DNA from: Bacteroidota bacterium
GTDB taxonomy: Bacteria; Bacteroidota; Ignavibacteria; Kapaibacteriales; HRBIN21
NCBI GenBank assembly: GCA_030550395.1
Contig: JAUQPL010000005.1
Location: 66,007-130,006 of the forward strand
Direction of reading: 5' to 3'
Length of the DNA stretch: 64,000 bases
Under the pieces are notes generated by a model. The model was not told the origin of the DNA, made no database searches, and saw only the letters and a program-made list of their open reading frames with translations. Below, one piece after another: positions 1-64,000 of the stretch. Every line of letters starts with the position of its first letter. Position 1 is the stretch's first letter. A program made the translations under genes and the position numbers.

Positions 1-1735
1 ACTTGCCTTCCCGTATCCGTCGGTTGTAATCCACGATGTTCCGCTGCCCCGCCTGCGCCAAAAGGTCGTAACGGCGCTCCATCTCTAATTCCACCGCCTT
101 CAGAACAACGACGGCTGAATCGGGCGTCGTCACAATTGCCTCTCGGATGTCCGGCGAGAGCGCCAGGAAATGGCGCTCTAACATCGCATAGGGGGTCAGC
201 TCTACCTTCTTCGGATCAATGATGACCAGCTTCAGCTCCGAGGGACGCAGGCGGAAAAGGAGGGAGAGAATCATCGTGTTGATCCCCACACTCTTCCCCG
301 AGCCTGTTGCCCCCGCAATCAGCAGGTGAGGCATGCGTGCCAGATCCGCACAGTAAACCTCGCCCGTAATAGTCTTGCCCAAACCCAGCGGCAAGAGGGC
401 ATCGCTTTGCTGGAAGACCGGGGATTCCACAATGCTGCGGAACCGCACCAGTACCCGACGATGGTTCGGGATTTCTACCGCTATGGTTCCTCGCCCTGGC
501 ACTGGCGCAATGATGCGCACCCCCGGGGCCTTCAACGCCAAGGCAATGTCATCGGCAAGACCCTCAATCTGACTGATCTTGACCCCAGCCGCCGGAACGA
601 ACTCATACTGCGTCACGATAGGACCGGGGGTAACCGTAAGATTCTCAATCCCAATCCGGAACGTCTCCAACTTCTCTTGCAATAGGCGAGCATTCCGCCG
701 CAGCTCCTCTTCATCCACCTCTAAAGCGTCTTCGCCCGGTAGCAGCAATCCTGCTGTCGGTAGCGTATACTCAGCCTGCTCGCCCGATGGCACTGTCAAT
801 ACTTTTGCCCGTTCCGATGGGACCTCCACCGGAGGCTGCGACTTCGGAGCCCGTATATGCTGGGGATGCACAACCGGCTGCAGCACCATCGGTGAAGCAC
901 CCTGCAGAAGGGCTTCTCCAGAAGAGGACTCCGTCACCGGCTGAGTGTACCCTCTTGATGATACTGCAATGCGCACAATGCGAGCTGGCTCCCATTTGTC
1001 CAGTTTCTCCGCATCCTCCCCTGAAGAACTTGCCGACGGTGCAGCAACCGGACGCTGTCGCCTCTGCTCCCACCTATCCCGCGTCCGAGCCCATAGAAGA
1101 CGCACCCACGATATGGCCCGTTCACTCAGGCGGGGGAACTCCACCAGCACGACCACTGCCGCCACCGCCATGGTCAGCAAAAGCGCCCCAGCTGTTCCGG
1201 CTAACTGTCGCAACACCGTACCAACGAATGCCCCAACCTGTCCACTCCACTCCAAGGGGAGTTCAGCAAGGGGGGGAATCCCGCGCAGTGCGCCCACAAA
1301 GACCGCAAGCAACAGCGCAATTCCTCCAACAGAAGCACTCCTTCGCCAAACAGCTACCGATACCATTCCCCGCTTGAACAGCTCCCACGCCCACCATCCC
1401 ATAAGCAGAGGCAGCGCAAGCGCCCAGTAACCAATTCCGACAACAATTGCCAGATGTGCCAGCACCGCCCCAAGTAAGCCCAACCAGTTCTGCGTCGTCT
1501 CCGCCTTGAGACGAGCCTCTGGATCGGCACGCAGAAGCCCGAGGATATCACCCCACCGAAGACTCACATTGGGCTGATCCTCCGGCGCATACGATAGAAA
1601 CGCCAGCAGAAGGCACACGGAACCCACCCCAAGAGCTAATGCCCACAGGTAGTGCCGCTGGCGGTCGCGCCTTGTACCCCTCCGATGGCTCCCCCGCTCC
1701 CGTTTCGGGAGCCCTTCCGAAGACAGCGGACGCAT
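1..1735 (-). CDS. ftsK: DNA translocase FtsK/SpoIIIE (C-terminal part outside window)
   Basis: Septal DNA pump that moves chromosome termini through the closing division site. Reading the minus strand from the ATG at 1735 gives an open frame to the window edge, so the motor domain is cut off. The start has an AGAGGGG ribosome site about 6 nt upstream. A basic N-terminus is followed by hydrophobic segments (first near residues 28-47), a variable linker, then the FtsK beta and alpha domains; the Walker A motif GATGSGKS lies near residue 474. It follows comB by 13 nt and probably shares its promoter at 2548-2555. The family is certain; only the Walker B part and gamma domain are unseen. Confidence 0.95.
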   Translation of the reverse strand, partial: MRPLSSEGLPKRERGSHRRGTRRDRQRHYLWALALGVGSVCLLLAFLSYAPEDQPNVSLRWGDILGLLRADPEARLKAETTQNWLGLLGAVLAHLAIVVGIGYWALALPLLMGWWAWELFKRGMVSVAVWRRSASVGGIALLLAVFVGALRGIPPLAELPLEWSGQVGAFVGTVLRQLAGTAGALLLTMAVAAVVVLVEFPRLSERAISWVRLLWARTRDRWEQRRQRPVAAPSASSSGEDAEKLDKWEPARIVRIAVSSRGYTQPVTESSSGEALLQGASPMVLQPVVHPQHIRAPKSQPPVEVPSERAKVLTVPSGEQAEYTLPTAGLLLPGEDALEVDEEELRRNARLLQEKLETFRIGIENLTVTPGPIVTQYEFVPAAGVKISQIEGLADDIALALKAPGVRIIAPVPGRGTIAVEIPNHRRVLVRFRSIVESPVFQQSDALLPLGLGKTITGEVYCADLARMPHLLIAGATGSGKSVGINTMILSLLFRLRPSELKLVIIDPKKVELTPYAMLERHFLALSPDIREAIVTTPDSAVVVLKAVELEMERRYDLLAQAGQRNIVDYNRRIREGK

Positions 1736-1748
1736 CGCACACCCCTCT

Positions 1749-2525
1749 TTATGCTGCACATTCCGGCATATCTGCCGTCACCGACGCCACCTTAGCACTG
1801 CTCGGCTCCGCCGTAATCATACCACTGAACCATCGCGGGACAACCCAAAAACGGTCCCGCTGGACAGCATACTCAACATCGCGCTCCCTCCCCGTCAAGG
1901 CCAGAAACCGAGCATGCCGACTGCAGCGCATCATCACTGCAAAACAGTTCGAAGCAGCCTCCCGATAAACCGCCGCAGCCAGATGGGCTGCATCCGTTAA
2001 CGCCACAGAACGATAGCGCCGCAGCCCCTCAACAATTGCCCCGGCTCCGACAACATCTTCGTAAGCAATCGCCCCGCCATTCCCAGCACAACAGATCAAA
2101 ACCGTCCGTGGCCTCCACTGCCAGATGTACTCCAGTACCGCTCCGTTGTTAACCAACCCCGCCACGATAGTCCGAACCTCCTCCCCATCGGGAAGTTGCC
2201 GCAATAGAGGTGCCCCGTTACTGGAAACAAACGCAATAATCCGCCCGGCAACCCGCTCCGGCGTATACTCCACAGGAGAATTCTCCAGCTCAAAGCCCGG
2301 GATCGGCTGTCCCTCCTGCTCCCCTGCCAGAAGAACCGGTTGCGAACTCCGCTGTACAAATTCCCGAGCCTCCTCCGGCGTTGGGAAAGGCACAATCGCC
2401 TTCGCCCCATGCGCCAGCGCAGTACACAGCGTAGTACTGGTGCGCAGGACATCTACTACAATAAAGAGCATGCCGGCATCACCGCTGAGCTGCCGTGTTG
2501 GGGTCAGAACAACGTCAACCCGCAT
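1749..2525 (-). CDS. comB: ComB-like 2-phosphosulfolactate phosphatase family protein
   Basis: A 258-residue protein with the ComB hallmark VVDVLRTSTT near its N-terminus and conserved SSNGA and CCAGNGG segments. The founding enzyme dephosphorylates 2-phosphosulfolactate with Mg2+ in coenzyme M synthesis. Many bacteria without that pathway carry homologues, so the substrate here is unknown and no other coenzyme M gene is in view. I chose the ATG at 2525 over an in-frame TTG at 2561, because the -7 promoter match at 2548-2555 would lie inside a longer gene. The protein then begins MRVDVVLTP, as expected for the family. It leads into ftsK. Confidence 0.85.
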   Translation of the reverse strand: MRVDVVLTPTRQLSGDAGMLFIVVDVLRTSTTLCTALAHGAKAIVPFPTPEEAREFVQRSSQPVLLAGEQEGQPIPGFELENSPVEYTPERVAGRIIAFVSSNGAPLLRQLPDGEEVRTIVAGLVNNGAVLEYIWQWRPRTVLICCAGNGGAIAYEDVVGAGAIVEGLRRYRSVALTDAAHLAAAVYREAASNCFAVMMRCSRHARFLALTGRERDVEYAVQRDRFWVVPRWFSGMITAEPSSAKVASVTADMPECAA

Positions 2526-2547
2526 GACCACCGCCCAAGTGGACCAC

Positions 2548-2555
2548 CAAAAATA
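2548..2555 (-). promoter_or_regulatory. TAnnTTTG -7 promoter element for comB-ftsK
   Basis: The minus strand reads TATTTTTG, an exact match to the Bacteroidota -7 consensus, ending 22 nt before the comB ATG. No clear -33 TTG was found. Confidence 0.55.
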
Positions 2556-2633
2556 CGCCAAACTCGCCCTTTTCTACACCCCACACTCCCGCCCCCCTTA
2601 ACTCGTCACCACCGCTGGTCGCACAGCTGGACA

Positions 2634-2987
2634 ATGCCCATGCAATGGATCATACTCCTGTGCGCACTTGCCCTCGGCTGCACCCGCTCCCCAGCTCCAA
2701 CCTCCCCGCACAATTCCAAGCCCATACTCGATAGCCTCACTATCTCCCCTTCCATCCTTCGCGTCGGACAGCCCGCAACGGTAACCTGTTATGCACACGA
2801 CCCCGACGGAGATGAGCTAACGTATCACTGGAGTGTTTCTGCCGGCACCATTGTCGGTCACGGCTCGCGCGTCCATTATATCCCCGACCCTTGCTGTGGC
2901 GGGCTGACGAACACAATTAGCGTCGTGGTCAAGGACGGCAAAGGCGGGGCAGTACAAGGACAACTCCATGTGGCAGTCTCGCCATAA
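2634..2987 (+). CDS. Small lipoprotein with Ig/PKD-like domain
   Basis: A 117-residue protein. The N-terminus is a lipoprotein signal (hydrophobic run, then LALGC lipobox with Cys16). The mature part looks like one immunoglobulin or PKD-type beta sandwich: it has the pattern PATVTCYAHDPDGDELTYHWS and ends in a VVVKDGKGG strand. A CC pair (DPCCGGL) sits in the middle. The last 20 nt overlap the next gene, which also carries a CC pair near its N-terminus, so the two are probably co-translated and may work together at the outer membrane. A second in-frame ATG lies at 2640. Function is unknown. Confidence 0.75.
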   Translation: MPMQWIILLCALALGCTRSPAPTSPHNSKPILDSLTISPSILRVGQPATVTCYAHDPDGDELTYHWSVSAGTIVGHGSRVHYIPDPCCGGLTNTISVVVKDGKGGAVQGQLHVAVSP

Positions 2988-3918
2988 AGCCCTGCCCCTT
3001 TTGTGGACAGGGATCGTCTGCCTGCTACAGGCACCGGCAAGTTGGGGACAGTCCTGTTGTGGACCACCGCTACTTTCGCTCTCCGGTACTGAGCGGGGCG
3101 TCAGCCCAGGCACGGCACTGACCCTTACCCTTGCCTACCGTTTCATGCGCTTTGCCCACACCGTCAATGGTACTACCACAATTCCCGACCCGCTGGGGCG
3201 CACCGGGTTCAGCCACCTTTGGCGAGTGGAGGCCGAAGTGACTCCCTTCCCTCAGTGGGCCTTCCTGCTATCACTACCGTTTGTGGCAAAGGGACGCACG
3301 CTTCGGGTTGACACCCTCACCGCCACGGATAATGCTGCCGGCATCGGCGATGTTTTCTTCCTTCTCAAGCGCGATATCAGCCCAGCGGCTTGGCAATCCT
3401 CATGGAACATTGCCCTTGGGGCGGGCATCAAAGCTCCCACGGGGGCATTCAACCGCGAGCGCAATGGCGTGCGCCTTCCCCGAGATCTCCAGCCCGGTAC
3501 GGGCACATGGGAAGCTCTCGGCTGGGCCTTCCTCGGCTTCTTCCCCTCAGAGAGCGAATTCACCCTTGCAAGCTCTCTCCTCTTTCGCTCACCGCTCCAG
3601 GCCGATGAGCTCGGCTATCGCAACGGTATAGAGTTCCAAGCTCTCCTTTCCGGCACATGGATAACCTGTCCGCTCCCATTCCTGCTCCCCCACGGTGCAC
3701 TCCGGCTCCGAATGACAACGGCTGACAAACTCAACGGCATCCCTTTTTCCGCCACAGGAGGCTACTGGCTGGATGCCCTCCCGGCATTGACCCTCCTAGC
3801 CCCACCCTTTGCCCTACAGCTGCAGGGCACAATCCCCCTCCTTCGCCACACCCGGGGCCCCCAACTGGTCCACTCATGGGGCATCGCTGCAGACATAAGC
3901 TGGAGCCCCCTACCGTAG
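2968..3918 (+). CDS. Predicted outer-membrane beta-barrel protein
   Basis: A 316-residue protein with a signal peptide ending near ASWGQ, followed by SCCGPP. The rest is alternating polar and hydrophobic strands rich in aromatic residues, of the kind seen in the MetA/phenol-degradation family of outer-membrane channels (for example FSHLWRVEAEVTPFPQWAF and GIGDVFFLLKRDI, then paired barrel strands). It ends close to the convergent rdgB fusion gene, leaving 3 nt. The substrate cannot be deduced. Translation is probably coupled to the upstream lipoprotein. The barrel call is an inference from strand pattern, not from a recognised motif. Confidence 0.65.
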   Translation: MWQSRHKALPLLWTGIVCLLQAPASWGQSCCGPPLLSLSGTERGVSPGTALTLTLAYRFMRFAHTVNGTTTIPDPLGRTGFSHLWRVEAEVTPFPQWAFLLSLPFVAKGRTLRVDTLTATDNAAGIGDVFFLLKRDISPAAWQSSWNIALGAGIKAPTGAFNRERNGVRLPRDLQPGTGTWEALGWAFLGFFPSESEFTLASSLLFRSPLQADELGYRNGIEFQALLSGTWITCPLPFLLPHGALRLRMTTADKLNGIPFSATGGYWLDALPALTLLAPPFALQLQGTIPLLRHTRGPQLVHSWGIAADISWSPLP

Positions 3919-3921
3919 CCT

Positions 3922-5166
3922 CTACCACCGCTGAGCTTGTTGCCACTCCTCCTGAAGCCGCTCCCAGCTTGACGGACTGCAATAGGGGCGTAGGTATTCC
4001 AGGATCTCTGTTGCCTGTTCCGGTGAAATGCCGAAGCGGAGCATCCCCCGCAGATGAGACCGCAGCTGCCGCCACCAACCACCACTGGCTAATACCGCCA
4101 CGGCTGCGCATTCTCGCTCCAATGGTGATAACTCCGAGCGTGCTAACACTTCCCCATATGCCACCCGAAGCACCAACTCCTCTAAAATTGGGCTCGCTTG
4201 CCGTAAGCGCTCCCGGACCCGTTCGCTCTGTTCGCCGTAAACACGAGCGAAGAGTTCCTGCCCACGGGCCAAAGCATCGTCCGTTTCTGCTTCTAACGTC
4301 TCCCACACCAGCCCTAACCTCTGACAGACCGTCCGCGCAAGCTGCAGTGCCTCTATCGCAGCCGGGAACCCAGCAAATAGGCACACCTGCAATAACCCCT
4401 CTGCCAAAGCACGGATAGGCATCCCTGCCCGCAGCGCTTGGGAAATGAGCTCTTGCAGAAGTTCCCCCTGCTCCGCCTGCCCTGCAACGGCACTGATACG
4501 CACCAACCACGGTAACCATGGAGGAAGCTGCACTTGCTCCACTACCGGTACCTCTGCCCCTTCTTCCTGCTCCAGCCGCCGCAGGAATTGAAGGAGCGCA
4601 AGAATTGCCTGGTGACGATGGCTAATCCGATTTTTCTCCCACGGCTCCATCTCCCCAAACGTTCGCTCATATCCCCGAGGCAGGAAAATCGGATCGTAGC
4701 CAAAACCTCCTTCGCCCCGCTCCTCTAAGGCCACCGTCCCTTCCACAATACCCTCCACGCACACAGTGCGCAGCTGATCCCGATAGCAGAGCACGCACCG
4801 AAAACGCGCTGTCCGCCTCTCTGGCGGGACGTCACGGAGAAGCTCCAACACCGCTCGGCGATTCTCCGCCTCCGTTCCGACAAAGCGCGCCGAGCGAACC
4901 CCCGGCCGCCCCCCTAAGGCTTCCACCTCAAAGCCGGTGTCATCGGCAACCACGGGCTGATAGATCCGTTCAAATAACGCCGTCGCCTTCAAGTACGCAT
5001 TCTCCTCCAGTGTGCCCCCACTCTCTTCGCTCCCCTGCCATGGAACTCCCAAAACCGCCTCAGGAGCCACAAACTCCAGTTCCCCCGGGGCTACTTCAGC
5101 AGCAATCTGCTGGAACTCCTGCAGCTTGTGCCAATTGTTCGTCGCAACAACTATACGCCATCCCAT
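3922..5166 (-). CDS. rdgB: RdgB/HAM1 NTP pyrophosphatase fused to a double carboxymuconolactone decarboxylase-like region
   Basis: The first ~195 residues are a full RdgB enzyme, which hydrolyses dITP, XTP and ITP to keep damaged purines out of DNA. Motifs include VATNNWHK at the N-terminus, ADDTGFEVEALGG, the GYDPIF loop and the closing SHR. RdgB proteins usually stop near 200 residues, but this frame runs to 414. Residues ~220-290 (LRAGMPIRALAEGLLQVCLF, then AGFPAA) and ~330-390 (LERECAAVAVLASGG, then HLRGMLRFGISPEQ) resemble the two halves of a carboxymuconolactone decarboxylase protein without the redox CxxC. The ATG overlaps the upstream aminotransferase by 16 nt. The fusion is visible in sequence; the role of the second half is unknown. 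Confidence 0.9.
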   Translation of the reverse strand: MGWRIVVATNNWHKLQEFQQIAAEVAPGELEFVAPEAVLGVPWQGSEESGGTLEENAYLKATALFERIYQPVVADDTGFEVEALGGRPGVRSARFVGTEAENRRAVLELLRDVPPERRTARFRCVLCYRDQLRTVCVEGIVEGTVALEERGEGGFGYDPIFLPRGYERTFGEMEPWEKNRISHRHQAILALLQFLRRLEQEEGAEVPVVEQVQLPPWLPWLVRISAVAGQAEQGELLQELISQALRAGMPIRALAEGLLQVCLFAGFPAAIEALQLARTVCQRLGLVWETLEAETDDALARGQELFARVYGEQSERVRERLRQASPILEELVLRVAYGEVLARSELSPLERECAAVAVLASGGWWRQLRSHLRGMLRFGISPEQATEILEYLRPYCSPSSWERLQEEWQQAQRW

Positions 5167-6299
5167 GACGGGTTCGGACCCAGCTCCTCCCTCACCCGAC
5201 GAAGGGCCTCATCCATACGGACGGGGTGTCCCATTTCCTCAAGAAGCACTCCCAGGGCCGACACCAATGCCAGGATGTCGGCCCCGGAGAGAGCCCCCAT
5301 GTGTCCAATCCGCATGACCCGCCCCTCCAACTGTCCCTGCCCTCCAGCCACCCAGATGCCAAACCGCTCTTGCAAAAGACGGGGCAAGGAGCGATGCGCA
5401 TCTGCGAGCTCCACAACCGTAACGGCATGCGATCCCCCCTGTCCAAAGATAGGCATACCGAACACCTCCAAAGCTGCTCGGACGGCACGAGCATAACGCC
5501 GATGCCGCTCCCAGTGCGGCTCCAGCCCATTGGCAAAATACCGCTCAAGCACGTACGCCAACGCCCGCACCAATGATACCGCCGGAGTCCACGCCGTCAT
5601 GTTTTCCCTCCAGCGCTCATAGGCTACCTGGAGGTCAAAGTATACCGTCGCCGGAGGGTGCTTTTGCACAAACTCCCACGCCCGCCGACTTAACCCAACG
5701 AAAGCCAACCCCGGGGGCAAAAAGAAGGCCTTCTGCGAAGCCGCCACCACTGCGTCCAACCCCCACGCTTCCATCGGGCACGGATGGACTCCAACGGCCG
5801 TGATAGCATCCACACAGATGAAGGCCTCCGACACCTCCCGGACCGCTGCCGCACAAGACTCCAAATCGGCCAAGGCCCCTGTGGAGGTCTCACTGTACAC
5901 AATCCACACCGCCTGCACCGGCTCTGAGCGACGAACCACCTCCTGCAATTGCTCCGCCGGAACCACCTCTCCCCAAGGCGCCGACACCCGAACGACCTCT
6001 GCTCCCGCCCGCTCGGCAATCCGCGCACAATGCTCACCAAACCGGCCTGCCGTCGCTACCACAACCCGACTGCCCGAAGGACAAAGACCCCGAGCCACCG
6101 CCTCAATCCCACCACTGCCCGAACTAGTCAACACAACTACAGGGGCGCCCGCCCCCCAAAGTTCTTGCAAACGCCGATGAACAGGCGCCAGAAGGCGCTG
6201 AAATGCCTCTGAGCGATGGGGGACTACTTGCTCGGACAGCACTCGCAGAACATCATCCGGCACGGGAACGGGTCCCGGCGTGAAAAGTCGATGCCCCAT
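5151..6299 (-). CDS. Class V PLP-dependent aminotransferase (serine/alanine-glyoxylate type)
   Basis: A 382-residue enzyme of the family that includes alanine-glyoxylate and serine-pyruvate aminotransferases and PucG. It begins with the typical TPGPVPVPDDV and has the cofactor-ring segment VDAITAVG. The PLP-binding lysine is Lys190 in ASQKAFFLPPG. The C-terminal domain carries RIGHMG, which positions the substrate carboxylate. The ATG at 6299 was preferred to one at 6338, because the shorter form starts at the family's usual MGHRLFTPGP. The gene overlaps the upstream methyltransferase by 47 nt and the downstream rdgB by 16 nt. Exact substrate is unresolved. Confidence 0.88.
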   Translation of the reverse strand: MGHRLFTPGPVPVPDDVLRVLSEQVVPHRSEAFQRLLAPVHRRLQELWGAGAPVVVLTSSGSGGIEAVARGLCPSGSRVVVATAGRFGEHCARIAERAGAEVVRVSAPWGEVVPAEQLQEVVRRSEPVQAVWIVYSETSTGALADLESCAAAVREVSEAFICVDAITAVGVHPCPMEAWGLDAVVAASQKAFFLPPGLAFVGLSRRAWEFVQKHPPATVYFDLQVAYERWRENMTAWTPAVSLVRALAYVLERYFANGLEPHWERHRRYARAVRAALEVFGMPIFGQGGSHAVTVVELADAHRSLPRLLQERFGIWVAGGQGQLEGRVMRIGHMGALSGADILALVSALGVLLEEMGHPVRMDEALRRVREELGPNPSWDGV

Positions 6300-7068
6300 G
6301 AGACTGCCAAAAGTGATACAACACAATTGCCGTCGCAATCGCCACGTTGAGCGATTCTATCAGCCCACTGCCTGGAATGCGGAAAAATATGCGACATCTT
6401 TGACGCACCGCCTCTGAAAGCCCATGGGCCTCACTGCCAACAGCTACAACTGCCCGTCGCGGTAAGCGGACCCGCTCTAAAGGTATCCCCGCATCCGCTT
6501 GCGTTCCCAAGAGCACATATCCCCGTTTCTGGATTTCCTGAAGCATCCCCTCCGCCTCCTGAGCTCGGTGCAGCTCTAGATGGAACACTGCTCCCGCACT
6601 TGCTCGAACCACCTTAGGGTTGTACACATCAACGCCACCGGGCATGAGGATGATTCCGCGCCAGCCAAACCAAAGAGCCGTCCGCAACAACGTCCCCACG
6701 TTCCCCGGATCAGCCACGCCGTCAAGAAGAAGCATCCTCTCCTCCCACGTCGGCTCCTCCACCGGGTAGCTGACAACCGCCAGGATATCCTGAGGTGTCT
6801 CCGTTGAACAGAGGCTTGCAAACTGTCGCTCGGTAGCCGTGTAGACGACAGCTCCGCGATAGATAAACTCCTGGGCTAACCGCCGGACCTCTGCCCCCGC
6901 CCCTTCCCGTATGACCACAACCAACGCCCGATACGACCGACTATAGAGTAGCTCCCGGCATACCCGAACGCCTTCTGCAATAAACTCTCCATGGAACTCT
7001 CGCTCCTGCCGATCCCACAGTCGGCGGATGTGCCTTCGCATACTCTCCCTTAACATTACCCGCTCCAT
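6253..7068 (-). CDS. TrmH/SpoU-family RNA 2'-O-ribose methyltransferase
   Basis: A 271-residue protein with an N-terminal substrate-binding segment and a C-terminal SPOUT knot domain. All three SpoU motifs are present: LLDGVADPGNVGTLLRTA, VAVGSEAHGLS and IESLNVAIATAIVLYHF. These enzymes use S-adenosylmethionine to methylate the ribose 2'-OH of rRNA or tRNA. The extra N-terminal domain suggests the RlmB/TsnR branch, which acts on 23S rRNA, but the target base cannot be assigned. It is first in a minus-strand operon with the aminotransferase and rdgB fusion. The operon probably starts at the -7 element at 7094-7101, 25 nt upstream of the ATG. Confidence 0.9.
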   Translation of the reverse strand: MERVMLRESMRRHIRRLWDRQEREFHGEFIAEGVRVCRELLYSRSYRALVVVIREGAGAEVRRLAQEFIYRGAVVYTATERQFASLCSTETPQDILAVVSYPVEEPTWEERMLLLDGVADPGNVGTLLRTALWFGWRGIILMPGGVDVYNPKVVRASAGAVFHLELHRAQEAEGMLQEIQKRGYVLLGTQADAGIPLERVRLPRRAVVAVGSEAHGLSEAVRQRCRIFFRIPGSGLIESLNVAIATAIVLYHFWQSHGASTFHAGTRSRAG

Positions 7069-7093
7069 CTCTTGCGTCCCTCCGGGACACCTG

Positions 7094-7101
7094 CAAAATT
7101 A
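7094..7101 (-). promoter_or_regulatory. TAnnTTTG -7 element for the trmH-aminotransferase-rdgB operon
   Basis: The minus strand reads TAATTTTG, ending 25 nt before the methyltransferase ATG. It lies back to back with the plus-strand element at 7148-7155. Confidence 0.6.
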
Positions 7102-7147
7102 CAGGACGCTTTTCCCTAAGCCCGAGATACGGTGGAGGGAAAGCAAG

Positions 7148-7155
7148 TAATTTTG
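7148..7155 (+). promoter_or_regulatory. TAnnTTTG -7 element for the large secreted protein
   Basis: TAATTTTG ends 25 nt before the ATG at 7181. No convincing -33 TTG is present. Confidence 0.6.
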
Positions 7156-7180
7156 TTGCCCAGCAAACCGCGCATAGCGT

Positions 7181-10027
7181 ATGCGCCTCCTGTACCGCAT
7201 AGCGCTCCCCATCGCCAGCATAGCCTTCCCCCTGCGAACCGCCGCTCAAGGCTGGCTCCCCAGCCCCCTACAGTGGCTCTATCCCCGAGCAAACCTTGAG
7301 GCCACACAGACTCAGCTGACCCCTTCCGCTCCACAATCCCTGGACTCCTTTCGCATCAAGTGGCGCGAACCGGCCATTTCCGGGGAAGGAGCTGTGCTTG
7401 TCGGCCCCGTCTTTGCCCAAGACAAACTCCTACCGGAACTTCCATGGGCACCGAACAATATCGTCACCGTCCACGGCGACACGCTATATGTCCTCAGCGG
7501 CGGGGGATGGCTGCAGGCCCGCCTACCTCTCCCACCTTTCCTCTGGGACCTGAGCGCTCTCCTGGATACCCTCGCCCCTCTCCCCCGATCGTATAGCCCA
7601 AATCCCACTCTCATCGCCTTCCAAAGCGCAGAGCACCGAACCCCCGACAGCCTTGCAAGTACTTATGTCGTTGCCTCGCAAACGCCGGACTCCCTCCGCC
7701 TCTTTCGCCGGCTTACCGTAGATATGCGTCCGTATACCCCCAATCTTGCCGCCGCTCTCATCCCTATCGCCACCCGTTCTACCGCCACCCAAACGCTTTT
7801 CTACGCCATCGTACACACGACACGGCCCCACGATACCTCTGCGTCCCCTTCTCCGTACTTCCGAGGTCTAACCCAGTTCGTCTCCGACTCCCTCCTTCCC
7901 GATTTCCCCACCGCTTACCTACCCGACATCCCAGCAGCACGGACTCTCTATAGCCCATCCCTCCTTTCCACTCAGCCGTCTCTGACCACTCTCCCTGGCG
8001 GAATCGTGCGCCTCCTCCTTCCCCTTCAACCAGACTCAGCGTCTGCTACCGTCATCGTCAACCGATTAGGACACCGCACCCGCGCCGATTCCGCATACCT
8101 TGTGGGACTCGACCTGCAAAGCAATCTGCCCAGCACTGGCATCGCCCCAACGCCTCTTCCGATAGACTCTACCGCCGTCCGCCCCTCCATCTTCCCCCTC
8201 TGGGTCCGCCTTCAACCCTCTGCCTCTGGAGGCGAACGCCCATACATTCTCATTGCCGAAGGCTACGACAGACTGAATTCCTCTGGCACTGCTCGGCTCC
8301 ACCTCCACGATGCTACCGGACTCCCCGCAGCAAGCCCTCTTTTGCCTACCTCACCAGCTTTCACCGGCAGCAGGAATCACGGCTGGAGCATTGCTGTTGG
8401 GAACTTTGACGGTCCCCCCTCTAACAGTGTCCCCCCATTCTATCCCAACAATCCCGGAGCCGAAATCGCCGTCTGCCCCAATACTCCTTCTCGGAACGTT
8501 GCTCCTTCACGCCTGTTCCTCCTGCGCTACCGCACCGATTATGCTGTACCAAAGCCTTATCCCCCCAACACTTTCCTGTTCCCTCTGGATACAATCGTTT
8601 CCGCACCGTGTAGCGGATGGATAGCTGCTGCTGCTGACCTAGACGGCGATGGACGCGATGAGCTCCTCCTGGTAGACCAAGGGACCCTCCAAATATGGCG
8701 GCTCCGGGATTACAGTAATCCCCGCTTCTCCCTTGGAGCTCCCTTCGATACCGTCTGGTCCCTGACACTCCAAGGGGAACGCATCACAACGGTCACCGTC
8801 GCCGACGGCGAGGGAGATGGCAGAGCCGATCTCTTCGTACGGACAACCCAAGCTCTTTACTGCATCGGAGTGCCCCTTCCACCACGCTTCCTAATCCTTA
8901 CGCCCCGCCAGGATACCACGCTGTGTGTCCACGATACTCTTCACCTGCGATGGGTCAATCCCGTGCGCGGGTACTCCCCAGTCCGCATTCTGTTCCAACC
9001 CTCCTCTGGCTCCCCGCCGCGCCCGCTATGGGAAGCGTATCCCAATGATACCGACACCGTCCACATCGCCATCCCCGTCCGCCTTCTCTTACCCGATACC
9101 GCCGGACGTCTCCTCCTCCAAAGCCTTACCACGGCCACGCCCCATGATTCCACCCCACTCCTGACTCTCCGCCTTCCCTCCCTAACGCTCCTTAGCCCCA
9201 CGGTAGCAGAAACGCTCTCTGTCGGTACCTCCGTCGTGTTCCGTGGAATTTGCTCCTGCACAGACACCCTCATTCTCACAACGCCTGACACCACTTTCTC
9301 CCTCCGACCCGACTCAACGGGTACCTTCTCTGTTACCCTCCCCGTACCTTGCTCACCTCAGCCTGGTTGCACAAAAGAGCTCCAACCCTGGACTGTCCTT
9401 CTATCCGCCCGTGCGGATATCTTCACGACCCGAATTCCCTATCACTTCTTCCGTCGCCCTGCTCCAGCCCCGGCTACACTCATCCTCTCCCCGACGGGTA
9501 TATGCCCAGAGATATCGGCTTCCGTTGACATCGCCCGCTGTCCCCTCCCAATAGTGGCTTACTCCACCGATGGAGGAGCCTCCTTTACAGAACTTCCCCC
9601 TCCTATTCCCACGGCTACTCCCCATTGGCTTCTTCCTCCCCTGGCCCATGACACCATCTGGCTCCGACTTTGCTGCACCAACGGCTGTTACCGCATAGAT
9701 ACAGTCGTAATCCTCCGCTTTCCCTTAACCCTCCACTTGCTCGCTCCCAACCCCCTTCAGCTTCCTTCCCAAAGACTCCAAATTCACTACAGCTTTACCA
9801 CCTCCGGCTCCGCCCGCCTCCGCATTATGGATGCAGCAGACAACCTCGTCCAAGAGCTTGTGCCCTGGCGCTCCCATATCCCTCAGACAACCTACTGCGA
9901 GACATGGGACGGAACTTCCTCCAGCGGAGAGCTCGTACCTACGGGAACATACTACGTCGTCATTGAACACCAGCAAAACCGCTGGATCTTCCCCGTTTTC
10001 GTCTACTGGAAGTACCCACAGAAATAA
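7181..10027 (+). CDS. Large secreted protein with FG-GAP-like repeats and FlgD-like C-terminal domain
   Basis: A 948-residue protein with a signal peptide (MRLLYRIALPIASIAFPLRTAAQG). The middle holds a calcium-binding FG-GAP/VCBS-like stretch near residues 480-550, with AADLDGDGRDELLLVD and GEGDGRADLF. The last ~85 residues look like the FlgD-type immunoglobulin domain often found at the end of type IX secretion cargo (ETWDGTSSSGELVPTGTYYV, then a short hydrophobic strand). Composition is extreme: rich in Pro, Ser, Thr and Leu, with a coding strand very poor in G. The next gene, a response regulator, starts 8 nt downstream. It is probably exported to the cell surface; no catalytic domain was recognised. 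Confidence 0.75.
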   Translation: MRLLYRIALPIASIAFPLRTAAQGWLPSPLQWLYPRANLEATQTQLTPSAPQSLDSFRIKWREPAISGEGAVLVGPVFAQDKLLPELPWAPNNIVTVHGDTLYVLSGGGWLQARLPLPPFLWDLSALLDTLAPLPRSYSPNPTLIAFQSAEHRTPDSLASTYVVASQTPDSLRLFRRLTVDMRPYTPNLAAALIPIATRSTATQTLFYAIVHTTRPHDTSASPSPYFRGLTQFVSDSLLPDFPTAYLPDIPAARTLYSPSLLSTQPSLTTLPGGIVRLLLPLQPDSASATVIVNRLGHRTRADSAYLVGLDLQSNLPSTGIAPTPLPIDSTAVRPSIFPLWVRLQPSASGGERPYILIAEGYDRLNSSGTARLHLHDATGLPAASPLLPTSPAFTGSRNHGWSIAVGNFDGPPSNSVPPFYPNNPGAEIAVCPNTPSRNVAPSRLFLLRYRTDYAVPKPYPPNTFLFPLDTIVSAPCSGWIAAAADLDGDGRDELLLVDQGTLQIWRLRDYSNPRFSLGAPFDTVWSLTLQGERITTVTVADGEGDGRADLFVRTTQALYCIGVPLPPRFLILTPRQDTTLCVHDTLHLRWVNPVRGYSPVRILFQPSSGSPPRPLWEAYPNDTDTVHIAIPVRLLLPDTAGRLLLQSLTTATPHDSTPLLTLRLPSLTLLSPTVAETLSVGTSVVFRGICSCTDTLILTTPDTTFSLRPDSTGTFSVTLPVPCSPQPGCTKELQPWTVLLSARADIFTTRIPYHFFRRPAPAPATLILSPTGICPEISASVDIARCPLPIVAYSTDGGASFTELPPPIPTATPHWLLPPLAHDTIWLRLCCTNGCYRIDTVVILRFPLTLHLLAPNPLQLPSQRLQIHYSFTTSGSARLRIMDAADNLVQELVPWRSHIPQTTYCETWDGTSSSGELVPTGTYYVVIEHQQNRWIFPVFVYWKYPQK

Positions 10028-10035
10028 TCCCGACC

Positions 10036-10728
10036 ATGCGCGTCCTTCTGATTGAAGACGAGCATAAACTGGCAGCCTTCCTGAAGCGAGCTCTGGAGGA
10101 GGAATCGTACACTGTCGACGTGGCATACGACGGAGAAACTGGTTTGATGATGACCCAACAGCATATCTACGACGCCATCATCCTGGATATCATGCTTCCC
10201 AAATTGGACGGTTTCGCCCTTTTGAGCCGCCTGCGGACCCAAGGCGATACAACGCCCGTCATTGTACTTACGGCTCGCGGTGCTCCCGAAGAGCGGGTAA
10301 TGGGGCTGGACTTAGGTGCCGATGATTATCTCCCGAAACCCTTCCATCTCGAAGAGCTCTTGGCTCGCCTGCGCTCCGTCCTACGTCGCTCCTCGCCGGA
10401 GAAAGCCGTGCGCCTGCAGTGTGGAGATTTGCTCCTGGACACCCGCTCCCGAACGGCGTACCGAGCTGGCCGAGAGATTCCCCTTACCCCACGGGAGTAC
10501 TCACTTTTGGAATACCTGATGCGCCACAAAAACCAAACACTAAGCCGAAGCCTTATCCTGTACCACGTCTGGTCTAACATGGATATTGACTCCAACATCG
10601 TGGATGTCTACATCAAGCGCCTCCGCGAAAAGATTGAAATACCCAATGCCCCACAGTTAATACAGACCGTTCGCGGAAGCGGTTACCGCCTCCGCGATCC
10701 TCAACCTTCCGAGGAACCCCACACCTAA
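10036..10728 (+). CDS. OmpR/PhoB-family response regulator
   Basis: A 230-residue two-domain regulator. The receiver has the acidic pair at Glu7-Asp8, the phosphorylation site Asp51 (LDIMLP), Thr79 and Lys101 in DYLPKPF. The C-terminal winged helix has the family pattern LTPREYSLLEYLMRH and ends with VDVYIKRLREKI and VRGSGYRL. It binds DNA when phosphorylated by a partner histidine kinase. No kinase gene lies next to it: the DNA after it is a 715-nt non-coding stretch. It starts 8 nt after the large secreted protein and probably shares that transcript. Confidence 0.95.
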   Translation: MRVLLIEDEHKLAAFLKRALEEESYTVDVAYDGETGLMMTQQHIYDAIILDIMLPKLDGFALLSRLRTQGDTTPVIVLTARGAPEERVMGLDLGADDYLPKPFHLEELLARLRSVLRRSSPEKAVRLQCGDLLLDTRSRTAYRAGREIPLTPREYSLLEYLMRHKNQTLSRSLILYHVWSNMDIDSNIVDVYIKRLREKIEIPNAPQLIQTVRGSGYRLRDPQPSEEPHT

Positions 10729-10862
10729 CCTCACTGGACAGCCACAAAAATGGCCCCCTCCTCTCCCCAGACACTCCAGCAGCAGTACCTCGTCTGAGTG
10801 CCTGCAGAAAAGAGTAAGCCCCTCCCCCGACAAACTGCGCGCGGGAGCATAACCCGAGGCCC

Positions 10863-10925
10863 CAATCCAATTGCGGCAAGGCAGACGCCTTTCCGCTCAG
10901 GGCAATCTGATTGTGGCAAGGCAGA
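10863..10925. repeat. Two-copy imperfect 23-nt direct repeat
   Basis: Copies at 10863-10885 and 10903-10925 share CAATC, then GGCAAGGCAGA, with three differences in between. The period is 40 nt. Function is unknown. Confidence 0.6.
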
Positions 10926-11233
10926 TGTTGCCTGTCTGCGACGAATGGTTTTCGGCAAAGAGAAAAGGGCAAATGCCAACTGATCTGCCGATTCCTCAAT
11001 AACTTCTCTTCACTATGACCTCCTATACTGCCGTCGCCCCCCGTTGTCTGGAGGTTTAATTCTCCTTCAGAGCTCGGGGGGAAGTAGGGAAGCCGAAATA
11101 ATGGCCTGGACTACAACAAGATCTACATTGCCGTCGACTTCCCACCTCCTTCCGGCAAGCGGAGGTCAACGGCGACAACAAAAGTGGGGCACCAACCTTC
11201 CGAGGAGCATCTCCAAAATGCAGTTCTAAGCCA

Positions 11234-11241
11234 TATTTTTG
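11234..11241 (+). promoter_or_regulatory. TAnnTTTG -7 element before the repeat cluster
   Basis: TATTTTTG lies 19 nt before the first CRISPR-like repeat, pointing toward the repeats and the TM2 gene. No -33 TTG is evident. Confidence 0.4.
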
Positions 11242-11260
11242 CAGCATCCACTGGGGGTGT

Positions 11261-11418
11261 CAATCGCACCACTGTGGGATTGAAAGGAGCGTGCGATTCA
11301 CAAAGCGAAGGGCAAAGGGTGAAGGGGCAATCGCACCACTGGAGGATTGAAACCCTTCACCCTTCACCCTTCACCCTTCACCCCTTCGGAGGCAATCGCA
11401 CCACTGGAGGATTGAAAC
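11261..11418 (+). CRISPR. Three-repeat CRISPR-like cluster, possibly a relic
   Basis: Three 26-nt repeats lie at 11261-11286, 11328-11353 and 11393-11418. Copies 2 and 3 are identical (CAATCGCACCACTG, then GAGGATTGAAAC); copy 1 differs at three positions. The ATTGAAAC end is the usual 3' end of type I/III repeats. The intervening stretches are 41 and 39 nt, a normal spacer size. Against a working array: the second spacer is mostly a CCCTTCA heptamer repeat, the first contains its reverse complement, and no cas gene is in the window. A degenerate fourth copy lies at 12016-12041. Confidence 0.5.
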
Positions 11419-11443
11419 CATGTGTCACAATAACGGGGGTACG

Positions 11444-11791
11444 ATGACAAGAGAAGCCAGGCTGTATATCCCCAGTTCGCTGGCGGTTCAATTGCCAGCC
11501 GCAGTCCGGAATGCGCTCGCCCGTCTGCCCGCCGAGCGACAGCATGAGTTCCTTGAGTACTACAAGCGCCGCGCCAAGAAGCTAAGTACTGCTTATTTGC
11601 TCTGGCTGTTGACTCTCCATTATGCCTACCTTGGTCGCTGGGGAACGCAAATCCTATTCTGGTCTACTCTCGGCGGCTTCTCGGTCTGGTGGGTCGTTGA
11701 CTTTTTCCGTATCCGTCGGATGATTGCCCGCTATAATGAGGAAATTGCCATGGCGGTGATGCGTGATATCGCAATTATAAGCCGTGCTTGA
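11444..11791 (+). CDS. TM2-domain membrane protein
   Basis: A 115-residue protein whose second half is a TM2 domain: two hydrophobic helices joined by a short loop (AYLLWLLTLHYAYLGRWGTQ, then FWSTLGGFSVWWVVDFFRI). A polar N-terminal ~45 residues precede it. TM2 proteins are widespread small membrane proteins with no agreed function. The ATG at 11444 was chosen over one at 11420, because GGGGG lies at ribosome-site distance. The repeat cluster ends 25 nt before this ATG, so the repeats would lie in its 5' leader if transcription starts at 11234-11241. A strong terminator follows. Confidence 0.8.
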   Translation: MTREARLYIPSSLAVQLPAAVRNALARLPAERQHEFLEYYKRRAKKLSTAYLLWLLTLHYAYLGRWGTQILFWSTLGGFSVWWVVDFFRIRRMIARYNEEIAMAVMRDIAIISRA

Positions 11792-11806
11792 TTGGAGTTA
11801 TCCCAT

Positions 11807-11838
11807 CCCCTGGGCATAACCCCAGGGGCTCTGTTTTT
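11807..11838 (+). terminator. Rho-independent terminator after the TM2 gene
   Basis: Perfect 8-bp stem CCCCTGGG/CCCAGGGG with a 6-nt loop, then CTCTGTTTTT. Confidence 0.85.
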
Positions 11839-11971
11839 CCGTGTCGCAGCAAGGAGGAGAAGAATAGGTGAGAGCGATTCCCTGATTACTAACTACGGCG
11901 GAAGCAAGCACCGATCAGCCGCACTTGCCAGCTTGAGTCGGGAGTAAGGCTTATTGAGCACACGGATGCTC

Positions 11972-12041
11972 TTGGATTGAAACCCTTCACCCTTCACCCT
12001 TCACCCCTTCGGAGGCAATCGCACCATTGTGGAATTAAAAT
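11972..12041 (+). repeat. Second copy of the repeat-heptamer-repeat unit
   Basis: TTGGATTGAAAC, three CCTTCAC heptamers, CTTCGGAGG, then a degenerate repeat copy (CAATCGCACCATTG onward, 12016-12041). It matches 11342-11418, which has one more heptamer. This looks like duplication followed by decay and slippage. Confidence 0.75.
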
Positions 12042-12374
12042 GCCTCCAGAGGCGCTCTTCCACCGCCCGAAGCCAGGGCAGCGGGGTGCAATTGCAGCAC
12101 GGAAATAGGATCTACGCTCTGCACAAAGGCGGGGCAGGAAACCAGAGGGCTCTGCCTGCTCCCGCCCAGGCGCGGGCGCAAGACAGCTTCCTGGAAGCCC
12201 CCAAGAGCCCCTAAGAGGCCACAGAGAGCCTCCGGGGAGCCGCGGGGTCTTGGAGGACAAAATAGAGCCCCCAGGAGGAGGTTAGGACCCTCCGGAGGAG
12301 AGGGCGGAAGAGAAGTAGAGCGCAAAAGGAAGGCACGCGGGTACGGGCGCGAGCGAAAAGGCCCGCGCTTTTTT
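12040..12374 (+). ncRNA. Possible structured RNA of unknown class
   Basis: Several strong stems lie in series: GGCGGG plus GCAGG at 12128-12138 pairing with 12155-12166 (one bulge), CTTCC/GGAAG near 12190, CCTCC/GGAGG near 12225-12255, CCTCCGGAGG near 12293, then the terminator-like hairpin. No promoter match or known RNA-family core was found, so this is a structural suggestion only. Confidence 0.25.
12336..12374 (+). terminator. Terminator-like hairpin ending the structured stretch
   Basis: CGCGGG (12336-12341) pairs with CCCGCG (12362-12367) over a 20-nt loop, followed by C and six T. Confidence 0.5.
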
Positions 12375-12751
12375 GTCCCCCTGTCACCCCCTACTCCTTT
12401 AGGGCAGAAATTTTTCTAGGGGCGCAGAGACTTTTTCGGCCCCCGCGATCCCATTTTGCGGCCGGCCAGGGGCTGGAGGTGTGCAGACAGAGAATTTCGG
12501 GTATCTGGAAAATTGCAGCTCGAGCCAACCGCCGGCAGAACAAGCTACAGAATTCAAACCGCACTCCCGCGGGAGCGGTGCAGAGTAGCAGGAGAAAGGC
12601 AGGTACTCCAATTCTACCGTAAAGGTGCGCTGCGATCTGCACCCTACAACTTCCGTCTCTATTCCCCACCCTCTAGCCAGGGCTAGGCACCACCAGCATA
12701 GCCGGAATCTTTCCGCTAATTTAGAGGGAGGTGAGACACCGCTGCCAAGTG

Positions 12752-13432
12752 ATGGGAAGTGCTTTAGAGCTTCTGGCGGTTTCCATCGCTGCTTATGCTT
12801 TAGGTGGGATTCCGACCGCCCTCCTCATTGGACAGCTCTTCTTCGGGATAGACATTCGCAATTATGGTAGCGGCAATGTTGGTAGCACGAATGCTCTGCG
12901 CGTCTTGGGATGGCAATGGGGGCTTATAGTCCAAGTGATTGACATTCTGAAAGGAGTGCTTGCGGTTGCTGTCGTCGCTCCCCTTATAGCATCCGGCCAA
13001 ACGGCGCGCGGGGAGAATGTCGCCAGCATGCTAGCTGGAGTAGCTGCTGTCATCGGACACTGCTGGTCCCCATGGGCAGGTTTGCGAGGGGGTAAGGGTG
13101 TCAATACTGCTGCCGGAGTCTTGGCCATTATGGCCCCGATAGAACTCATCATCGGCCTTATTGCTTTCGGCATCACCCTCCTCAGTTCGGGATATGTTTC
13201 CTTGGGCTCCCTGGTAGCAGCCGTCGTCGTCCCCTTCGCTTTTGTGATCCGGATGGGATGGGAAGAAGCGCTTCATTCGCCGCTCTTATGGGGAATGTTC
13301 GCCATTACGCTTATCGTCCTTCTCCGTCATCGGGCAAACATTCAGCGTCTGCTGGCGGGGACGGAACATCGCTTTGCGAGTGTGTGGCTTGTGGGACGGC
13401 TGAGAAAGCGGGCACAGACCGGAGCACGGTAG
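12752..13432 (+). CDS. plsY: Glycerol-3-phosphate acyltransferase PlsY
   Basis: Membrane enzyme that moves the acyl group from acyl-phosphate to glycerol-3-phosphate, making lysophosphatidate for phospholipids. The three PlsY motifs are visible: RNYGSGNVGSTNALR, LRGGKGVNTAAG and HRANIQRLLAGTE, between about five hydrophobic helices; 226 residues is normal. The start is uncertain. ATG at 12752 gives the usual N-terminus, but in-frame GTG codons lie at 12731 and 12749, and the GGAGGTG at 12726 is rather far from the ATG. gpsA, which supplies the substrate, begins 1 nt after the stop. Confidence 0.93.
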   Translation: MGSALELLAVSIAAYALGGIPTALLIGQLFFGIDIRNYGSGNVGSTNALRVLGWQWGLIVQVIDILKGVLAVAVVAPLIASGQTARGENVASMLAGVAAVIGHCWSPWAGLRGGKGVNTAAGVLAIMAPIELIIGLIAFGITLLSSGYVSLGSLVAAVVVPFAFVIRMGWEEALHSPLLWGMFAITLIVLLRHRANIQRLLAGTEHRFASVWLVGRLRKRAQTGAR

Positions 13433-13433
13433 T

Positions 13434-14447
13434 ATGCGTATCGCCATTATCGGAGCAGGAAGTTGGGGAACGGCTCTTGGAGTATTGTTGACCCGGAAGG
13501 GGCATGAGGTCACTCTCTGGACGCGTTCACCCGAGATTGCTTATGCTCTCCTCTCCGAACGCCGAAATCCACGTTTCCCGTTTACGAACCATTTGCCCCA
13601 AGGGCTAACCGCAACTACAGACCCTGCCGTAACCGAGCAGGCCGAACTTATCGTACTTGCTGTCCCCACGCAGTATCTGCGCACGGTGCTCCGTGAGTAC
13701 TCCTTCCGGCTTTCTGCTCCCGTAATCAACGCGGCAAAGGGAATTGAGCAGAGGACCCTCCTGCGCATCTCGCAGCTGTTACAAGAAGTTGCCCGTATCG
13801 TTCCAGAACAATACGTCGTGCTCAGCGGCCCCAGCCATGCCGAGGAAGTCCTCCAGGGCTTGCCTACGGCAGTCGTTGTGGCCTCCGAATCAGCCGAACT
13901 GGCCCGCTACGTTCAACAAGTGTTCAGCTCCCCTGCCTTCCGGGTGTATACCTCATCAGATGTCATCGGGGTCGAGCTGGGAGGAGCTTTGAAGAATGTC
14001 ATCGCTATTGCTGCCGGCATCGTGGATGGACTAGGGTTGGGACACAATGCTAAGGCAGCCCTTATTACCCGTGGATTAGCAGAAATCCAACGCTTAGGCA
14101 TTGCCCTGGGGGCAGAAGCCCAGACATTTACTGGCCTATCGGGACTTGGAGACCTGGTGGTTACATGCACCAGCCCCTACAGTCGTAACCGCTCCGTCGG
14201 CGAGCGTTTAGCACAGGGAGAGAAGCTGGAACGTATTTTGGCAACGATGTCTATGGTGGCTGAAGGAGTTCCAACGACGCTTTCAGCATACGAACTCAGC
14301 CAACGAACGGGTGTGGAAATGCCTATCACTGCCCAGATGTATGCAGTGCTCTTTGAGGGCAAAGCGCCCCGCCAGGCGGCTGAAGAGTTACTGCTGCGGA
14401 CAGCAAAGGCAGAGCATTGGTGGAACTACTCCCAGACATCACCATGA
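13434..14447 (+). CDS. gpsA: NAD(P)-dependent glycerol-3-phosphate dehydrogenase
   Basis: Cytosolic enzyme that reduces dihydroxyacetone phosphate to sn-glycerol-3-phosphate, the backbone for phospholipids. The N-terminal Rossmann motif is GAGSWGTALG. The conserved INAAKGIE and LSGPSHAEE segments follow. The C-terminal domain has the catalytic-lysine region GGALKNVIAIAAG and GLGHNAKAALITRG. At 337 residues it is full length. It sits directly after plsY, a common functional pairing, and its stop overlaps the HDOD gene start (ATGA). Confidence 0.97.
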   Translation: MRIAIIGAGSWGTALGVLLTRKGHEVTLWTRSPEIAYALLSERRNPRFPFTNHLPQGLTATTDPAVTEQAELIVLAVPTQYLRTVLREYSFRLSAPVINAAKGIEQRTLLRISQLLQEVARIVPEQYVVLSGPSHAEEVLQGLPTAVVVASESAELARYVQQVFSSPAFRVYTSSDVIGVELGGALKNVIAIAAGIVDGLGLGHNAKAALITRGLAEIQRLGIALGAEAQTFTGLSGLGDLVVTCTSPYSRNRSVGERLAQGEKLERILATMSMVAEGVPTTLSAYELSQRTGVEMPITAQMYAVLFEGKAPRQAAEELLLRTAKAEHWWNYSQTSP

Positions 14448-15331
14448 CACAGGCGGGAAATTTCCTCCAGAGTGTGCAGAATACTGACTGGCTCATGGCG
14501 CCCCCCCGAATCGTAGCCCGTCTGATGCAGCTTTTGGAAAACGAACGCGCCCATTGGCAAGAGATTTCGCAAATCATTGAAGCTGAACCTGCCATTGCTT
14601 CCCGGATCCTGAAGTTGGTGAACTCTCCATTCTACGGTCTCCAGGTGCCCATTAACTCCATCCCTCAAGCGCTGGTCTTCCTGGGCTCGGTTGCTGTGTC
14701 TTCCATCGCTGTTGCTGTTGGAATCTTCTCTCGCATGATGCTCAAAAGCCGACCGGAAGCCGCTGAGCAGCTCCAGCGCTTCTGGTGGCATTCGGCATGC
14801 ACTGCATTCGTAGCCAAAGCGTTGGCACGGCAGATTGATCCCGGGCTGGCAGATCAGATCTTCACCGCCGCTTTGTTGCACGATATCGGCAAGCTCCTCA
14901 TGATCCAATTGGCACTCCCGCAATACAAAGAGCTTGAGCAACGCCTCCTCTTGGGCGAAACGGAATCGGAGGCCGAACAGGCAATCTTTGGGACAACGCA
15001 TGAAGAAGCTGGTGAACTGCTGGCTCAGCGGTGGTATTTCCCCGACAGTATCCGAACCGTCATTCGCTACCACTCCACGCCACAGGAAGCGCCGCGCTTT
15101 CAAACTCAAGTGTGTGTCGTTCGGATTGCCGACCTCCTCTGCGAACTCTGGGATGCCGGAATCGGTGAAAGTATCCAACGCTTGTTGCTGAGCGAAGAAC
15201 CAGCATGGTGCATCCTGACGGAGAAATTCCCCGAACTATCCGGCATGGACATTGCAACCTTCACCCTCAATATGGAGCACCACTTCCATGACGCTGCGGC
15301 GATGTTACAAACACTGATATCCAGCCAGTGA
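14444..15331 (+). CDS. HDOD-domain signalling protein
   Basis: A 295-residue protein whose bulk is an HDOD domain (PPRIVARLMQLLENE, then IASRILKLVNSPFYG, INSIPQALVFLGSVAV and LLHDIGKLLM). HDOD proteins are regulatory relatives of HD-GYP phosphodiesterases; the HD pair survives here (HDIGK) but the full metal set and GYP motif do not. No receiver or GGDEF domain is attached. The ATG was chosen because it overlaps the gpsA stop as ATGA. Its stop overlaps the lgt start by 1 nt (TGATG), so it is translated with lipid and lipoprotein genes. Target unknown. Confidence 0.88.
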   Translation: MTQAGNFLQSVQNTDWLMAPPRIVARLMQLLENERAHWQEISQIIEAEPAIASRILKLVNSPFYGLQVPINSIPQALVFLGSVAVSSIAVAVGIFSRMMLKSRPEAAEQLQRFWWHSACTAFVAKALARQIDPGLADQIFTAALLHDIGKLLMIQLALPQYKELEQRLLLGETESEAEQAIFGTTHEEAGELLAQRWYFPDSIRTVIRYHSTPQEAPRFQTQVCVVRIADLLCELWDAGIGESIQRLLLSEEPAWCILTEKFPELSGMDIATFTLNMEHHFHDAAAMLQTLISSQ

Positions 15332-16173
15332 TGCATCCGGTGCTTATCCAAATTGGCCCCATCACTATCTACAGCTTCGGGGCAATGGTCGCCCTGGCAT
15401 TTTTGACGGCATACTGGATTTCCGTGGCAGAATTCCGACGTCGTGGACTTCCAAAGCCAAAGGATTTAGCCTCCTCGCTCCTATTCTGGGCATTCATCGG
15501 TGGATTGGCCGGAGCGAAACTATTCCACCTCTTGGAGCATCCGGAGGAATTCCTCGCCGATCCTCTCGGCGCAGTATTCAGCCCAGCGGGCTTGACCTTC
15601 CACGGCGGATTTATCGTCGCTGCAATCGCCTTCATCCTCGTCTTGCGACGGCGACGCATCCCCATCCGGCGTGTGGCCGATGCAATTGCTCCGGCACTAA
15701 TTCTGGCGTACGGCATCGGTCGCATCGGGTGCCACTTAGCAGGCGATGGCGACTACGGCATCCCTACCGATGTCCCCTGGGCAGTGACATACCCCAAAGG
15801 CACAGTTCCTACACTTGCCCGGCTAAATCCCGAACTCCGGCGCAAATACGAGGAGCTCTTCCCAGGTCGCCCCGTACCGGACGACATCCCGGTCCATCCG
15901 ACCCCGATTTACGAATTCCTTGCCTCTGTAGCCATCTTCGCCTTCCTCTGGCAGCTTCGCCGGAAAATACACCCCGAGGGGCGGCTCTTTGCCCTGTATC
16001 TTACTTTGGCGGGAATAGAACGCTTTTTGGTTGAGTTCATCCGCCTCAATCCAACTTACTGGGGGCTAAGTCAGGCGCAGTGGGTGTCGCTTGTGGCAAT
16101 TGGGGTTGGGGTATTTCTGTGGTTTCAACGCCAGCGGTCTAATACTTCCGCTCCACGGGCTGGTAGCGCGTGA
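15331..16173 (+). CDS. lgt: Prolipoprotein diacylglyceryl transferase
   Basis: Inner-membrane enzyme that attaches diacylglycerol from phosphatidylglycerol to the lipobox cysteine of lipoprotein precursors, before signal peptidase II acts. The 280-residue protein has about seven hydrophobic helices, the TFHGGF motif, the signature GRIGCHLAGDGDYG and a later ERFLVEFIR segment. Predicted clients in this window start at 2634, 45453 and 36649 (minus strand). Its last 35 nt overlap the convergent sdhA 3' end. Confidence 0.96.
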   Translation: MHPVLIQIGPITIYSFGAMVALAFLTAYWISVAEFRRRGLPKPKDLASSLLFWAFIGGLAGAKLFHLLEHPEEFLADPLGAVFSPAGLTFHGGFIVAAIAFILVLRRRRIPIRRVADAIAPALILAYGIGRIGCHLAGDGDYGIPTDVPWAVTYPKGTVPTLARLNPELRRKYEELFPGRPVPDDIPVHPTPIYEFLASVAIFAFLWQLRRKIHPEGRLFALYLTLAGIERFLVEFIRLNPTYWGLSQAQWVSLVAIGVGVFLWFQRQRSNTSAPRAGSA

Positions 16174-17911
16174 GGCGAACAGGCTTATAGAAGATGCGGG
16201 GTGGGGCACCCTCCTGTTGGCGGACAATCAGCGTGTGCTTGAGCCAGTTTTGGTCGTCGCGATGCGGGTAATCCTCCCGAGCATGGGCGCCACGAGTCTC
16301 CGTACGCTGGAGAGCACTGTACGTGATAGCTTCTGCCACATCCAGCAAATTTTCTAACTCCAGCGCTTCCACCAGCTCTGTGTTGAAAGAGCGCCCCGTA
16401 TCCTGCAGGCGAAGGCGCGCATACCGCTCACGCAGGTCCGCCAGGATGCTTGTCATCTGTCGCATTCCCTGCTCGGTGCGGAAGACTCCAACGTAGTCCA
16501 TCATTGCCTTTTGCAAAGTCTTACGCAATGGCGCTAAGCGTTCCCGCCCTTGACCCGAGCGGAGCTGCTCAATGCGGGAGCGGGAAAATTCCAGTACATC
16601 GTTTGGGAGCTCCTCCCACGTTGCACCGGAGCGAAGGTACTCCATGATAGACTTGCCCGCCCGGCGCCCGAAGACAATCAAATCCAGCAGCGAGTTGGTC
16701 CCTAACCGGTTAGCGCCATGGACCGAGACACATGCAACTTCCCCTGCGGCCCACATCCCGCGCAAAGGTGTATTGTGCTCATCCACAACAACGCGCCCAT
16801 CCACATCCGTCGGGATACCGCCCATGGCGTAGTGGACGGTCGGCTGTACTGGAATCCACTCCCGTTTCGGATCAACACCGAGGTACATCTGCGCAAACCC
16901 GGTAATTTCTGGGAGCTTTTCGCGCAGCACCTGCTCTGGCAGGTGTGTTAGATCAAGCCCCACGTAGAAGGTACCATCACGCGCCTCAATGCCACGTCCC
17001 TCCCGGATTTCCGTGATGATAGCACGGCTAACGAGGTCGCGCGGGGCTAAATCTTTGACCGTCGGAGCGTATCGCTCCATGAAAGGTTCTCCGTGCTTGT
17101 TCCGCAGGATACCTCCCTCTCCGCGAGCCGCCTCGGAGATAAGAACCCCGAGCTTCCACAGACCGGTCGGATGGAATTGCACAAACTCCATATCCTCCAG
17201 CGGAATCCCCCGTCGGTATACAACTGCCATACCGTCCCCCGTCCCCGCATGCGCATTGGACGTCACCTGATAGACCCGCCCATAGCCTCCCGTGGCAAAG
17301 AGAACCGCCTTCGCATGGAAGACATGGAGCTCACCCGAGCGGATATCCAATGCGACAACACCCCGGCAGGAACCATTGTGGACGATGACATCCGTGACAA
17401 AGAACTCCGAGTAAAAGCGTACGCTGTTTTTGAGCGCATTCTCATATAGCGTGTGCAGCATCGCATGACCAGTCCGGTCTGCCGAATAGCAGGCCCGGCG
17501 AACGGGGATGCGCCGGGAATTAGGATCGGAGGGATTTTCTGGCTTGGTATGACCTCCGAAGCGGCGTTGGGCAATCTTGCCATCGGAGCGACGGGAGAAA
17601 GGCATCCCCATGTGCTCAAGCTCAATGATAGCCCGAATCGCATCCTGACACATCAGCTCAATGGCGTCTTGGTCGCCTAAGAAGTCGGAGCCTTTGACCG
17701 TATCGTAAGCATGCCATTCCCACGAATCCTCCTCCTCATTGCCTAAGGCGGCGCACACCCCCCCTTGTGCTGCTCCCGTATGGGACCGGAGAGGATGTAC
17801 TTTGCTTAAGACCGCACAGGTATACGGCGGCGTAATTTCCACTGCCGCCCGTAATCCAGCTCCACCTGAACCGACAATGACAACATCAACCGTATGGACA
17901 TGAGCCTGCAT
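16139..17911 (-). CDS. sdhA: Succinate dehydrogenase/fumarate reductase flavoprotein subunit
   Basis: Subunit A of respiratory complex II; it oxidises succinate at a covalently bound FAD. Seen: the N-terminal dinucleotide motif VGSGGAGLRAA, the FAD-histidine segment RSHTGAAQGGVCAALGN, the catalytic region QFHPTGLWKLGVLISEAARG, HYAMGGIPTD and GANRLGTNSLLDL. At 590 residues it is complete. It is third in a minus-strand sdhC-sdhD-sdhA run, 30 nt after sdhD. The iron-sulfur subunit gene sdhB, normally beside it, is absent: the DNA downstream is lgt on the other strand. Confidence 0.97.
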   Translation of the reverse strand: MQAHVHTVDVVIVGSGGAGLRAAVEITPPYTCAVLSKVHPLRSHTGAAQGGVCAALGNEEEDSWEWHAYDTVKGSDFLGDQDAIELMCQDAIRAIIELEHMGMPFSRRSDGKIAQRRFGGHTKPENPSDPNSRRIPVRRACYSADRTGHAMLHTLYENALKNSVRFYSEFFVTDVIVHNGSCRGVVALDIRSGELHVFHAKAVLFATGGYGRVYQVTSNAHAGTGDGMAVVYRRGIPLEDMEFVQFHPTGLWKLGVLISEAARGEGGILRNKHGEPFMERYAPTVKDLAPRDLVSRAIITEIREGRGIEARDGTFYVGLDLTHLPEQVLREKLPEITGFAQMYLGVDPKREWIPVQPTVHYAMGGIPTDVDGRVVVDEHNTPLRGMWAAGEVACVSVHGANRLGTNSLLDLIVFGRRAGKSIMEYLRSGATWEELPNDVLEFSRSRIEQLRSGQGRERLAPLRKTLQKAMMDYVGVFRTEQGMRQMTSILADLRERYARLRLQDTGRSFNTELVEALELENLLDVAEAITYSALQRTETRGAHAREDYPHRDDQNWLKHTLIVRQQEGAPPRIFYKPVRLTRYQPVERKY

Positions 17912-17941
17912 GAGCGCCTCTATGTTGCTGTGTCTGACATA

Positions 17942-18307
17942 TCAGCGCACCTGCTTCCAGGTATGGACGCTTAAAACCGTGTCAAAGCCCAGATAAACGA
18001 AATAGAGAGCTGCCGCTATCACAAGCCCCATGACACTCCACAGGAGCGCCCGTGGCAGCTTGTAGTCACGCAGAATGTTGTACAGCCCCTGGACACCATG
18101 GTAAAACCCCAAAACGACAAACCCCAAGTACCAGAACTGAAAGAGGGGGTTGGTCAGACGCTCAACGGAGGATTGGAAACTATGCCCAGCTGCTTCCGTC
18201 CAGTGTACCGTTACATAGTGCCCGATAGTAAACACCACCAAAAGCAGCCCGCTGACGCGCTGCCAATACCAGGCATAGGCTGACCATTTAGAACGCCCGT
18301 TCTGCAT
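17942..18307 (-). CDS. sdhD: Succinate dehydrogenase membrane anchor subunit (SdhD-like)
   Basis: A 121-residue membrane protein with three hydrophobic helices. The first contains YWQRVSGLLLVVFTIGHYVT, matching the R/S plus His pattern of haem-binding complex II anchors; the others are FQFWYLGFVVLGFYHGVQG and LLWSVMGLVIAAALYFVYLG. It anchors SdhA/B and helps bind quinone and haem b. The ATG at 18307 has GGAGC upstream and starts 16 nt after the sdhC stop; a longer frame would overlap sdhC. The split two-subunit anchor differs from the single ~230-residue cytochrome b common in Bacteroidota. Confidence 0.85.
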   Translation of the reverse strand: MQNGRSKWSAYAWYWQRVSGLLLVVFTIGHYVTVHWTEAAGHSFQSSVERLTNPLFQFWYLGFVVLGFYHGVQGLYNILRDYKLPRALLWSVMGLVIAAALYFVYLGFDTVLSVHTWKQVR

Positions 18308-18323
18308 GGTTCCAGCTCCTCCG

Positions 18324-18743
18324 TTAGACGGCAAAGGGATCAAAGAAGATCAACACTCCCATCAGGACAGCAGCCACTATCCCCGCAGCATAGACAAGGC
18401 GCAGAAGCGCTTTCTGCCGATACGCACCACGAGCAGAAAAGTCCACAACGACAATGCGGATACCGTTGAGCGCATGGAAGAGCACCACAGCGAAAAGGAG
18501 CCATTCAGCAACCTTAAAGACCGGTGTCGTGAAGAGCTCCATCTCCGCTTGGAATACTGCCTCTCCCTTGACAAGGCTCCGAAGTGCCCAGATGTGAACG
18601 AAGAGATACCCCAAAAGCGCAATGCCCGTTATCCGATGCAAAATCCAGGCCACCGAACCGGCATGCCAGCGGTATCGGCGGAGGATGCTCCACCACGTGC
18701 GAAAGGGCGAGAAGTCCTGCATATACATCTGCTCCACACCCAT
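18324..18743 (-). CDS. sdhC: Succinate dehydrogenase cytochrome b subunit (SdhC-like)
   Basis: A 139-residue protein with three helices and the SdhC signature: SVAWILHRITGIALLGYLFVHIWAL, with the haem-ligand histidine, and FHALNGIRIVVVDF near the second helix. It forms the membrane domain of complex II with SdhD. The start could instead be the ATG at 18728, which has GGTGTGGAG upstream. The -7 element TAAGTTTG (18766-18773), with a TTG 20 nt further upstream, gives the best promoter match in the window and probably drives the sdhC-D-A operon. Confidence 0.9.
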   Translation of the reverse strand: MGVEQMYMQDFSPFRTWWSILRRYRWHAGSVAWILHRITGIALLGYLFVHIWALRSLVKGEAVFQAEMELFTTPVFKVAEWLLFAVVLFHALNGIRIVVVDFSARGAYRQKALLRLVYAAGIVAAVLMGVLIFFDPFAV

Positions 18744-18765
18744 CGCTGATGCTCCAGACCCGGTG

Positions 18766-18773
18766 CAAACTTA
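18766..18773 (-). promoter_or_regulatory. TTG-N20-TAAGTTTG promoter for sdhC-sdhD-sdhA
   Basis: The minus strand has TTG at 18796-18794, then 20 nt, then TAAGTTTG. This is the only site here with both elements at near-ideal spacing and an unambiguous gene downstream. Confidence 0.65.
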
Positions 18774-18839
18774 TGGCGCACTCACCTTTCCGCCAATGCA
18801 CACCGCTCACAGTGAATAAAGGAAAGCCTATCCCTCTCG

Positions 18840-18847
18840 TATCTTTG
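18840..18847 (+). promoter_or_regulatory. TAnnTTTG -7 element for the TonB-dependent receptor
   Basis: TATCTTTG ends 38 nt before the ATG at 18886. Confidence 0.5.
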
Positions 18848-18885
18848 CTCTCTGCAACAGGTCCCACCTATCCCCCATTGGCACA

Positions 18886-20994
18886 ATGTCTTTCAAGAAG
18901 CTGCTCGGGCTACTCACGGCATCGTTGATGGTCTATGCGCAACATACCCCCGATACCGGTGCAGTGTACACACTTCCCAGTGTCACCGTCAACGCCTGGC
19001 GGAGCACCCTGCCGGGTATTGCTCCGTGTGCGTGGACATACCGGACTGCCGAGACTTGGGAGTTTCGCCGTAGCTATGGTGTTGAAGAAGCACTGCAGCG
19101 GATACCAGGGGTTTTCACCCAAGACCGTTCCGGCAATGGCGACTTACGGATTGTAATCCGTGGTTTCGGCTCCCGAGGAGCTGGAGACCGCTCCAACAAC
19201 GGAACAACCCGTGGGGTCCGCATTCTGTTGGATGGCGTTCCAGTGACGGAGCCCGATGGACGCACGGCATTGGACCTCCTTGAGCTTTCTGCCCTCCGAG
19301 AACTTGAACTCCTGCGCTCCAACAGCACATTCCTATGGGGTAATGCCAGCGGTGGACTCCTCTTCTTCCGCACCTTCCCTGCCATGACAAACCTTCCCCT
19401 CACTTTCTCCCTGACCGCAGGGCAATTTGGCTTCCGCCGCGCTACAGCCCTGCTCGCTTCGGCATCTAATACAGGAAGCCTTGGGCTTGCCCTCTCACAC
19501 AGCCTGACCCAAGGGTGGCGTCGCAATGCTGAAGGGCAACGGTGGTGGGCAACGGTAGCGCTCTCCTCGCAGTTGAGTCCCCGCACAGCCGTGGAGATAG
19601 GCGCTACGTTCACCTCTAACTTCTTCAGGATCCCTGGTCCGCTGGATTGGGATACCTTCCTCCACTCACCCGATGCAGCAAACCCAACCTACGAACAGCA
19701 ACGCGCCCGCCGCGAGAACCGCATCGGGAACTTCCGCCTCATGCTCTCATCCTTCCTCACCGAAGCACAGCAGATTCAGACAACCTTGTTCGTGCAACCC
19801 AAGTTCCTGGTTCGCTCCGAGCGCGGGACCTATCGCGAGTTTTCTCGCGTCCACCTCGGAGGTAGCGCCCTTTACCAGCACCGGCTGTCCTTTGGGAGCA
19901 AAACCACCACTGATGTTACCATCGGCAGTGATGCTGCCCTGCAAGACGGACCAGCGATATTCTATCGCCTGGCAGCCGACGGAGGACGCGACAGCGTCAT
20001 CCGTCAAAACAAACGAGAAGCTGCCCTAAATGCCGGAACGTTCATCCGCATACAACTCAGCTTTAGCACTGGATGGGATTTCTGGACAGGGCTCCGTGGC
20101 GAATGGCTGTCCTATCGGCTCATTGATGCCCTTGCACCTTCCCTCTCTGACCGGAAGACCTTCCATGCTCTATTGCCTAGCCTTGGACTCAGCTACCGAC
20201 TTTCCCACTCCCACTACCTCTATGCCCACGCCAGCTCGGGCTGGGAAGTGCCAGCATATAACGAGGTTGACCCACCGCCGACGGAAACCGGTCATGGGAT
20301 AAATCCGACTCTGAAGCCAATGACTTCTTGGACCCTAGAGGTAGGGGGTCGCCATGACTTGACTTTTCCCCCATCGGCATTGCTCAGCCGGCTACATGCC
20401 GAGATAGCACTTTACTGGATTGATAGCCGCAACGAGTTGGTTCCCTATGGTAGCGGGCGGTTCTATTTGAACGCCGCCCGTAGTGAGCGCACGGGCATTG
20501 AATTCCAAGTCAATGCCGTCTCCCCGTCGGGATTGGCAATCCAGGCCATGGCAACGCTCAGCCGCATGCACTACCGCTCGTACACCGTGGACTCCTCCTA
20601 TCTTGGCAGATCCGGCCGAGCTGATTTCAGTGGTAACGCCATTGCGGGTGTTCCCCCGGTCCACGCAGCTATGGAGCTGACCTACACTCCAAGGGGGCTC
20701 CCTGTAACAGCGGGCCTCGAGTTCGTCTACGTAGGACCCTCGTACGCCGACGACGCCAATACGGTGGCTGTCCCCGACTATGCCCTCTGGCACGCCAGTC
20801 TCCGACTGGCAGAACCGATACGCTTTGCCGGTTTTGCCTTCGTTCCATGGGTAGAACTTCGGAATCTGGCAAATCGGCGCTATGTCGGCTCCGTCTACGT
20901 CAATCCAGACCGCGATATCCAAGGACGCGCTCTCTTTGCCGAACCGGGAATGCCTCGTGCTTTGAGCGCAGGGCTCCAACTCCGTCGCCAATAA
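18886..20994 (+). CDS. TonB-dependent outer-membrane receptor (FecA-like)
   Basis: A 702-residue receptor that imports ligands such as iron-siderophore complexes across the outer membrane, using energy from TonB. A signal peptide ends near VYAQ, and the TonB-box area is around TLPSVTVNAW. The plug domain spans about residues 50-155 (VEEALQRIPGVFTQD, IVIRGFGSRG, RGVRILLDGVPVTEPDG, LLRSNSTFLWGNASGGLLFF). The rest is a barrel that includes the late NPDRDIQGRALFAEPGMPR segment common in siderophore receptors. It lacks the usual final aromatic residue, ending LQLRRQ. The nearest genes give no clue to substrate. Confidence 0.93.
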   Translation: MSFKKLLGLLTASLMVYAQHTPDTGAVYTLPSVTVNAWRSTLPGIAPCAWTYRTAETWEFRRSYGVEEALQRIPGVFTQDRSGNGDLRIVIRGFGSRGAGDRSNNGTTRGVRILLDGVPVTEPDGRTALDLLELSALRELELLRSNSTFLWGNASGGLLFFRTFPAMTNLPLTFSLTAGQFGFRRATALLASASNTGSLGLALSHSLTQGWRRNAEGQRWWATVALSSQLSPRTAVEIGATFTSNFFRIPGPLDWDTFLHSPDAANPTYEQQRARRENRIGNFRLMLSSFLTEAQQIQTTLFVQPKFLVRSERGTYREFSRVHLGGSALYQHRLSFGSKTTTDVTIGSDAALQDGPAIFYRLAADGGRDSVIRQNKREAALNAGTFIRIQLSFSTGWDFWTGLRGEWLSYRLIDALAPSLSDRKTFHALLPSLGLSYRLSHSHYLYAHASSGWEVPAYNEVDPPPTETGHGINPTLKPMTSWTLEVGGRHDLTFPPSALLSRLHAEIALYWIDSRNELVPYGSGRFYLNAARSERTGIEFQVNAVSPSGLAIQAMATLSRMHYRSYTVDSSYLGRSGRADFSGNAIAGVPPVHAAMELTYTPRGLPVTAGLEFVYVGPSYADDANTVAVPDYALWHASLRLAEPIRFAGFAFVPWVELRNLANRRYVGSVYVNPDRDIQGRALFAEPGMPRALSAGLQLRRQ

Positions 20995-21053
20995 CCCACC
21001 TTCCCCGCCAATGATGAAGTTGCCGCACGAGCAATATGGCAGAGGATATCCCT

Positions 21054-22379
21054 TTATGCCCGCAACGAATACGGCACGTTCTTGCGCCGGAAAAGGAAGG
21101 AAATCGGCACTCCCTCAAAGTCAAAATGCTCCCGTATGACCTTCTCCAAGAAGCGCTTGTAGGAATCGGGAATGAGATCCGGATGGTTGCAGAAGAAGAC
21201 GAAAACCGGGGGCTCTGTGCGAACCTGAGTGACATAGTTGATGCGGATTTCCTTGCCCTGGACAGCCGGTGGAGGAGTACGCTCAATGACCGGTAGCAAA
21301 GCACGGTTCAACTGTGCTGTGGGCACCCGGTATTGGCGGCGCTCGCGAATACGCTTTGCCACTTCCAGAATATTCGCAATCCGCTGCCGAGTCCGTGCGG
21401 AAACAAAGAGGACCGGGATATATGGAAAGGCGGGCAGCTCTTCTCGGACTCGTTGGAGATACCAGTCTGCCGTGGTAGCATCTTTCTCCACCAGGTCCCA
21501 CTTGTTGAAGACCAGCATGATGCCCTTCCGGGCTTCCACCACATCGGCAACGATGTGCTTATCATGATCCCGCAGTCCTTCGTACGCATCTACCACAACG
21601 GCAGCGACGTCGCACCGCTGGATTGCCCGGAGAGTGCGCACAACGCTATAGAGCTCAATATTTTCCCGAATATGGCTGCGCCGCCGTAGACCAGCCGTAT
21701 CAATGAGCAGGTATTCTTCACCGTAGTAGCGGACAACCGTATCGACGGCATCGCGAGTTGTCCCAGGAATTGGAGTCACAATAACCTGGGGTCTCCCGAT
21801 GAGAGCGTTCACGATGCTGGATTTTCCTACATTCGGGCGCCCAACGATTGCCAATTTCAAGCGCAAGTCAGGCTCTACTGGCGGGACCTCGGGGAAGTGT
21901 GCTATAAGGGCGTCCAGCAATTCCCCAAGGCCGCGGCCACTTGCGGCCGCAATCGGATAAGGAGTTCCTAGACCGAGGGCATAGAACTCTGCGGCTGCCG
22001 TATCCCACTCAGCAGTATCGCATTTGTTAACAACCACAAACACCGGTTTGCATGCTGCTCGGAGCAACGCCGCTAGCTCCGTATCTATTGGCGTAATTCC
22101 CTCTCGCCCATCCACGACGAAGAGAATAGCGTCGGCTTCTTCGATAGCTAAGGCAGTCTGCTCCCGGACAGCGCGGGCAAGAAGATCATCGCTTTCCGGA
22201 ACCCATCCTCCAGTGTCAATAACGGTAAAGTGCCTCCCTGCCCACTCAGCATGGCCGTAGAGCCGATCGCGCGTCACCCCAGGGGTCGCCTCTACAATGG
22301 CGCGGCGTTCACGGATGAGGCGGTTAAAGAGCGTAGACTTCCCCACGTTAGGACGCCCAACGATGGCAACCAAGCTCAT
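21054..22379 (-). CDS. der: Ribosome-assembly GTPase Der (EngA)
   Basis: A 441-residue tandem GTPase needed for 50S subunit maturation. Two G domains each show the full motif set: GRPNVGKST and DTGG in the first, [14 protein letters not shown] and NKWD in the second. The C-terminal KH-like domain ends in [13 protein letters not shown]. Its ATG overlaps the stop of the MoxR ATPase gene (ATGA), so the two are probably co-translated. Confidence 0.98.
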
Positions 22380-23359
22380 TCCACCGTTTCTAACAAGCGT
22401 CCGACTAACATGACGGGGGTCACATTATCGGCCTCGGCTGCAAAGTTGAGCACCATCCGGTGCCGAAGTACCGGAAGGGCAACCGCCCGGACATCCTCTG
22501 TAGAAGGGGTGTAGCGTCCGTAGAGAGCTGCCCGTGCCTTGGCTCCCAAGATGAGATACTGCGAAGCTCGCGGACCAGCCCCATAGCGGAGATACTCCCG
22601 TACGATTGGAAGTACTCCGTTCTGTGGACGTGTTGCCCTCACCAACCGGACAGCATATTCCACCACATGGTCTGCAACGGGAATGCGGCGAATGAGATGC
22701 TGGTACTCCACGATCTCCGCTGCCATCAACACCGGCTCTACTTCCGGCTCAATGTCCACCGTCGTTCGCTGGACGATCTCGACCTCCTCCTCAAAGCTGG
22801 GGTAATCAATCCACAAATTGAACATGAAGCGGTCCAACTGTGCCTCCGGAAGCGGATATGTCCCCTCTTGCTCAATGGGGTTCTGAGTCGCCAATACAAA
22901 GAAAGGCTCCTCCAAGCGATAGGTTACCCCCGCTGCCGTAACGCTGTACTCCTGCATGGCTTCCAGAAGTGCCGACTGTGTTTTGGGAGGAGTGCGGTTG
23001 ATCTCGTCTGCTAGCACAATATTGGCAAAGATTGGTCCTCGGACAAAGCGAAAGCGCTTCTCCCCTGTGGCTAAATTCTCCTCCAGCACCTCCGTGCCGA
23101 TAATATCGCTGGGCATAAGGTCAGGCGTAAACTGAATTCGGCTAAACTTGAGTGCCAATGCCCGCGCCAGCGTACGGATGAGCAAGGTCTTGGCAAGCCC
23201 TGGAACCCCGATGATAAGGCAGTGCCCACGGGCAAAGAGCGCAACGAGGAGCTGCTCGATAATGGCTTGCTGCCCGACGATAACCCGTGCAATCTGCTCC
23301 CGAACCCTTACAATTGCCTCAGCAAACTGCTCTAAGCGTTCAATATCACTGCTTGTCAT
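22376..23359 (-). CDS. MoxR-family AAA+ ATPase
   Basis: A 327-residue AAA+ ATPase: Walker A-like [10 protein letters not shown], Walker B and following [22 protein letters not shown], sensor 1 [23 protein letters not shown], and a C-terminal lid with [14 protein letters not shown]. MoxR proteins act as chaperones that mature partner proteins, often with VWA-domain (CoxE/DUF58) genes beside them; none is visible here. The ATG at 23359 was preferred to an in-frame GTG at 23407. The gene overlaps der by 4 nt. Confidence 0.93.
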
Positions 23360-23485
23360 CTTTCCCGGAATCCTAAACCTAACACCACACAAAGACGCCA
23401 AATGCACAGGGAAATTGGCTAAAAATTCCTTCTCACCCGAATCCTCTCAGGAGCTTGTCTCGCTCTACCCCTGGGTGGACTTCCC

Positions 23486-23493
23486 TAATTTTG
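23486..23493 (+). promoter_or_regulatory. TAnnTTTG -7 element for lpd
   Basis: TAATTTTG ends 39 nt before the lpd ATG. This supports the ATG at 23533 over upstream in-frame starts. Confidence 0.55.
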
Positions 23494-23532
23494 CTTTTGT
23501 CCCGAGGTTCCATTAGCACATACCGAGTCTTG

Positions 23533-24936
23533 ATGAACCAACACCGCTGTGACGTTGTCGTCATTGGCGCAGGGCCAGGTGGCTACGTTGCTGCTATTCG
23601 AGCCGCACAGCTCAAACTGCGCACTATCTGTGTAGAACGCGATCGCTTAGGAGGTATCTGCCTCAACTGGGGCTGCATTCCTACGAAAGCCCTTTTACGG
23701 AACGCCGAGTACATGCACTTTTTGAAGCGGGCATCTGAGTTTGGATTTGAAATCGGCAATCTTCGCATCCATTTTCCCCGCATCATTGAGCGGAGCCGGC
23801 AGGTTGCGGAACGCATGTCTAACGGGATCGCATATCTCTTCCGCAAGTACGGTGTGCAGCACATCCGCGGTACAGCTGCCATTGCTGATATTGGGGTCGT
23901 GGAAGTCCGAGATGAAGAGGGGACATTGACCGACCGCATTGAATGCCAACACATCGTTATCGCTACAGGCGCACGTCCACGGATACTACCGGGTATTGAG
24001 GTAGACCGGGAGCGCATCCTCACCAGTACAGAGGCCATGCTTCTGCCCGAACCGCCAGAGTCGCTCATTATCATTGGCGCCGGTGCCATTGGGGTAGAGT
24101 TTGCCTATTTCTACAATGCCTTCGGTACCGCTGTGACCTTGGTTGAAATGATGCCTCGTATCGTGCCTAACGAGGACGAAGAAATCTCCCGAGAGCTGGA
24201 GCGCCATTTCAAGAAGGAGGGCATCCAAATTCTCACCTCCACTAAAGTGCTCTCGGCAAAGCGGAAAGGGAAAGGCGTCGTCGTCACCGTTGAGAAGGCC
24301 GATAAGACTCAACAGACCCTTACCGCTACCATGGCGCTGAACGCCATTGGCGTTCAAGGAAACGTAGAAAATCTCGGTCTGGAGCGCTTGGGGGTACATG
24401 TGGAGCGAAGCTTCATCAAAGTGGACCCCCACCTCCGCACGAATGTACCCGGTATCTATGCAATTGGAGACGTCGCCGGTCCCCCTTGGTTAGCCCATAA
24501 AGCCTCAGCAGAGGGGATCGTCTGTGTTGAAGCCATTGCGGGACATACGCCGCAGCCAGTAAATTATGCCAATATCCCAGCTTGTACTTACTGCCAACCT
24601 CAGATTGCCAGCATTGGCATGACGGAGCAGCAAGCTCGCGAAGCAGGTTACGAGCTGAAGATCGGTAAGTTCCCCTTCTCCGCCAGTGGCAAGGCATGGG
24701 GGATTGGAGAGGCTCGGGGCTTTGTCAAGCTCATCTTTGATGCCCGCTATGGCGAACTCCTCGGTGCCCACATGATTGGACCCGAGGTGACTGAATTGAT
24801 CGGCGAGCTCGGCCTTGCCCGAAACTTAGAAGCAACGGCGCGGACTCTCTTCCGCACCGTCCACGCCCACCCAACGCTGAGCGAAGCGATCATGGAAGCA
24901 GCAGCGGTCGCCTACAACGAAGCCGTTAACTTCTGA
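23533..24936 (+). CDS. lpd: Dihydrolipoyl dehydrogenase
   Basis: A 467-residue flavoenzyme (E3) that reoxidises lipoamide in 2-oxoacid dehydrogenase complexes and the glycine cleavage system. The FAD motif GAGPGGY is at residues 12-18 and the redox pair Cys43/Cys48 lies in GGICLNWGC. NAD-binding IIGAGAIGVEFA and the second FAD motif GIYAIGDV follow. The C-terminal dimerisation segment HAHPTLSEAIMEA supplies the catalytic His-Glu pair. No E1 or E2 gene is adjacent, so it may serve several complexes. Confidence 0.97.
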   Translation: MNQHRCDVVVIGAGPGGYVAAIRAAQLKLRTICVERDRLGGICLNWGCIPTKALLRNAEYMHFLKRASEFGFEIGNLRIHFPRIIERSRQVAERMSNGIAYLFRKYGVQHIRGTAAIADIGVVEVRDEEGTLTDRIECQHIVIATGARPRILPGIEVDRERILTSTEAMLLPEPPESLIIIGAGAIGVEFAYFYNAFGTAVTLVEMMPRIVPNEDEEISRELERHFKKEGIQILTSTKVLSAKRKGKGVVVTVEKADKTQQTLTATMALNAIGVQGNVENLGLERLGVHVERSFIKVDPHLRTNVPGIYAIGDVAGPPWLAHKASAEGIVCVEAIAGHTPQPVNYANIPACTYCQPQIASIGMTEQQAREAGYELKIGKFPFSASGKAWGIGEARGFVKLIFDARYGELLGAHMIGPEVTELIGELGLARNLEATARTLFRTVHAHPTLSEAIMEAAAVAYNEAVNF

Positions 24937-24965
24937 AGCGTGGTACCACAGCGTGAGGGCGTCTC

Positions 24966-25949
<984 letters not shown>

Positions 25950-25951
25950 GA

Positions 25952-26782
25952 ATGCAGCCTCTCTACGAGCTGGTCCAGAAGTCGTCCGATATCGCCCCTG
26001 CCAGCAAATACTACTGGAGCTACCAATTTCGGGTTGGACGGGAGGTTTTGCTTCCCCTGCTGCAACGGCACGGAATTTTCCGCCCGGGGATACGGGTTGC
26101 TGAAATCGGGTGCGCAGAGGCAGGGGTACTGCTGGCATTCCTGCTGGGCGGAGCCCGGTCAGTGTTGGGGACTGACATTGCGGAATCCCGTCTCCGGACA
26201 GCTCGTCAGATTGCTCAGCTTGCAGCCGTTGACGCAGAGTTTGCCCTCCACGACATCCTCCACGATCCAGTCCCCCAGTCGTGGCAGCGACGGTACGAGC
26301 TCGTTCTTCTACGTGACGTGTTAGAGCATTTGGACAACCCTCTGGAAGCTCTCCAGCGTATTCGGGAACTTCTCCGTCCTGGAGGATTTCTGCTCATCAC
26401 TTTTCCCCCATATCCCTCACCCTACGGTGGGCATCAGCATCTGCTGCGGAACTTTTGGGGGAAGCTGCCTTACGTCCACCTTCTCCCTGAGCGTCTCTTT
26501 GAGCGCCTTATTGCCTCTGGGCGGGAACCCGATCGCACGGAGGTCCGTCGGCTTCGCCGCATCCGACTCTCACTACCCGATATCCCTCCCCTTGCCCGGA
26601 GAGCAGGCTATCGGATTCGGCTTGAAGAGCACTACCTCCTCCGCCCTGTCTTCCGGTTCAAGTTCGGTCTACCCATCCCTGCTGTCCGCATTACGGCTTT
26701 TGCCCGTCGTTTCCCGAGCATAGCACAGTACATCTGCATGGAAGCAGGATACGTGCTCCAATGGAACGGCGACGGGTCTTAG
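25952..26782 (+). CDS. SAM-dependent methyltransferase
   Basis: A 276-residue class I methyltransferase (methyltransf_11/UbiE type). Motif I reads VAEIGCAEAGVLLAFLLGG, followed by the acidic loop TDIAE. LVLLRDVLEHLDNPLEALQ and LLRPGGFLLITFPP complete the core. Residues 150-276 look like a substrate domain. The methylated substrate is unknown. The gene starts 2 nt after the ATP-grasp gene and overlaps the glycosyltransferase by 22 nt, so the three are probably one transcript. Confidence 0.87.
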   Translation: MQPLYELVQKSSDIAPASKYYWSYQFRVGREVLLPLLQRHGIFRPGIRVAEIGCAEAGVLLAFLLGGARSVLGTDIAESRLRTARQIAQLAAVDAEFALHDILHDPVPQSWQRRYELVLLRDVLEHLDNPLEALQRIRELLRPGGFLLITFPPYPSPYGGHQHLLRNFWGKLPYVHLLPERLFERLIASGREPDRTEVRRLRRIRLSLPDIPPLARRAGYRIRLEEHYLLRPVFRFKFGLPIPAVRITAFARRFPSIAQYICMEAGYVLQWNGDGS

Positions 26783-28116
26783 TCATCGCTTACTACTTCC
26801 CGCCTTCGGGAGGTCCAGGAGTGCAGCGAGTGCTCAAGCACGTCAAGTACTTGCCCGAGTTTGGCTGGGAACCGGTGGTGTTGACTGTCCGCGAGGGGGA
26901 ATTCCCTGCTCGCGACCCTAGCCTCCTGGAAGAAATCCCGGAGGGTATCCACGTAGAGCGGACTCCCATCTTGGAGCCATATAGCCTCTATCGCCTCCTG
27001 ACCCGCCGGAAAACTCCTATAGACATTCACGTTCTGACCACCACTTCGCGGCACCATTCCTTTGCCGAGCGGCTTGCTCAGTGGATTCGGGCAACATTCT
27101 TTATTCCTGACGCCCGCATCGGATGGCTCCTGACTGCCGTACCGGCGGGCAAACGCTTGATACGCCGCTTCGGTATATCGGCCCTCTACAGCTCTTCGCC
27201 CCCTTATACGTGCTCCCTCATCGCTCGCCAGCTAAAACGGTGGAGTGGTCTACCCTGGATTGCTGGGTTCCGGGACCCATGGACTGGATTTTTGACCACT
27301 CCACGCCGGTGGTGGCTCCCTGCCGCCATTGACCGTCTCCTTGAGCATAGCGTTTTCGCAGAAGCCGACCTTGTCGAATACGCATGGGAAGGCATCGCTG
27401 AAGATGCTCTCCGCAAATATCCGGAGCTTCCGCCTACAAAATTCGTCTACATTCCCAATGGCTTCGATCCCGCAGATTATCCGAATCCAACGCAGCAAAG
27501 AAATGAGCGCTTTACCATCACCTACAGTGGCTCTCTCTACGGACGGCGGAATCCAGCCGTACTCCTGCAAGCCCTGGAAATACTTGCCCGCCAGGGAGTC
27601 CTCTCGCCCACTGATATCTGCCTCCGCATTGTGGGACGCTGTGGAGAAGAAGTTGTAGAAACTCTGCGACGCTCCCCCTTCTTCGCCTCCGTAGAGCTCA
27701 TCCCATACGTTCCTCACCGCCAAAGCCTCCAGTATGTCGTCTCCGCCGACCTTCTCCTCCTTGTCGTAGATGAAGCTGAAGACAGCCATGCCATTGTCCC
27801 AGGCAAAGTGTTTGAATATCTCGGCTCAGGAAAGCCCATCTTGGCAATTGCTCCCCATAGCAGTGCAGTAGAACGGTTACTCCACGAGACCGGAAGCGGC
27901 ATCGTCGTGGACCGCACAGAGCCTGAACAGTGCGCCCACATCGTTGAGCGGTTCTACCGAAGCTGGCAAACCAATACCGAGCCGCCTCTTTCCCCTCGCT
28001 GGGACTGCATCCGCCGCTACGAGCGCCGAACAGCCGCACAGCAGCTGGCCAGACTACTGGACACACTCCAGGCAACACAACGCTTCCAGCACAAGAATTC
28101 CAAGCTCCGAAACTGA
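26761..28116 (+). CDS. GT-B glycosyltransferase (family 4-like)
   Basis: A 451-residue transferase with two Rossmann domains. The N-terminal part has the family pattern YYFPPSGGPGVQRVLKHVKY. The donor-binding domain has PNGFDP, ITYSGSLYGRRNP and VPGKVFEYLGSGKPILAI, with the E-x7-E-like glutamates of GT4 enzymes. It probably adds a sugar from a nucleotide donor to a surface glycan or small molecule. It is last in the ATP-grasp/methyltransferase/GT trio and ends before the convergent anion symporter. Confidence 0.87.
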   Translation: MERRRVLVIAYYFPPSGGPGVQRVLKHVKYLPEFGWEPVVLTVREGEFPARDPSLLEEIPEGIHVERTPILEPYSLYRLLTRRKTPIDIHVLTTTSRHHSFAERLAQWIRATFFIPDARIGWLLTAVPAGKRLIRRFGISALYSSSPPYTCSLIARQLKRWSGLPWIAGFRDPWTGFLTTPRRWWLPAAIDRLLEHSVFAEADLVEYAWEGIAEDALRKYPELPPTKFVYIPNGFDPADYPNPTQQRNERFTITYSGSLYGRRNPAVLLQALEILARQGVLSPTDICLRIVGRCGEEVVETLRRSPFFASVELIPYVPHRQSLQYVVSADLLLLVVDEAEDSHAIVPGKVFEYLGSGKPILAIAPHSSAVERLLHETGSGIVVDRTEPEQCAHIVERFYRSWQTNTEPPLSPRWDCIRRYERRTAAQQLARLLDTLQATQRFQHKNSKLRN

Positions 28117-28180
28117 CGTTATCCCCAGCTACACTTCCAGCTCAGCGAAGCAGGAAGGCGTGCGTAATGAGATGCCCTTA

Positions 28181-29737
28181 TCACCGGACAGCCCAAGCCA
28201 ATTGAACAAGACCAACGAGCACGAAGGTAGCGAGGAGATTCATCCATATCCCGACTCGCATCATTGCTGGCAGCGAGAAGAGCCGAGTTGCATAAGCAAT
28301 TGCATTCGGTGGAGTCGCTACCGGTAACATAAAGGCGCAGGAAGTCACCATCGCCAAAGCGATAATTGCCGGCTCAACGGGAATCCCAAGGGCTTTCAGA
28401 AACGGCACAATCAACGCCAGCAATAGCGAAGCAAGAGCGGTGTTTGAGATGAGCTCCGTCGCAAAGTTCCCTGCCAGAAGTAGCAAAGCCATTGCAAGGA
28501 GCGGAGGAATATGAACGGCCTCAGCTGTAAGAACGTGCGTCAATACCACCGCTGCCTTGGACTCTACCAGAAGCCCCGATAAGCTCAGCCCTCCACCAAA
28601 TAACAGGAGCGTTCCCCAATCAATCCGCTGCGCAGCTTGCCAGGATAGGAGAGCCCCTCGCCGTTGAGAAGCAGGGATCAAAAAGAGGGCTATCCCGCCA
28701 GCAAGAGCAATGTTCCAGACATCCACTCCCCTGAGCACTGGAAACCACAGGGCAAGGAAGGGGACAAAAAGCCATGCGCTCACAACACTTCCAACCACCA
28801 AAAGGACCCGCCAAGCAGCCGCATCCAAAGGGGGCAACTGCCGGTACTCTTCTACAATGTACCCGCGAACTGCTCGGAGTTCTTGCCAGGGGAGATGGAT
28901 TCGCGCAACGAGAACAAGCCACCCAATAATCAGCAAGACCATTCCCACAGGAATCCCGTATTGGAGCCAGCGAAGGAAACTTACCTCAATACCCTGTTGG
29001 CGTAGCACCCCTACCGCAATTCCATTAGGAGCTGTGCCTACAACGGTCATCATCCCACCGATTGAAGACGCCCATGCCACCCCAAGGGCTAAAGCCATCC
29101 CAAGCCGCTGTAATGGAGCTTTTGTCGGGTACCTTTGCAAGCGATTGAAGATACCAACAACAACCGGCATCAGCATTGCAGCCGTTGCCGTATTGTTCAT
29201 CCACATAGAGGTCACCGCCGTCGCTACCATGATGCTCAGAACCAAGCGACGTGGCGAACGCGTCACCCACCGACGGCTCAAAAGTAATAATGCCCACCGT
29301 CGGTCTATCCCGTATTCCCGCAATGCCTCCGCCAAAATGAAGGACCCCAGGAAGAGCAGTACAATGGGATCGGCATAACCCTGTACGAAGCTCCGCAGCG
29401 GCATTGCCTGAAGTTCCCCTTCGTGGAGGCGCACCAAGCTCAAAAGCGGTCCAACCAGTGCAGGCAACAGTGCCGTGACCGGCAATGGAACAACTTCTCC
29501 CACCCACCACCACGACATCAAGCACAGCAGTGCGAGCACCCGCTGCACACTCAAGGTAACAGGCACCACATGTTCCCGTGCAGTCCCAATAGCCACAACA
29601 GCCTCTTGGAACACCGGCAAAGGCGGCAGCAGAAGTATCCCCACAAATCCCCCAACCCCAACCAACAGTCCTATCCACCACCGAGGTGTTCCCCACAGAG
29701 CGCTACGCTGTTCGCCTAAAGGTGTCTCCTGCTGCAT
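28181..29737 (-). CDS. SLC13/DASS-family sodium:anion symporter
   Basis: A 518-residue membrane transporter with about 12 hydrophobic helices. Two repeats carry the substrate/sodium motif of the family: TSMWMNNTATAAMLMPV in the first half and FATELISNTALASLLLAL in the second. Members carry dicarboxylates, sulfate or other anions with sodium. The N-terminal start at 29737 was chosen over an ATG at 29857, because the divergent promoter at 29838 would otherwise lie inside the gene. The transported anion is not deducible. Confidence 0.92.
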   Translation of the reverse strand: MQQETPLGEQRSALWGTPRWWIGLLVGVGGFVGILLLPPLPVFQEAVVAIGTAREHVVPVTLSVQRVLALLCLMSWWWVGEVVPLPVTALLPALVGPLLSLVRLHEGELQAMPLRSFVQGYADPIVLLFLGSFILAEALREYGIDRRWALLLLSRRWVTRSPRRLVLSIMVATAVTSMWMNNTATAAMLMPVVVGIFNRLQRYPTKAPLQRLGMALALGVAWASSIGGMMTVVGTAPNGIAVGVLRQQGIEVSFLRWLQYGIPVGMVLLIIGWLVLVARIHLPWQELRAVRGYIVEEYRQLPPLDAAAWRVLLVVGSVVSAWLFVPFLALWFPVLRGVDVWNIALAGGIALFLIPASQRRGALLSWQAAQRIDWGTLLLFGGGLSLSGLLVESKAAVVLTHVLTAEAVHIPPLLAMALLLLAGNFATELISNTALASLLLALIVPFLKALGIPVEPAIIALAMVTSCAFMLPVATPPNAIAYATRLFSLPAMMRVGIWMNLLATFVLVGLVQLAWAVR

Positions 29738-29837
29738 ACTGCAACGACCTTGCGCACACCCTCTGGTACAAACTTCCAGATTTCCCAGCAGAATGAGACA
29801 CAGAAACCCAACAAGCTTTGATGTCTCCGACAACGTG

Positions 29838-29845
29838 TAATTTTG
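29838..29845 (+). promoter_or_regulatory. TTG-N17-TAATTTTG promoter for the secreted glycosidase-like gene
   Basis: TAATTTTG ends 26 nt before the ATG at 29872. A TTG lies 17 nt upstream of it. Confidence 0.6.
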
Positions 29846-29871
29846 GTGGTCAGTCATAACACACGCCCCTC

Positions 29872-32814
29872 ATGCAACGTTCCCTTGTTTTCATTGCGAT
29901 TTTGGCTTCACCCCTCCTGTGGTCGCAGCCTCTCACGCATCCCTTCCCCTTCCAGCCCGCCCTGCAGACACCCATTACCACAACCTGGTTCATCCCCCGA
30001 GGGTTTCCACTCTCGGCTGATACAGGTTGGCTTTCCATCCGAGATGGCGAATTTGTAGACGCCTCTGGTAAGCCCCAACGTTTCGTCGGTGCCGTGCTGT
30101 ACTTTACCGCCTGTTTCCCCGATAGTTTAACGGCAATCCACGTCGCTTCTCGACTGCGCTCCTTGGGCTTCAACGCTGTTGCCCTTCGAGGCATAGACAT
30201 CTCCAACTGGAACGATGCCAGTATCCTGGCAAGCGGAACCGCATCAACAGCTTTGAATCCTGAGCAGATGCGACGTCTGGATTGGTTCTTCTTCCAGCTC
30301 AAACAGCATGGGATCCGCGTGTACTTAGCCCTACACTCCCGATGGACTCCTCGCCGCGATGATGGAGTTGCCCGCTGGGACTCTATTCCCGCTGGGGGAA
30401 AGGTCGTGCTCTACACCGATCCCAACTTCCAGCAGCGACATCGGCAGATTGTACGACTGCTCATGGAGCACATCAACCCCTACACCGGACGTGCCTATAA
30501 GGATGACCCCTTCCTCACATGGGTGGAGCTCAGCGAGGAGAATTCGCTCTTCTACTACTGGCAAACCAACCGACTCCATCGCTCTGGCGGGTTCCTTTCC
30601 TACCACCACAGCCGTCAATTAGATACGCTGTTCAATCTCTTCCTCCGCCGCAAGTACGGCACCGATGCTGGCGTCCGCAGCGCTTGGTTTACCCCCGCCG
30701 CGGACACACAGAACTTCATCGACAACGGAGGCTTTGAGGATGAGTTCAACATTCGCTGGGTCTTCTACGCAAACAGTGCTGTGGCTCAAGCCGTGTTCCG
30801 AGTCACCGAGTCAGAGAGTCGTGAGGGACGTTACGCTGGACTCATCCGCATCGCCCAAACCAATGGTGCACCCGGTGCCGCTTACCTCTACACCGGCACT
30901 ACGACAGCAGAGGCACGCCTCTACGAACTACGCTTCTGGGCCCGCGCCTCCCACGCAAACCGCCGCATTCGTTTCCAGATATACAATGCCGAATTCCCCT
31001 ACCAAAATCTTGGACTCTATGTGGACACCGCTCTATCGGCAACCTGGCAGGAATACCGCTTCCGCTTCCGAGCACGGGATTCCGCTCCTGCTGCCCGCCT
31101 CATCTTTTACTTCGGACAGGACACTGGCGACGTCCTACTGGATGCCGTCCAACTGCGGATGCTAAACGAAACCCCGCTCCAAAGTGGAGAATCCCTCCAA
31201 AACTTCTCCATCGCCCGCGCGCTCTATGGGGACCTGACGGGAACACCAATGCCACGCATGCGCGACAATGCGGAATTCTACACCGATCTTCAACGCCGCT
31301 ACTACGAGAGCATGTACCGATTTCTGCGCGACACTATAGGCTATCGCGGCACTATCATTGGTGGGACACTCCTGGTCACGCTCAATGACCTCTGGAGTAT
31401 GCAAAGTATGGACGCAACCGCAGAGCTCAGTGGATGGGATTACCGTCGCAACCGCTCACAACCGCAAGGCAGCTGGTACATTGCTAATACGCCCATGATA
31501 GGGAGCACTGGCGCCGGCAGTATACCTGAGTTAGCCCACGCAGCTCTTCGCGGGAAGCCGACAGTGGTCTTCTACTACATGCCCTTCCCCTCTGCCCACA
31601 TGGGAGAGATGGCAACCCTTATCCCCGCCTACGCCTCCTACCAGGAATGGGATGCTGTCTTCTTCCACTACCTTGCTGACTCTCGGGAAAGTTATGCCCT
31701 TCCCATGGTCGGACAAGGCAAGCACTACGAACTGTGGGCCCACAGTGCCGTCATGAGTCTTCTCCCTTCCGCCTCGGCTGCTTACCGCGGAAGACTTATC
31801 GCCCCAGCGCGAGAGACACTCCGGCTCCAGCAAACCCGCTACGCACTTCTCCATCCCCAATGGCAGCAGGGTAGCTTCTGGCTCAAATATGGAACCGATT
31901 CCCGCATTGTCCTCTTCCGCCGCGTCCTCATAGACAGCCTCACCGCTTCTCAACAAAGCATACTCCCCCACCGGACAGTGCCTGAACTTACCCAATCTCC
32001 TGTAGACATCAGCAACCTGCTCTCTGACACAGAGGAGCTCCTTTGGAACGCCCGCGATACCCTGTTTACGGTTACAACTCCCCAATACATCGCCGTCACA
32101 GGTCAGCTCCGGGGTATTCTGTCCGTTGGGCCGCTACGGCTAGAGCGGGTGGATGAAGGAGTCACGGGCACTGTTAGCTGGCTATCTTTAGACACCCTCC
32201 AATTGGACAGCGCTCGATGGTCGCTGTTGACCCTTAGCAGCCGTGCCTGTAATGACAGCGCCCTCTGGGAAGGCTCCACCTCTATCTGGCAAGGATGGGG
32301 AAGAGCACCGGTGATGATGGAGGGCATGCGTATTCGCCTGTCATGGAGGAGTAATGCCGATACTATCCGCCTCTATGGGTTAGACTCCACCGGCAGGCTG
32401 TCTTCTGGTCCCTTTGAACCAACGCGCCTGCCTGGAGGATGGGTCAGCATCGTAATAGACCAAAGTCATCCCCTGCAGAAAACCCCATGGTTTGTCCTGG
32501 AGCAGGCATGGACACCGAAAGATACTACCACCCCAGTTGCTGAAGTAGAGCTGAGGCAAACAATGCCCCGCCTTGTCCTGCCCCCTCAGCTGGCACAGAA
32601 CGATGCTCCCATCTCATTCTGGCTTCCACCGACGGGAGCAACAGCTTCCCTGGATTTGTTCACCCCAACAGGACAGCAACACCACCTCTGGCACGGCTCC
32701 GCTGATGGTTCATGGCAGACGGTTTCTCTCCCCCGTATTGCCAGCGGTGTGTACTGGATACGGCTGACCTGTGGCACAATCTCTCAACAGCGCCCACTCA
32801 TTCTCCTCCCCTAA
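29872..32814 (+). CDS. Secreted glycoside-hydrolase-like protein with CBM-like and type IX secretion-like C-terminal domains
   Basis: A 980-residue protein. A signal peptide ends near LLWSQP. Residues ~50-290 look like a (beta/alpha)8 barrel start (FNAVALRGIDISNW, LKQHGIRVYLALHSRW, FLTWVELSEENSLFYYW). The SEEN segment resembles the acid/base region of GH5-like enzymes. A ~150-residue beta-sandwich like CBM4/9 follows (FIDNGGFEDEFNIRWVF, RYAGLIRI, YELRFWARAS, LDAVQLR). Further barrel-like sequence precedes a final ~85-residue domain ending SLPRIASGVYWIRLTCGT, typical of type IX sorting tails. Catalytic residues and substrate are uncertain; it is probably a surface or released polysaccharide enzyme. 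Confidence 0.75.
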   Translation: MQRSLVFIAILASPLLWSQPLTHPFPFQPALQTPITTTWFIPRGFPLSADTGWLSIRDGEFVDASGKPQRFVGAVLYFTACFPDSLTAIHVASRLRSLGFNAVALRGIDISNWNDASILASGTASTALNPEQMRRLDWFFFQLKQHGIRVYLALHSRWTPRRDDGVARWDSIPAGGKVVLYTDPNFQQRHRQIVRLLMEHINPYTGRAYKDDPFLTWVELSEENSLFYYWQTNRLHRSGGFLSYHHSRQLDTLFNLFLRRKYGTDAGVRSAWFTPAADTQNFIDNGGFEDEFNIRWVFYANSAVAQAVFRVTESESREGRYAGLIRIAQTNGAPGAAYLYTGTTTAEARLYELRFWARASHANRRIRFQIYNAEFPYQNLGLYVDTALSATWQEYRFRFRARDSAPAARLIFYFGQDTGDVLLDAVQLRMLNETPLQSGESLQNFSIARALYGDLTGTPMPRMRDNAEFYTDLQRRYYESMYRFLRDTIGYRGTIIGGTLLVTLNDLWSMQSMDATAELSGWDYRRNRSQPQGSWYIANTPMIGSTGAGSIPELAHAALRGKPTVVFYYMPFPSAHMGEMATLIPAYASYQEWDAVFFHYLADSRESYALPMVGQGKHYELWAHSAVMSLLPSASAAYRGRLIAPARETLRLQQTRYALLHPQWQQGSFWLKYGTDSRIVLFRRVLIDSLTASQQSILPHRTVPELTQSPVDISNLLSDTEELLWNARDTLFTVTTPQYIAVTGQLRGILSVGPLRLERVDEGVTGTVSWLSLDTLQLDSARWSLLTLSSRACNDSALWEGSTSIWQGWGRAPVMMEGMRIRLSWRSNADTIRLYGLDSTGRLSSGPFEPTRLPGGWVSIVIDQSHPLQKTPWFVLEQAWTPKDTTTPVAEVELRQTMPRLVLPPQLAQNDAPISFWLPPTGATASLDLFTPTGQQHHLWHGSADGSWQTVSLPRIASGVYWIRLTCGTISQQRPLILLP

Positions 32815-32855
32815 GACCCCCCATGTGGTTGCCTGCCTGGCTTACGGAACTGCGC

Positions 32856-32863
32856 TATCTTTG
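32856..32863 (+). promoter_or_regulatory. TAnnTTTG -7 element for nadK
   Basis: TATCTTTG ends 83 nt before the nadK ATG. A TTG lies 24 nt upstream, slightly far. Confidence 0.45.
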
Positions 32864-32946
32864 GAGACACGTTCCCCCTCTCTTCCATGTGATCCGTGGT
32901 TGACATACCATTCTGCGAAGGTCCCATCAGTTGACGCAATAAGGCA

Positions 32947-33825
32947 ATGAAACAGCGCGTCGGGCTCTTCACAAATCTTCAGAATCCGGAGGCTATTCGG
33001 TGGGCAGAGTACAGTGCCCAACGGCTCCTTGAGCTGGGGGCTGAAGTCTGTGCGGCTCCGGAATTAGCCTCCCGCTTTGCCCGGGAAGTATCCGCCCAGA
33101 TTCTAGTTGAACCGCTGGAGCATATCGGCGAGCTTGCCGATGTCATCATCACCTTTGGGGGCGACGGTACCATCTTGGCAGCCGCCCAGCGACTGCTGAC
33201 TTACGGTGTACCGCTCATGGGGGTAAATGTCGGCAAGTTGGGTTTCCTTGCAGAATTCGGCGTTCACGAACTGGACACGGCTCTCCACGCCTTCCTCCAC
33301 GGAAACTACCGAATCGTGGATCGCACTGTCCTGGAAGCGGAGCATCGTCAGATGCGGTACTACGCACTCAATGACATCGTGGTGGAAAAGCATGCCTCCC
33401 CTCGCATGGTACGCCTGCGGGCTTACGTCAACGAGCACCATATTGCAGACTACCGAGCCGATGGACTCATTGTCACCACCCCAACAGGCTCAACAGCATA
33501 TTCGCTCTCCTGCGGTGGTCCCATCATTGCCCCCAATGCCCACGTGCTATGCCTTACGCCTATCTGCCCTCACATGTTGACGCTGCGCTCGCTTGTCATC
33601 CCCGATGACTGCCAAATCCACATCCACGTCCTCTCCGAAGAGGGGGCGATTCTGGTCCCCGATGGACAGCGACAAGAACCGGTAGCATACGGTGAGACCA
33701 TCACCGTAAGGCTTGCCCCATACGTTTTGAAGTTGGTTAAACACGCCGATAGCTCCTACTTTGACCTACTGCGGCGGAAGCTCCTATGGGCTGCCGATGC
33801 AACCTCTATCCCCTCCGTTCCATAA
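32947..33825 (+). CDS. nadK: NAD kinase
   Basis: A 292-residue enzyme that phosphorylates NAD to NADP using ATP or polyphosphate. Diagnostic motifs are FGGDGTILAAAQ, MGVNVGKLGFLAEF and ADGLIVTTPTGSTAYSLSCGG, then GPIIAPN and CPHMLTLRSLVIPDD. The next gene starts 3 nt after its stop. Together with nadC (40269-41153) the window holds two NAD-cofactor genes, but they are on opposite strands and not in one operon. Confidence 0.96.
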   Translation: MKQRVGLFTNLQNPEAIRWAEYSAQRLLELGAEVCAAPELASRFAREVSAQILVEPLEHIGELADVIITFGGDGTILAAAQRLLTYGVPLMGVNVGKLGFLAEFGVHELDTALHAFLHGNYRIVDRTVLEAEHRQMRYYALNDIVVEKHASPRMVRLRAYVNEHHIADYRADGLIVTTPTGSTAYSLSCGGPIIAPNAHVLCLTPICPHMLTLRSLVIPDDCQIHIHVLSEEGAILVPDGQRQEPVAYGETITVRLAPYVLKLVKHADSSYFDLLRRKLLWAADATSIPSVP

Positions 33826-33828
33826 CCC

Positions 33829-35487
33829 ATGTCCAGGCACCGTCTCTGGGACGCCCGATACGTTGTCATTGACATTGAGACAACAGGCCCAGACCCCGAA
33901 CGGCACCGCATTATTGAAATCGCCTGTCTCGTCGTAGAAAATGGACAGCTCACCCAACGCTGGGTGAGCCTGGTCAATGCTCACCAACCCGTTCCCAAAA
34001 GCATCACGGCACTGACAGGTATCACCAACGGAATGCTTCTCCAAGCCCCATCGGAAGCCCATGTCTTTTCCCGCGTAGCACAACTGCTGGCTCTCCCAAA
34101 CACTATTGTCGTGGCTCACAACGCAGCTTTCGATTGGAAATTCCTCCAGGCCACCTTCCAACGATTGAGATACAAGGGACTGGATGGCATCCCACGGCTC
34201 TGTACCTATCGGCTGGCGCGCCGCCTGTTACCTCCAACACTCCGCCGCAAAGGTCTGGATAGCCTCGTCGCCTACTTTGGGATTCCTATTACAGACCGCC
34301 ATCGGGCTGGTCCCGACGCGGAAGCAACCGTCGGCATTCTACGCCACCTAGTGGATATCGCCGCCCAACGCGGTATCCAAGAACCGATGGAACTGCTGCG
34401 CCTACAATATGCTCCGCTTTCCGTGGAACAGATTCCGCGAAAACTGCGGCGTCAACTGGAGCAGCTACCTCCAACACCGGGTGTCTACAGCTTCTACGAC
34501 TCTTCAGGACGCTTACTCTACATCGGCAAAGCTCGCAACCTCCAGCAGCGTATCCGCTCACATTTCACCGGTGACCGCTTCCTCCAGCAGTTCCTCAACG
34601 GCTACCGAGTCGGAACCATCCTCTGGGAGGAAACCCCGACGGAGCTTTCTGCTCTTCTGCGGGAAATTGAGCGTATCTGGTACGAGCAGCCTATCGCAAA
34701 CGTTGTAGGCAAAGAGCTGGATACCTACGGGTTCGTCCGGCTCACCCTCTCAGAACCCTTCCCAAGGCTGGAAAGCACAGCACAACTCCCTCATGGGGAA
34801 GACGCCTGGATTGGTCCGATTCCTACCCATAAACTCGCCTCACAGTTGGCAGAGCTTCTTCGGCAATGGTATCGGCTCCGCCCCTGCACGTACAGTCTGC
34901 GCAAGGCGCCGTATGAACGTGGCTGCTTCTACGCTGAGCTTGGCTCCTGTAGTGCCCCGTGTAATGGAAGTACCACGCCATCGGCATACCGACAGCAAGT
35001 TGAGGAGCTTCTTTACGATGCCACGAAGCAGCTTGCACGATGGCAGCAAACGATCTATCGGCTCATTGAAGAGCATGCCCGCACATGGAACTTTGAACAG
35101 GCTGCTGCACTGCGTCCCCTATGGCGCTTCCTCCAACGGTGGGAACGCAGTCAACTCCCGCTAGTCATACAGCAATGTAGCTTCCTGCTCGGTATTCCTA
35201 TTGCCGGGAAACAGTCCGCAGAAGTCATCCGTTTTTCCACAGGGGTCTTCTGCGGCTCCCTTGTCATCCCCGCCCCTGATTTCAAAACAGCGCTTTTGGA
35301 CCTCCTGCTCCAGCCGACACAAACCATCTCTTGGCTGGATATCGCTCGGCTGGACATCCTCTCCCGTTGGCTGGCTCAGCATCAGTCCGAGGTTGTGCTC
35401 CTCCCCCTTTCCGGCCCGCTGCCCTCGGACGAGCTGGCTCGGCTCGCAGAGGTGTTTGTACAGCAGCTCCAGCACCGTGTGCAGTAA
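33829..35487 (+). CDS. DnaQ-like exonuclease fused to GIY-YIG/UvrC-like nuclease
   Basis: A 552-residue fusion. Residues 1-185 are a DEDDh 3'-5' exonuclease (VVIDIETTG, VAHNAAFDWKFL, HRAGPDAEAT). Residues ~205-300 form a GIY-YIG domain (TPGVYSFYDSSGRLLYIGKA, RIRSHF). A UvrC-like cysteine cluster (CTYSLRKAPYERGCFYAELG, then SCSAPC) follows. The UvrC endonuclease half is missing and the tail is a divergent helical region. Similar proteins are known in actinobacteria and resemble Cho, a UvrC homologue in nucleotide excision repair. It is co-transcribed with nadK. The last 206 nt overlap the convergent GH113-like gene. Confidence 0.85.
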   Translation: MSRHRLWDARYVVIDIETTGPDPERHRIIEIACLVVENGQLTQRWVSLVNAHQPVPKSITALTGITNGMLLQAPSEAHVFSRVAQLLALPNTIVVAHNAAFDWKFLQATFQRLRYKGLDGIPRLCTYRLARRLLPPTLRRKGLDSLVAYFGIPITDRHRAGPDAEATVGILRHLVDIAAQRGIQEPMELLRLQYAPLSVEQIPRKLRRQLEQLPPTPGVYSFYDSSGRLLYIGKARNLQQRIRSHFTGDRFLQQFLNGYRVGTILWEETPTELSALLREIERIWYEQPIANVVGKELDTYGFVRLTLSEPFPRLESTAQLPHGEDAWIGPIPTHKLASQLAELLRQWYRLRPCTYSLRKAPYERGCFYAELGSCSAPCNGSTTPSAYRQQVEELLYDATKQLARWQQTIYRLIEEHARTWNFEQAAALRPLWRFLQRWERSQLPLVIQQCSFLLGIPIAGKQSAEVIRFSTGVFCGSLVIPAPDFKTALLDLLLQPTQTISWLDIARLDILSRWLAQHQSEVVLLPLSGPLPSDELARLAEVFVQQLQHRVQ

Positions 35488-36649
35488 GGAAACTGAGAGA
35501 TGACTCCTCTAAAACCGTCCTCCTCCCCCGCGCCCATCCAGCACTCCGGTACACCACCAAGGGAACGCTTTGGTACCATTGACGCACAACGGCTGCTGCC
35601 GGCTTACCCCGCGGGGTGTAATCCGTTCTCTCGTAGGGCGAGGGGATTGCATCCCAGTTCCACCAAAAGACCCCTACACACCAGGGCACCGAATGGAAGA
35701 GAGCCCAAACAGCACGGTAATATAGCTCCTGCGCTGCCTCATCGGGAACCGCTTCTGGGGACGCTCCACGCTGGTATTGCCATGGCGCCGCTAATGCCCC
35801 ACGGACTGACTGGCAGCCCACCTCCGTAAGTATTATCTGCTTCCCTGACCGGCCAGCTAACTGGGCTAGGCGTTGGCGATACCGCTGCCAACGCTGTAAG
35901 GCCTCGGATAAGGACGGGATAGGATCTTCCGGGGATTCCGTCAGCGGCGGATAAAAGTTGACCCCAATGTAGTCCAGCCCCTCCCAGAAGGAAATGCGCT
36001 CGTACTCCGGTCCAGGAAGCTCAGGCGTTCCTTCCCAATTGGCGGCATAGAGCAATCCCCCACGATACACCCTCCGCAAAGTGTCAATGAGCTGTCGCCA
36101 GAAATGGGCATACTGGGGTTGCGTAGCCGTCACGTACTCCGTACCAATGCAGAGCAATTCAATGCCAAGCTCTTCTGCCAAGCGAGCATAGCGGAGCATC
36201 ATTGCGGTATACGCCTGAAACCAGGCCGGGCTGGGGACAATTGTACCCCGCCAGGCACCAGAGTAGACATCTACGTGCGGCTTTAAGAGCACCTTCATGC
36301 CGCGAGAACGGGCATCAGTAACCGCTGCCCGGATATCTTCCGGTGTCGAGGTCGTCGGATTAGGCTGCCCCGTTAGAGGATTCCGCCCATCGGTATTGGG
36401 CGCAATATCAGCGCTTGTAGGCGTGCTTTGGTACTCGAAGACACAGAGTGCAACCCACCGAGACGCCGTCTGCTGCTGGAGTTCCTGTAAAGCACCGGAG
36501 TGAGCCCCCTGACGGAAGGCATCATGCCGAAAAGCTGTGTAGCAAAATCCCGGAAAGCGTAACCCAACGACTCCACCGCTCGGCTCTACGGGAGAATCCG
36601 CACACCCAACGGCTAGAAGGAGAATTCCGAAGCAGAAAAGCCCAATCAT
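35282..36649 (-). CDS. GH113-like lipoprotein glycosidase with an odd C-terminal extension
   Basis: A 455-residue protein starting with a lipoprotein signal (LLLAVGC lipobox, Cys16). Residues 30-362 match GH113-type beta-mannanase barrels: KPHVDVYSGAWRG, the acid/base Glu171 in CIGTEYVT, WEGLDYIGVNFYPP and the nucleophile Glu276 in ILTEVGCQS. After residue ~362 comes about 90 residues of Arg/Ala/Gly-rich sequence with no domain. Residues 388-455 are read from the antisense of the exonuclease gene. The extension may come from loss of the original stop, an assembly error or a genuine overlap. It is last of a four-gene operon, overlapping the helicase-nuclease gene by 4 nt. Confidence 0.8.
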   Translation of the reverse strand: MIGLFCFGILLLAVGCADSPVEPSGGVVGLRFPGFCYTAFRHDAFRQGAHSGALQELQQQTASRWVALCVFEYQSTPTSADIAPNTDGRNPLTGQPNPTTSTPEDIRAAVTDARSRGMKVLLKPHVDVYSGAWRGTIVPSPAWFQAYTAMMLRYARLAEELGIELLCIGTEYVTATQPQYAHFWRQLIDTLRRVYRGGLLYAANWEGTPELPGPEYERISFWEGLDYIGVNFYPPLTESPEDPIPSLSEALQRWQRYRQRLAQLAGRSGKQIILTEVGCQSVRGALAAPWQYQRGASPEAVPDEAAQELYYRAVWALFHSVPWCVGVFWWNWDAIPSPYERTDYTPRGKPAAAVVRQWYQSVPLVVYRSAGWARGRRTVLEESSLSFLTAHGAGAAVQTPLRAEPARPRAAGRKGGGAQPRTDAEPANGRGCPAERYPAKRWFVSAGAGGPKALF

Positions 36650-39600
36650 GTATCCCCTCCTGTCCCAAGCACAAAGAGACGCTGAGCAACGCTATGGAAT
36701 TCGGGCTCCAATGCTATAATTTCGGCTCGCTCCCAGCATCGGCTCCAAATCCAGTGTTCATCGGCAATACCAGCGTGGGCAGCCTCCACGAAAAGTAGCC
36801 GAGCGGAAATGCGCGACTGCTCCGGGAAACGGCGGAGCACTAAGTAAGCATACACCTGGAGCTGAGGTTCGTACAACTGGGCCAACGCTGCACACTCCTC
36901 AGGGTTTCGCACAGCCCCCATCTTCCAATCCCAAATCTCCCAGCCCTCTTCCGTCGGCAGCAGAACATCCATGGTACCAGTCAGAAAGTTCTCCCCAAGC
37001 GGAACCGTCAGCGCATACTCCCGCAAAGCACGGCGAAAGGCATCCCAGGAACGTTGCACGAAAGGGGTCGATACAACAGCGTGGGCACGCTCACAGAGCC
37101 ACTCCTCTGTAGCGAAGGCGCTGCCGTACGGACTTTGCATCACCAGAGCATGGGCAAGCTGACGGAGACGCTCCGGCACGGGAATACCCTCAGCCGTTGT
37201 CCACAAGAGGACATGGGCCAGGAGCTGGTGCAACAGATACCCTAATATGAGCGGCTCGGGAAGCTCGCGTTCATGCTCTGAGGGAACGATCGTGCCATAG
37301 AGCATCTCCTCCGGCGTTGCAGGAAAGCCTAAGATTGCTCGCCGCAGAAAACTCTCGGGCCAACGACGGAACAGCGCATAGTGCGTCGCCGATAACCGCT
37401 CCTGGCTCCAGCGGACTGGTACAGGCTCCAGAAGAATAATGGGTGCTGGACCCACGGGCGGATGTGGTTTCGAGGGTGTTACAACTGGTACATCCCGCAC
37501 AATTGGGACTGGGAGCTTCACCGCAGAACACAAGCGCCCTCCGTCTGCGCCGACAAGGGTAAGCTCCGTGGAGAACGAAAGTTCGGAGCTTCGAGCAAGT
37601 TCAAGCGGAGCAATCCCTAACCCCTCCAGTACAAATCCCAGCAATCCCTTCGGGAGACTCACCGTACCGTCCTTCGTCAGAGTCAGCGTCCCCGACAGCA
37701 CCAAATGATCCCGGGCCCGTGTAAGCCCGACATAGAGCACTCGCTGCTCCTCTGCCTGCCGCCGCAACTCGTCTGCATACCTGGCCGATACATAGGCCGG
37801 GGTAAGCAGCGGACGCCAAATACCACTTTCTTCGTCCCACTGCTGCAGCTGCGTAAGCAGTCCCGCCGTTTCATCTATCAGCAGAGGCTGTGTCTTCCAG
37901 CGGGTCTCCGCCATACGGTAGAGCACAACGATAGGGAACTCCAGCCCTTTGGCAGCATGGATGGTCAAGATATTCACCGCATCCATGCCAATCGGGAGCA
38001 CCGCTTCCGTTTCCGGTACTTCAGCCTCGATGAGGGCACCAAGCTCCTCCACGAAGTCAGCAAGAGTACGAAATCCCCGTGCTTGGAAGGAGCGAGCAAA
38101 TTCCAGTAACTTTTGCACGTTCGCCTGTATCTGTGCAAAACGTGGATGATGGCGTAAACGCAAGAGCCACAGAGTCCGCTCCCCGACCGTGCGGAGAAGC
38201 TCTGCCAGTGAAAGCCGGGGCTGCAAAAGACGCAGTAGGCGGAGCGTCTCCACCACACGGTGGAGTTCCGAGCCTGCACCTTCCACCTCTGCCCGCCGAC
38301 ACAACTTTTCCCAGAAACTTCCCCCCTCGGTGAGGGCTACCGACAACAGATGCTCGTCACGAAGAGCAAACAAGGGTGAACGCAACACCACTGCCAATGC
38401 TACATCATCCCGTTCGTTCAGCAGAAAGCGCAGCAGGAAATAGAAGTCCTGCACCTCGGGCGTCTGGAAAAACCCAGCCCCAGCATGAACAACATAGGGG
38501 ATCCCGTATCGCTGCAAAACAGCGGTCAATCTTGGCACAGAAAGCCGATACCGCGCCAGGATAGCAATATCCCGATACCGCGCCGGACGATGTACCTCAC
38601 ATCCCTGGACAGCACTCCACTCCCCCACCAGGAGAGGCTGTTCTCCATAGACCCACTGCAGAATGGAGCGAGCAATAAGCTCCTCCTCTGTGAGGCTCCC
38701 TGCCGAATCATTTGCTCCTGACTCCAATGCGACCAAAAAGCGCACACTTCCCTTCCCCTCCGGACGCCCACAAAGCAGGGGCTCGTATGCTACCTGCCCC
38801 GGAGCTTGCTCAAACAGAGAAGCACTCACCCGGTTGACGAAAGCAACAATTTCTGGAGCAAGACGGAAGGAGACCGGCAAATGGATATCGCCTGTATCCC
38901 TTGGCTCCGATCCCAGGGAGAGCAACAACCCTTTCTCCATTGCCCACCGATTCCGGCGCACAAGTTCACTCCGCGCCCGCTCAAATACTCGGACATCCGC
39001 ACCCCGAAAGCCGTAGATACTCTGCTTCGGATCCCCCACCAAGAACACCTGCGGCCCGATCCACCCCGTATCGTGCTCCAACTCCAGGAGACGTCGCACC
39101 AAAGCATACTGCACGGGATTGGTATCCTGGAACTCATCCACCAGCAGATAGCGGATCTCCCGACGGAGGCGCTCTATTACGGCGGGTTGCTCCAGAAGGT
39201 GGAGAGCCTTAAGTTGTAAGTCGTTGAAATCCAGGACATTACGGGACCGCTTTTCCAGCTCTAAGCGCTCCACAACAGCCGTCACGATGCGGTAGAGCAC
39301 ATCCATCTGCTGGAAAAGCTCGGCATCCCGATGGCGATGCTGCCATGCCTGGGCAAGTTCATCAAGCAATCTCGCGATAGCATGGAGCTTCACCGGTATG
39401 AAAGAGGACTCCCCCACGACGCCGGAACGAGGATATCCATCCTTCCGGAAAGCCTGGTCACGGAGCTCCTGCCACAGCCGCAGCAGCTCTTCCACCTGCT
39501 CTTGACCAACAACGGATAAGGCCTGTTGGAGCTGAGTGCAGAGTGCACGAACCTGCGCCCGCTGCCCCACGGAAGCTTGCCGCTGGGCCGTCTCGGAACG

Positions 39601-40269
39601 TTCTGCCTCCTCTATCCCCTGCTGGAGTACCCGGAGTAGCTCCTGCAGCGCCCGCTCAAACAAGAAAAGAAACTGTTGCTGGGCCTGGCAAAGGCGCTCC
39701 TGCCACGGGCGCCTAAGGAGCGCTTCCAGGAAGACCAGCTGCTCCACGTTGCGGAGAGCAAGTATGACCAGCAACAGTGTCTCCCGTCGCCCGTACTGGC
39801 GCACAAACGCCCACACCTGCGGATCTCCCGCATTCAACAGCTCCTCCACCACATGGAGGGCCACTTCCTGAGCCAGCCGCTCTGCTTCCGCCTCCGTTAG
39901 CTCAGAAAAATCGGGCAACACCTCCGCTTCAATTGGGAAACGGCGAAGGAGCTGAGCACAGAAGCTGTGAATTGTGGAGATTGGAGCATCCATCAAGCGT
40001 TCCCGCAGTGGCTTCAGCCAACTGAGCTCCTGCGGTGTCGTGGCAGCTGCAATCCGCCGCTCTAACTCCGCCGCTATGCGAGCATACATTTCCGCAGCCG
40101 CCTTGCGCGTGAAGGTGATAGCCACAATATCCTGCGGCATGACCCCAGAGAAGAGAAGGTGAATGTAGCGCTCCACCAGGACTGCCGTCTTCCCCGAACC
40201 GGCACTTGCTGTAACAACGGTGTGCCGGTCCGTCCGAATTGCCCATAGCTGTTCTGGCGTCCACTGCAT
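36646..40269 (-). CDS. addA: AddA/RecB-like UvrD helicase-nuclease
   Basis: A 1207-residue DNA helicase of the UvrD superfamily with a C-terminal RecB-type nuclease. Walker A is TASAGSGKTAVLV near residue 22, followed by VAITFTRKAAAEM, the Walker B segment LLVDEFQDTNPVQY, QVFLVGDPKQSIYGFRGAD and VNILTIHAAKGLEFPIVVLY. The nuclease has GTMDVLLPTEEGW and IWDWKMG with Gln/Tyr downstream. In AddAB this subunit unwinds and trims broken ends for RecA loading. No addB is visible nearby. The ATG abuts nadC (1-nt overlap). Confidence 0.93.
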   Translation of the reverse strand: MQWTPEQLWAIRTDRHTVVTASAGSGKTAVLVERYIHLLFSGVMPQDIVAITFTRKAAAEMYARIAAELERRIAAATTPQELSWLKPLRERLMDAPISTIHSFCAQLLRRFPIEAEVLPDFSELTEAEAERLAQEVALHVVEELLNAGDPQVWAFVRQYGRRETLLLVILALRNVEQLVFLEALLRRPWQERLCQAQQQFLFLFERALQELLRVLQQGIEEAERSETAQRQASVGQRAQVRALCTQLQQALSVVGQEQVEELLRLWQELRDQAFRKDGYPRSGVVGESSFIPVKLHAIARLLDELAQAWQHRHRDAELFQQMDVLYRIVTAVVERLELEKRSRNVLDFNDLQLKALHLLEQPAVIERLRREIRYLLVDEFQDTNPVQYALVRRLLELEHDTGWIGPQVFLVGDPKQSIYGFRGADVRVFERARSELVRRNRWAMEKGLLLSLGSEPRDTGDIHLPVSFRLAPEIVAFVNRVSASLFEQAPGQVAYEPLLCGRPEGKGSVRFLVALESGANDSAGSLTEEELIARSILQWVYGEQPLLVGEWSAVQGCEVHRPARYRDIAILARYRLSVPRLTAVLQRYGIPYVVHAGAGFFQTPEVQDFYFLLRFLLNERDDVALAVVLRSPLFALRDEHLLSVALTEGGSFWEKLCRRAEVEGAGSELHRVVETLRLLRLLQPRLSLAELLRTVGERTLWLLRLRHHPRFAQIQANVQKLLEFARSFQARGFRTLADFVEELGALIEAEVPETEAVLPIGMDAVNILTIHAAKGLEFPIVVLYRMAETRWKTQPLLIDETAGLLTQLQQWDEESGIWRPLLTPAYVSARYADELRRQAEEQRVLYVGLTRARDHLVLSGTLTLTKDGTVSLPKGLLGFVLEGLGIAPLELARSSELSFSTELTLVGADGGRLCSAVKLPVPIVRDVPVVTPSKPHPPVGPAPIILLEPVPVRWSQERLSATHYALFRRWPESFLRRAILGFPATPEEMLYGTIVPSEHERELPEPLILGYLLHQLLAHVLLWTTAEGIPVPERLRQLAHALVMQSPYGSAFATEEWLCERAHAVVSTPFVQRSWDAFRRALREYALTVPLGENFLTGTMDVLLPTEEGWEIWDWKMGAVRNPEECAALAQLYEPQLQVYAYLVLRRFPEQSRISARLLFVEAAHAGIADEHWIWSRCWERAEIIALEPEFHSVAQRLFVLGTGGDT

Positions 40270-41153
40270 TAGAGTCGTCGCGGGACAAGGAGTTCCAACG
40301 ACAGGTCTAGCGCCGGTGCCGAGTGCGTCAGGTATCCAACGGAGATAAACTGTACCCCGGTTTCGGCATAAGCCCGCACGGTTTCCAACCGAATGGTACC
40401 GGAAGCCTCTGTTTCCAACCGCCCGGCAACTAGTTCAACGGCACGACGCACTTCATCAGGGGGGAAATTGTCAAACATCACGCGGTGGACGCCCTCACAT
40501 TGAAGGACCTCTTGCACCTGCGACAGTGAACGAGTCTCTACCTCAATCCGAACAGAGGCATCCCCTAACTCCCGGCGGCAGCGCTCAACCGCCTGACGGA
40601 TGCCGCCGGCGGCTGTAATGTGATTGTCCTTGATGAGCACCATGTCATAGAGCCCCATGCGGTGATTGACGGCTCCACCGATGGCGGTAGCGTATTTATC
40701 CAACCGACGCCATCCCGGAATCGTCTTGCGCGTGTCCGTAATAGTAGCCCCCGTCCCCTGGACCATTTCGACGAAGCGGCGGGTTAAGGTCGCTACCCCA
40801 CTCATTCGTTGCAAGAAATTCAGCGCCGTCCGCTCCGCAGCCAAGATCGCCGGCGCTGGACCCACAACCTCTGCAACCACTGTACCCGCCTCCACCCACG
40901 CTCCTTCCGATACCAACGGTTGCAGGATTGCCTCTGCATCGAGCTCCCGGAACACCAATGCTGCAATCGGCAAACCACAAATAACCCCAGACGCCTTCGC
41001 TATAATGCGCCCATGGGCCAGCGGAGCTTCCCCACTGAAGAGACACTCCGTCGTAATGTCTCCCGTACCCACATCTTCCTGCAAAGCAATCTGCACAAGG
41101 CGGATAATACTGGCGTCGTTCAGTAATTCCGATGCCCGAGATTCCATGCTCAT
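40269..41153 (-). CDS. nadC: Nicotinate-nucleotide diphosphorylase (carboxylating)
   Basis: A 294-residue enzyme converting quinolinate and PRPP to nicotinate mononucleotide, with CO2 release, in NAD synthesis. Motifs: LQEDVGTGDITT at the N-terminus, AERTALNFLQRMSGVAT, DTRKTIPGWRRLDKYA and GGAVNHRMGLYDMVLIKDNH, then a C-terminal FISVGYLTHSAPALDLSLE. The ATG at 41153 is set by its ATGA overlap with the FG-GAP gene stop; a much longer in-frame extension to 41528 overlaps that gene and looks spurious. nadA and nadB are not in the window. Confidence 0.97.
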   Translation of the reverse strand: MSMESRASELLNDASIIRLVQIALQEDVGTGDITTECLFSGEAPLAHGRIIAKASGVICGLPIAALVFRELDAEAILQPLVSEGAWVEAGTVVAEVVGPAPAILAAERTALNFLQRMSGVATLTRRFVEMVQGTGATITDTRKTIPGWRRLDKYATAIGGAVNHRMGLYDMVLIKDNHITAAGGIRQAVERCRRELGDASVRIEVETRSLSQVQEVLQCEGVHRVMFDNFPPDEVRRAVELVAGRLETEASGTIRLETVRAYAETGVQFISVGYLTHSAPALDLSLELLVPRRL

Positions 41154-42814
41154 CTCCATTTCTGACCAACCGCAGGAAGACAAAGGAACGGTATCCAAAT
41201 GTCCCCTTGGGAGGTGCAGACCCGCAATCCGCAAAATCCTACAGTTAAGGGAAGAGGCAGGTGGAACTGCCTCCACCCTGCCGCTACCAAAGCAGAATAC
41301 GCCGGTATGACCCGACCCACCATATCTATCCACTGCATGGCCACCCACCCAGACTCTGGACAGAAGTACTGCACCCGTACACTTCCCCCCTCCCAGCCCT
41401 CCACTTGCACAACGGGCAAACTCGCCTGTGCCTCCGCCACTTGGCTTGGTCCTTGCCGCAGGAAGAGAAAATCCCCTTGCTCCGGATCCCAATTTGTAAC
41501 CGCCATATCTAGCCGATGCGAGCACCATGCGCGTACCTTTACCGTATCACCGAATTCCCGCGGCAAGCTTATCCAACCCGCTGTATAGTCTGCCGTATAC
41601 TGACTGGGTTGCAGCTTCCTATCGCCAACCCAGACCTCTAAATGTTCTACCGGACGGATAGGAAGCCGCACAAGGCTCCCATTCCCGATGCGAACCAACT
41701 CCCACTCTACACTATACCTCCCATCCGCGTTGACATCGGCAAAAGCGAATGCTTCCACAACGCTCCGCGTTCCCGAACGCCAGTCCGGCTCCGGAGTAAA
41801 TGCCCCAGACAGATTCCGGTATATCCGCACCGTGTCCCACCATGCACCCGCCACGAGGTCCAACCCTCCATCACCATCGAGGTCCACCAACGCTATATCA
41901 GAGCTATACCCAGAAAAGGCAGAATACCATGACGGTGACGTCTCCAGTTCTCCACCTCTATTCCGAAAGAGAGCATACCGTCCGCTACCCCCCAACTGCC
42001 GATTGAAGGAGAATACGACATCCACCCAGCCATCCCCATCCACATCGCCGGTAGCAAGGGAGTTTGCATACTCTACTTGCGCGGCTAGCCAACCGGGCTG
42101 CGTTTCCAACACGCCATGACGGTTGAAGTAAATACGGCTCCGTCCCCGGCTACACGCAACGACTATATCTAGCCAGCCATCCCCGTTGAAATCCTCCCAG
42201 GCAATGTCGTATGCATAGCTACTATCGGCACTACGCCATGTGGCAACTGGGCTCAACCTACCGTCTACATTCCGGTAGACCCGAACTGGCTCTGGTGAAC
42301 CTTGATACGCTTCCCCTCCAGCAACCGCTAAATCCGGACGTCCATCCCCGTCCATATCCCCCCAGGCACAGCGGAAGGTAGCAAAGCGTTCGCTCGCCCG
42401 CCACGATGGAAGCCGCTCCAACTCACCTTTCAGATTCCGGTAGAGCTTAATCCCTCCACTGCTCCCGAAGCCCCCTTCCCCCAAGTACTCACAGACAGCA
42501 ACATCAAACCAGCCATCGCCATCCACATCGGCAACCGCAAGGTGCCCGTGATATCCACGATCACTGGAGGACCACGATGGGCTTTGCTCTAAGACTCCAC
42601 CCTGGTTCCGATACACAAGCACGGGCTGCCGCTCCATATCATTACCGCAGGCAACAACAAACTCCGGCAACGTATCCCCGGTCAGATCAACCAACGCCCC
42701 ACCAGTTGCATAAAGTCCCTGCGGCAGCGATTCCCATTGAGGCGTTCTCGTATACGGAACCTGTGCCTGGAGTCCGCCTAAGCTCAATCCCAGCAGGAGA
42801 AGCCCGCGACCCAT
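41150..42814 (-). CDS. Secreted FG-GAP/VCBS repeat protein
   Basis: A 554-residue protein. A signal peptide ends near GLQAQ. Then come about six repeats with calcium-binding DxDGDG motifs: LAVADVDGDGWFDVAV, CAWGDMDGDGRPDLAVAGG, AWEDFNGDGWLDIVVA, ATGDVDGDGWVDVVFS and LVDLDGDGGLDLVAGA. These form a beta-propeller like integrin alpha heads and usually bind surface polymers. A C-terminal domain of ~150 residues may serve as a surface anchor. The gene is first in an operon with nadC, the AddA-like gene and the GH113-like lipoprotein, linked by 4-nt or 1-nt overlaps. The start was placed at the signal peptide. Confidence 0.85.
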   Translation of the reverse strand: MGRGLLLLGLSLGGLQAQVPYTRTPQWESLPQGLYATGGALVDLTGDTLPEFVVACGNDMERQPVLVYRNQGGVLEQSPSWSSSDRGYHGHLAVADVDGDGWFDVAVCEYLGEGGFGSSGGIKLYRNLKGELERLPSWRASERFATFRCAWGDMDGDGRPDLAVAGGEAYQGSPEPVRVYRNVDGRLSPVATWRSADSSYAYDIAWEDFNGDGWLDIVVACSRGRSRIYFNRHGVLETQPGWLAAQVEYANSLATGDVDGDGWVDVVFSFNRQLGGSGRYALFRNRGGELETSPSWYSAFSGYSSDIALVDLDGDGGLDLVAGAWWDTVRIYRNLSGAFTPEPDWRSGTRSVVEAFAFADVNADGRYSVEWELVRIGNGSLVRLPIRPVEHLEVWVGDRKLQPSQYTADYTAGWISLPREFGDTVKVRAWCSHRLDMAVTNWDPEQGDFLFLRQGPSQVAEAQASLPVVQVEGWEGGSVRVQYFCPESGWVAMQWIDMVGRVIPAYSALVAAGWRQFHLPLPLTVGFCGLRVCTSQGDIWIPFLCLPAVGQKWR

Positions 42815-42844
42815 CTCCGACAGCCTCTTTCTGATTGAATGGCT

Positions 42845-42852
42845 CAAAAATA
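42845..42852 (-). promoter_or_regulatory. TAnnTTTG -7 element for the FG-GAP/nadC/addA/GH113 operon
   Basis: The minus strand reads TATTTTTG, ending 30 nt before the FG-GAP protein ATG. No matching plus-strand element was found for the divergent acyl-CoA dehydrogenase gene. Confidence 0.5.
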
Positions 42853-42917
42853 GCACCAATTTCTGCCCACGCCTGCCGTCTATTGCACAGGTCTGACCTT
42901 CAGAAGGCAAGACTCCA

Positions 42918-44087
42918 ATGCCGATCTCCTTCGCCTTCACTGAGGAACAGGAAGCGATTCGCCACATGGTGCGGGAATTCGCTGAAGCAGAAATCCGACC
43001 GATCGCAGCATACTACGACGAACAGCAGGAATTCCCGTGGGAGCTCTTTGCCAAGATGGGAGAATTAGGATTGCTGGGCCTCCTCGTCCCCTCCGAATAT
43101 GGCGGGGCGGGATTGGGATACATGGAGTTTGCTTTGGTCATTGAAGAACTTGCCCGGGTCTGTCCAGCAATTGCACTCAGTGTCGCCGCCCACAATGGAC
43201 TGTGCGTGAACCACATTCTGACTTTTGGCTCCGAAGAACTCAAAAGCCGCTACCTCCCAAACTTAGCCACTGGTAAAGCTCTCGGCGCTTGGGCATTGAC
43301 TGAACCCGGATCTGGTTCTGATGCTGCAAACCTGCGGACGACAGCGCGCCGAGAGGGCAATACCTATGTCCTCAACGGGACCAAAAGCTTCACTACCCAC
43401 GGCGGGGTTGGCTCTATCGCTGTCGTTATGGCAACAACGGATCCTGCCCGCGGGAAAGACGGCATTTCAGCCTTCGTTGTGGAAAAAGGTATGGAAGGCT
43501 TCACAGCGGGCAAGCGGGAGAACAAGCTGGGTATGCGCGCCAGCGATACAACCATGCTGATGTTGGATAACGTTCGCGTTCCCGCCTCCCACCTTATCGG
43601 CTCCGAAGGCGATGGCTACCGACAAGCCCTGGAAATTTTGGACGGAGGACGAATCAGCATCGCTGCCTTAGGGGTAGGATTAGCACAAGGGGCTTTTGAG
43701 CTGGCACTTCGGTATGCTACCGAACGGCATCAGTTCAATACTGCGTTGGTGGAGTTCCAAGCCATTCAAATGAAACTGGCGCGGCTCTCCATGGAGATTG
43801 AAGCAGCCCGGCTACTTACCTATCGTGCTGCCTGGCTTCGGCAACAGGGAAAACCCGTCCGCTTGGAAGCTGCTCAGGCAAAGCTCTTTGCCAGCGAGCT
43901 TGCTGTCCGCGCCGCAGAAGAAGCCGTGCAAATCTTCGGGGGTTACGGGTACATCAAGGATTATCCCGTAGAGAAGCTCTACCGAGACGCTAAGCTCCTG
44001 ACCATTGGCGAAGGGACAAGCGAAATCCAGCGTATTGTCATTGCCCGTCAGATCCTACGACACCATCCCCTGGACGGTACCACGTAA
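42918..44087 (+). CDS. Acyl-CoA dehydrogenase
   Basis: A 389-residue flavoenzyme of the acyl-CoA dehydrogenase family, which introduces the 2,3-double bond in acyl-CoAs and passes electrons to ETF. Seen: N-terminal helical domain [17 protein letters not shown], the central [14 protein letters not shown] and [24 protein letters not shown], and the C-terminal IQIFGGYG-like segment and [23 protein letters not shown] with the usual catalytic glutamate position. This layout fits the short or branched-chain type; substrate length is not determinable. No ETF genes are adjacent. Confidence 0.94.
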
Positions 44088-44100
44088 GCTCAGGGAACCT

Positions 44101-45243
44101 ATGCGCTCGCTCCAAGAGTTGGTCACCCGCATCGACCACCTGCAGATGCTGACCATCCTTTTACGCTTCTACAAGCAAATTGAGACGGCCTACCATGCTG
44201 CCGACCGAGTACCTCTGGAGCTGCTCCCCAAGCGCCCACAGCGTATCCTGATCCTCGGTATGGGCGGCTCTGCTATCACGGGCGATATCCTCCGCACCTA
44301 TGCCGCTTTCACAGCCGGCGCCGACCATGTGGATATTCGTGTTCACCGGGGCTACCATCTTCCTCCGTCTTTCGTAGACCGGAACACCCTCGTTATCGCC
44401 AGCAGCTACTCAGGGAACACAGAAGAAACCCTGACAAGCTTTGAACTGGCACGCCTTCGCACACCGCACCTTGCCTGCCTAACCAGCGGAGGGCAATTAG
44501 CAGTACGTGCCCGTGAGCTGGGGATCCCTCTCATCCCTATACCGGCAGGGTTTCCACCACGAGGTGCCCTCGGCTTCGCTTTCTTCGCCTTGCTGCTCGT
44601 TCTTCTCCGCCTGGGTACCTTTCGAAAACCCGCCCGACAGCTGACGGAGCAAGCCATTGAGTCCACTTACCAGCGCCTCAAGGAACTTAGCGAGCTCTAC
44701 AGTATACCGGATGAAGAGCAAAACCCAACGGCTCGCCTGGCATCCCAGCTGCGCGCCCGCCTTCCTGTCATTTATGCCTCCGAACGGCTGGAAGCGGTCG
44801 GGCTCCGCTGGAGACAGCAGATCCAGGAGAATGCCAAACATGTTGCCTTCGGTGGTGTCGTGCCCGAAATGAACCACAATGAGCTCAATAGCTGGTTCTT
44901 CCCTGCCGGCTTCCCTTCTCGGACTGCCTGGCTCATTTGGCTCCAAGACCCCGACGATCACCCTCGGATCCGGCTCCGTATAGAGTACGGATATCGCCTC
45001 TTGGTCCCCCATGTCCCCTTGGAGTCCAATACTTTTCTCAGTACCACGGAACCTTTCTTCCTGACCCGTCTCTTTTCCCTGATCTACTTCGGTGACTGGG
45101 TTAGCTATTGGTTAGCCCTCCTTCACCGCATGGAGCCGATGGATACCCAAGTCATTGAAGACCTCAAGCGCTCTCTAGCCTCCCACCCTTACGATCCCAC
45201 TATCGCAACGCCCTCCGCTGCCCCACCAGACTCCTCAACCTGA
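44101..45243 (+). CDS. Bifunctional phosphoglucose/phosphomannose isomerase
   Basis: A 380-residue two-SIS-domain isomerase of the archaeal/bacterial PGI-PMI family, which interconverts glucose-6-phosphate or mannose-6-phosphate with fructose-6-phosphate. The first SIS domain has LILGMGGSAITGDI and ASSYSGNTEET. The second domain carries VVPEMNHNEL, a conserved active-site region. The ATG at 44101 was chosen over upstream in-frame starts inside the acyl-CoA dehydrogenase gene; it starts 13 nt after that stop. It could feed mannose units to the glycan genes elsewhere in the window (inference). Confidence 0.88.
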   Translation: MRSLQELVTRIDHLQMLTILLRFYKQIETAYHAADRVPLELLPKRPQRILILGMGGSAITGDILRTYAAFTAGADHVDIRVHRGYHLPPSFVDRNTLVIASSYSGNTEETLTSFELARLRTPHLACLTSGGQLAVRARELGIPLIPIPAGFPPRGALGFAFFALLLVLLRLGTFRKPARQLTEQAIESTYQRLKELSELYSIPDEEQNPTARLASQLRARLPVIYASERLEAVGLRWRQQIQENAKHVAFGGVVPEMNHNELNSWFFPAGFPSRTAWLIWLQDPDDHPRIRLRIEYGYRLLVPHVPLESNTFLSTTEPFFLTRLFSLIYFGDWVSYWLALLHRMEPMDTQVIEDLKRSLASHPYDPTIATPSAAPPDSST

Positions 45244-45249
45244 CTACAG

Positions 45250-45325
45250 GGCGGGCGATGGGATTTGAACCCACGACCCCCAGGGCCACAACCTGGTGCT
45301 CTCTCCGGGCTGAGCTACGCCCGCC
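45250..45325 (-). tRNA. tRNA-His (GUG)
   Basis: The minus strand folds into a cloverleaf: acceptor GCGGGCG/CGCCCGC, D arm GCTC/GAGC, anticodon arm CCAGG-TTGTGGC-CCTGG with anticodon GTG, and T arm GTGGG-TTCAAAT-CCCAT. The extra 5' G opposite discriminator C is the hallmark of tRNA-His. The 3' CCA is not encoded. Confidence 0.97.
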
Positions 45326-45336
45326 ATTCTACAGCG

Positions 45337-45344
45337 CGAAATTA
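45337..45344 (-). promoter_or_regulatory. -7-like TAATTTCG before tRNA-His
   Basis: One mismatch from TAnnTTTG, ending 11 nt before the tRNA 5' end. tRNA-Glu has an exact match at about the same distance. Confidence 0.4.
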
Positions 45345-45452
45345 GGGGAAAATCCCAACCACGGCACCGCATGGCAATTCTGTAACCTCACCTTCGCCTG
45401 GAGGTTATTGCCATTAGGTTCAGACCATGTTCTACTGCACACAGAATCCAAG

Positions 45453-46649
45453 ATGAAGCGGGTTGTTCTTCTCTCTGTCGTTGCCCTTGGTGCTCTCCTG
45501 GCAAGTTCGTGCGTCAAACACCCAACGGAACCGAAAGAACCCCCTCCGAAATCCGACAGCTGCTGCAACGGAACACTCCTCATTGTCCCCTACGACTCTG
45601 TGTCTGGGGAAATTATCTCGGGTGCCTCCGTGAGGCTTCAGAAGCAAAACGGGGACTATAGCAGAACCATCCCCAGCGATAGCACTGGGGCTCTCTTCAC
45701 AAGACTGTGCCCGGGTACCTATGCTATCCGGATTGCCACTGAATCCCCTCATAAGCCTTGCGCAGTCCGAGAAATGACTATCACCATGGGCTGCAATGAG
45801 ACCAAAACTCTCCGAGTCCCAATCCGCTGCGAAAGAGAAAGCAACTGCTGCCACGGCGTCCTCATCGTCTTCGCAATGGATAGCCTCCGCATGTCACTAC
45901 CCTCCGCCAGCGGCATCGTCCGCCTATGGCGGGGGAATGCTATCATACAACAGGCAGAGCTGCGACAAGGGCAAGCCGCCTTTGATGGTCTATGTCCAGG
46001 CGAGTACACAGTGGAAATCCGTGCCGAAGGCTACCAGCTCAAAGAAATCCCCGTGCGACTGGAGTGCAACGAGCAGAAGCTCCTCCGCCTCCTCTTGTCC
46101 CCCATGCCAAAGGAATGCTGCGAGGGGAAAATAAAAGTTGTTGTCCGCGACTCCGTAAGGGCAACTGCCCTATCGGGCGTTCGCATCCGCCTCTGGAAGG
46201 GAGGGGCTATCATAGCTGAACGCGCCACGGACTCGGAAGGCAGGGCAATGTTTGACCAGCTGTGTAAGGGAGTCTACGGAGTGAGCATCTACGCCGAGGG
46301 CTATGTCCCCAAGGAGTTTGTTATAGAGCTGGGCTGCAACCAAGAAATAGAGCGCTTAGCGCTTTTATCTCCTCGGGAGGGACAGTGCTGCCATGGAGCC
46401 CTTGCCATTCTCGTTCGGGACTCAGAAACGGGGAAACCCGTCGACGAAGCCATCGTCGGCCTTTGGGCTGGAGGAACTCTACTCCGCACAAAGGAGACCG
46501 ACGATGACGGGCAAGTCTACTTTGGGCAGCTATGCAACCGGAGATACGCTATCAGTGTACATCACGAAGACTACTACCCCTTTGAACAATCACTGACGTT
46601 GGAGTGCAACGAGCAGGCACGGCTCACCATAGCCCTGCGTCCACGGTAA
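45453..46649 (+). CDS. Lipoprotein with four cysteine-patterned repeats
   Basis: A 398-residue protein starting with a lipoprotein signal (Cys20 in LASSC). Four repeats of 90-95 residues follow. Each opens with CC (residues 37-38, 132-133, 222-223, 312-313), has a middle cysteine in LC-x3-Y (86, 181, 271, 361) and ends with CNE/CNQ (114, 205, 295, 385). The core of each repeat (RLWKGGAIIAERATDSEGRAMF and similar) looks like the carboxypeptidase regulatory-like/CnaB beta-sandwich. Four cysteines per repeat could form two disulfides (inference). The ATG at 45453 was chosen for the signal. Function is unknown. Confidence 0.85.
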   Translation: MKRVVLLSVVALGALLASSCVKHPTEPKEPPPKSDSCCNGTLLIVPYDSVSGEIISGASVRLQKQNGDYSRTIPSDSTGALFTRLCPGTYAIRIATESPHKPCAVREMTITMGCNETKTLRVPIRCERESNCCHGVLIVFAMDSLRMSLPSASGIVRLWRGNAIIQQAELRQGQAAFDGLCPGEYTVEIRAEGYQLKEIPVRLECNEQKLLRLLLSPMPKECCEGKIKVVVRDSVRATALSGVRIRLWKGGAIIAERATDSEGRAMFDQLCKGVYGVSIYAEGYVPKEFVIELGCNQEIERLALLSPREGQCCHGALAILVRDSETGKPVDEAIVGLWAGGTLLRTKETDDDGQVYFGQLCNRRYAISVHHEDYYPFEQSLTLECNEQARLTIALRPR

Positions 46650-46720
46650 GGATCTCTGCACAGTTCTACAGACATCTTCGTCTGTGTCCCCGTGGTTGCA
46701 CGCGTTCTCGGAGGGGCTCC

Positions 46721-47113
46721 ATGGACCTTGTATGGCTTGTGGCTGTCACGCTGGGGTGGATTACTGCCTATGCACAGCAGGAGTCTATCCCAACGCTATC
46801 CCCAGAACAAGTTGTCCAACGCCTCAAGGACACATCTGTTCTTCTGCTGGATGTACGGACGCCGGAAGAGTTTGCCGAAGGGCACCTCCCCGGTGGCTAT
46901 CTCTTACCAGTGCAGGAGCTGGAACGTCGTATCAAAGAGCTGGAGCCATATCGGGACAAAACAATCATCGTCTATTGCCGTAGTGGGAATCGAAGTGCCC
47001 GAGCAACAGCTCTTCTCCAGCGCCACAGATTTCGCGCCTATAACATGAGCGGGGGCATCCGCGAGTGGCAACGCCGGGGATTCCCGACCCTCATTCCCAA
47101 AGGTCAGCGATAG
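46721..47113 (+). CDS. Exported rhodanese-like sulfurtransferase
   Basis: A 130-residue single-domain rhodanese with a signal peptide (MDLVWLVAVTLGWITAYAQQ). The core has LLLDVRTPEEFAEGHLPGG and the active-site loop CRSGNRSA with Cys86, which carries a persulfide. Being exported, it probably acts in the periplasm, perhaps in sulfur transfer or thiol handling. The ATG at 46721 has GGAGGGG upstream. It lies between the cysteine-patterned lipoprotein and the amidase, whose first start codon is 14 nt after its stop. Confidence 0.9.
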   Translation: MDLVWLVAVTLGWITAYAQQESIPTLSPEQVVQRLKDTSVLLLDVRTPEEFAEGHLPGGYLLPVQELERRIKELEPYRDKTIIVYCRSGNRSARATALLQRHRFRAYNMSGGIREWQRRGFPTLIPKGQR

Positions 47114-47126
47114 CTTGCATTGTCCG

Positions 47127-48764
47127 ATGTGCGCGCCCTGGAAGGTATGCTGGGCGTGGGGAATAGCTACTGCTATTGCCTGTGCCCAGAGTACGTTCAG
47201 CGTCCAGCTGCCCAACGGGCGTACCTATGAATTGCCTCTTCGGGCTATTGGCGGATATCCCGCCGCTTCTCTTGCTCATTGTGCCATACTTTGGGAAGGA
47301 AAGGCGCGGCTAAGCGCCAGAGGCACGGTACTTTCTACCCCCCATGGCGTCATCCGGGCTGCACCACTGAGTTTTTTCCTCGCCTGGGAACGACGCGATT
47401 CCAGCCACTTCATTCAGCTCCCCGTGCCAGTCCAATCTGACGGGCAACACCTTTTCGTCTCCCTCCACGGTCTTGGTGAAGCAATAGCAGCTCTCTGGGA
47501 AGCCCAGGCCGTATGGGACAGTCCTACAGTGCTACGCTTGCGCTATGCACCAGCGCCTGTGGTAACGACATCGCCCCCTTCGCAACCCATTCCGCCTCCC
47601 CGCATCGCTCCTCTCCCCATCCCCCCTGATACAGCGTTTGCTCCCCGTCCTCCCCGGCTCCCCCAGCGCGAGTCCTCTTCCAATCCCTGGCTTCTGGCAG
47701 CCTTAGGGAACAGCTTCGCTGCCACTCTGGTGGAGATCGTTCAGGTGGAAGCACAAACTCTCTCCGACACAACAATCCTCCTACGCTTCCGCGCCAATGG
47801 CGTCATTGAACGCTACCAACGCCCGGAGTGGCAAGGACAACAACTTGTGGTGCGCATTCCCGATGTTCTCCATACAGCTCCTACTTTGCCCTCTTTACCG
47901 GCAATTGAACGCTCCGAAGTCCAGCGAATCCGGGAGTTCACAGTCTATCGTTTCTCCTTCCGCTCGGAGATTCGGGAATGCAAATCAGAACGCGAAGGGC
48001 CCCGAACACTTCGCTTTACCGTTCTCCTCAAAGGAGGCGCGGCAACACCGACTCAGCGCTGGGAACTGGACGTTATTGTCATTGACCCCGGACATGGGGG
48101 GGAGGATGATGGCACAATCAGCATCAACGGACATGCGGAAAAGACCATTACTCTTCGCGTTGCTTTAAAGCTCCGTCGCTTACTGCACCGCATGCTGCCG
48201 CATGTGCGGGTTGTACTTACTCGGGATGAGGATCGCTTCGTTCCCCTTTACCGTCGTGGGCAGATTGCCAATGAACAGCAGGGGAAGTTGTTTCTCAGTC
48301 TCCACTGTAACGCCGCTCCCACCAAACCCCATCCCGCACGCGGGGTAGAAACGTACGTTCTCCGCCCTGGACGCACGCCGGAAGCTATCCGCGTTGCCGA
48401 GCGAGAAAACGCCGTTATCCGCTTGGAAGCAGACCCATCGCGGTACAAGGAGCTATTTGACGAACAGCGCATCCTGGCAACCTTAGCGCAGAGCGCCTTC
48501 ATGCGACTCAGCGACCGACTCGCTGCATTCGTACAGCAGGAGCTCGTCAGCACTACGGGACTTCCCGACCGCGGCATTGGGCAGGCGGGCTTCTACGTGC
48601 TCATGGGCGCTTCTATGCCTGCTGTCCTCATCGAGATGGGCTTTCTCTCCAACCCCGCCGACGAGCGCTTCCTGATCTCTGAGCGTGGGCAATGGGCTAT
48701 CGCTCGTGCTATCGCCCGCGCCATTCGCCGGTATGCCGCTGAATATGCCTCTCTTCTCCGATAG
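47127..48764 (+). CDS. N-acetylmuramoyl-L-alanine amidase
   Basis: A 545-residue periplasmic enzyme that cuts the peptide from peptidoglycan. After the signal, residues ~25-130 resemble the copper-amine-oxidase N-terminal (stalk-like) domain. A Pro-rich linker follows, then an AMIN-like domain (~205-300). The C-terminal amidase_3 domain has zinc ligands in DPGHGGEDDG, HAEKTITLRVA and SLHCNAA, and the catalytic Glu in IEMGFLSN. The ATG at 47127 was preferred to an in-frame TTG at 47115. Its stop abuts the convergent uvrA stop with no gap. Confidence 0.93.
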   Translation: MCAPWKVCWAWGIATAIACAQSTFSVQLPNGRTYELPLRAIGGYPAASLAHCAILWEGKARLSARGTVLSTPHGVIRAAPLSFFLAWERRDSSHFIQLPVPVQSDGQHLFVSLHGLGEAIAALWEAQAVWDSPTVLRLRYAPAPVVTTSPPSQPIPPPRIAPLPIPPDTAFAPRPPRLPQRESSSNPWLLAALGNSFAATLVEIVQVEAQTLSDTTILLRFRANGVIERYQRPEWQGQQLVVRIPDVLHTAPTLPSLPAIERSEVQRIREFTVYRFSFRSEIRECKSEREGPRTLRFTVLLKGGAATPTQRWELDVIVIDPGHGGEDDGTISINGHAEKTITLRVALKLRRLLHRMLPHVRVVLTRDEDRFVPLYRRGQIANEQQGKLFLSLHCNAAPTKPHPARGVETYVLRPGRTPEAIRVAERENAVIRLEADPSRYKELFDEQRILATLAQSAFMRLSDRLAAFVQQELVSTTGLPDRGIGQAGFYVLMGASMPAVLIEMGFLSNPADERFLISERGQWAIARAIARAIRRYAAEYASLLR

Positions 48765-51656
48765 CTACGCCACCGCCAGCCGGGGCTGAAGCACCATCTG
48801 AAGAAATGCTCCCGTATAACTTGCCGGGTTCTGAGCAACCTGCTCTGGAGTTCCTTCGGCAACGAGGAAACCTCCAGCAGCACCCCCTTCCGGACCCAAG
48901 TCAATAACCCAGTCTGCGCACTTGATGACTTCCAGATTGTGCTCAATAACGATGACGGTGTTGCCCTGCTCGACCAAACGCCCAAGCACGTGCAGAAGAA
49001 GCCGAATGTCCTCAAAGTGGAGTCCCGTCGTGGGCTCGTCCAAGATGTAGAGCGTGCGGCTTCCTCCCTTGGAAAGCTCTCGCGCGAGGCGGATGCGCTG
49101 CGCCTCCCCACCGGAAAGCGTTGGCGCCGGCTGCCCCAAGCGGATATACCCCAAGCCGACCTCTACAAGCAGACGCAGCTTCCGAGCAATAGAGGGAATA
49201 TCGGCAAAGAACTCCGCTGCCTCCTCCACAGTCATATCCAGTACATCTGCAATCGTTGCTCCGCGATAGCGCACGGCAAGCGTTTCCGCATTATAGCGCC
49301 GTCCCTGGCATACCTCGCATTGGACATAGACATCGGGTAGGAAGGCCATCTCTATACGGCGGACACCCGCACCCTCGCATTCCTCGCAGCGTCCTCCCCG
49401 CACATTGAAGGAAAAACGCCCTGGGCGATACCCACGCACCCGAGCTTCGGGCAAGAGGGCAAAGAAAGCCCGGATGTGGTCAAAGACCCCGGTATACGTT
49501 GCTGGATTAGACCGCGGGGTTCGCCCGATGGGGCTCTGATCCACCGCCACCACCCCCTTCAGATGCTCCACCCCCTCCAGAGCTCGATACGGCAGAGGTA
49601 TCCTCGGACTCCGGTAAAAATGCCGCATGAGCGCTGGATAGAGAGTTTCCATGACGAGGCTGGACTTGCCCGAACCAGAAACCCCTGTCACGCAGATGAG
49701 TGTCCCTAAAGGAAAGCGCACCGTGATATCCTTCAAATTATTCCCACGGGCACCCTCCACCGTCAAGAAAGCTCCCGTGCCCTGACGGCGGCGCGCAGGG
49801 AGAGGGATTTCCCGCTCACCACAGAGGTACTGAGCCGTCAGCGAACGCCGCCGAACCTCCTGCGGAAGAGAGCATAACTGCGACGGAGGCAATGCCACGA
49901 CAAGCTCGCCCCCATGGATGCCAGCACCAGGACCAATGTCCACAAGGAAATCCGCTGCCTCCATCATGTCCCGGTCGTGCTCAACGACGATAACAGTATT
50001 GCCCATATCGCGCAACTTCTGCAACGCGGCAATAAGACGGCGATTGTCCCGAGGATGCAGCCCAATACTGGGCTCGTCCAGTACATAGAGCACCCCCACT
50101 AACTGCGAACCCAACTGTGCCGCCAGCCGAATCCGCTGTGCCTCACCACCGGAGAGAGTATGCGCAGGACGATTGAGCTGCAAATACCCCAGACCAACCT
50201 CCTGCAGGAACTCAAGTCGCTGAAGGAGCTCTTGGATGATGACCGACCCAATACGACGGGCGCGGTCAGAGAGCTGTCCCGGTAAGCGGCGGAACCACTC
50301 CAATGCCTCCTGTACCGACAGCGCCGTCACCTCAGCAATGCTCTTCCCCGCAACCTTGACTGCCAACATCTCCGGCTTCAACCGCCCTCCACCGCAGGCT
50401 GGACAGGGCGACTCTACCATGAACTGTTCAAGCCACTCCCGCAGCTGAGGCTCCCCATGATGATAGCGGTGACGCAACACGGCAATTAAGCCAGGAAACT
50501 TCGTATTCACCGTCCCCCACTCCGTCGTCACGGACACCGCCTCACCACTGCCCCAGAAGAGCTGCTGCCGTAATGCTTCCGGAAGCTCTGCTAATGGAGT
50601 TTGTGCATCCACACCCCATTGCCGCACGAGAGCTTCAATTTGTCGCCATACCACTCCCCACGGACGTTGCCGCGGAAGAGCAAGAGCTCCATCATTGAGC
50701 GGACGCTGAGGATCCACAATCAGCGCCTGTGGGAGGAAATCGGAGATTGTGCCCAGTCCATCACATTCCGGGCACGCTCCATAAGGGGAGTTAAACGAAA
50801 AACTGTTCGGTGCCAGCTCCTGATAGGCCTGTCCACAGTGCGGGCAGACCCGTTGTGTACTCACCAACCACGGACGCCAATTGCCCTCCTCCTCCAGCAA
50901 AATAAGCGCCATTTGTTGCCCTAACTGCAACGCCAGCTCCAATGAGCTAACGATCCGCTCGTGTATACCCGGATCAGCAACGCAGCGGTCAACCACAACT
51001 TCAATGTCATGGGACCGATAACGGCTCACCTGCATCCCAGGCTCCAACTCCCGGAATTCTCCATCTACTCGTACGAACAGAAAGCCTTGCCGACGCAATT
51101 GCTCAAAGAGCTCCCGGTAGTGTCCTTTTCGCCCACGTATCAGCGGCGCCAAAATCTGGAAACGCTGCCCCCGGGGCAATGCAAGCAATTGCTCTACAAT
51201 GTGGTCAATGTTCTGGGCCTGCACAGGCACCCCACAGCGAACACAATACTGCTGTCCAATGCGAGCATATAGCAAGCGCAAGTAGTCATACACTTGTGTC
51301 ATCGTGCCTACGGTAGACCGCGGCGAGTGTCCAGTTGTCTTCTGTTCAATAGCGATCGCTGGCGATAGCCCTTCCACAAGGTCCACATCCGGCTTCGGCA
51401 TCAATTCCAAGAACTGACGCGCATAGGCGGAGAGACACTCCACGTAGCGGCGCTGCCCTTCTGCATAAATTGTCTCAAAGGCAAGGGAGGACTTCCCTGA
51501 ACCCGAAACCCCCGTGATGACAATCAAACAACCATGGGGTAGTTCCAGCGAAAGATTCCGCAGATTGTGCTGCCGGGCTCCATGGATTCGGATGACCGGC
51601 GGTTGGCTGAGTTCACCCAAACCATCCCATTGGCTGAGCACGGATTCTCGTCCCAT
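48765..51656 (-). CDS. uvrA: Excinuclease ABC subunit A
   Basis: A 963-residue damage sensor of nucleotide excision repair. Two ABC ATPase modules have Walker A GVSGSGKSSLAF and GVSGSGKSSLVM. Signature LSGGEAQRIRLA occurs twice, and Walker B is LYVLDEPSIGLHPRD and LYILDEPTTGLHFED. The zinc clusters are present (CPHCGQ, then CPECDG; CEECEGAG, then CEVCQG). It is transcribed from TATCTTTG at 51691-51698, which overlaps the control region of divergent nnr. It is complete and of normal length. Confidence 0.98.
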   Translation of the reverse strand: MGRESVLSQWDGLGELSQPPVIRIHGARQHNLRNLSLELPHGCLIVITGVSGSGKSSLAFETIYAEGQRRYVECLSAYARQFLELMPKPDVDLVEGLSPAIAIEQKTTGHSPRSTVGTMTQVYDYLRLLYARIGQQYCVRCGVPVQAQNIDHIVEQLLALPRGQRFQILAPLIRGRKGHYRELFEQLRRQGFLFVRVDGEFRELEPGMQVSRYRSHDIEVVVDRCVADPGIHERIVSSLELALQLGQQMALILLEEEGNWRPWLVSTQRVCPHCGQAYQELAPNSFSFNSPYGACPECDGLGTISDFLPQALIVDPQRPLNDGALALPRQRPWGVVWRQIEALVRQWGVDAQTPLAELPEALRQQLFWGSGEAVSVTTEWGTVNTKFPGLIAVLRHRYHHGEPQLREWLEQFMVESPCPACGGGRLKPEMLAVKVAGKSIAEVTALSVQEALEWFRRLPGQLSDRARRIGSVIIQELLQRLEFLQEVGLGYLQLNRPAHTLSGGEAQRIRLAAQLGSQLVGVLYVLDEPSIGLHPRDNRRLIAALQKLRDMGNTVIVVEHDRDMMEAADFLVDIGPGAGIHGGELVVALPPSQLCSLPQEVRRRSLTAQYLCGEREIPLPARRRQGTGAFLTVEGARGNNLKDITVRFPLGTLICVTGVSGSGKSSLVMETLYPALMRHFYRSPRIPLPYRALEGVEHLKGVVAVDQSPIGRTPRSNPATYTGVFDHIRAFFALLPEARVRGYRPGRFSFNVRGGRCEECEGAGVRRIEMAFLPDVYVQCEVCQGRRYNAETLAVRYRGATIADVLDMTVEEAAEFFADIPSIARKLRLLVEVGLGYIRLGQPAPTLSGGEAQRIRLARELSKGGSRTLYILDEPTTGLHFEDIRLLLHVLGRLVEQGNTVIVIEHNLEVIKCADWVIDLGPEGGAAGGFLVAEGTPEQVAQNPASYTGAFLQMVLQPRLAVA

Positions 51657-51690
51657 TGCCTATTGACGCCGCCTTTACACCCAAAGTGAA

Positions 51691-51698
51691 CAAAGATA
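51691..51698 (-). promoter_or_regulatory. TAnnTTTG -7 element for uvrA
   Basis: The minus strand reads TATCTTTG, ending 34 nt before the uvrA ATG. A TTG lies 23 nt upstream. Confidence 0.55.
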
Positions 51699-51710
51699 GG
51701 GCACCCGCTG

Positions 51711-51718
51711 TAATTTTG
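51711..51718 (+). promoter_or_regulatory. TAnnTTTG -7 element for nnr-vanZ-tgt
   Basis: TAATTTTG ends 27 nt before the nnr ATG at 51746. It lies only 12 nt from the uvrA -7 element on the other strand. Confidence 0.6.
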
Positions 51719-51745
51719 TGGCAACATATTGCTCGAACACCGGTA

Positions 51746-53266
51746 ATGCTTCCGCTCCTTACCCCCGAGCAGATGCGCCGTGCTGATATGGCTGCCATTG
51801 AATGCGGCGTTCCCTCGCTTGTACTTATGGAGAATGCTGCTCGGTCTGCTGCTGATATCCTCCAGAAATGGCTCCAACCCCCATCGGCATCTTCCCCTAC
51901 GGTCCTTATCGCCTGTGGAAGCGGAAATAACGGAGGCGATGGCTTCGCTCTTGCACGCCATCTGGCTTGTCGCGGCTGGAAGGTCATGGTCTGGTGGACA
52001 GGCTCGCGTGAGCAAATGTCACCTGAGACGCTCACAAACCTCACGGCACTAGAAGGTTTGGGAATTCCCACGCACCACCTTCCTCCCGGACAGCTTCCCC
52101 CTCCTCCACCACCGGCGGAGGTTGTCGTAGATGCACTGCTGGGTATTGGCGCACGACCACCACTCCGCTCCGACGTACTCCCCATCCTCCGCGTCCTCGG
52201 TTCACTGCCTGCCCGACGCGTTGCCCTGGATGTACCTACTGGACTCAACGCCGAAACTGGAGAAGCCGATCCGGAAGCCTTCCGCGCTGAACTGACTATC
52301 ACCATGTTTGCGGCAAAAACTGGGCTATTCCTAAACGAGGGATGGCACCTTTGTGGACGTGTTGAAGTTGCCTCGTTGGGCGTTCCTCTCAACCTTGCTG
52401 CCGCTCATGCCGATACCTGGGCATTGGAATGGGATGATATCCGCCAACGTTTTCCCCTTCGGCCGCGAATTAGCACAAAGTTTGACTATGGGCGTGTCGG
52501 CATCATTGCCGGATCGGCCATGATGGCAGGGGCAGCCGCGCTCGCCGCCAATGCTGCTATCCGGAGTGGGGCAGGGTTGGTGTACTTATACACCGCCGGA
52601 CGCATCCACAGCGCTGTCTTACCAGAGGTTATTGCCCGCCAGCTCCCTTCCACACCGGAAGGCTGGTTAGCGGCAGAGGCCCTTCCTCTCCTTCACGAAC
52701 TCCTCGAGCGCGTGGATGCCTTAGTCCTTGGTCCGGGCATCGGTGTGGCAGCGGTTCCTGTTGTGGCGGAGCTTCTGCGCAGTATCCCGGAGCGACTTCC
52801 CACGGTCATTGATGCCGACGCTCTACGGGCAATCACCCCAGACAGTCGCATTCCCTCTCTATGGGTCCTGACCCCCCACATCGGAGAATTCGCCCGCATG
52901 ACGGGGGAAGATCGCTCGCATGTGGCCCGCCATGCCCCCTGGTTAGCACGCCAATGGGCACAGCGATGGGGCGGAGTCCTCCTGCTGAAACACGTTCCCA
53001 CCATTATTACCGATGGAAAGCGCTCATATTGGAACCTGAGCGGAAATCCTGGTATGGCAACTGCCGGTGCTGGCGATGTCCTGGCGGGCATGATTGGTGC
53101 TCTCTTGGCTCGTCGGCTCCCGCCACTGGAAGCAGCGGCAATTGCAGCTTTCCTCCACAGCGCTGCCGGGGATCTCTGCCTGCAATCGGCCTCCGCCGAA
53201 AGCCTTACCGCTTCAGCCTTGCTTTCCGCCTTGACCTCCGTTTTCCCACAAACAGCCGCTAAATGA
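51746..53266 (+). CDS. nnr: Bifunctional NAD(P)H-hydrate epimerase / ADP-dependent dehydratase
   Basis: A 506-residue two-domain enzyme repairing hydrated NADH and NADPH. The N-terminal YjeF_N epimerase has GSGNNGGDGFALARHL, VDALLGIG and LDVPTGLNAETG. The C-terminal ribokinase-like dehydratase has VLTPHIGEFARMTG and ends NPGMATAGAGDVLAGMIGALLA. The ATG at 51746 is set by the promoter match at 51711-51718; longer in-frame starts would include it. The stop overlaps the vanZ start (ATGA). Confidence 0.97.
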   Translation: MLPLLTPEQMRRADMAAIECGVPSLVLMENAARSAADILQKWLQPPSASSPTVLIACGSGNNGGDGFALARHLACRGWKVMVWWTGSREQMSPETLTNLTALEGLGIPTHHLPPGQLPPPPPPAEVVVDALLGIGARPPLRSDVLPILRVLGSLPARRVALDVPTGLNAETGEADPEAFRAELTITMFAAKTGLFLNEGWHLCGRVEVASLGVPLNLAAAHADTWALEWDDIRQRFPLRPRISTKFDYGRVGIIAGSAMMAGAAALAANAAIRSGAGLVYLYTAGRIHSAVLPEVIARQLPSTPEGWLAAEALPLLHELLERVDALVLGPGIGVAAVPVVAELLRSIPERLPTVIDADALRAITPDSRIPSLWVLTPHIGEFARMTGEDRSHVARHAPWLARQWAQRWGGVLLLKHVPTIITDGKRSYWNLSGNPGMATAGAGDVLAGMIGALLARRLPPLEAAAIAAFLHSAAGDLCLQSASAESLTASALLSALTSVFPQTAAK

Positions 53267-53643
53267 AACGCCTCCTGGCTTTGCTCCCCGCCATTGTATA
53301 TGCTGGAGCCATTGCCTATGCCTCTCACCTTCCCGCCCTCTTCCCGCTAACGGAACCCTTCGGGTGGGATAAGCTTCTCCACGCCCTTGTGTATGCCGGT
53401 TTTGGGCTGTGCTTAGCATTCGCTCTGGCAGCGTACTCTCCCGGGAGCCCCTTTGGTACCATAGCCCTGTGGACCCTTGTCATCGGAGCCTTATACGCTG
53501 TCATGGACGAGCTCCATCAGCTGTTCGTCCCCTACCGCGTCGCTGATATCGCCGATTGGGTGGCCGATACCATCGGTATTAGCCTCAGCCTTCCTATCAG
53601 CCGACTGCTCTTTCTACGATGGCAGCGGTGGTTACTGGCATGA
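53263..53643 (+). CDS. VanZ-like membrane protein
   Basis: A 126-residue protein with about four hydrophobic segments and the VanZ pattern: GWDKLLHALVYAGFG and MDELHQLFVPYRVADIADWVADTIG. VanZ gives low-level teicoplanin resistance in Enterococcus; most homologues, including this one, have unknown roles. It overlaps nnr and tgt by 4 nt each (ATGA), so all three are translated together. Confidence 0.85.
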   Translation: MKRLLALLPAIVYAGAIAYASHLPALFPLTEPFGWDKLLHALVYAGFGLCLAFALAAYSPGSPFGTIALWTLVIGALYAVMDELHQLFVPYRVADIADWVADTIGISLSLPISRLLFLRWQRWLLA

Positions 53644-54803
53644 CAGGATTCCGCATCCTCCATACGGACCCGAGCTCTCGGGCACGCCTTGGTCTGCTGG
53701 AGACAGCCCACGGTGCCGTAGAAACTCCAGCCTTCATGCCCGTTGGAACCCAAGGAACGGTTAAAGCCCTAGACCCCCGGCGACTGCAGGAGTTGGGAGT
53801 ACAAATCCTGCTCTGCAATGCCTACCACCTCTACCTTCGCCCGGGTACTGATGTCATTGAACATTTCCGAGGTCTGCACCGCTTCATCGGCTGGGATAAG
53901 CCAATCTTGACAGACAGTGGCGGCTATCAGATCTTCTCCCTCCAGCAGCTTCGGCGAGTAAGCGACGAAGGGGTAGAGTTCCGCTCTCACATTGACGGCT
54001 CCTCCCATGTCTTCACCCCTGAGCGGGTGGTGGAAATCCAGCGCATATTGGGCTCCGATATCATGATGGTTCTGGACGAATGCCCACCCTACCCAGCAGA
54101 GCGAAGAGACATAGAAACCGCTGTTCGGCGGACTCTACAATGGGCATCCCGCTCTCTGAGGGCATTTCAACAGAACGAAGCTCTCTACGGCTACCGCCAA
54201 CTTCTCTTCGGCATCGGACAAGGGGGGATCAACCCCGACCTACGGCGATTCTGTCTGCAGGAACTCTGCCAATGGGACTTTGACGGCTTTGCCATCGGAG
54301 GACTCTCCGTCGGAGAGCCCACCGAGGCAATGTACGAGATGATTGCTCTCTCCACAGAACTGCTTCCAACGGACCGACCGCGGTACTTAATGGGGGTCGG
54401 GACACCGGAGAACATCTTGACGGCTATTGAACTTGGGGTAGACCTCTTCGACTGCGTGCTGCCAACCCGCAACGCTCGCAATGGACAGCTCTTTACCACG
54501 CGCGGCAAAATCAACGTCCGGAATGCCCGCTGGCGCTACTCCGACGAACCCCTTGACCCCGAGCTCAATTACCCCGTAAGCCGCACCGTCACCCTGGGCT
54601 ACCTACGCCATCTGTTCATTGCCCGAGAGGTCACCGCACTCATTATAGCAACCGAGCACAACTTGGCCTTCTACCACTGGCTTCTGGCAACGGCAAGGGA
54701 GAAAATACGGCAGGGAACCTTTCGTCAGTGGAAACGCTCATTCTTAGAACGTCTCCAACAAGCTGAAGTTCCAACAACGCACGAGGTTCCCCCATGCCCA
54801 TGA
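53640..54803 (+). CDS. tgt: Queuine/preQ1 tRNA-ribosyltransferase
   Basis: A 387-residue TIM-barrel enzyme that swaps guanine-34 for preQ1 in tRNA-Asn/Asp/His/Tyr. Core motifs are intact: TPAFMPVGTQGTVK, LTDSGGYQIFS with the nucleophile region, VLDECPPYP, GGLSVGEP and LFDCVLPTRNARNG. The usual CxCxxC zinc site before the YLRHLF segment is absent; the stretch reads DPELNYPVSRTVTLGYLRHLF. I recall Bacteroidota homologues also lacking it. The ATG at 53640 overlaps the vanZ stop as ATGA. Confidence 0.96.
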   Translation: MTGFRILHTDPSSRARLGLLETAHGAVETPAFMPVGTQGTVKALDPRRLQELGVQILLCNAYHLYLRPGTDVIEHFRGLHRFIGWDKPILTDSGGYQIFSLQQLRRVSDEGVEFRSHIDGSSHVFTPERVVEIQRILGSDIMMVLDECPPYPAERRDIETAVRRTLQWASRSLRAFQQNEALYGYRQLLFGIGQGGINPDLRRFCLQELCQWDFDGFAIGGLSVGEPTEAMYEMIALSTELLPTDRPRYLMGVGTPENILTAIELGVDLFDCVLPTRNARNGQLFTTRGKINVRNARWRYSDEPLDPELNYPVSRTVTLGYLRHLFIAREVTALIIATEHNLAFYHWLLATAREKIRQGTFRQWKRSFLERLQQAEVPTTHEVPPCP

Positions 54804-55102
54804 CGTACGCTGCCGCTGCTCCACAAGGCGGCGATCCAATGGCAGGACTGCTCAGTACCCTTATCTTCTTCGGCGCCATTCTGCTCATTTTCTACTTCAT
54901 GATTATCCGCCCACAGGTCAAACGCCAAAAAGAACATCAGAAGATGCTCAGCGAGCTCAAGAAAGGTGACCGCATCGTCACTACCGCCGGTATCCACGGC
55001 ACGATTACCGATATTGAGGACAACATCGTCGTTGTGCAAATTGCCGACAATACTCGGATCCGGTTGGAGAAGACTGCTATCGCAACAGTCGTCAAGAAGT
55101 AA
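54794..55102 (+). CDS. yajC: Preprotein translocase subunit YajC
   Basis: A 102-residue protein with one N-terminal membrane helix (LLSTLIFFGAILLIFYFMII), the RPQVKRQKEHQ segment and the conserved GDRIVTTAGIHGTI domain. YajC associates with SecDF and SecYEG at the inner membrane and helps protein export. The gene starts 10 nt inside tgt, a common partner in bacteria. ATG codons at 54794 and 54800 are both possible. Confidence 0.95.
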   Translation: MPMTYAAAAPQGGDPMAGLLSTLIFFGAILLIFYFMIIRPQVKRQKEHQKMLSELKKGDRIVTTAGIHGTITDIEDNIVVVQIADNTRIRLEKTAIATVVKK

Positions 55103-55108
55103 GCGACC

Positions 55109-56383
55109 ATGAACACCCCCTTCAACACCATTGAAGAAGCCCTTCAGGACTTAGCGTCGGGCAAGATGGTCATCGTCGTCGACGACGAGGACCGGGAAAA
55201 CGAGGGCGATCTTATCTGCGCAGCACAGTTTTGCACGCCCGATGTCATCAACTTTATGGCTTCACGGGCACGAGGACTCATCTGTGTTGCCATCACTGAA
55301 CAGCGGGCACGCGAACTGCAGCTAGATGTTATGGTCCACACCAACACTGCTTTGCACGGGACCCGATTCACTGTCTCGGTGGACTATCGCCATGGCACCA
55401 GCACGGGGATTTCCGCTTTCGATCGCGCCGCAACTGTAAGGGCTCTTGCCGATCCTGAAGCCTCTCCAGAGGATTTTGCTCGCCCAGGGCACGTTTTCCC
55501 ACTGATCGCCGTGGAAGAGGGAGTCCTCCGCCGTGCAGGACATACGGAAGCCGCCGTCGATCTCATGCGCCTGGCACGACTGAAACCTGCCGCCGTCCTG
55601 TGTGAAATTCTCAACGACGACGGCACAATGGCACGGCTTCCCCAGCTTCAAGAGTTTGCCCGACAATACGGACTCAAGCTCATTAGCGTCCGAGACCTCA
55701 TTGCTTACCGCTTGCGGACAGACTCACTCGTTCGCCCCGTAGCAGAAGCAACCCTACCAACCATTGTGGGCACCTTCCACATCGTAGTCTACCAAAACAT
55801 CGTAGACCGCCAAGAGCACGTTGCTCTCCTCAAGGGGAGCTGGAGCAGTGATGAACCCGTATTGGTTCGCGTCCATTCACAGTGCCTTACCGGTGACCTC
55901 TTCGGTTCCCTCCGCTGCGACTGCGGCCCCCAGCTCCATGCCGCTCTCCGCATGATTGAGCGCGAAGGCAAAGGAGTCCTGCTCTACATGCAGCAAGAAG
56001 GGCGAGGGATCGGACTGGGGAACAAAATCCGCGCCTACGCCCTCCAAGAACAGGGGCTGGACACAGTGGAAGCCAACCAGCACTTGGGTTTCAAGCCTGA
56101 CTTGCGGGATTACGGGATCGGAGCCCAAATCCTACGCCACTTAGGCATCCGCAAAATGCGCCTGTTAACGAATAACCCCCGCAAAATCGTCGGCTTAGAA
56201 GCCTACGGATTGGAAATTGTCGAACGGGTGCCTATAGAAATTGAGCCCAACGATTGGAACTGGGGCTATCTGTTGGCAAAACAACAGAAGTTAGGGCATT
56301 GGCTTACGGTCGGGCATCCCCCAAAAGTTGAAAAAGATAAAGTCCAACGAACAGCTGCGTGTTCCGTGGACAGCCATGGCTGA
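55109..56383 (+). CDS. ribBA: Bifunctional DHBP synthase / GTP cyclohydrolase II
   Basis: A 424-residue riboflavin-pathway enzyme. The N-terminal RibB half ([44 protein letters not shown]) makes 3,4-dihydroxy-2-butanone 4-phosphate. The C-terminal RibA half opens GTP, with zinc ligands in [18 protein letters not shown], then [20 protein letters not shown]. It is full length and probably co-transcribed with yajC, 6 nt upstream. It overlaps greA by 8 nt. No other rib gene is in the window. Confidence 0.97.
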
Positions 56384-56852
56384 GATCATTTATCTGACAC
56401 GGCAGCGCTTTGAGGAATTACAAGCCGAGCTACGGCAGCTTCGGAGCCAAGGGCGGCGAGACATCGCTCAGAAAATTGCCGACGCCCGTTCACACGGGGA
56501 CCTCTCGGAAAACGCCGATTACGACGCCGCCCTCCAGGCACAGGAAATGCTGGAAATGCGTATTGCCCGCCTAGAACGTATCCTTGCCAATGCCCGGATC
56601 ATCGATCCCAAGGAGCTGCCCAACGACGGAAAAGTTTACATCCTCTCCACCGTTCGCCTCCGGAATTGCAAGACGGGCTCTATCGTTGAATACACGCTCG
56701 TCAGTCCTGAGGAAGCTGACTTTCAACAAAACAAGCTCTCGGTAGCCTCCCCGCTAGGCAAGGCACTTCTGGGAAAGCAAGCCGGGGACCGCGTCCGCAT
56801 TCACGTGCCCGCGGGAGAGATGGAGTACGAAATTGTGGAAGTCCGCCGATAA
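56376..56852 (+). CDS. greA: Transcription elongation factor GreA
   Basis: A 158-residue cleavage factor that rescues backtracked RNA polymerase. It has the N-terminal coiled-coil ([20 protein letters not shown]) with the acidic tip in [16 protein letters not shown]. The C-terminal FKBP-like domain contains [19 protein letters not shown] and [17 protein letters not shown]. The ATG at 56376 gives the family's usual N-terminus; a longer in-frame start at 56328 would overlap ribBA further. Confidence 0.96.
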
Positions 56853-56917
56853 CTCTTGATTAAACCCTTACTGCGCTGCTGCGCTCTATAGACACGTGTC
56901 CAACCGCGGTTCGTACC

Positions 56918-57565
56918 ATGTCCCAGCTGACAACGTTGAGCCTCGCCAGCGACGAAGAACTCATCCAGGAGTTCCGGCAAGGGGATCGCGAGCGCGCGGC
57001 GGCACAATTCGTCCGGCGTTACCAGCGTTTTGTCTACAGCGTCGCATACCGATATCTGGGACGTCACGAAGATGCTCAGGACGCTGCACAGGAAGTCTTC
57101 CTAAGGGCGTTTGAAAACCTGCACCGCTTCCAGCAGCGGAGCAGTATCCGCACATGGCTTTACCGAATTACGGTTCGTGTTGCTCTTGGTATGCTGCGCC
57201 AACAGAAACGATCTGCGTGGGTTCATTGGAACGATGCCTTTTCAGAGGATGAGGAGCCAACAAGCCCATCGCTATCGCCGGAACATATCCACGAGCGCCA
57301 GGAATTTGAGCACTACTTCCACCGTCTCCTCCAAAGCCTACCGGAGAAACAGCGCGAAACCTTTGCGCTCCGTTACATTGAAGGGCTCTCCTACGAAGAG
57401 ATCTCGCGCATGCTGGGAACCAGCATTGGCGGGCTGAAGGCAAACTACTTCCTAGCTGTGCGCAAAATCGCCAAGGCTCTTTTGAATGGTCCGTATGCGG
57501 AATACTTCCGCCAAGCTCTCAACACCAATGGGAACCCGAGCAAACACGAGCATATCCCGCGCTGA
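56918..57565 (+). CDS. ECF-family RNA polymerase sigma factor
   Basis: A 215-residue sigma-70 family factor. Region 2 covers residues ~25-95 (FVYSVAYRYLGRHEDAQDAA, VFLRAFENLHRFQ, IRTWLYRITV). Region 4 covers ~145-200 (LPEKQRETFALRYIEGLSYE, EISRMLGTSIGGLKANYFLA). An acidic linker joins them. Its last 38 nt overlap the next gene, a likely anti-sigma factor, so its activity is probably controlled by membrane sequestration. The third gene is a Spy-like periplasmic protein, suggesting an envelope-stress response. Confidence 0.92.
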   Translation: MSQLTTLSLASDEELIQEFRQGDRERAAAQFVRRYQRFVYSVAYRYLGRHEDAQDAAQEVFLRAFENLHRFQQRSSIRTWLYRITVRVALGMLRQQKRSAWVHWNDAFSEDEEPTSPSLSPEHIHERQEFEHYFHRLLQSLPEKQRETFALRYIEGLSYEEISRMLGTSIGGLKANYFLAVRKIAKALLNGPYAEYFRQALNTNGNPSKHEHIPR

Positions 57566-58124
57566 ACTTGAACTCTTGCTGCCCGACTACGCCTTCGGGC
57601 GCTTGTCCGCGGAGGAAGCAGCAGCAGTTGAAAAAGCCTTGCGGGAGCACCCCGACCTCTGTGCCGAAGTAGAAATGCTCCGAGCTGTTTTCCACCGTCT
57701 GGAAGCTATAGGATACCTGCGCGAGCAGGAGCACCACTGTAGTATGCTCTCCGTCCAAGTTCTTAACCGTTGGCGAGAACGCCAGGCATCCTCATCCCAG
57801 CAGCGCTGGAAGCCTGTCCTCACGGTTCTCCTCCCCGCTTTAGGGCTTGCTTTCTTTGCTCTGTGGTGGCACAGCACACAACGGGGAAAAGCTCCTTCTT
57901 CTCCGGAACCGAACCTGGAATGGGTTGCCACTGACCAGGCAGAGCCATTTCCCTACACCGATGGCATCTTGACTTTCGCTTATTGGTCCTCTGGCATTCC
58001 TCCGCTAAGCCAGCCATCTCCCTCTGTTCTGAGTCTGGAAGGGACCGAGGATATCAGTGAAGTTGTTATTGACGCAATTGCTGAACCAGAATTCGGGAGC
58101 AGGCATGCAAGCCAAGCACCATAG
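57528..58124 (+). CDS. Probable anti-sigma factor with one membrane helix
   Basis: A 198-residue protein. The N-terminal ~70 residues look like an anti-sigma domain (LLLPDYAFGRLSAEEAAAVE, then LREHPDLCAEVEMLRAVF), without the Hx3CxxC zinc motif. A single helix (WKPVLTVLLPALGLAFFALWW) near residue 100 crosses the inner membrane, and the C-terminus would be periplasmic. The ATG at 57528 was chosen within the 3' end of the sigma gene, which implies coupled translation and matched amounts. The role is inferred from position and topology. Confidence 0.7.
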   Translation: MGTRANTSISRAELELLLPDYAFGRLSAEEAAAVEKALREHPDLCAEVEMLRAVFHRLEAIGYLREQEHHCSMLSVQVLNRWRERQASSSQQRWKPVLTVLLPALGLAFFALWWHSTQRGKAPSSPEPNLEWVATDQAEPFPYTDGILTFAYWSSGIPPLSQPSPSVLSLEGTEDISEVVIDAIAEPEFGSRHASQAP

Positions 58125-58605
58125 GGTGTTTATTCTTTCCCTGTTGCTCACCGCTTCAGGATTTCTCCAAGCGCAATCACCCTCTCCTTGGGAAGCATTG
58201 ACAGCACCCTATGCGCGCCAGATGCGACAGCACGCCAAAGAACGGCTGCAGCAGTGGAAGATGATTCGACTACTCCAAGAGTTGGGCTTGGACGAATCCC
58301 GCGGTCACCAGTTCCTGATACGTTACACGAGCTACAACCGGCGCATTGATAGCCTCTTGCAGCGGACCGACAGCATTGCTCAGCAACTTGCTTACTCCCT
58401 TCAGCAATCCCCAGAAGAGGTCTACCGCTGGTCCCAGGAATTCCTGCGCCAACAGCAAGAACTTTACCGTGTCTTCCAGCAGCGGACTGAGTCTCTCCGT
58501 CCGCTGCTGACTGAGGAGCAGTTTGCCCGCTACATTCTCTTTGAGTACCGCTTCCCTCGGGAGGTAGAGCGATTGCTCCTTCGCTGGCATAAGGGAAAAC
58601 GCTGA
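58105..58605 (+). CDS. Spy/CpxP-like periplasmic helical protein
   Basis: A 166-residue protein with a signal peptide (MQAKHHRVFILSLLLTASGF, cleaved near LQAQ). The mature part is helical and rich in Arg, Gln and Leu, with RHAKERLQQWKMIRLLQELG-like amphipathic helices and an LTEEQFARYILFEYRF segment resembling the LTxxQ motif of Spy and CpxP. These bind misfolded proteins in the periplasm. The start overlaps the anti-sigma gene by 20 nt. The assignment rests on pattern and context, so it is tentative. An attenuator-like terminator follows. Confidence 0.6.
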   Translation: MQAKHHRVFILSLLLTASGFLQAQSPSPWEALTAPYARQMRQHAKERLQQWKMIRLLQELGLDESRGHQFLIRYTSYNRRIDSLLQRTDSIAQQLAYSLQQSPEEVYRWSQEFLRQQQELYRVFQQRTESLRPLLTEEQFARYILFEYRFPREVERLLLRWHKGKR

Positions 58606-58713
58606 AAACCGTCACCGGTGCAGGTTCCCCCGTTCCCTCTGTCCAGCCACCGCTCATGGGCATATTGCTACCGTTTGTCAAATTCCCCCTTGCCATTTAG
58701 GGAAAGGGTAAAG

Positions 58714-58721
58714 TAGTTTTG
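58714..58721 (+). promoter_or_regulatory. TTG-N21-TAGTTTTG promoter-like element
   Basis: TTG at 58690-58692, then 21 nt, then TAGTTTTG. The only thing downstream before the terminator at 58763 is about 40 nt of sequence. It may drive a short RNA, or may instead be part of an attenuator leader. Confidence 0.4.
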
Positions 58722-58726
58722 CTCCC

Positions 58727-58805
58727 GTCAGGCGGCGCACGTGGCGCAGTTGGCGTGGATGAGCTGGTTTTGTTCCGGAAGGGAGCAAAACCAGCCTTTC
58801 TTTTT
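58727..58805 (+). ncRNA. Possible short RNA ending in a strong terminator
   Basis: If the element at 58714-58721 is a real promoter, transcription would start near 58728 and end at the terminator, giving an RNA of roughly 80 nt. Nothing in it was recognised. Confidence 0.25.
58763..58805 (+). terminator. Strong Rho-independent terminator
   Basis: A 14-bp stem (58763-58776 with 58782-58795, one G-U pair), a 5-nt loop, then CTTTCTTTTT. It also ends the sigma-factor operon in a read-through case. Confidence 0.85.
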
Positions 58806-58831
58806 CCGGGGACGGTCTAATGGATTTCGCC

Positions 58832-58839
58832 TAATTTTG
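58832..58839 (+). promoter_or_regulatory. TAnnTTTG -7 element for tRNA-Glu
   Basis: TAATTTTG ends 14 nt before the tRNA 5' end. Confidence 0.65.
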
Positions 58840-58853
58840 TACTCAGCTCTGAT

Positions 58854-58925
58854 GCCCCCATCGACTAAGGGTTAGGTCACCACTCTTTCAAGGTGGCGGT
58901 ACGGGTTCGAATCCCGTTGGGGGCA
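58854..58925 (+). tRNA. tRNA-Glu (UUC)
   Basis: Cloverleaf with acceptor GCCCCCA/TGGGGGC, anticodon arm CCACT-CTTTCAA-GGTGG with anticodon TTC, and T arm ACGGG-TTCGAAT-CCCGT. Discriminator A at 58925; the 3' CCA is not encoded. It is the only tRNA on the plus strand here. Confidence 0.97.
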
Positions 58926-58959
58926 CACGCACAGGAGTGGGGGCGCTTTATAAGAGGGA

Positions 58960-59931
58960 ATGCCCGTATACGCTGTCACAGGTTGCGCAGGTTTCATCGG
59001 ATGGCGGACCGCCCAGCGACTCTTGGAAGAAGGCGCGACGGTCGTCGGGATAGACAATCTCAACGACGCGTACGATCCTCGGTTGAAGTGGTGGCGATTG
59101 CATCAACTTCAGGCATATGCGAACTTTCACTTCGTGCAGGCCGATGTTACGAATAAAGATGCCATAGAACCGATTCTTCGGCAGTTCCGCCCCGAAGCGC
59201 TTCTCAACTTAGCCGCCCGAGCTGGTGTGCGGCAAAGTCTTCAGGACCCATGGAGTTACTACGCGACAAACGTCATTGGCACACTGAACCTCCTGGAACT
59301 TTGCCGCCAGCTGGGCATTAACAAGTTCGTCCTCGCTTCCACTTCCAGCGTCTACGGTGCGGCATCCCCCCCGTTTCGCGAAGATCAGGTCCCCGACTGC
59401 CCCCTCTCACCGTATGCGGCTTCCAAGCGTGCCGCTGAGCTGCTGTGTGCAACGTACCACAGCCTCTACCGACTGGACGTCACCGTACTTCGCTACTTTA
59501 CCGTCTATGGCCCTGCCGGACGTCCGGATATGAGCTTGTTTATTTTCACAGAGCGCCTTCTCCGAGGAGAACCGTTAGAGATCTACGGCGACGGACTCCA
59601 GGAGCGAGATTTTACGTACGTGGATGACATTGTCGATGGCACCATTCGCGCCCTTCGTCCAGTCGGCTATGCTGTGATCAACCTGGGCAATAACCGGCGC
59701 GTTCGCCTTCTGGAGGCCATAGCGATGTTAGAGCAACTTCTGCAACGGCAAGCACAATTGGTCTTCCGGGACCCCCACCCCGCCGATATTCCAGCCACGG
59801 AAGCTGATATCAGCCGTGCATCTGCTCTCCTCCAGTGGCAGCCTCGGACTCCTTTTGCTGAAGGACTCCGTCAGATGGTCACATGGCATCTGCAATACCG
59901 TCGCGAAGCTGAGGTAATCCGCATTCAGTAA
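58960..59931 (+). CDS. NAD-dependent sugar-nucleotide epimerase (UDP-glucuronate 4-epimerase-like)
   Basis: A 323-residue extended short-chain dehydrogenase. The N-terminal TGCAGFIGWRTAQRLLEEG binds NAD. NLAARAGVRQS, the LASTSSVYGA strand and the catalytic YAASK tetrad (Tyr-x3-Lys) follow, then YGDGLQERDFTYVDDI. These features, with RPDMSLFIFTERLLRGEP, fit the UDP-glucuronate 4-epimerase/GalE branch. It likely supplies sugar nucleotides for a surface glycan. The gene lies 34 nt after tRNA-Glu and its stop overlaps the GT-C gene start (TAATG). Confidence 0.9.
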   Translation: MPVYAVTGCAGFIGWRTAQRLLEEGATVVGIDNLNDAYDPRLKWWRLHQLQAYANFHFVQADVTNKDAIEPILRQFRPEALLNLAARAGVRQSLQDPWSYYATNVIGTLNLLELCRQLGINKFVLASTSSVYGAASPPFREDQVPDCPLSPYAASKRAAELLCATYHSLYRLDVTVLRYFTVYGPAGRPDMSLFIFTERLLRGEPLEIYGDGLQERDFTYVDDIVDGTIRALRPVGYAVINLGNNRRVRLLEAIAMLEQLLQRQAQLVFRDPHPADIPATEADISRASALLQWQPRTPFAEGLRQMVTWHLQYRREAEVIRIQ

Positions 59932-61571
59932 TGACGCTGCGGGGAGAACAGCTCTTGCCGTTTTTCGGTCTCGCTTATGCTATCTGGACCATCGCCAGTG
60001 CTCCCCAGTGGACGGTGGATGACGCCTACATCCTCTTCCGCTATGCCGAAAACTGGGTAGCAACAGGGATTCCAGCATGGAATCCTGGGCAACCTCCCGT
60101 GGAGGGCTACACGGGGACGCTTTACTTAGCACTCCTGGCGGCAGCCCATGCTATCGGATTCCCACTGGAGCCTACAGCCAAGGCAATCGGCATCTTTGCT
60201 TATACACTTACCGGGTTCCTTGTCTGGCTCATCCTACGCCAGCTTGGCATCCGTCCCCTTGTGCAGGGTCTTGCGTGTTTGCTTTACTTTTCCGCCGCCT
60301 TCCTTTTCCCCCATGCCCTTTCCGGACTTGAAACAACCGTGTTTGTCGCTCTCCTCACCCTTGCCGTCTATCTCTCTTTACGAGCTGTGGATTGCCAACG
60401 CTTGCACACCTCCATTGTAACATACCTTGCCTTTGCGCTCTTGGCTATAGCCCGTCCCGAGGGCATGCTCTTTGCTATCGCTCTCCTGTGTGGGCTTCTC
60501 CTCACACCACAGAGGGCTGATAGCATGCTCCATCAACTCCGAAGGCTCGGCATACGGATAGCGCTATTTTTCGGATTCCCTGTGGCAGCAGTTACACTAT
60601 GGCGCTGGTCCGTATACGGAGATTTACTGCCGAACACCTACTTCGCCAAGGTATCTGTATTCGGGTTTAGCGCTGGGCTCTCGTTTCTGGAGTTTGCCCT
60701 CCAGTACTGGGCAGCACTGGCCGTTCTCGTGCTGGTTGTTGCCGTTCCCGAGTGGGAGCAGTGGACAGAAGCTCTCCGGAGGCGCTACCAACGTTTCACA
60801 CCCATCCTTATCGCCCTTGGGGTAGCTGCTCTGATTACGCTGGCGGAATACTCGCGCTCCACGCTCCAGATGAATTACGCCCACCGCTTTTGGGCAATGC
60901 TGTACCCAGTAGGACTATCTCTGACAGCTTTCGGAGTTGAGCAGGGGCTACGGACACTGGAAACCACAGCGCTGCAGCGTCCGCTTCGCTTCCGGCGTAT
61001 CCAGCAGATAGGGCTGGGATTAGTGGTGTTACAACTGCTTGTCCACATCGGACTCTGGCGCTGGCAGGAGCGGAAGTTCCTGCAAGATTACCAGCAACTG
61101 CTCCAGGAAGAGCACGCCCGTGCAGCACAGTTACTCCAACAGCTCGTCCCGCCGGGTGTTTGGATTGTCGTCTATCCCGATGCCGGGCTTATTCCCTATC
61201 AGACCAAGCTCCCTACTATCGATGGTGGGCGTCTCAACGATCGCTTTCTTGCCCGGCACCAATGGCGTGGTGTTCCAGGGGACAGCATCATTCTCAACTA
61301 CATCTTCGCTCACACTCCAGCTGCCTTCGTCTTCAAGAGCGGTCGGGACGATCGGCTGCTTCTGAACGCTGAAGCTACTGCAATTGTCAGCGATCCTCGA
61401 TTCGACCCATACGTCCTAGTAGCGAGTTTCCGGACACAGGCGCGCCGCTTTGCCGGACGCTATTTCCTGCTCCTCTACCTCCACCGCTCCCTGGTTCCTT
61501 CTATGGCAACGACTCCCTCAACGTCTCCGGTAACCACGTCCGGAGAAGGAGGTAAAGACGTTCAGCCGTAA
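59931..61571 (+). CDS. GT-C family glycosyltransferase, polytopic membrane protein
   Basis: A 546-residue protein with about ten hydrophobic helices and the GT-C loop WTVDDAYILFRYAENWVATG, followed by PAWNPGQPPVEGYTGTLYLA. This pattern occurs in AftB-like arabinosyl/mannosyl transferases, which use polyprenyl-phosphate sugars and act on the outer face of the membrane. A C-terminal soluble part (~390-546) follows. It is translated with the epimerase (1-nt overlap), so both may build a surface glycan. Its end overlaps convergent miaA by 71 nt. Confidence 0.8.
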   Translation: MTLRGEQLLPFFGLAYAIWTIASAPQWTVDDAYILFRYAENWVATGIPAWNPGQPPVEGYTGTLYLALLAAAHAIGFPLEPTAKAIGIFAYTLTGFLVWLILRQLGIRPLVQGLACLLYFSAAFLFPHALSGLETTVFVALLTLAVYLSLRAVDCQRLHTSIVTYLAFALLAIARPEGMLFAIALLCGLLLTPQRADSMLHQLRRLGIRIALFFGFPVAAVTLWRWSVYGDLLPNTYFAKVSVFGFSAGLSFLEFALQYWAALAVLVLVVAVPEWEQWTEALRRRYQRFTPILIALGVAALITLAEYSRSTLQMNYAHRFWAMLYPVGLSLTAFGVEQGLRTLETTALQRPLRFRRIQQIGLGLVVLQLLVHIGLWRWQERKFLQDYQQLLQEEHARAAQLLQQLVPPGVWIVVYPDAGLIPYQTKLPTIDGGRLNDRFLARHQWRGVPGDSIILNYIFAHTPAAFVFKSGRDDRLLLNAEATAIVSDPRFDPYVLVASFRTQARRFAGRYFLLLYLHRSLVPSMATTPSTSPVTTSGEGGKDVQP

Positions 61572-62478
61572 CGGCAGGGTCGGGGTCTGCCGGGATCCAG
61601 CGAATGTGCGAGTAGCGGCGGAACCACGTTAACTGCCGCTTTGCATACTGGCGAGTCCGCTGCTGCATGCGAGCGAGCGCTTCCGCTTCGGAGAGCTCTC
61701 CCCGTAGGTAGGCTATACACTCTGCATATCCATGCGTGTTGAACCCCGGGGAATCGGGCGGGTAGCCCATTGCCAAAACCCGCTCTGTCTCCTCTACGAG
61801 TCCATGCTCCCACATCCATTGCGCCCGACGGTTGATGCGCTCGTAAAGTTGCGCCCGCTCCCAGTGCAAGCCTACCCAGAAGGTAACAAAGGGAGGCTCC
61901 CGTGGAGGATACAAGCGATGGGCGTGCGAGAGAGGTAGCCCCGTAGCATAGTAAAACTCCAAAGCCCGCAGAATGCGCCGCGGATTTCGGTCCGAATACC
62001 GTGCCGCTAATTCAGGATCTACACGGCACAACTCTTCGTAGAGCCGATCACGCCCCTCCCGTTGGAGGCGAAGCTGGAGCTGACGCCGCACCTGATGGAG
62101 CAACGGTGCCGGCGGCGCTTCAAAAAGCCCATAGCACAGTGCATGGATGTAGAAGCCGGAACCACCGACAACGCACGGAAGCTTCCCCCGATGCCAGATT
62201 GCAGGGATCAAGGAGAGCGCATCAGCAGCAAATTCCCCAGCACTATAGCTCTGGTCGGGATCACGGATATCTATGCAATGGTGCAAAACTCGCTGTCGTT
62301 CCTCCACGGTTGGCTTTGCTGTCCCAACATCCAAGTACCGGTAAACCTGGCGAGAATCCGCTGAAATGACCTCCACCGGCAGCCATGTTGCCAACCGGAC
62401 GATGGTGGCTGTCTTCCCTGAAGCCGTCGCGCCTACGAGGACGAGGACGTGGGGCGTGTCTCGAGGGTCTCGCTCCAC
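61501..62478 (-). CDS. miaA: tRNA dimethylallyltransferase
   Basis: A 325-residue enzyme that prenylates adenosine-37 next to the anticodon of tRNAs reading codons starting with U. Motifs: Walker-type GATASGKTA, EVISADSRQVYRYLDVGTAKP, VVGGSGFYIHALCYG, ARYSDRNPRRILRALEFYYATG and QQRTRQYAKRQLTWFRR. Full length. It overlaps the preceding pcm gene by 46 nt, and the GT-C gene end by 71 nt. Confidence 0.97.
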   Translation of the reverse strand: MERDPRDTPHVLVLVGATASGKTATIVRLATWLPVEVISADSRQVYRYLDVGTAKPTVEERQRVLHHCIDIRDPDQSYSAGEFAADALSLIPAIWHRGKLPCVVGGSGFYIHALCYGLFEAPPAPLLHQVRRQLQLRLQREGRDRLYEELCRVDPELAARYSDRNPRRILRALEFYYATGLPLSHAHRLYPPREPPFVTFWVGLHWERAQLYERINRRAQWMWEHGLVEETERVLAMGYPPDSPGFNTHGYAECIAYLRGELSEAEALARMQQRTRQYAKRQLTWFRRYSHIRWIPADPDPAVTAERLYLLLRTWLPETLRESLP

Positions 62479-63125
62479 CCTTCCTTGCCAATCAGAGGCA
62501 CAAAGCGGAACTCACCAAACTCTTCGTAGTCATACTCTTGCTCGGAAACCCTCCGCAAGCGGACCAAGATTTGAGACTGCGGACCGCCCACGGGGATAAC
62601 CAAGCGACCGCTTATGGCCAGTTGTTCCTTCAGGGGCTTCGGGATATGTGGGGCCGCTGCTGTCACAATAATACCATCGTATGGAGCATGCTCACTCCAG
62701 CCGAGGCTACCATCACCAAACCGGGTCTGTACCGGTAAGCCCAGGCGAGCGAACAACTGGCGTGCTCTCTGGTACAGCTCCCACTGACGTTCCACCGTGT
62801 AAACCCGCGCTCCCATCACCGCCAACAACGCTGCCTGGTAACCGCTGCCTGTCCCAATTTCCAAAACCTTGTCCCCGGGCTGGACCTCCAACAGCGAAGT
62901 CATGAAGGCAACTGTGTAGGGCTGCGAGATGGTTTGATTGTACCCCAGCGGAAGCGCTACATCTTCGTATGCCCGATGGATGAATGCCGGATGCACGAAT
63001 AACTCTCGGGGCAAGCGCTCCATAGCTGCCAGTACTTGCTCGTCCCGAATCCCGCGATGGCGCAGATGGGTTACCAAAGCATGGCGTAATTCAGCATACG
63101 GATCAATTTGTCGCGGGGACCCCAT
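62433..63125 (-). CDS. pcm: Protein-L-isoaspartate O-methyltransferase
   Basis: A 230-residue repair enzyme that methylates isoaspartate residues in aged proteins, using SAM. Typical motifs: RELFVHPAFIHRAYEDVALPL, GYNQTISQPY, VLEIGTGSGYQAALLA and GDGSLGWSEHAPYDGIIVTA, then IPVGGPQSQ. The ATG at 63125 overlaps the cdaA stop region (1 nt). Its long overlap with miaA suggests co-translation. Normal length. Confidence 0.96.
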   Translation of the reverse strand: MGSPRQIDPYAELRHALVTHLRHRGIRDEQVLAAMERLPRELFVHPAFIHRAYEDVALPLGYNQTISQPYTVAFMTSLLEVQPGDKVLEIGTGSGYQAALLAVMGARVYTVERQWELYQRARQLFARLGLPVQTRFGDGSLGWSEHAPYDGIIVTAAAPHIPKPLKEQLAISGRLVIPVGGPQSQILVRLRRVSEQEYDYEEFGEFRFVPLIGKEGWSETLETRPTSSSS

Positions 63126-63925
63126 CAGAAGACCGCTTCCTCGGTAGCTTCCGGCAACGTTGCTCCCAACAATTGACTAAGCCTCTCCTGAAGGCGCTCC
63201 GGAGTAAGCTCCAACTCCAGGACCCCACCGTGTGCCAAGGCAATGTGTCCTGTCTCCTCCGAGACGACTACAACGAGGGCATCCACCTGTTCACTTAACC
63301 CCAAAGCCGCCCGATGACGCGTACCAATAGGACGTCCTGCCACATGAGTTGTAGCACTCAGCGGCAGAATACACCGCGCCGCCACCAGTAGCTGTCCCTC
63401 AATGACGACCGCCCCATCGTGGAGGGGCGAACGAGGATTGAAAATAGACAGCAGTAGCTCCTTGGAAACCAATGCCTGCAAGGGAACACCCGTTTCCACT
63501 ACCAACTTCGTGCTCTGCGATCCAGCAAACACGATAAGGGCACCGATATGTTTCTCCGCCATTGCTGCCACAGCTTCAATGACCTCCTGCACTACTGGAA
63601 GGACTGGCGTGCGGACAAGAAAGCGGAAGACCCGGAGGCGCCGTATTTGGACCAGTACCCGACGTAGCTCGGGCTGGAACAGAATGATGAAGGCAAGAAG
63701 CCAGACCCCTGACAAGGTTCGGATAACCCAACCGACCGCTACCAATTCGCTCAGCTCAATGATTGCCCCAAGGATAACCAGCAACACGAAACCCAGCAAC
63801 ACAGGAAGTGCTAATGTGCCCTGGAGCACGCGGTAGATACCGTAGAAAAGAGCCGTCAGCACGGCAACATCCACCACATCCGCTACCGTCAGGCGAAAGA
63901 AACCGATGTGGAGCAATTCTACCAT
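63125..63925 (-). CDS. cdaA: Diadenylate cyclase CdaA (c-di-AMP synthase)
   Basis: A 266-residue membrane enzyme making cyclic di-AMP, a second messenger for potassium and cell-wall control. Three N-terminal helices (within residues ~15-85) precede the DisA_N domain. The signature residues are intact: DGA at 170-172 (RSPLHDGAVVIEG) and RHR at 203-205 (IGTRHRAALGLSE). No cdaR or glmM is beside it; pcm and miaA follow it. The ATG at 63925 overlaps the upstream partial gene by 7 nt. Confidence 0.97.
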   Translation of the reverse strand: MVELLHIGFFRLTVADVVDVAVLTALFYGIYRVLQGTLALPVLLGFVLLVILGAIIELSELVAVGWVIRTLSGVWLLAFIILFQPELRRVLVQIRRLRVFRFLVRTPVLPVVQEVIEAVAAMAEKHIGALIVFAGSQSTKLVVETGVPLQALVSKELLLSIFNPRSPLHDGAVVIEGQLLVAARCILPLSATTHVAGRPIGTRHRAALGLSEQVDALVVVVSEETGHIALAHGGVLELELTPERLQERLSQLLGATLPEATEEAVF

Positions 63926-64000
63926 CCCTCCTCCGTTGAGGCTGACGCCCCAGGAGCTGTCCCGCGTCGTCGTTGACCCCGTTCGTATGCCGCAATGATA
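63919..64000 (-). CDS. C-terminal end of an unidentified gene
   Basis: The minus strand stays open from the window edge to a TAG at 63919-63921, overlapping the cdaA start by 7 nt. The visible end includes IIAAYERGQRRRG, then a Ser/Ala-rich tail. Dihydropteroate synthase often precedes cdaA, but nothing here proves it. Confidence 0.4.
   Translation of the reverse strand, partial: IIAAYERGQRRRGTAPGASASTEEGW

Follow-up and report, generated by a model that had tools for sequence, protein, structure and literature searches.

A candidate LytTR-controlled short RNA gene beside tRNA-Glu in an uncultured Kapabacteria-type lineage

Results

Overall arrangement of the locus

In the window, as we call the whole stretch of 64,000 nucleotides that was analysed, the segment from 58649 to 58805 is best explained as a self-contained gene in which a regulator of the LytTR family would activate a terminated RNA of about 75 nt, and in which the match between the promoter and one arm of the terminator is fortuitous; we put the probability of this explanation as a whole at roughly 0.7. 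The regulator, a response regulator with a LytTR domain and the sole one of its kind found in the genome, would bind the two 9-bp repeats at 58649–58678 and recruit RNA polymerase to the TTG at 58690 and the -7 element TAGTTTTG (58714–58721), transcription would start near 58727, and the RNA would end at the terminator at 58763–58805. The tRNA-Glu and epimerase genes would be transcribed from their own promoter further downstream, and the 11 nt that an initial annotation had taken for one arm of an attenuator (58716–58726, here segment 1) would be promoter DNA, mostly not transcribed. The short RNA gene adjoins tRNA-Glu and probably does not control it.

Table 1. Features of the tRNA-Glu locus in the window, and loci of the C-rich small RNAs of the genus.
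Feature	Position	Strand	Remarks
Sigma/anti-sigma operon	56918–58605		ECF sigma factor, overlapping putative anti-sigma factor, third ORF
Third repeat copy	58629–58637	+	Weak and doubtful; 20 nt before repeat 1; 5/9 matches in the 21-nt register
Direct repeat 1, ACCGCTCAT	58649–58657	+	Predicted half-site of a LytTR regulator; 21-nt periodicity, published repeat format
Direct repeat 2, ACCGTTTGT	58670–58678	+	12 bp after repeat 1
TTG of a possible -33 element	58690–58692	+	11 bp after repeat 2
-7 element, TAGTTTTG	58714–58721	+	TAnnTTTG, Bacteroidota primary sigma factor
Segment 1, GTTTTGCTCCC	58716–58726	+	Within the -7 element and the predicted start region
Predicted short RNA	58727–58805	+	Predicted to start near 58727 and to end at the T tract; Rfam gives no match at the gathering score
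Intrinsic terminator	58763–58805	+	Stem 58763–58795 and T-rich tail; counterpart in G002
Right-arm stretch of the terminator, GGGAGCAAAAC	58781–58791	+	Includes one loop base; complementary to segment 1
-7 element of the separate tRNA-Glu promoter, TAATTTTG	58832–58839	+
tRNA-Glu (TTC)	58854–58926	+
NAD-dependent epimerase gene	58960–59931	+
C-rich small RNA	L185:1387–1498	-	LytTR-type promoter
C-rich small RNA	L184:1599–1702		LytTR-type promoter
C-rich small RNA	L186:1600–1707		LytTR-type promoter
C-rich small RNA	L146:1360–1467	-	LytTR-type promoter
C-rich small RNA	L165:1364–1467	-	LytTR-type promoter
C-rich small RNA	L120:1578–1683		LytTR-type promoter

The locus was compared between the genome of the window (G000) and five congeneric genomes (G001–G005). 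All six have the same order of genes: a sigma factor, an anti-sigma factor and a third conserved ORF, then tRNA-Glu, the epimerase and a further gene. The putative anti-sigma factor has a zinc-finger match below the Pfam cut-off, and the third ORF is without a Pfam match. The promoter and the terminator are jointly present in the gap 5′ of tRNA-Glu in three of the six genomes (G000, G001 and G002), and neither was found in G003, G004 or G005, where tRNA-Glu and the epimerase are present as in the others. The terminator of G001, which is bulged, was missed by our terminator script and seen in the fold, so another bulged stem could be missed as well.

This distribution bears on a rival explanation, namely a plain terminator that ends the upstream sigma/anti-sigma operon, preceded by a stretch that resembles a promoter by chance, with no small RNA at all. 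The terminator does sit about 160 nt after the operon, and such operons need an end; however, G003–G005 keep the operon beside tRNA-Glu with no terminator found (by a script that can miss bulged stems), and the repeat-bearing promoter and the terminator occur only together. We consider a plain terminator unlikely.

Promoter and direct repeats

The -7 element TAGTTTTG conforms to TAnnTTTG, given as the Bacteroidota -7 consensus in a passage of PMC7366714. Near -33, where the consensus is TTTG, the window and G001 both have CTTG, with the TTG at the same spacing after the repeats; in G002 the -7 element is GAATTTTG and there is no TTG at -33. A sigma-70 scan gave no promoter at this site, which is to be expected for a promoter of the Bacteroidota type. 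Judging from the position of these elements, transcripts probably begin near 58727.

Upstream of the core lies the arrangement that points to a LytTR regulator. The binding sites of such regulators are described as 9-bp (8–13 bp) direct repeats about 12 bp apart (passages in PMC6193735, PMC2766830 and PMC4064291), found by one survey mostly 10 bp before the -35 (as reported in parts of PMC6193735 and PMC2766830). The window has the layout ACCGCTCAT–12 bp–ACCGTTTGT–11 bp–TTG–21 bp–TAGTTTTG, that is, two 9-bp repeats just 5′ of the -33 position, centred about 63 nt 5′ of where transcription is predicted to start. Bases 2–9 of repeat 2, together with the next C, read CCGTTTGTC and are identical to the published AlgR site algD-RB3; the AlgR sites are CCGTTCGTC and CCGTTTGTC (in a passage of PMC4064291), and repeats in G001 and in the window have exactly these cores. 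Repeats of CCGTT or CCGCT exactly 21 nt apart number two in G000 and in G002 and three in G001, and the last CCGTT is 45–46 nt from the TTTTG of the -7 element in all three modules at the tRNA-Glu locus. The repeats are conserved at the orthologous promoter in each of the three genomes that bear the module, the other three of the six being without it.

A regulator that could read such a site is encoded in every one of the six genomes (92–100% complete), with one LytTR gene found in each; the proteins of the other five are 48–67% identical to that of G000. The G000 gene encodes a receiver and a LytTR domain, is followed by a gene for a TPR protein with a His_kinase domain, and lies on a contig other than that of the window.

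The repeats were also assessed by counting. By themselves, pairs of repeats are no commoner than expected by chance (5 in the window, 3.4 per simulated window), and the site-pair patterns are not clearly enriched over reversed controls (5 vs 3; genus-wide, 20 vs 24 and 70 vs 76), so the argument for LytTR rests on geometry, position and synteny. A repeat pair with a perfect TAnnTTTG 25–44 nt after its second repeat occurs once in the window, at 58649, and in none of 60 simulated windows.

A promoter model built from 12 modules with every tRNA-Glu locus excluded (R3) ranks 58630–58725 first in the window (43.7 bits, E 1.1e-12), although it is not fully independent because its modules were first found by patterns, or by a model R1 described below, that drew on tRNA-Glu loci. 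At the same locus it gives 58 bits in G001 (E 8.9e-18) and 20.2 bits in G002 (E 5.6e-6), and nothing above 6.2 bits in G003–G005. The second-best match in the window (14.7 bits, E 0.0012; 48429–48481, minus strand) is antisense to a long ORF at 47115–48764 and is probably due to chance.

Terminator and short RNA

The terminator of the initial annotation is present, with a stem of 14 pairs (58763–58795), a 5-nt loop and then the T-rich tail. Terminator-like sites are no more frequent in 58000–59600 than in shuffles (2, compared with a mean of 1.7); the predicted RNA, 58727–58805, folds better than all of 200 dinucleotide shuffles (z -4.2). Below the gathering score of Rfam, the predicted RNA has chance-level matches alone. 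The RNA would be about 75 nt long in the window and about 75–105 nt across G000, G001 and G002, and the likeness between the RNAs of the window and G002 is loose. The terminators of G000 and G002 can be aligned, their stems differing and both pairing, with at least one two-sided change, U-A to C-G, when read by eye.

Two other identities for the RNA were considered and rejected. An SRP-like RNA had been suggested by the loop stretch CCGGAAGGGAGCA; RF00169 is without a match in the window, and the one match in the genome lies elsewhere. As to a short conserved peptide, ORFs do begin within the RNA in both G000 and G002, but by eye they do not amount to one conserved peptide, and the longer of them continue past the terminator and into the tRNA.

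Complementarity between promoter and terminator

Segment 1 (GTTTTGCTCCC) is indeed, letter by letter and at the coordinates first annotated, the perfect 11-nt reverse complement of 58781–58791 (GGGAGCAAAAC). When the 80 nt upstream were put through 20,000 mononucleotide shuffles, an exact 11-nt match to 58781–58795 (the arm and adjoining loop base) arose twice and one of at least 10 nt 17 times; with stem bases alone the match is 10 nt, and of the 99 terminator-like hairpins found in 684 kb of other loci, one reaches that length. By these counts the complementarity is locally unusual. Of the letters in common, five (TTTTG) are also the core of the promoter element.

From this complementarity the initial annotation had derived a mutually exclusive terminator and antiterminator. 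In such an attenuator, upstream transcripts would carry segment 1, which would pair with the right arm and permit read-through into tRNA-Glu and the epimerase; as segment 1 resembles the left arm and cannot pair with it, competition for the right arm is the only kind possible. The rarity of the 11-nt match in shuffles speaks for it, as does a scan without any terminator-like site from the end of the upstream ORF (58605) to 58763. The competition is nevertheless lost: in folding from four upstream starts the terminator has a probability of 0.99998 and the alternative pairing one of 8e-8 to 6e-7, the pairing of segment 1 with the right arm being 8.9–10 kcal/mol worse than the free fold, which contains the terminator. 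In a growing chain (3-nt steps) this pairing peaks at 0.03 and then vanishes, and the right arm emerges last, beside its left-arm partner.

Nor is the pairing conserved. In a comparison that covered about 20 nt around each element, segment 1 and the right arm form 11 exact pairs in G000 and 4 in each of G001 and G002 (5 and 6, respectively, with G-U counted), and G003–G005 retain tRNA-Glu and the epimerase with neither promoter nor terminator found. Two side remarks of the initial annotation fared better: the overlap of segment 1 with the -7 element at 58714–58721, offered there as an alternative, is well supported, with the position of the promoter predicting that segment 1 lies mostly outside the transcript, and the tRNA does appear to have a promoter of its own, with a -7 element just 5′ of tRNA-Glu in all six genomes (TAATTTTG in five, TAATTTCG in one). 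With the folding competition lost and the pairing not conserved, the attenuator was rejected, and we regard it as very improbable. Attenuators of amino-acid operons such as trp, the class with which it would be compared, resemble the proposal in that an alternative pairing near a terminator was envisaged; unlike them, the window has no conserved alternative pairing, a negligible antiterminator probability and no leader peptide that we recognised, and its decisive segment is, by our prediction, promoter DNA.

C-rich small RNAs and other promoters of the genus

All six genus genomes have a C-rich small RNA behind the same LytTR-type promoter (Table 1). These RNAs (six, one or more per genome) are composed of a GGTACTC hairpin (GGTAGCTC in G003), a C-rich stretch like CTCCCCCACCTTTCCCCACCC (CCCACC-type), which is anti-Shine-Dalgarno-like, and a terminator, and they are without a match in Rfam. 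In five genomes the C-rich RNA lies 5′ of an Lrp/AsnC-type gene, and in four of those five the gene upstream of it is what we take to be DNA polymerase I; the contig of G002 ends upstream of the RNA. G001 has no C-rich RNA at the Lrp/AsnC locus, its copy being found at the tRNA-Glu locus, where the RNA has the C-rich motifs and scores 73.6 bits with R2, a model built from the six C-rich RNAs that matches those six, this one included, by construction. The C-rich RNAs of G000 and G002 lie at a locus other than that of tRNA-Glu. G002 also has a second, tandem copy just upstream of the first (L198:1762–1872, minus strand), which was not in the training set and scores 28.4 bits. Eight weaker R2 matches in the genus have 18.9–26.8 bits, and outside the genus, within the order, there are weaker matches in ten genomes (best in G036, E 2.4e-4).

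The RNA of the window was tried as a member of this family and as its antisense partner, and neither could be upheld. The best overlapping R2 match has 3.6 bits (E 7.6), and the duplex energies with the C-rich RNA of G000 are no better than those of dinucleotide shuffles: for the 5′ part of the RNA, the four combinations are equalled or bettered by 43%, 72%, 87% and 82% of 500 shuffles.

A further explanation accepts the promoter and the RNA as real, assigns the repeats to a different regulator or to none at all, and makes the RNA a decaying relative of the C-rich RNA that G001 has at the tRNA-Glu locus. This would fit with an RNA that is without the C-rich stretch, with the C-rich RNA being elsewhere in G000 and G002, and with repeat pairs that are not by themselves above chance. 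Against it, the -7 element, the TTG and the repeat spacing are intact in the window, and the terminator stems of G000 and G002 differ yet both pair; only one LytTR gene was found per genome, and the AlgR-like core is exact. Taken whole, this explanation seems to us quite improbable, and as between a regulatory RNA and a decaying copy, a regulatory RNA is somewhat more likely.

Similar promoters occur elsewhere in the genus. R1, a promoter model made from 11 modules, finds 16 places at E ≤ 1e-3 in a search of 119 relatives, all within the six genus genomes (4, 3, 2, 1, 3 and 3 in G000 to G005, in that order); 11 are training sequences and five are new, and the other 113 of the 119 genomes have no match at E ≤ 1e-3 under stricter filters, with which weak matches are lost. 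By eye and Pfam, six of the 16 places are ahead of C-rich small RNAs, two belong to the tRNA-Glu-locus RNAs of the window and G002, five precede large ORFs (all but the one at G005:C29 were scanned, giving two with DUF11 and two without a Pfam match) and three precede tyrosine recombinases.

At the large ORFs, the LytTR-type promoters (L129, L117, L119, L127 and L130) have leaders of about 120–300 nt; DUF11 is found in the ORFs of L129 and L117, while L127 and L130 have a strong hairpin at the 5′ end of the RNA. The promoters at L181, L142 and L188 (a weaker match) lie 5′ of tyrosine recombinase genes of the phage-integrase family, and part of the leader at both L181 and L142 looks like the C-rich small RNA; in L142 the complement of this part comes next.

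A broader picture, which we offer tentatively and at less than even odds, is that the genus has a compact regulon under a single LytTR two-component system, with the C-rich RNA as its most constant output and the RNA of the window as a second, diverged small RNA with a target of its own.

Discussion

LytTR-controlled small RNAs are already known (RNAIII, and VR-RNA with VirR, a LytTR-family regulator), and the gene in the window probably adds one candidate to them. RNAIII of Staphylococcus aureus is far longer than about 75 nt, contains the coding sequence of delta-hemolysin and has the agr operon as its neighbour, whereas in the RNA of the window, which comes from an uncultured Kapabacteria-type lineage, no conserved ORF was seen, and its presumed regulator is encoded on a different contig. 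The likeness is in the position of the LytTR repeats: the two direct repeats bound by AgrA have their midpoint about 60 nt 5′ of where the regulatory RNAIII starts (according to a passage of PMC4227749), compared with about 63 nt from the predicted start here. In Clostridium perfringens, a two-component system activates a small RNA, VR-RNA, as well as other genes (stated in a part of PMC4691137), and among the references of PMC2766830 is one to the binding of VirR to two imperfect direct repeats. VR-RNA has 386 nt and acts on toxin mRNAs, in contrast to the RNA of about 75 nt in the window.

The sites themselves resemble those of AlgR of Pseudomonas aeruginosa, whose cores recur in the repeats of G001 and the window; AlgR sites, however, are not necessarily direct repeats with a 12-bp spacing and can be far from the promoter (as a passage of PMC4064291 has it), while those of the window are tandem, at a 21-nt spacing, and close to the promoter. 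Among the open-licence papers that we searched, we found none that links Kapabacteria with a small RNA, and none that joins LytTR, Bacteroidetes, a binding site and a small RNA; for LytTR response regulators together with sRNAs and direct repeats, one genome paper on Flavobacterium columnare was listed.

In essence, a tempting attenuator call is replaced by a testable circuit in an uncultured lineage, made up of one kinase/regulator pair, a readable predicted binding site and a few candidate outputs, among them small RNAs, DUF11 proteins and tyrosine recombinases. The C-rich small RNA shows enough conservation across the genus to serve as a guide in target searches.
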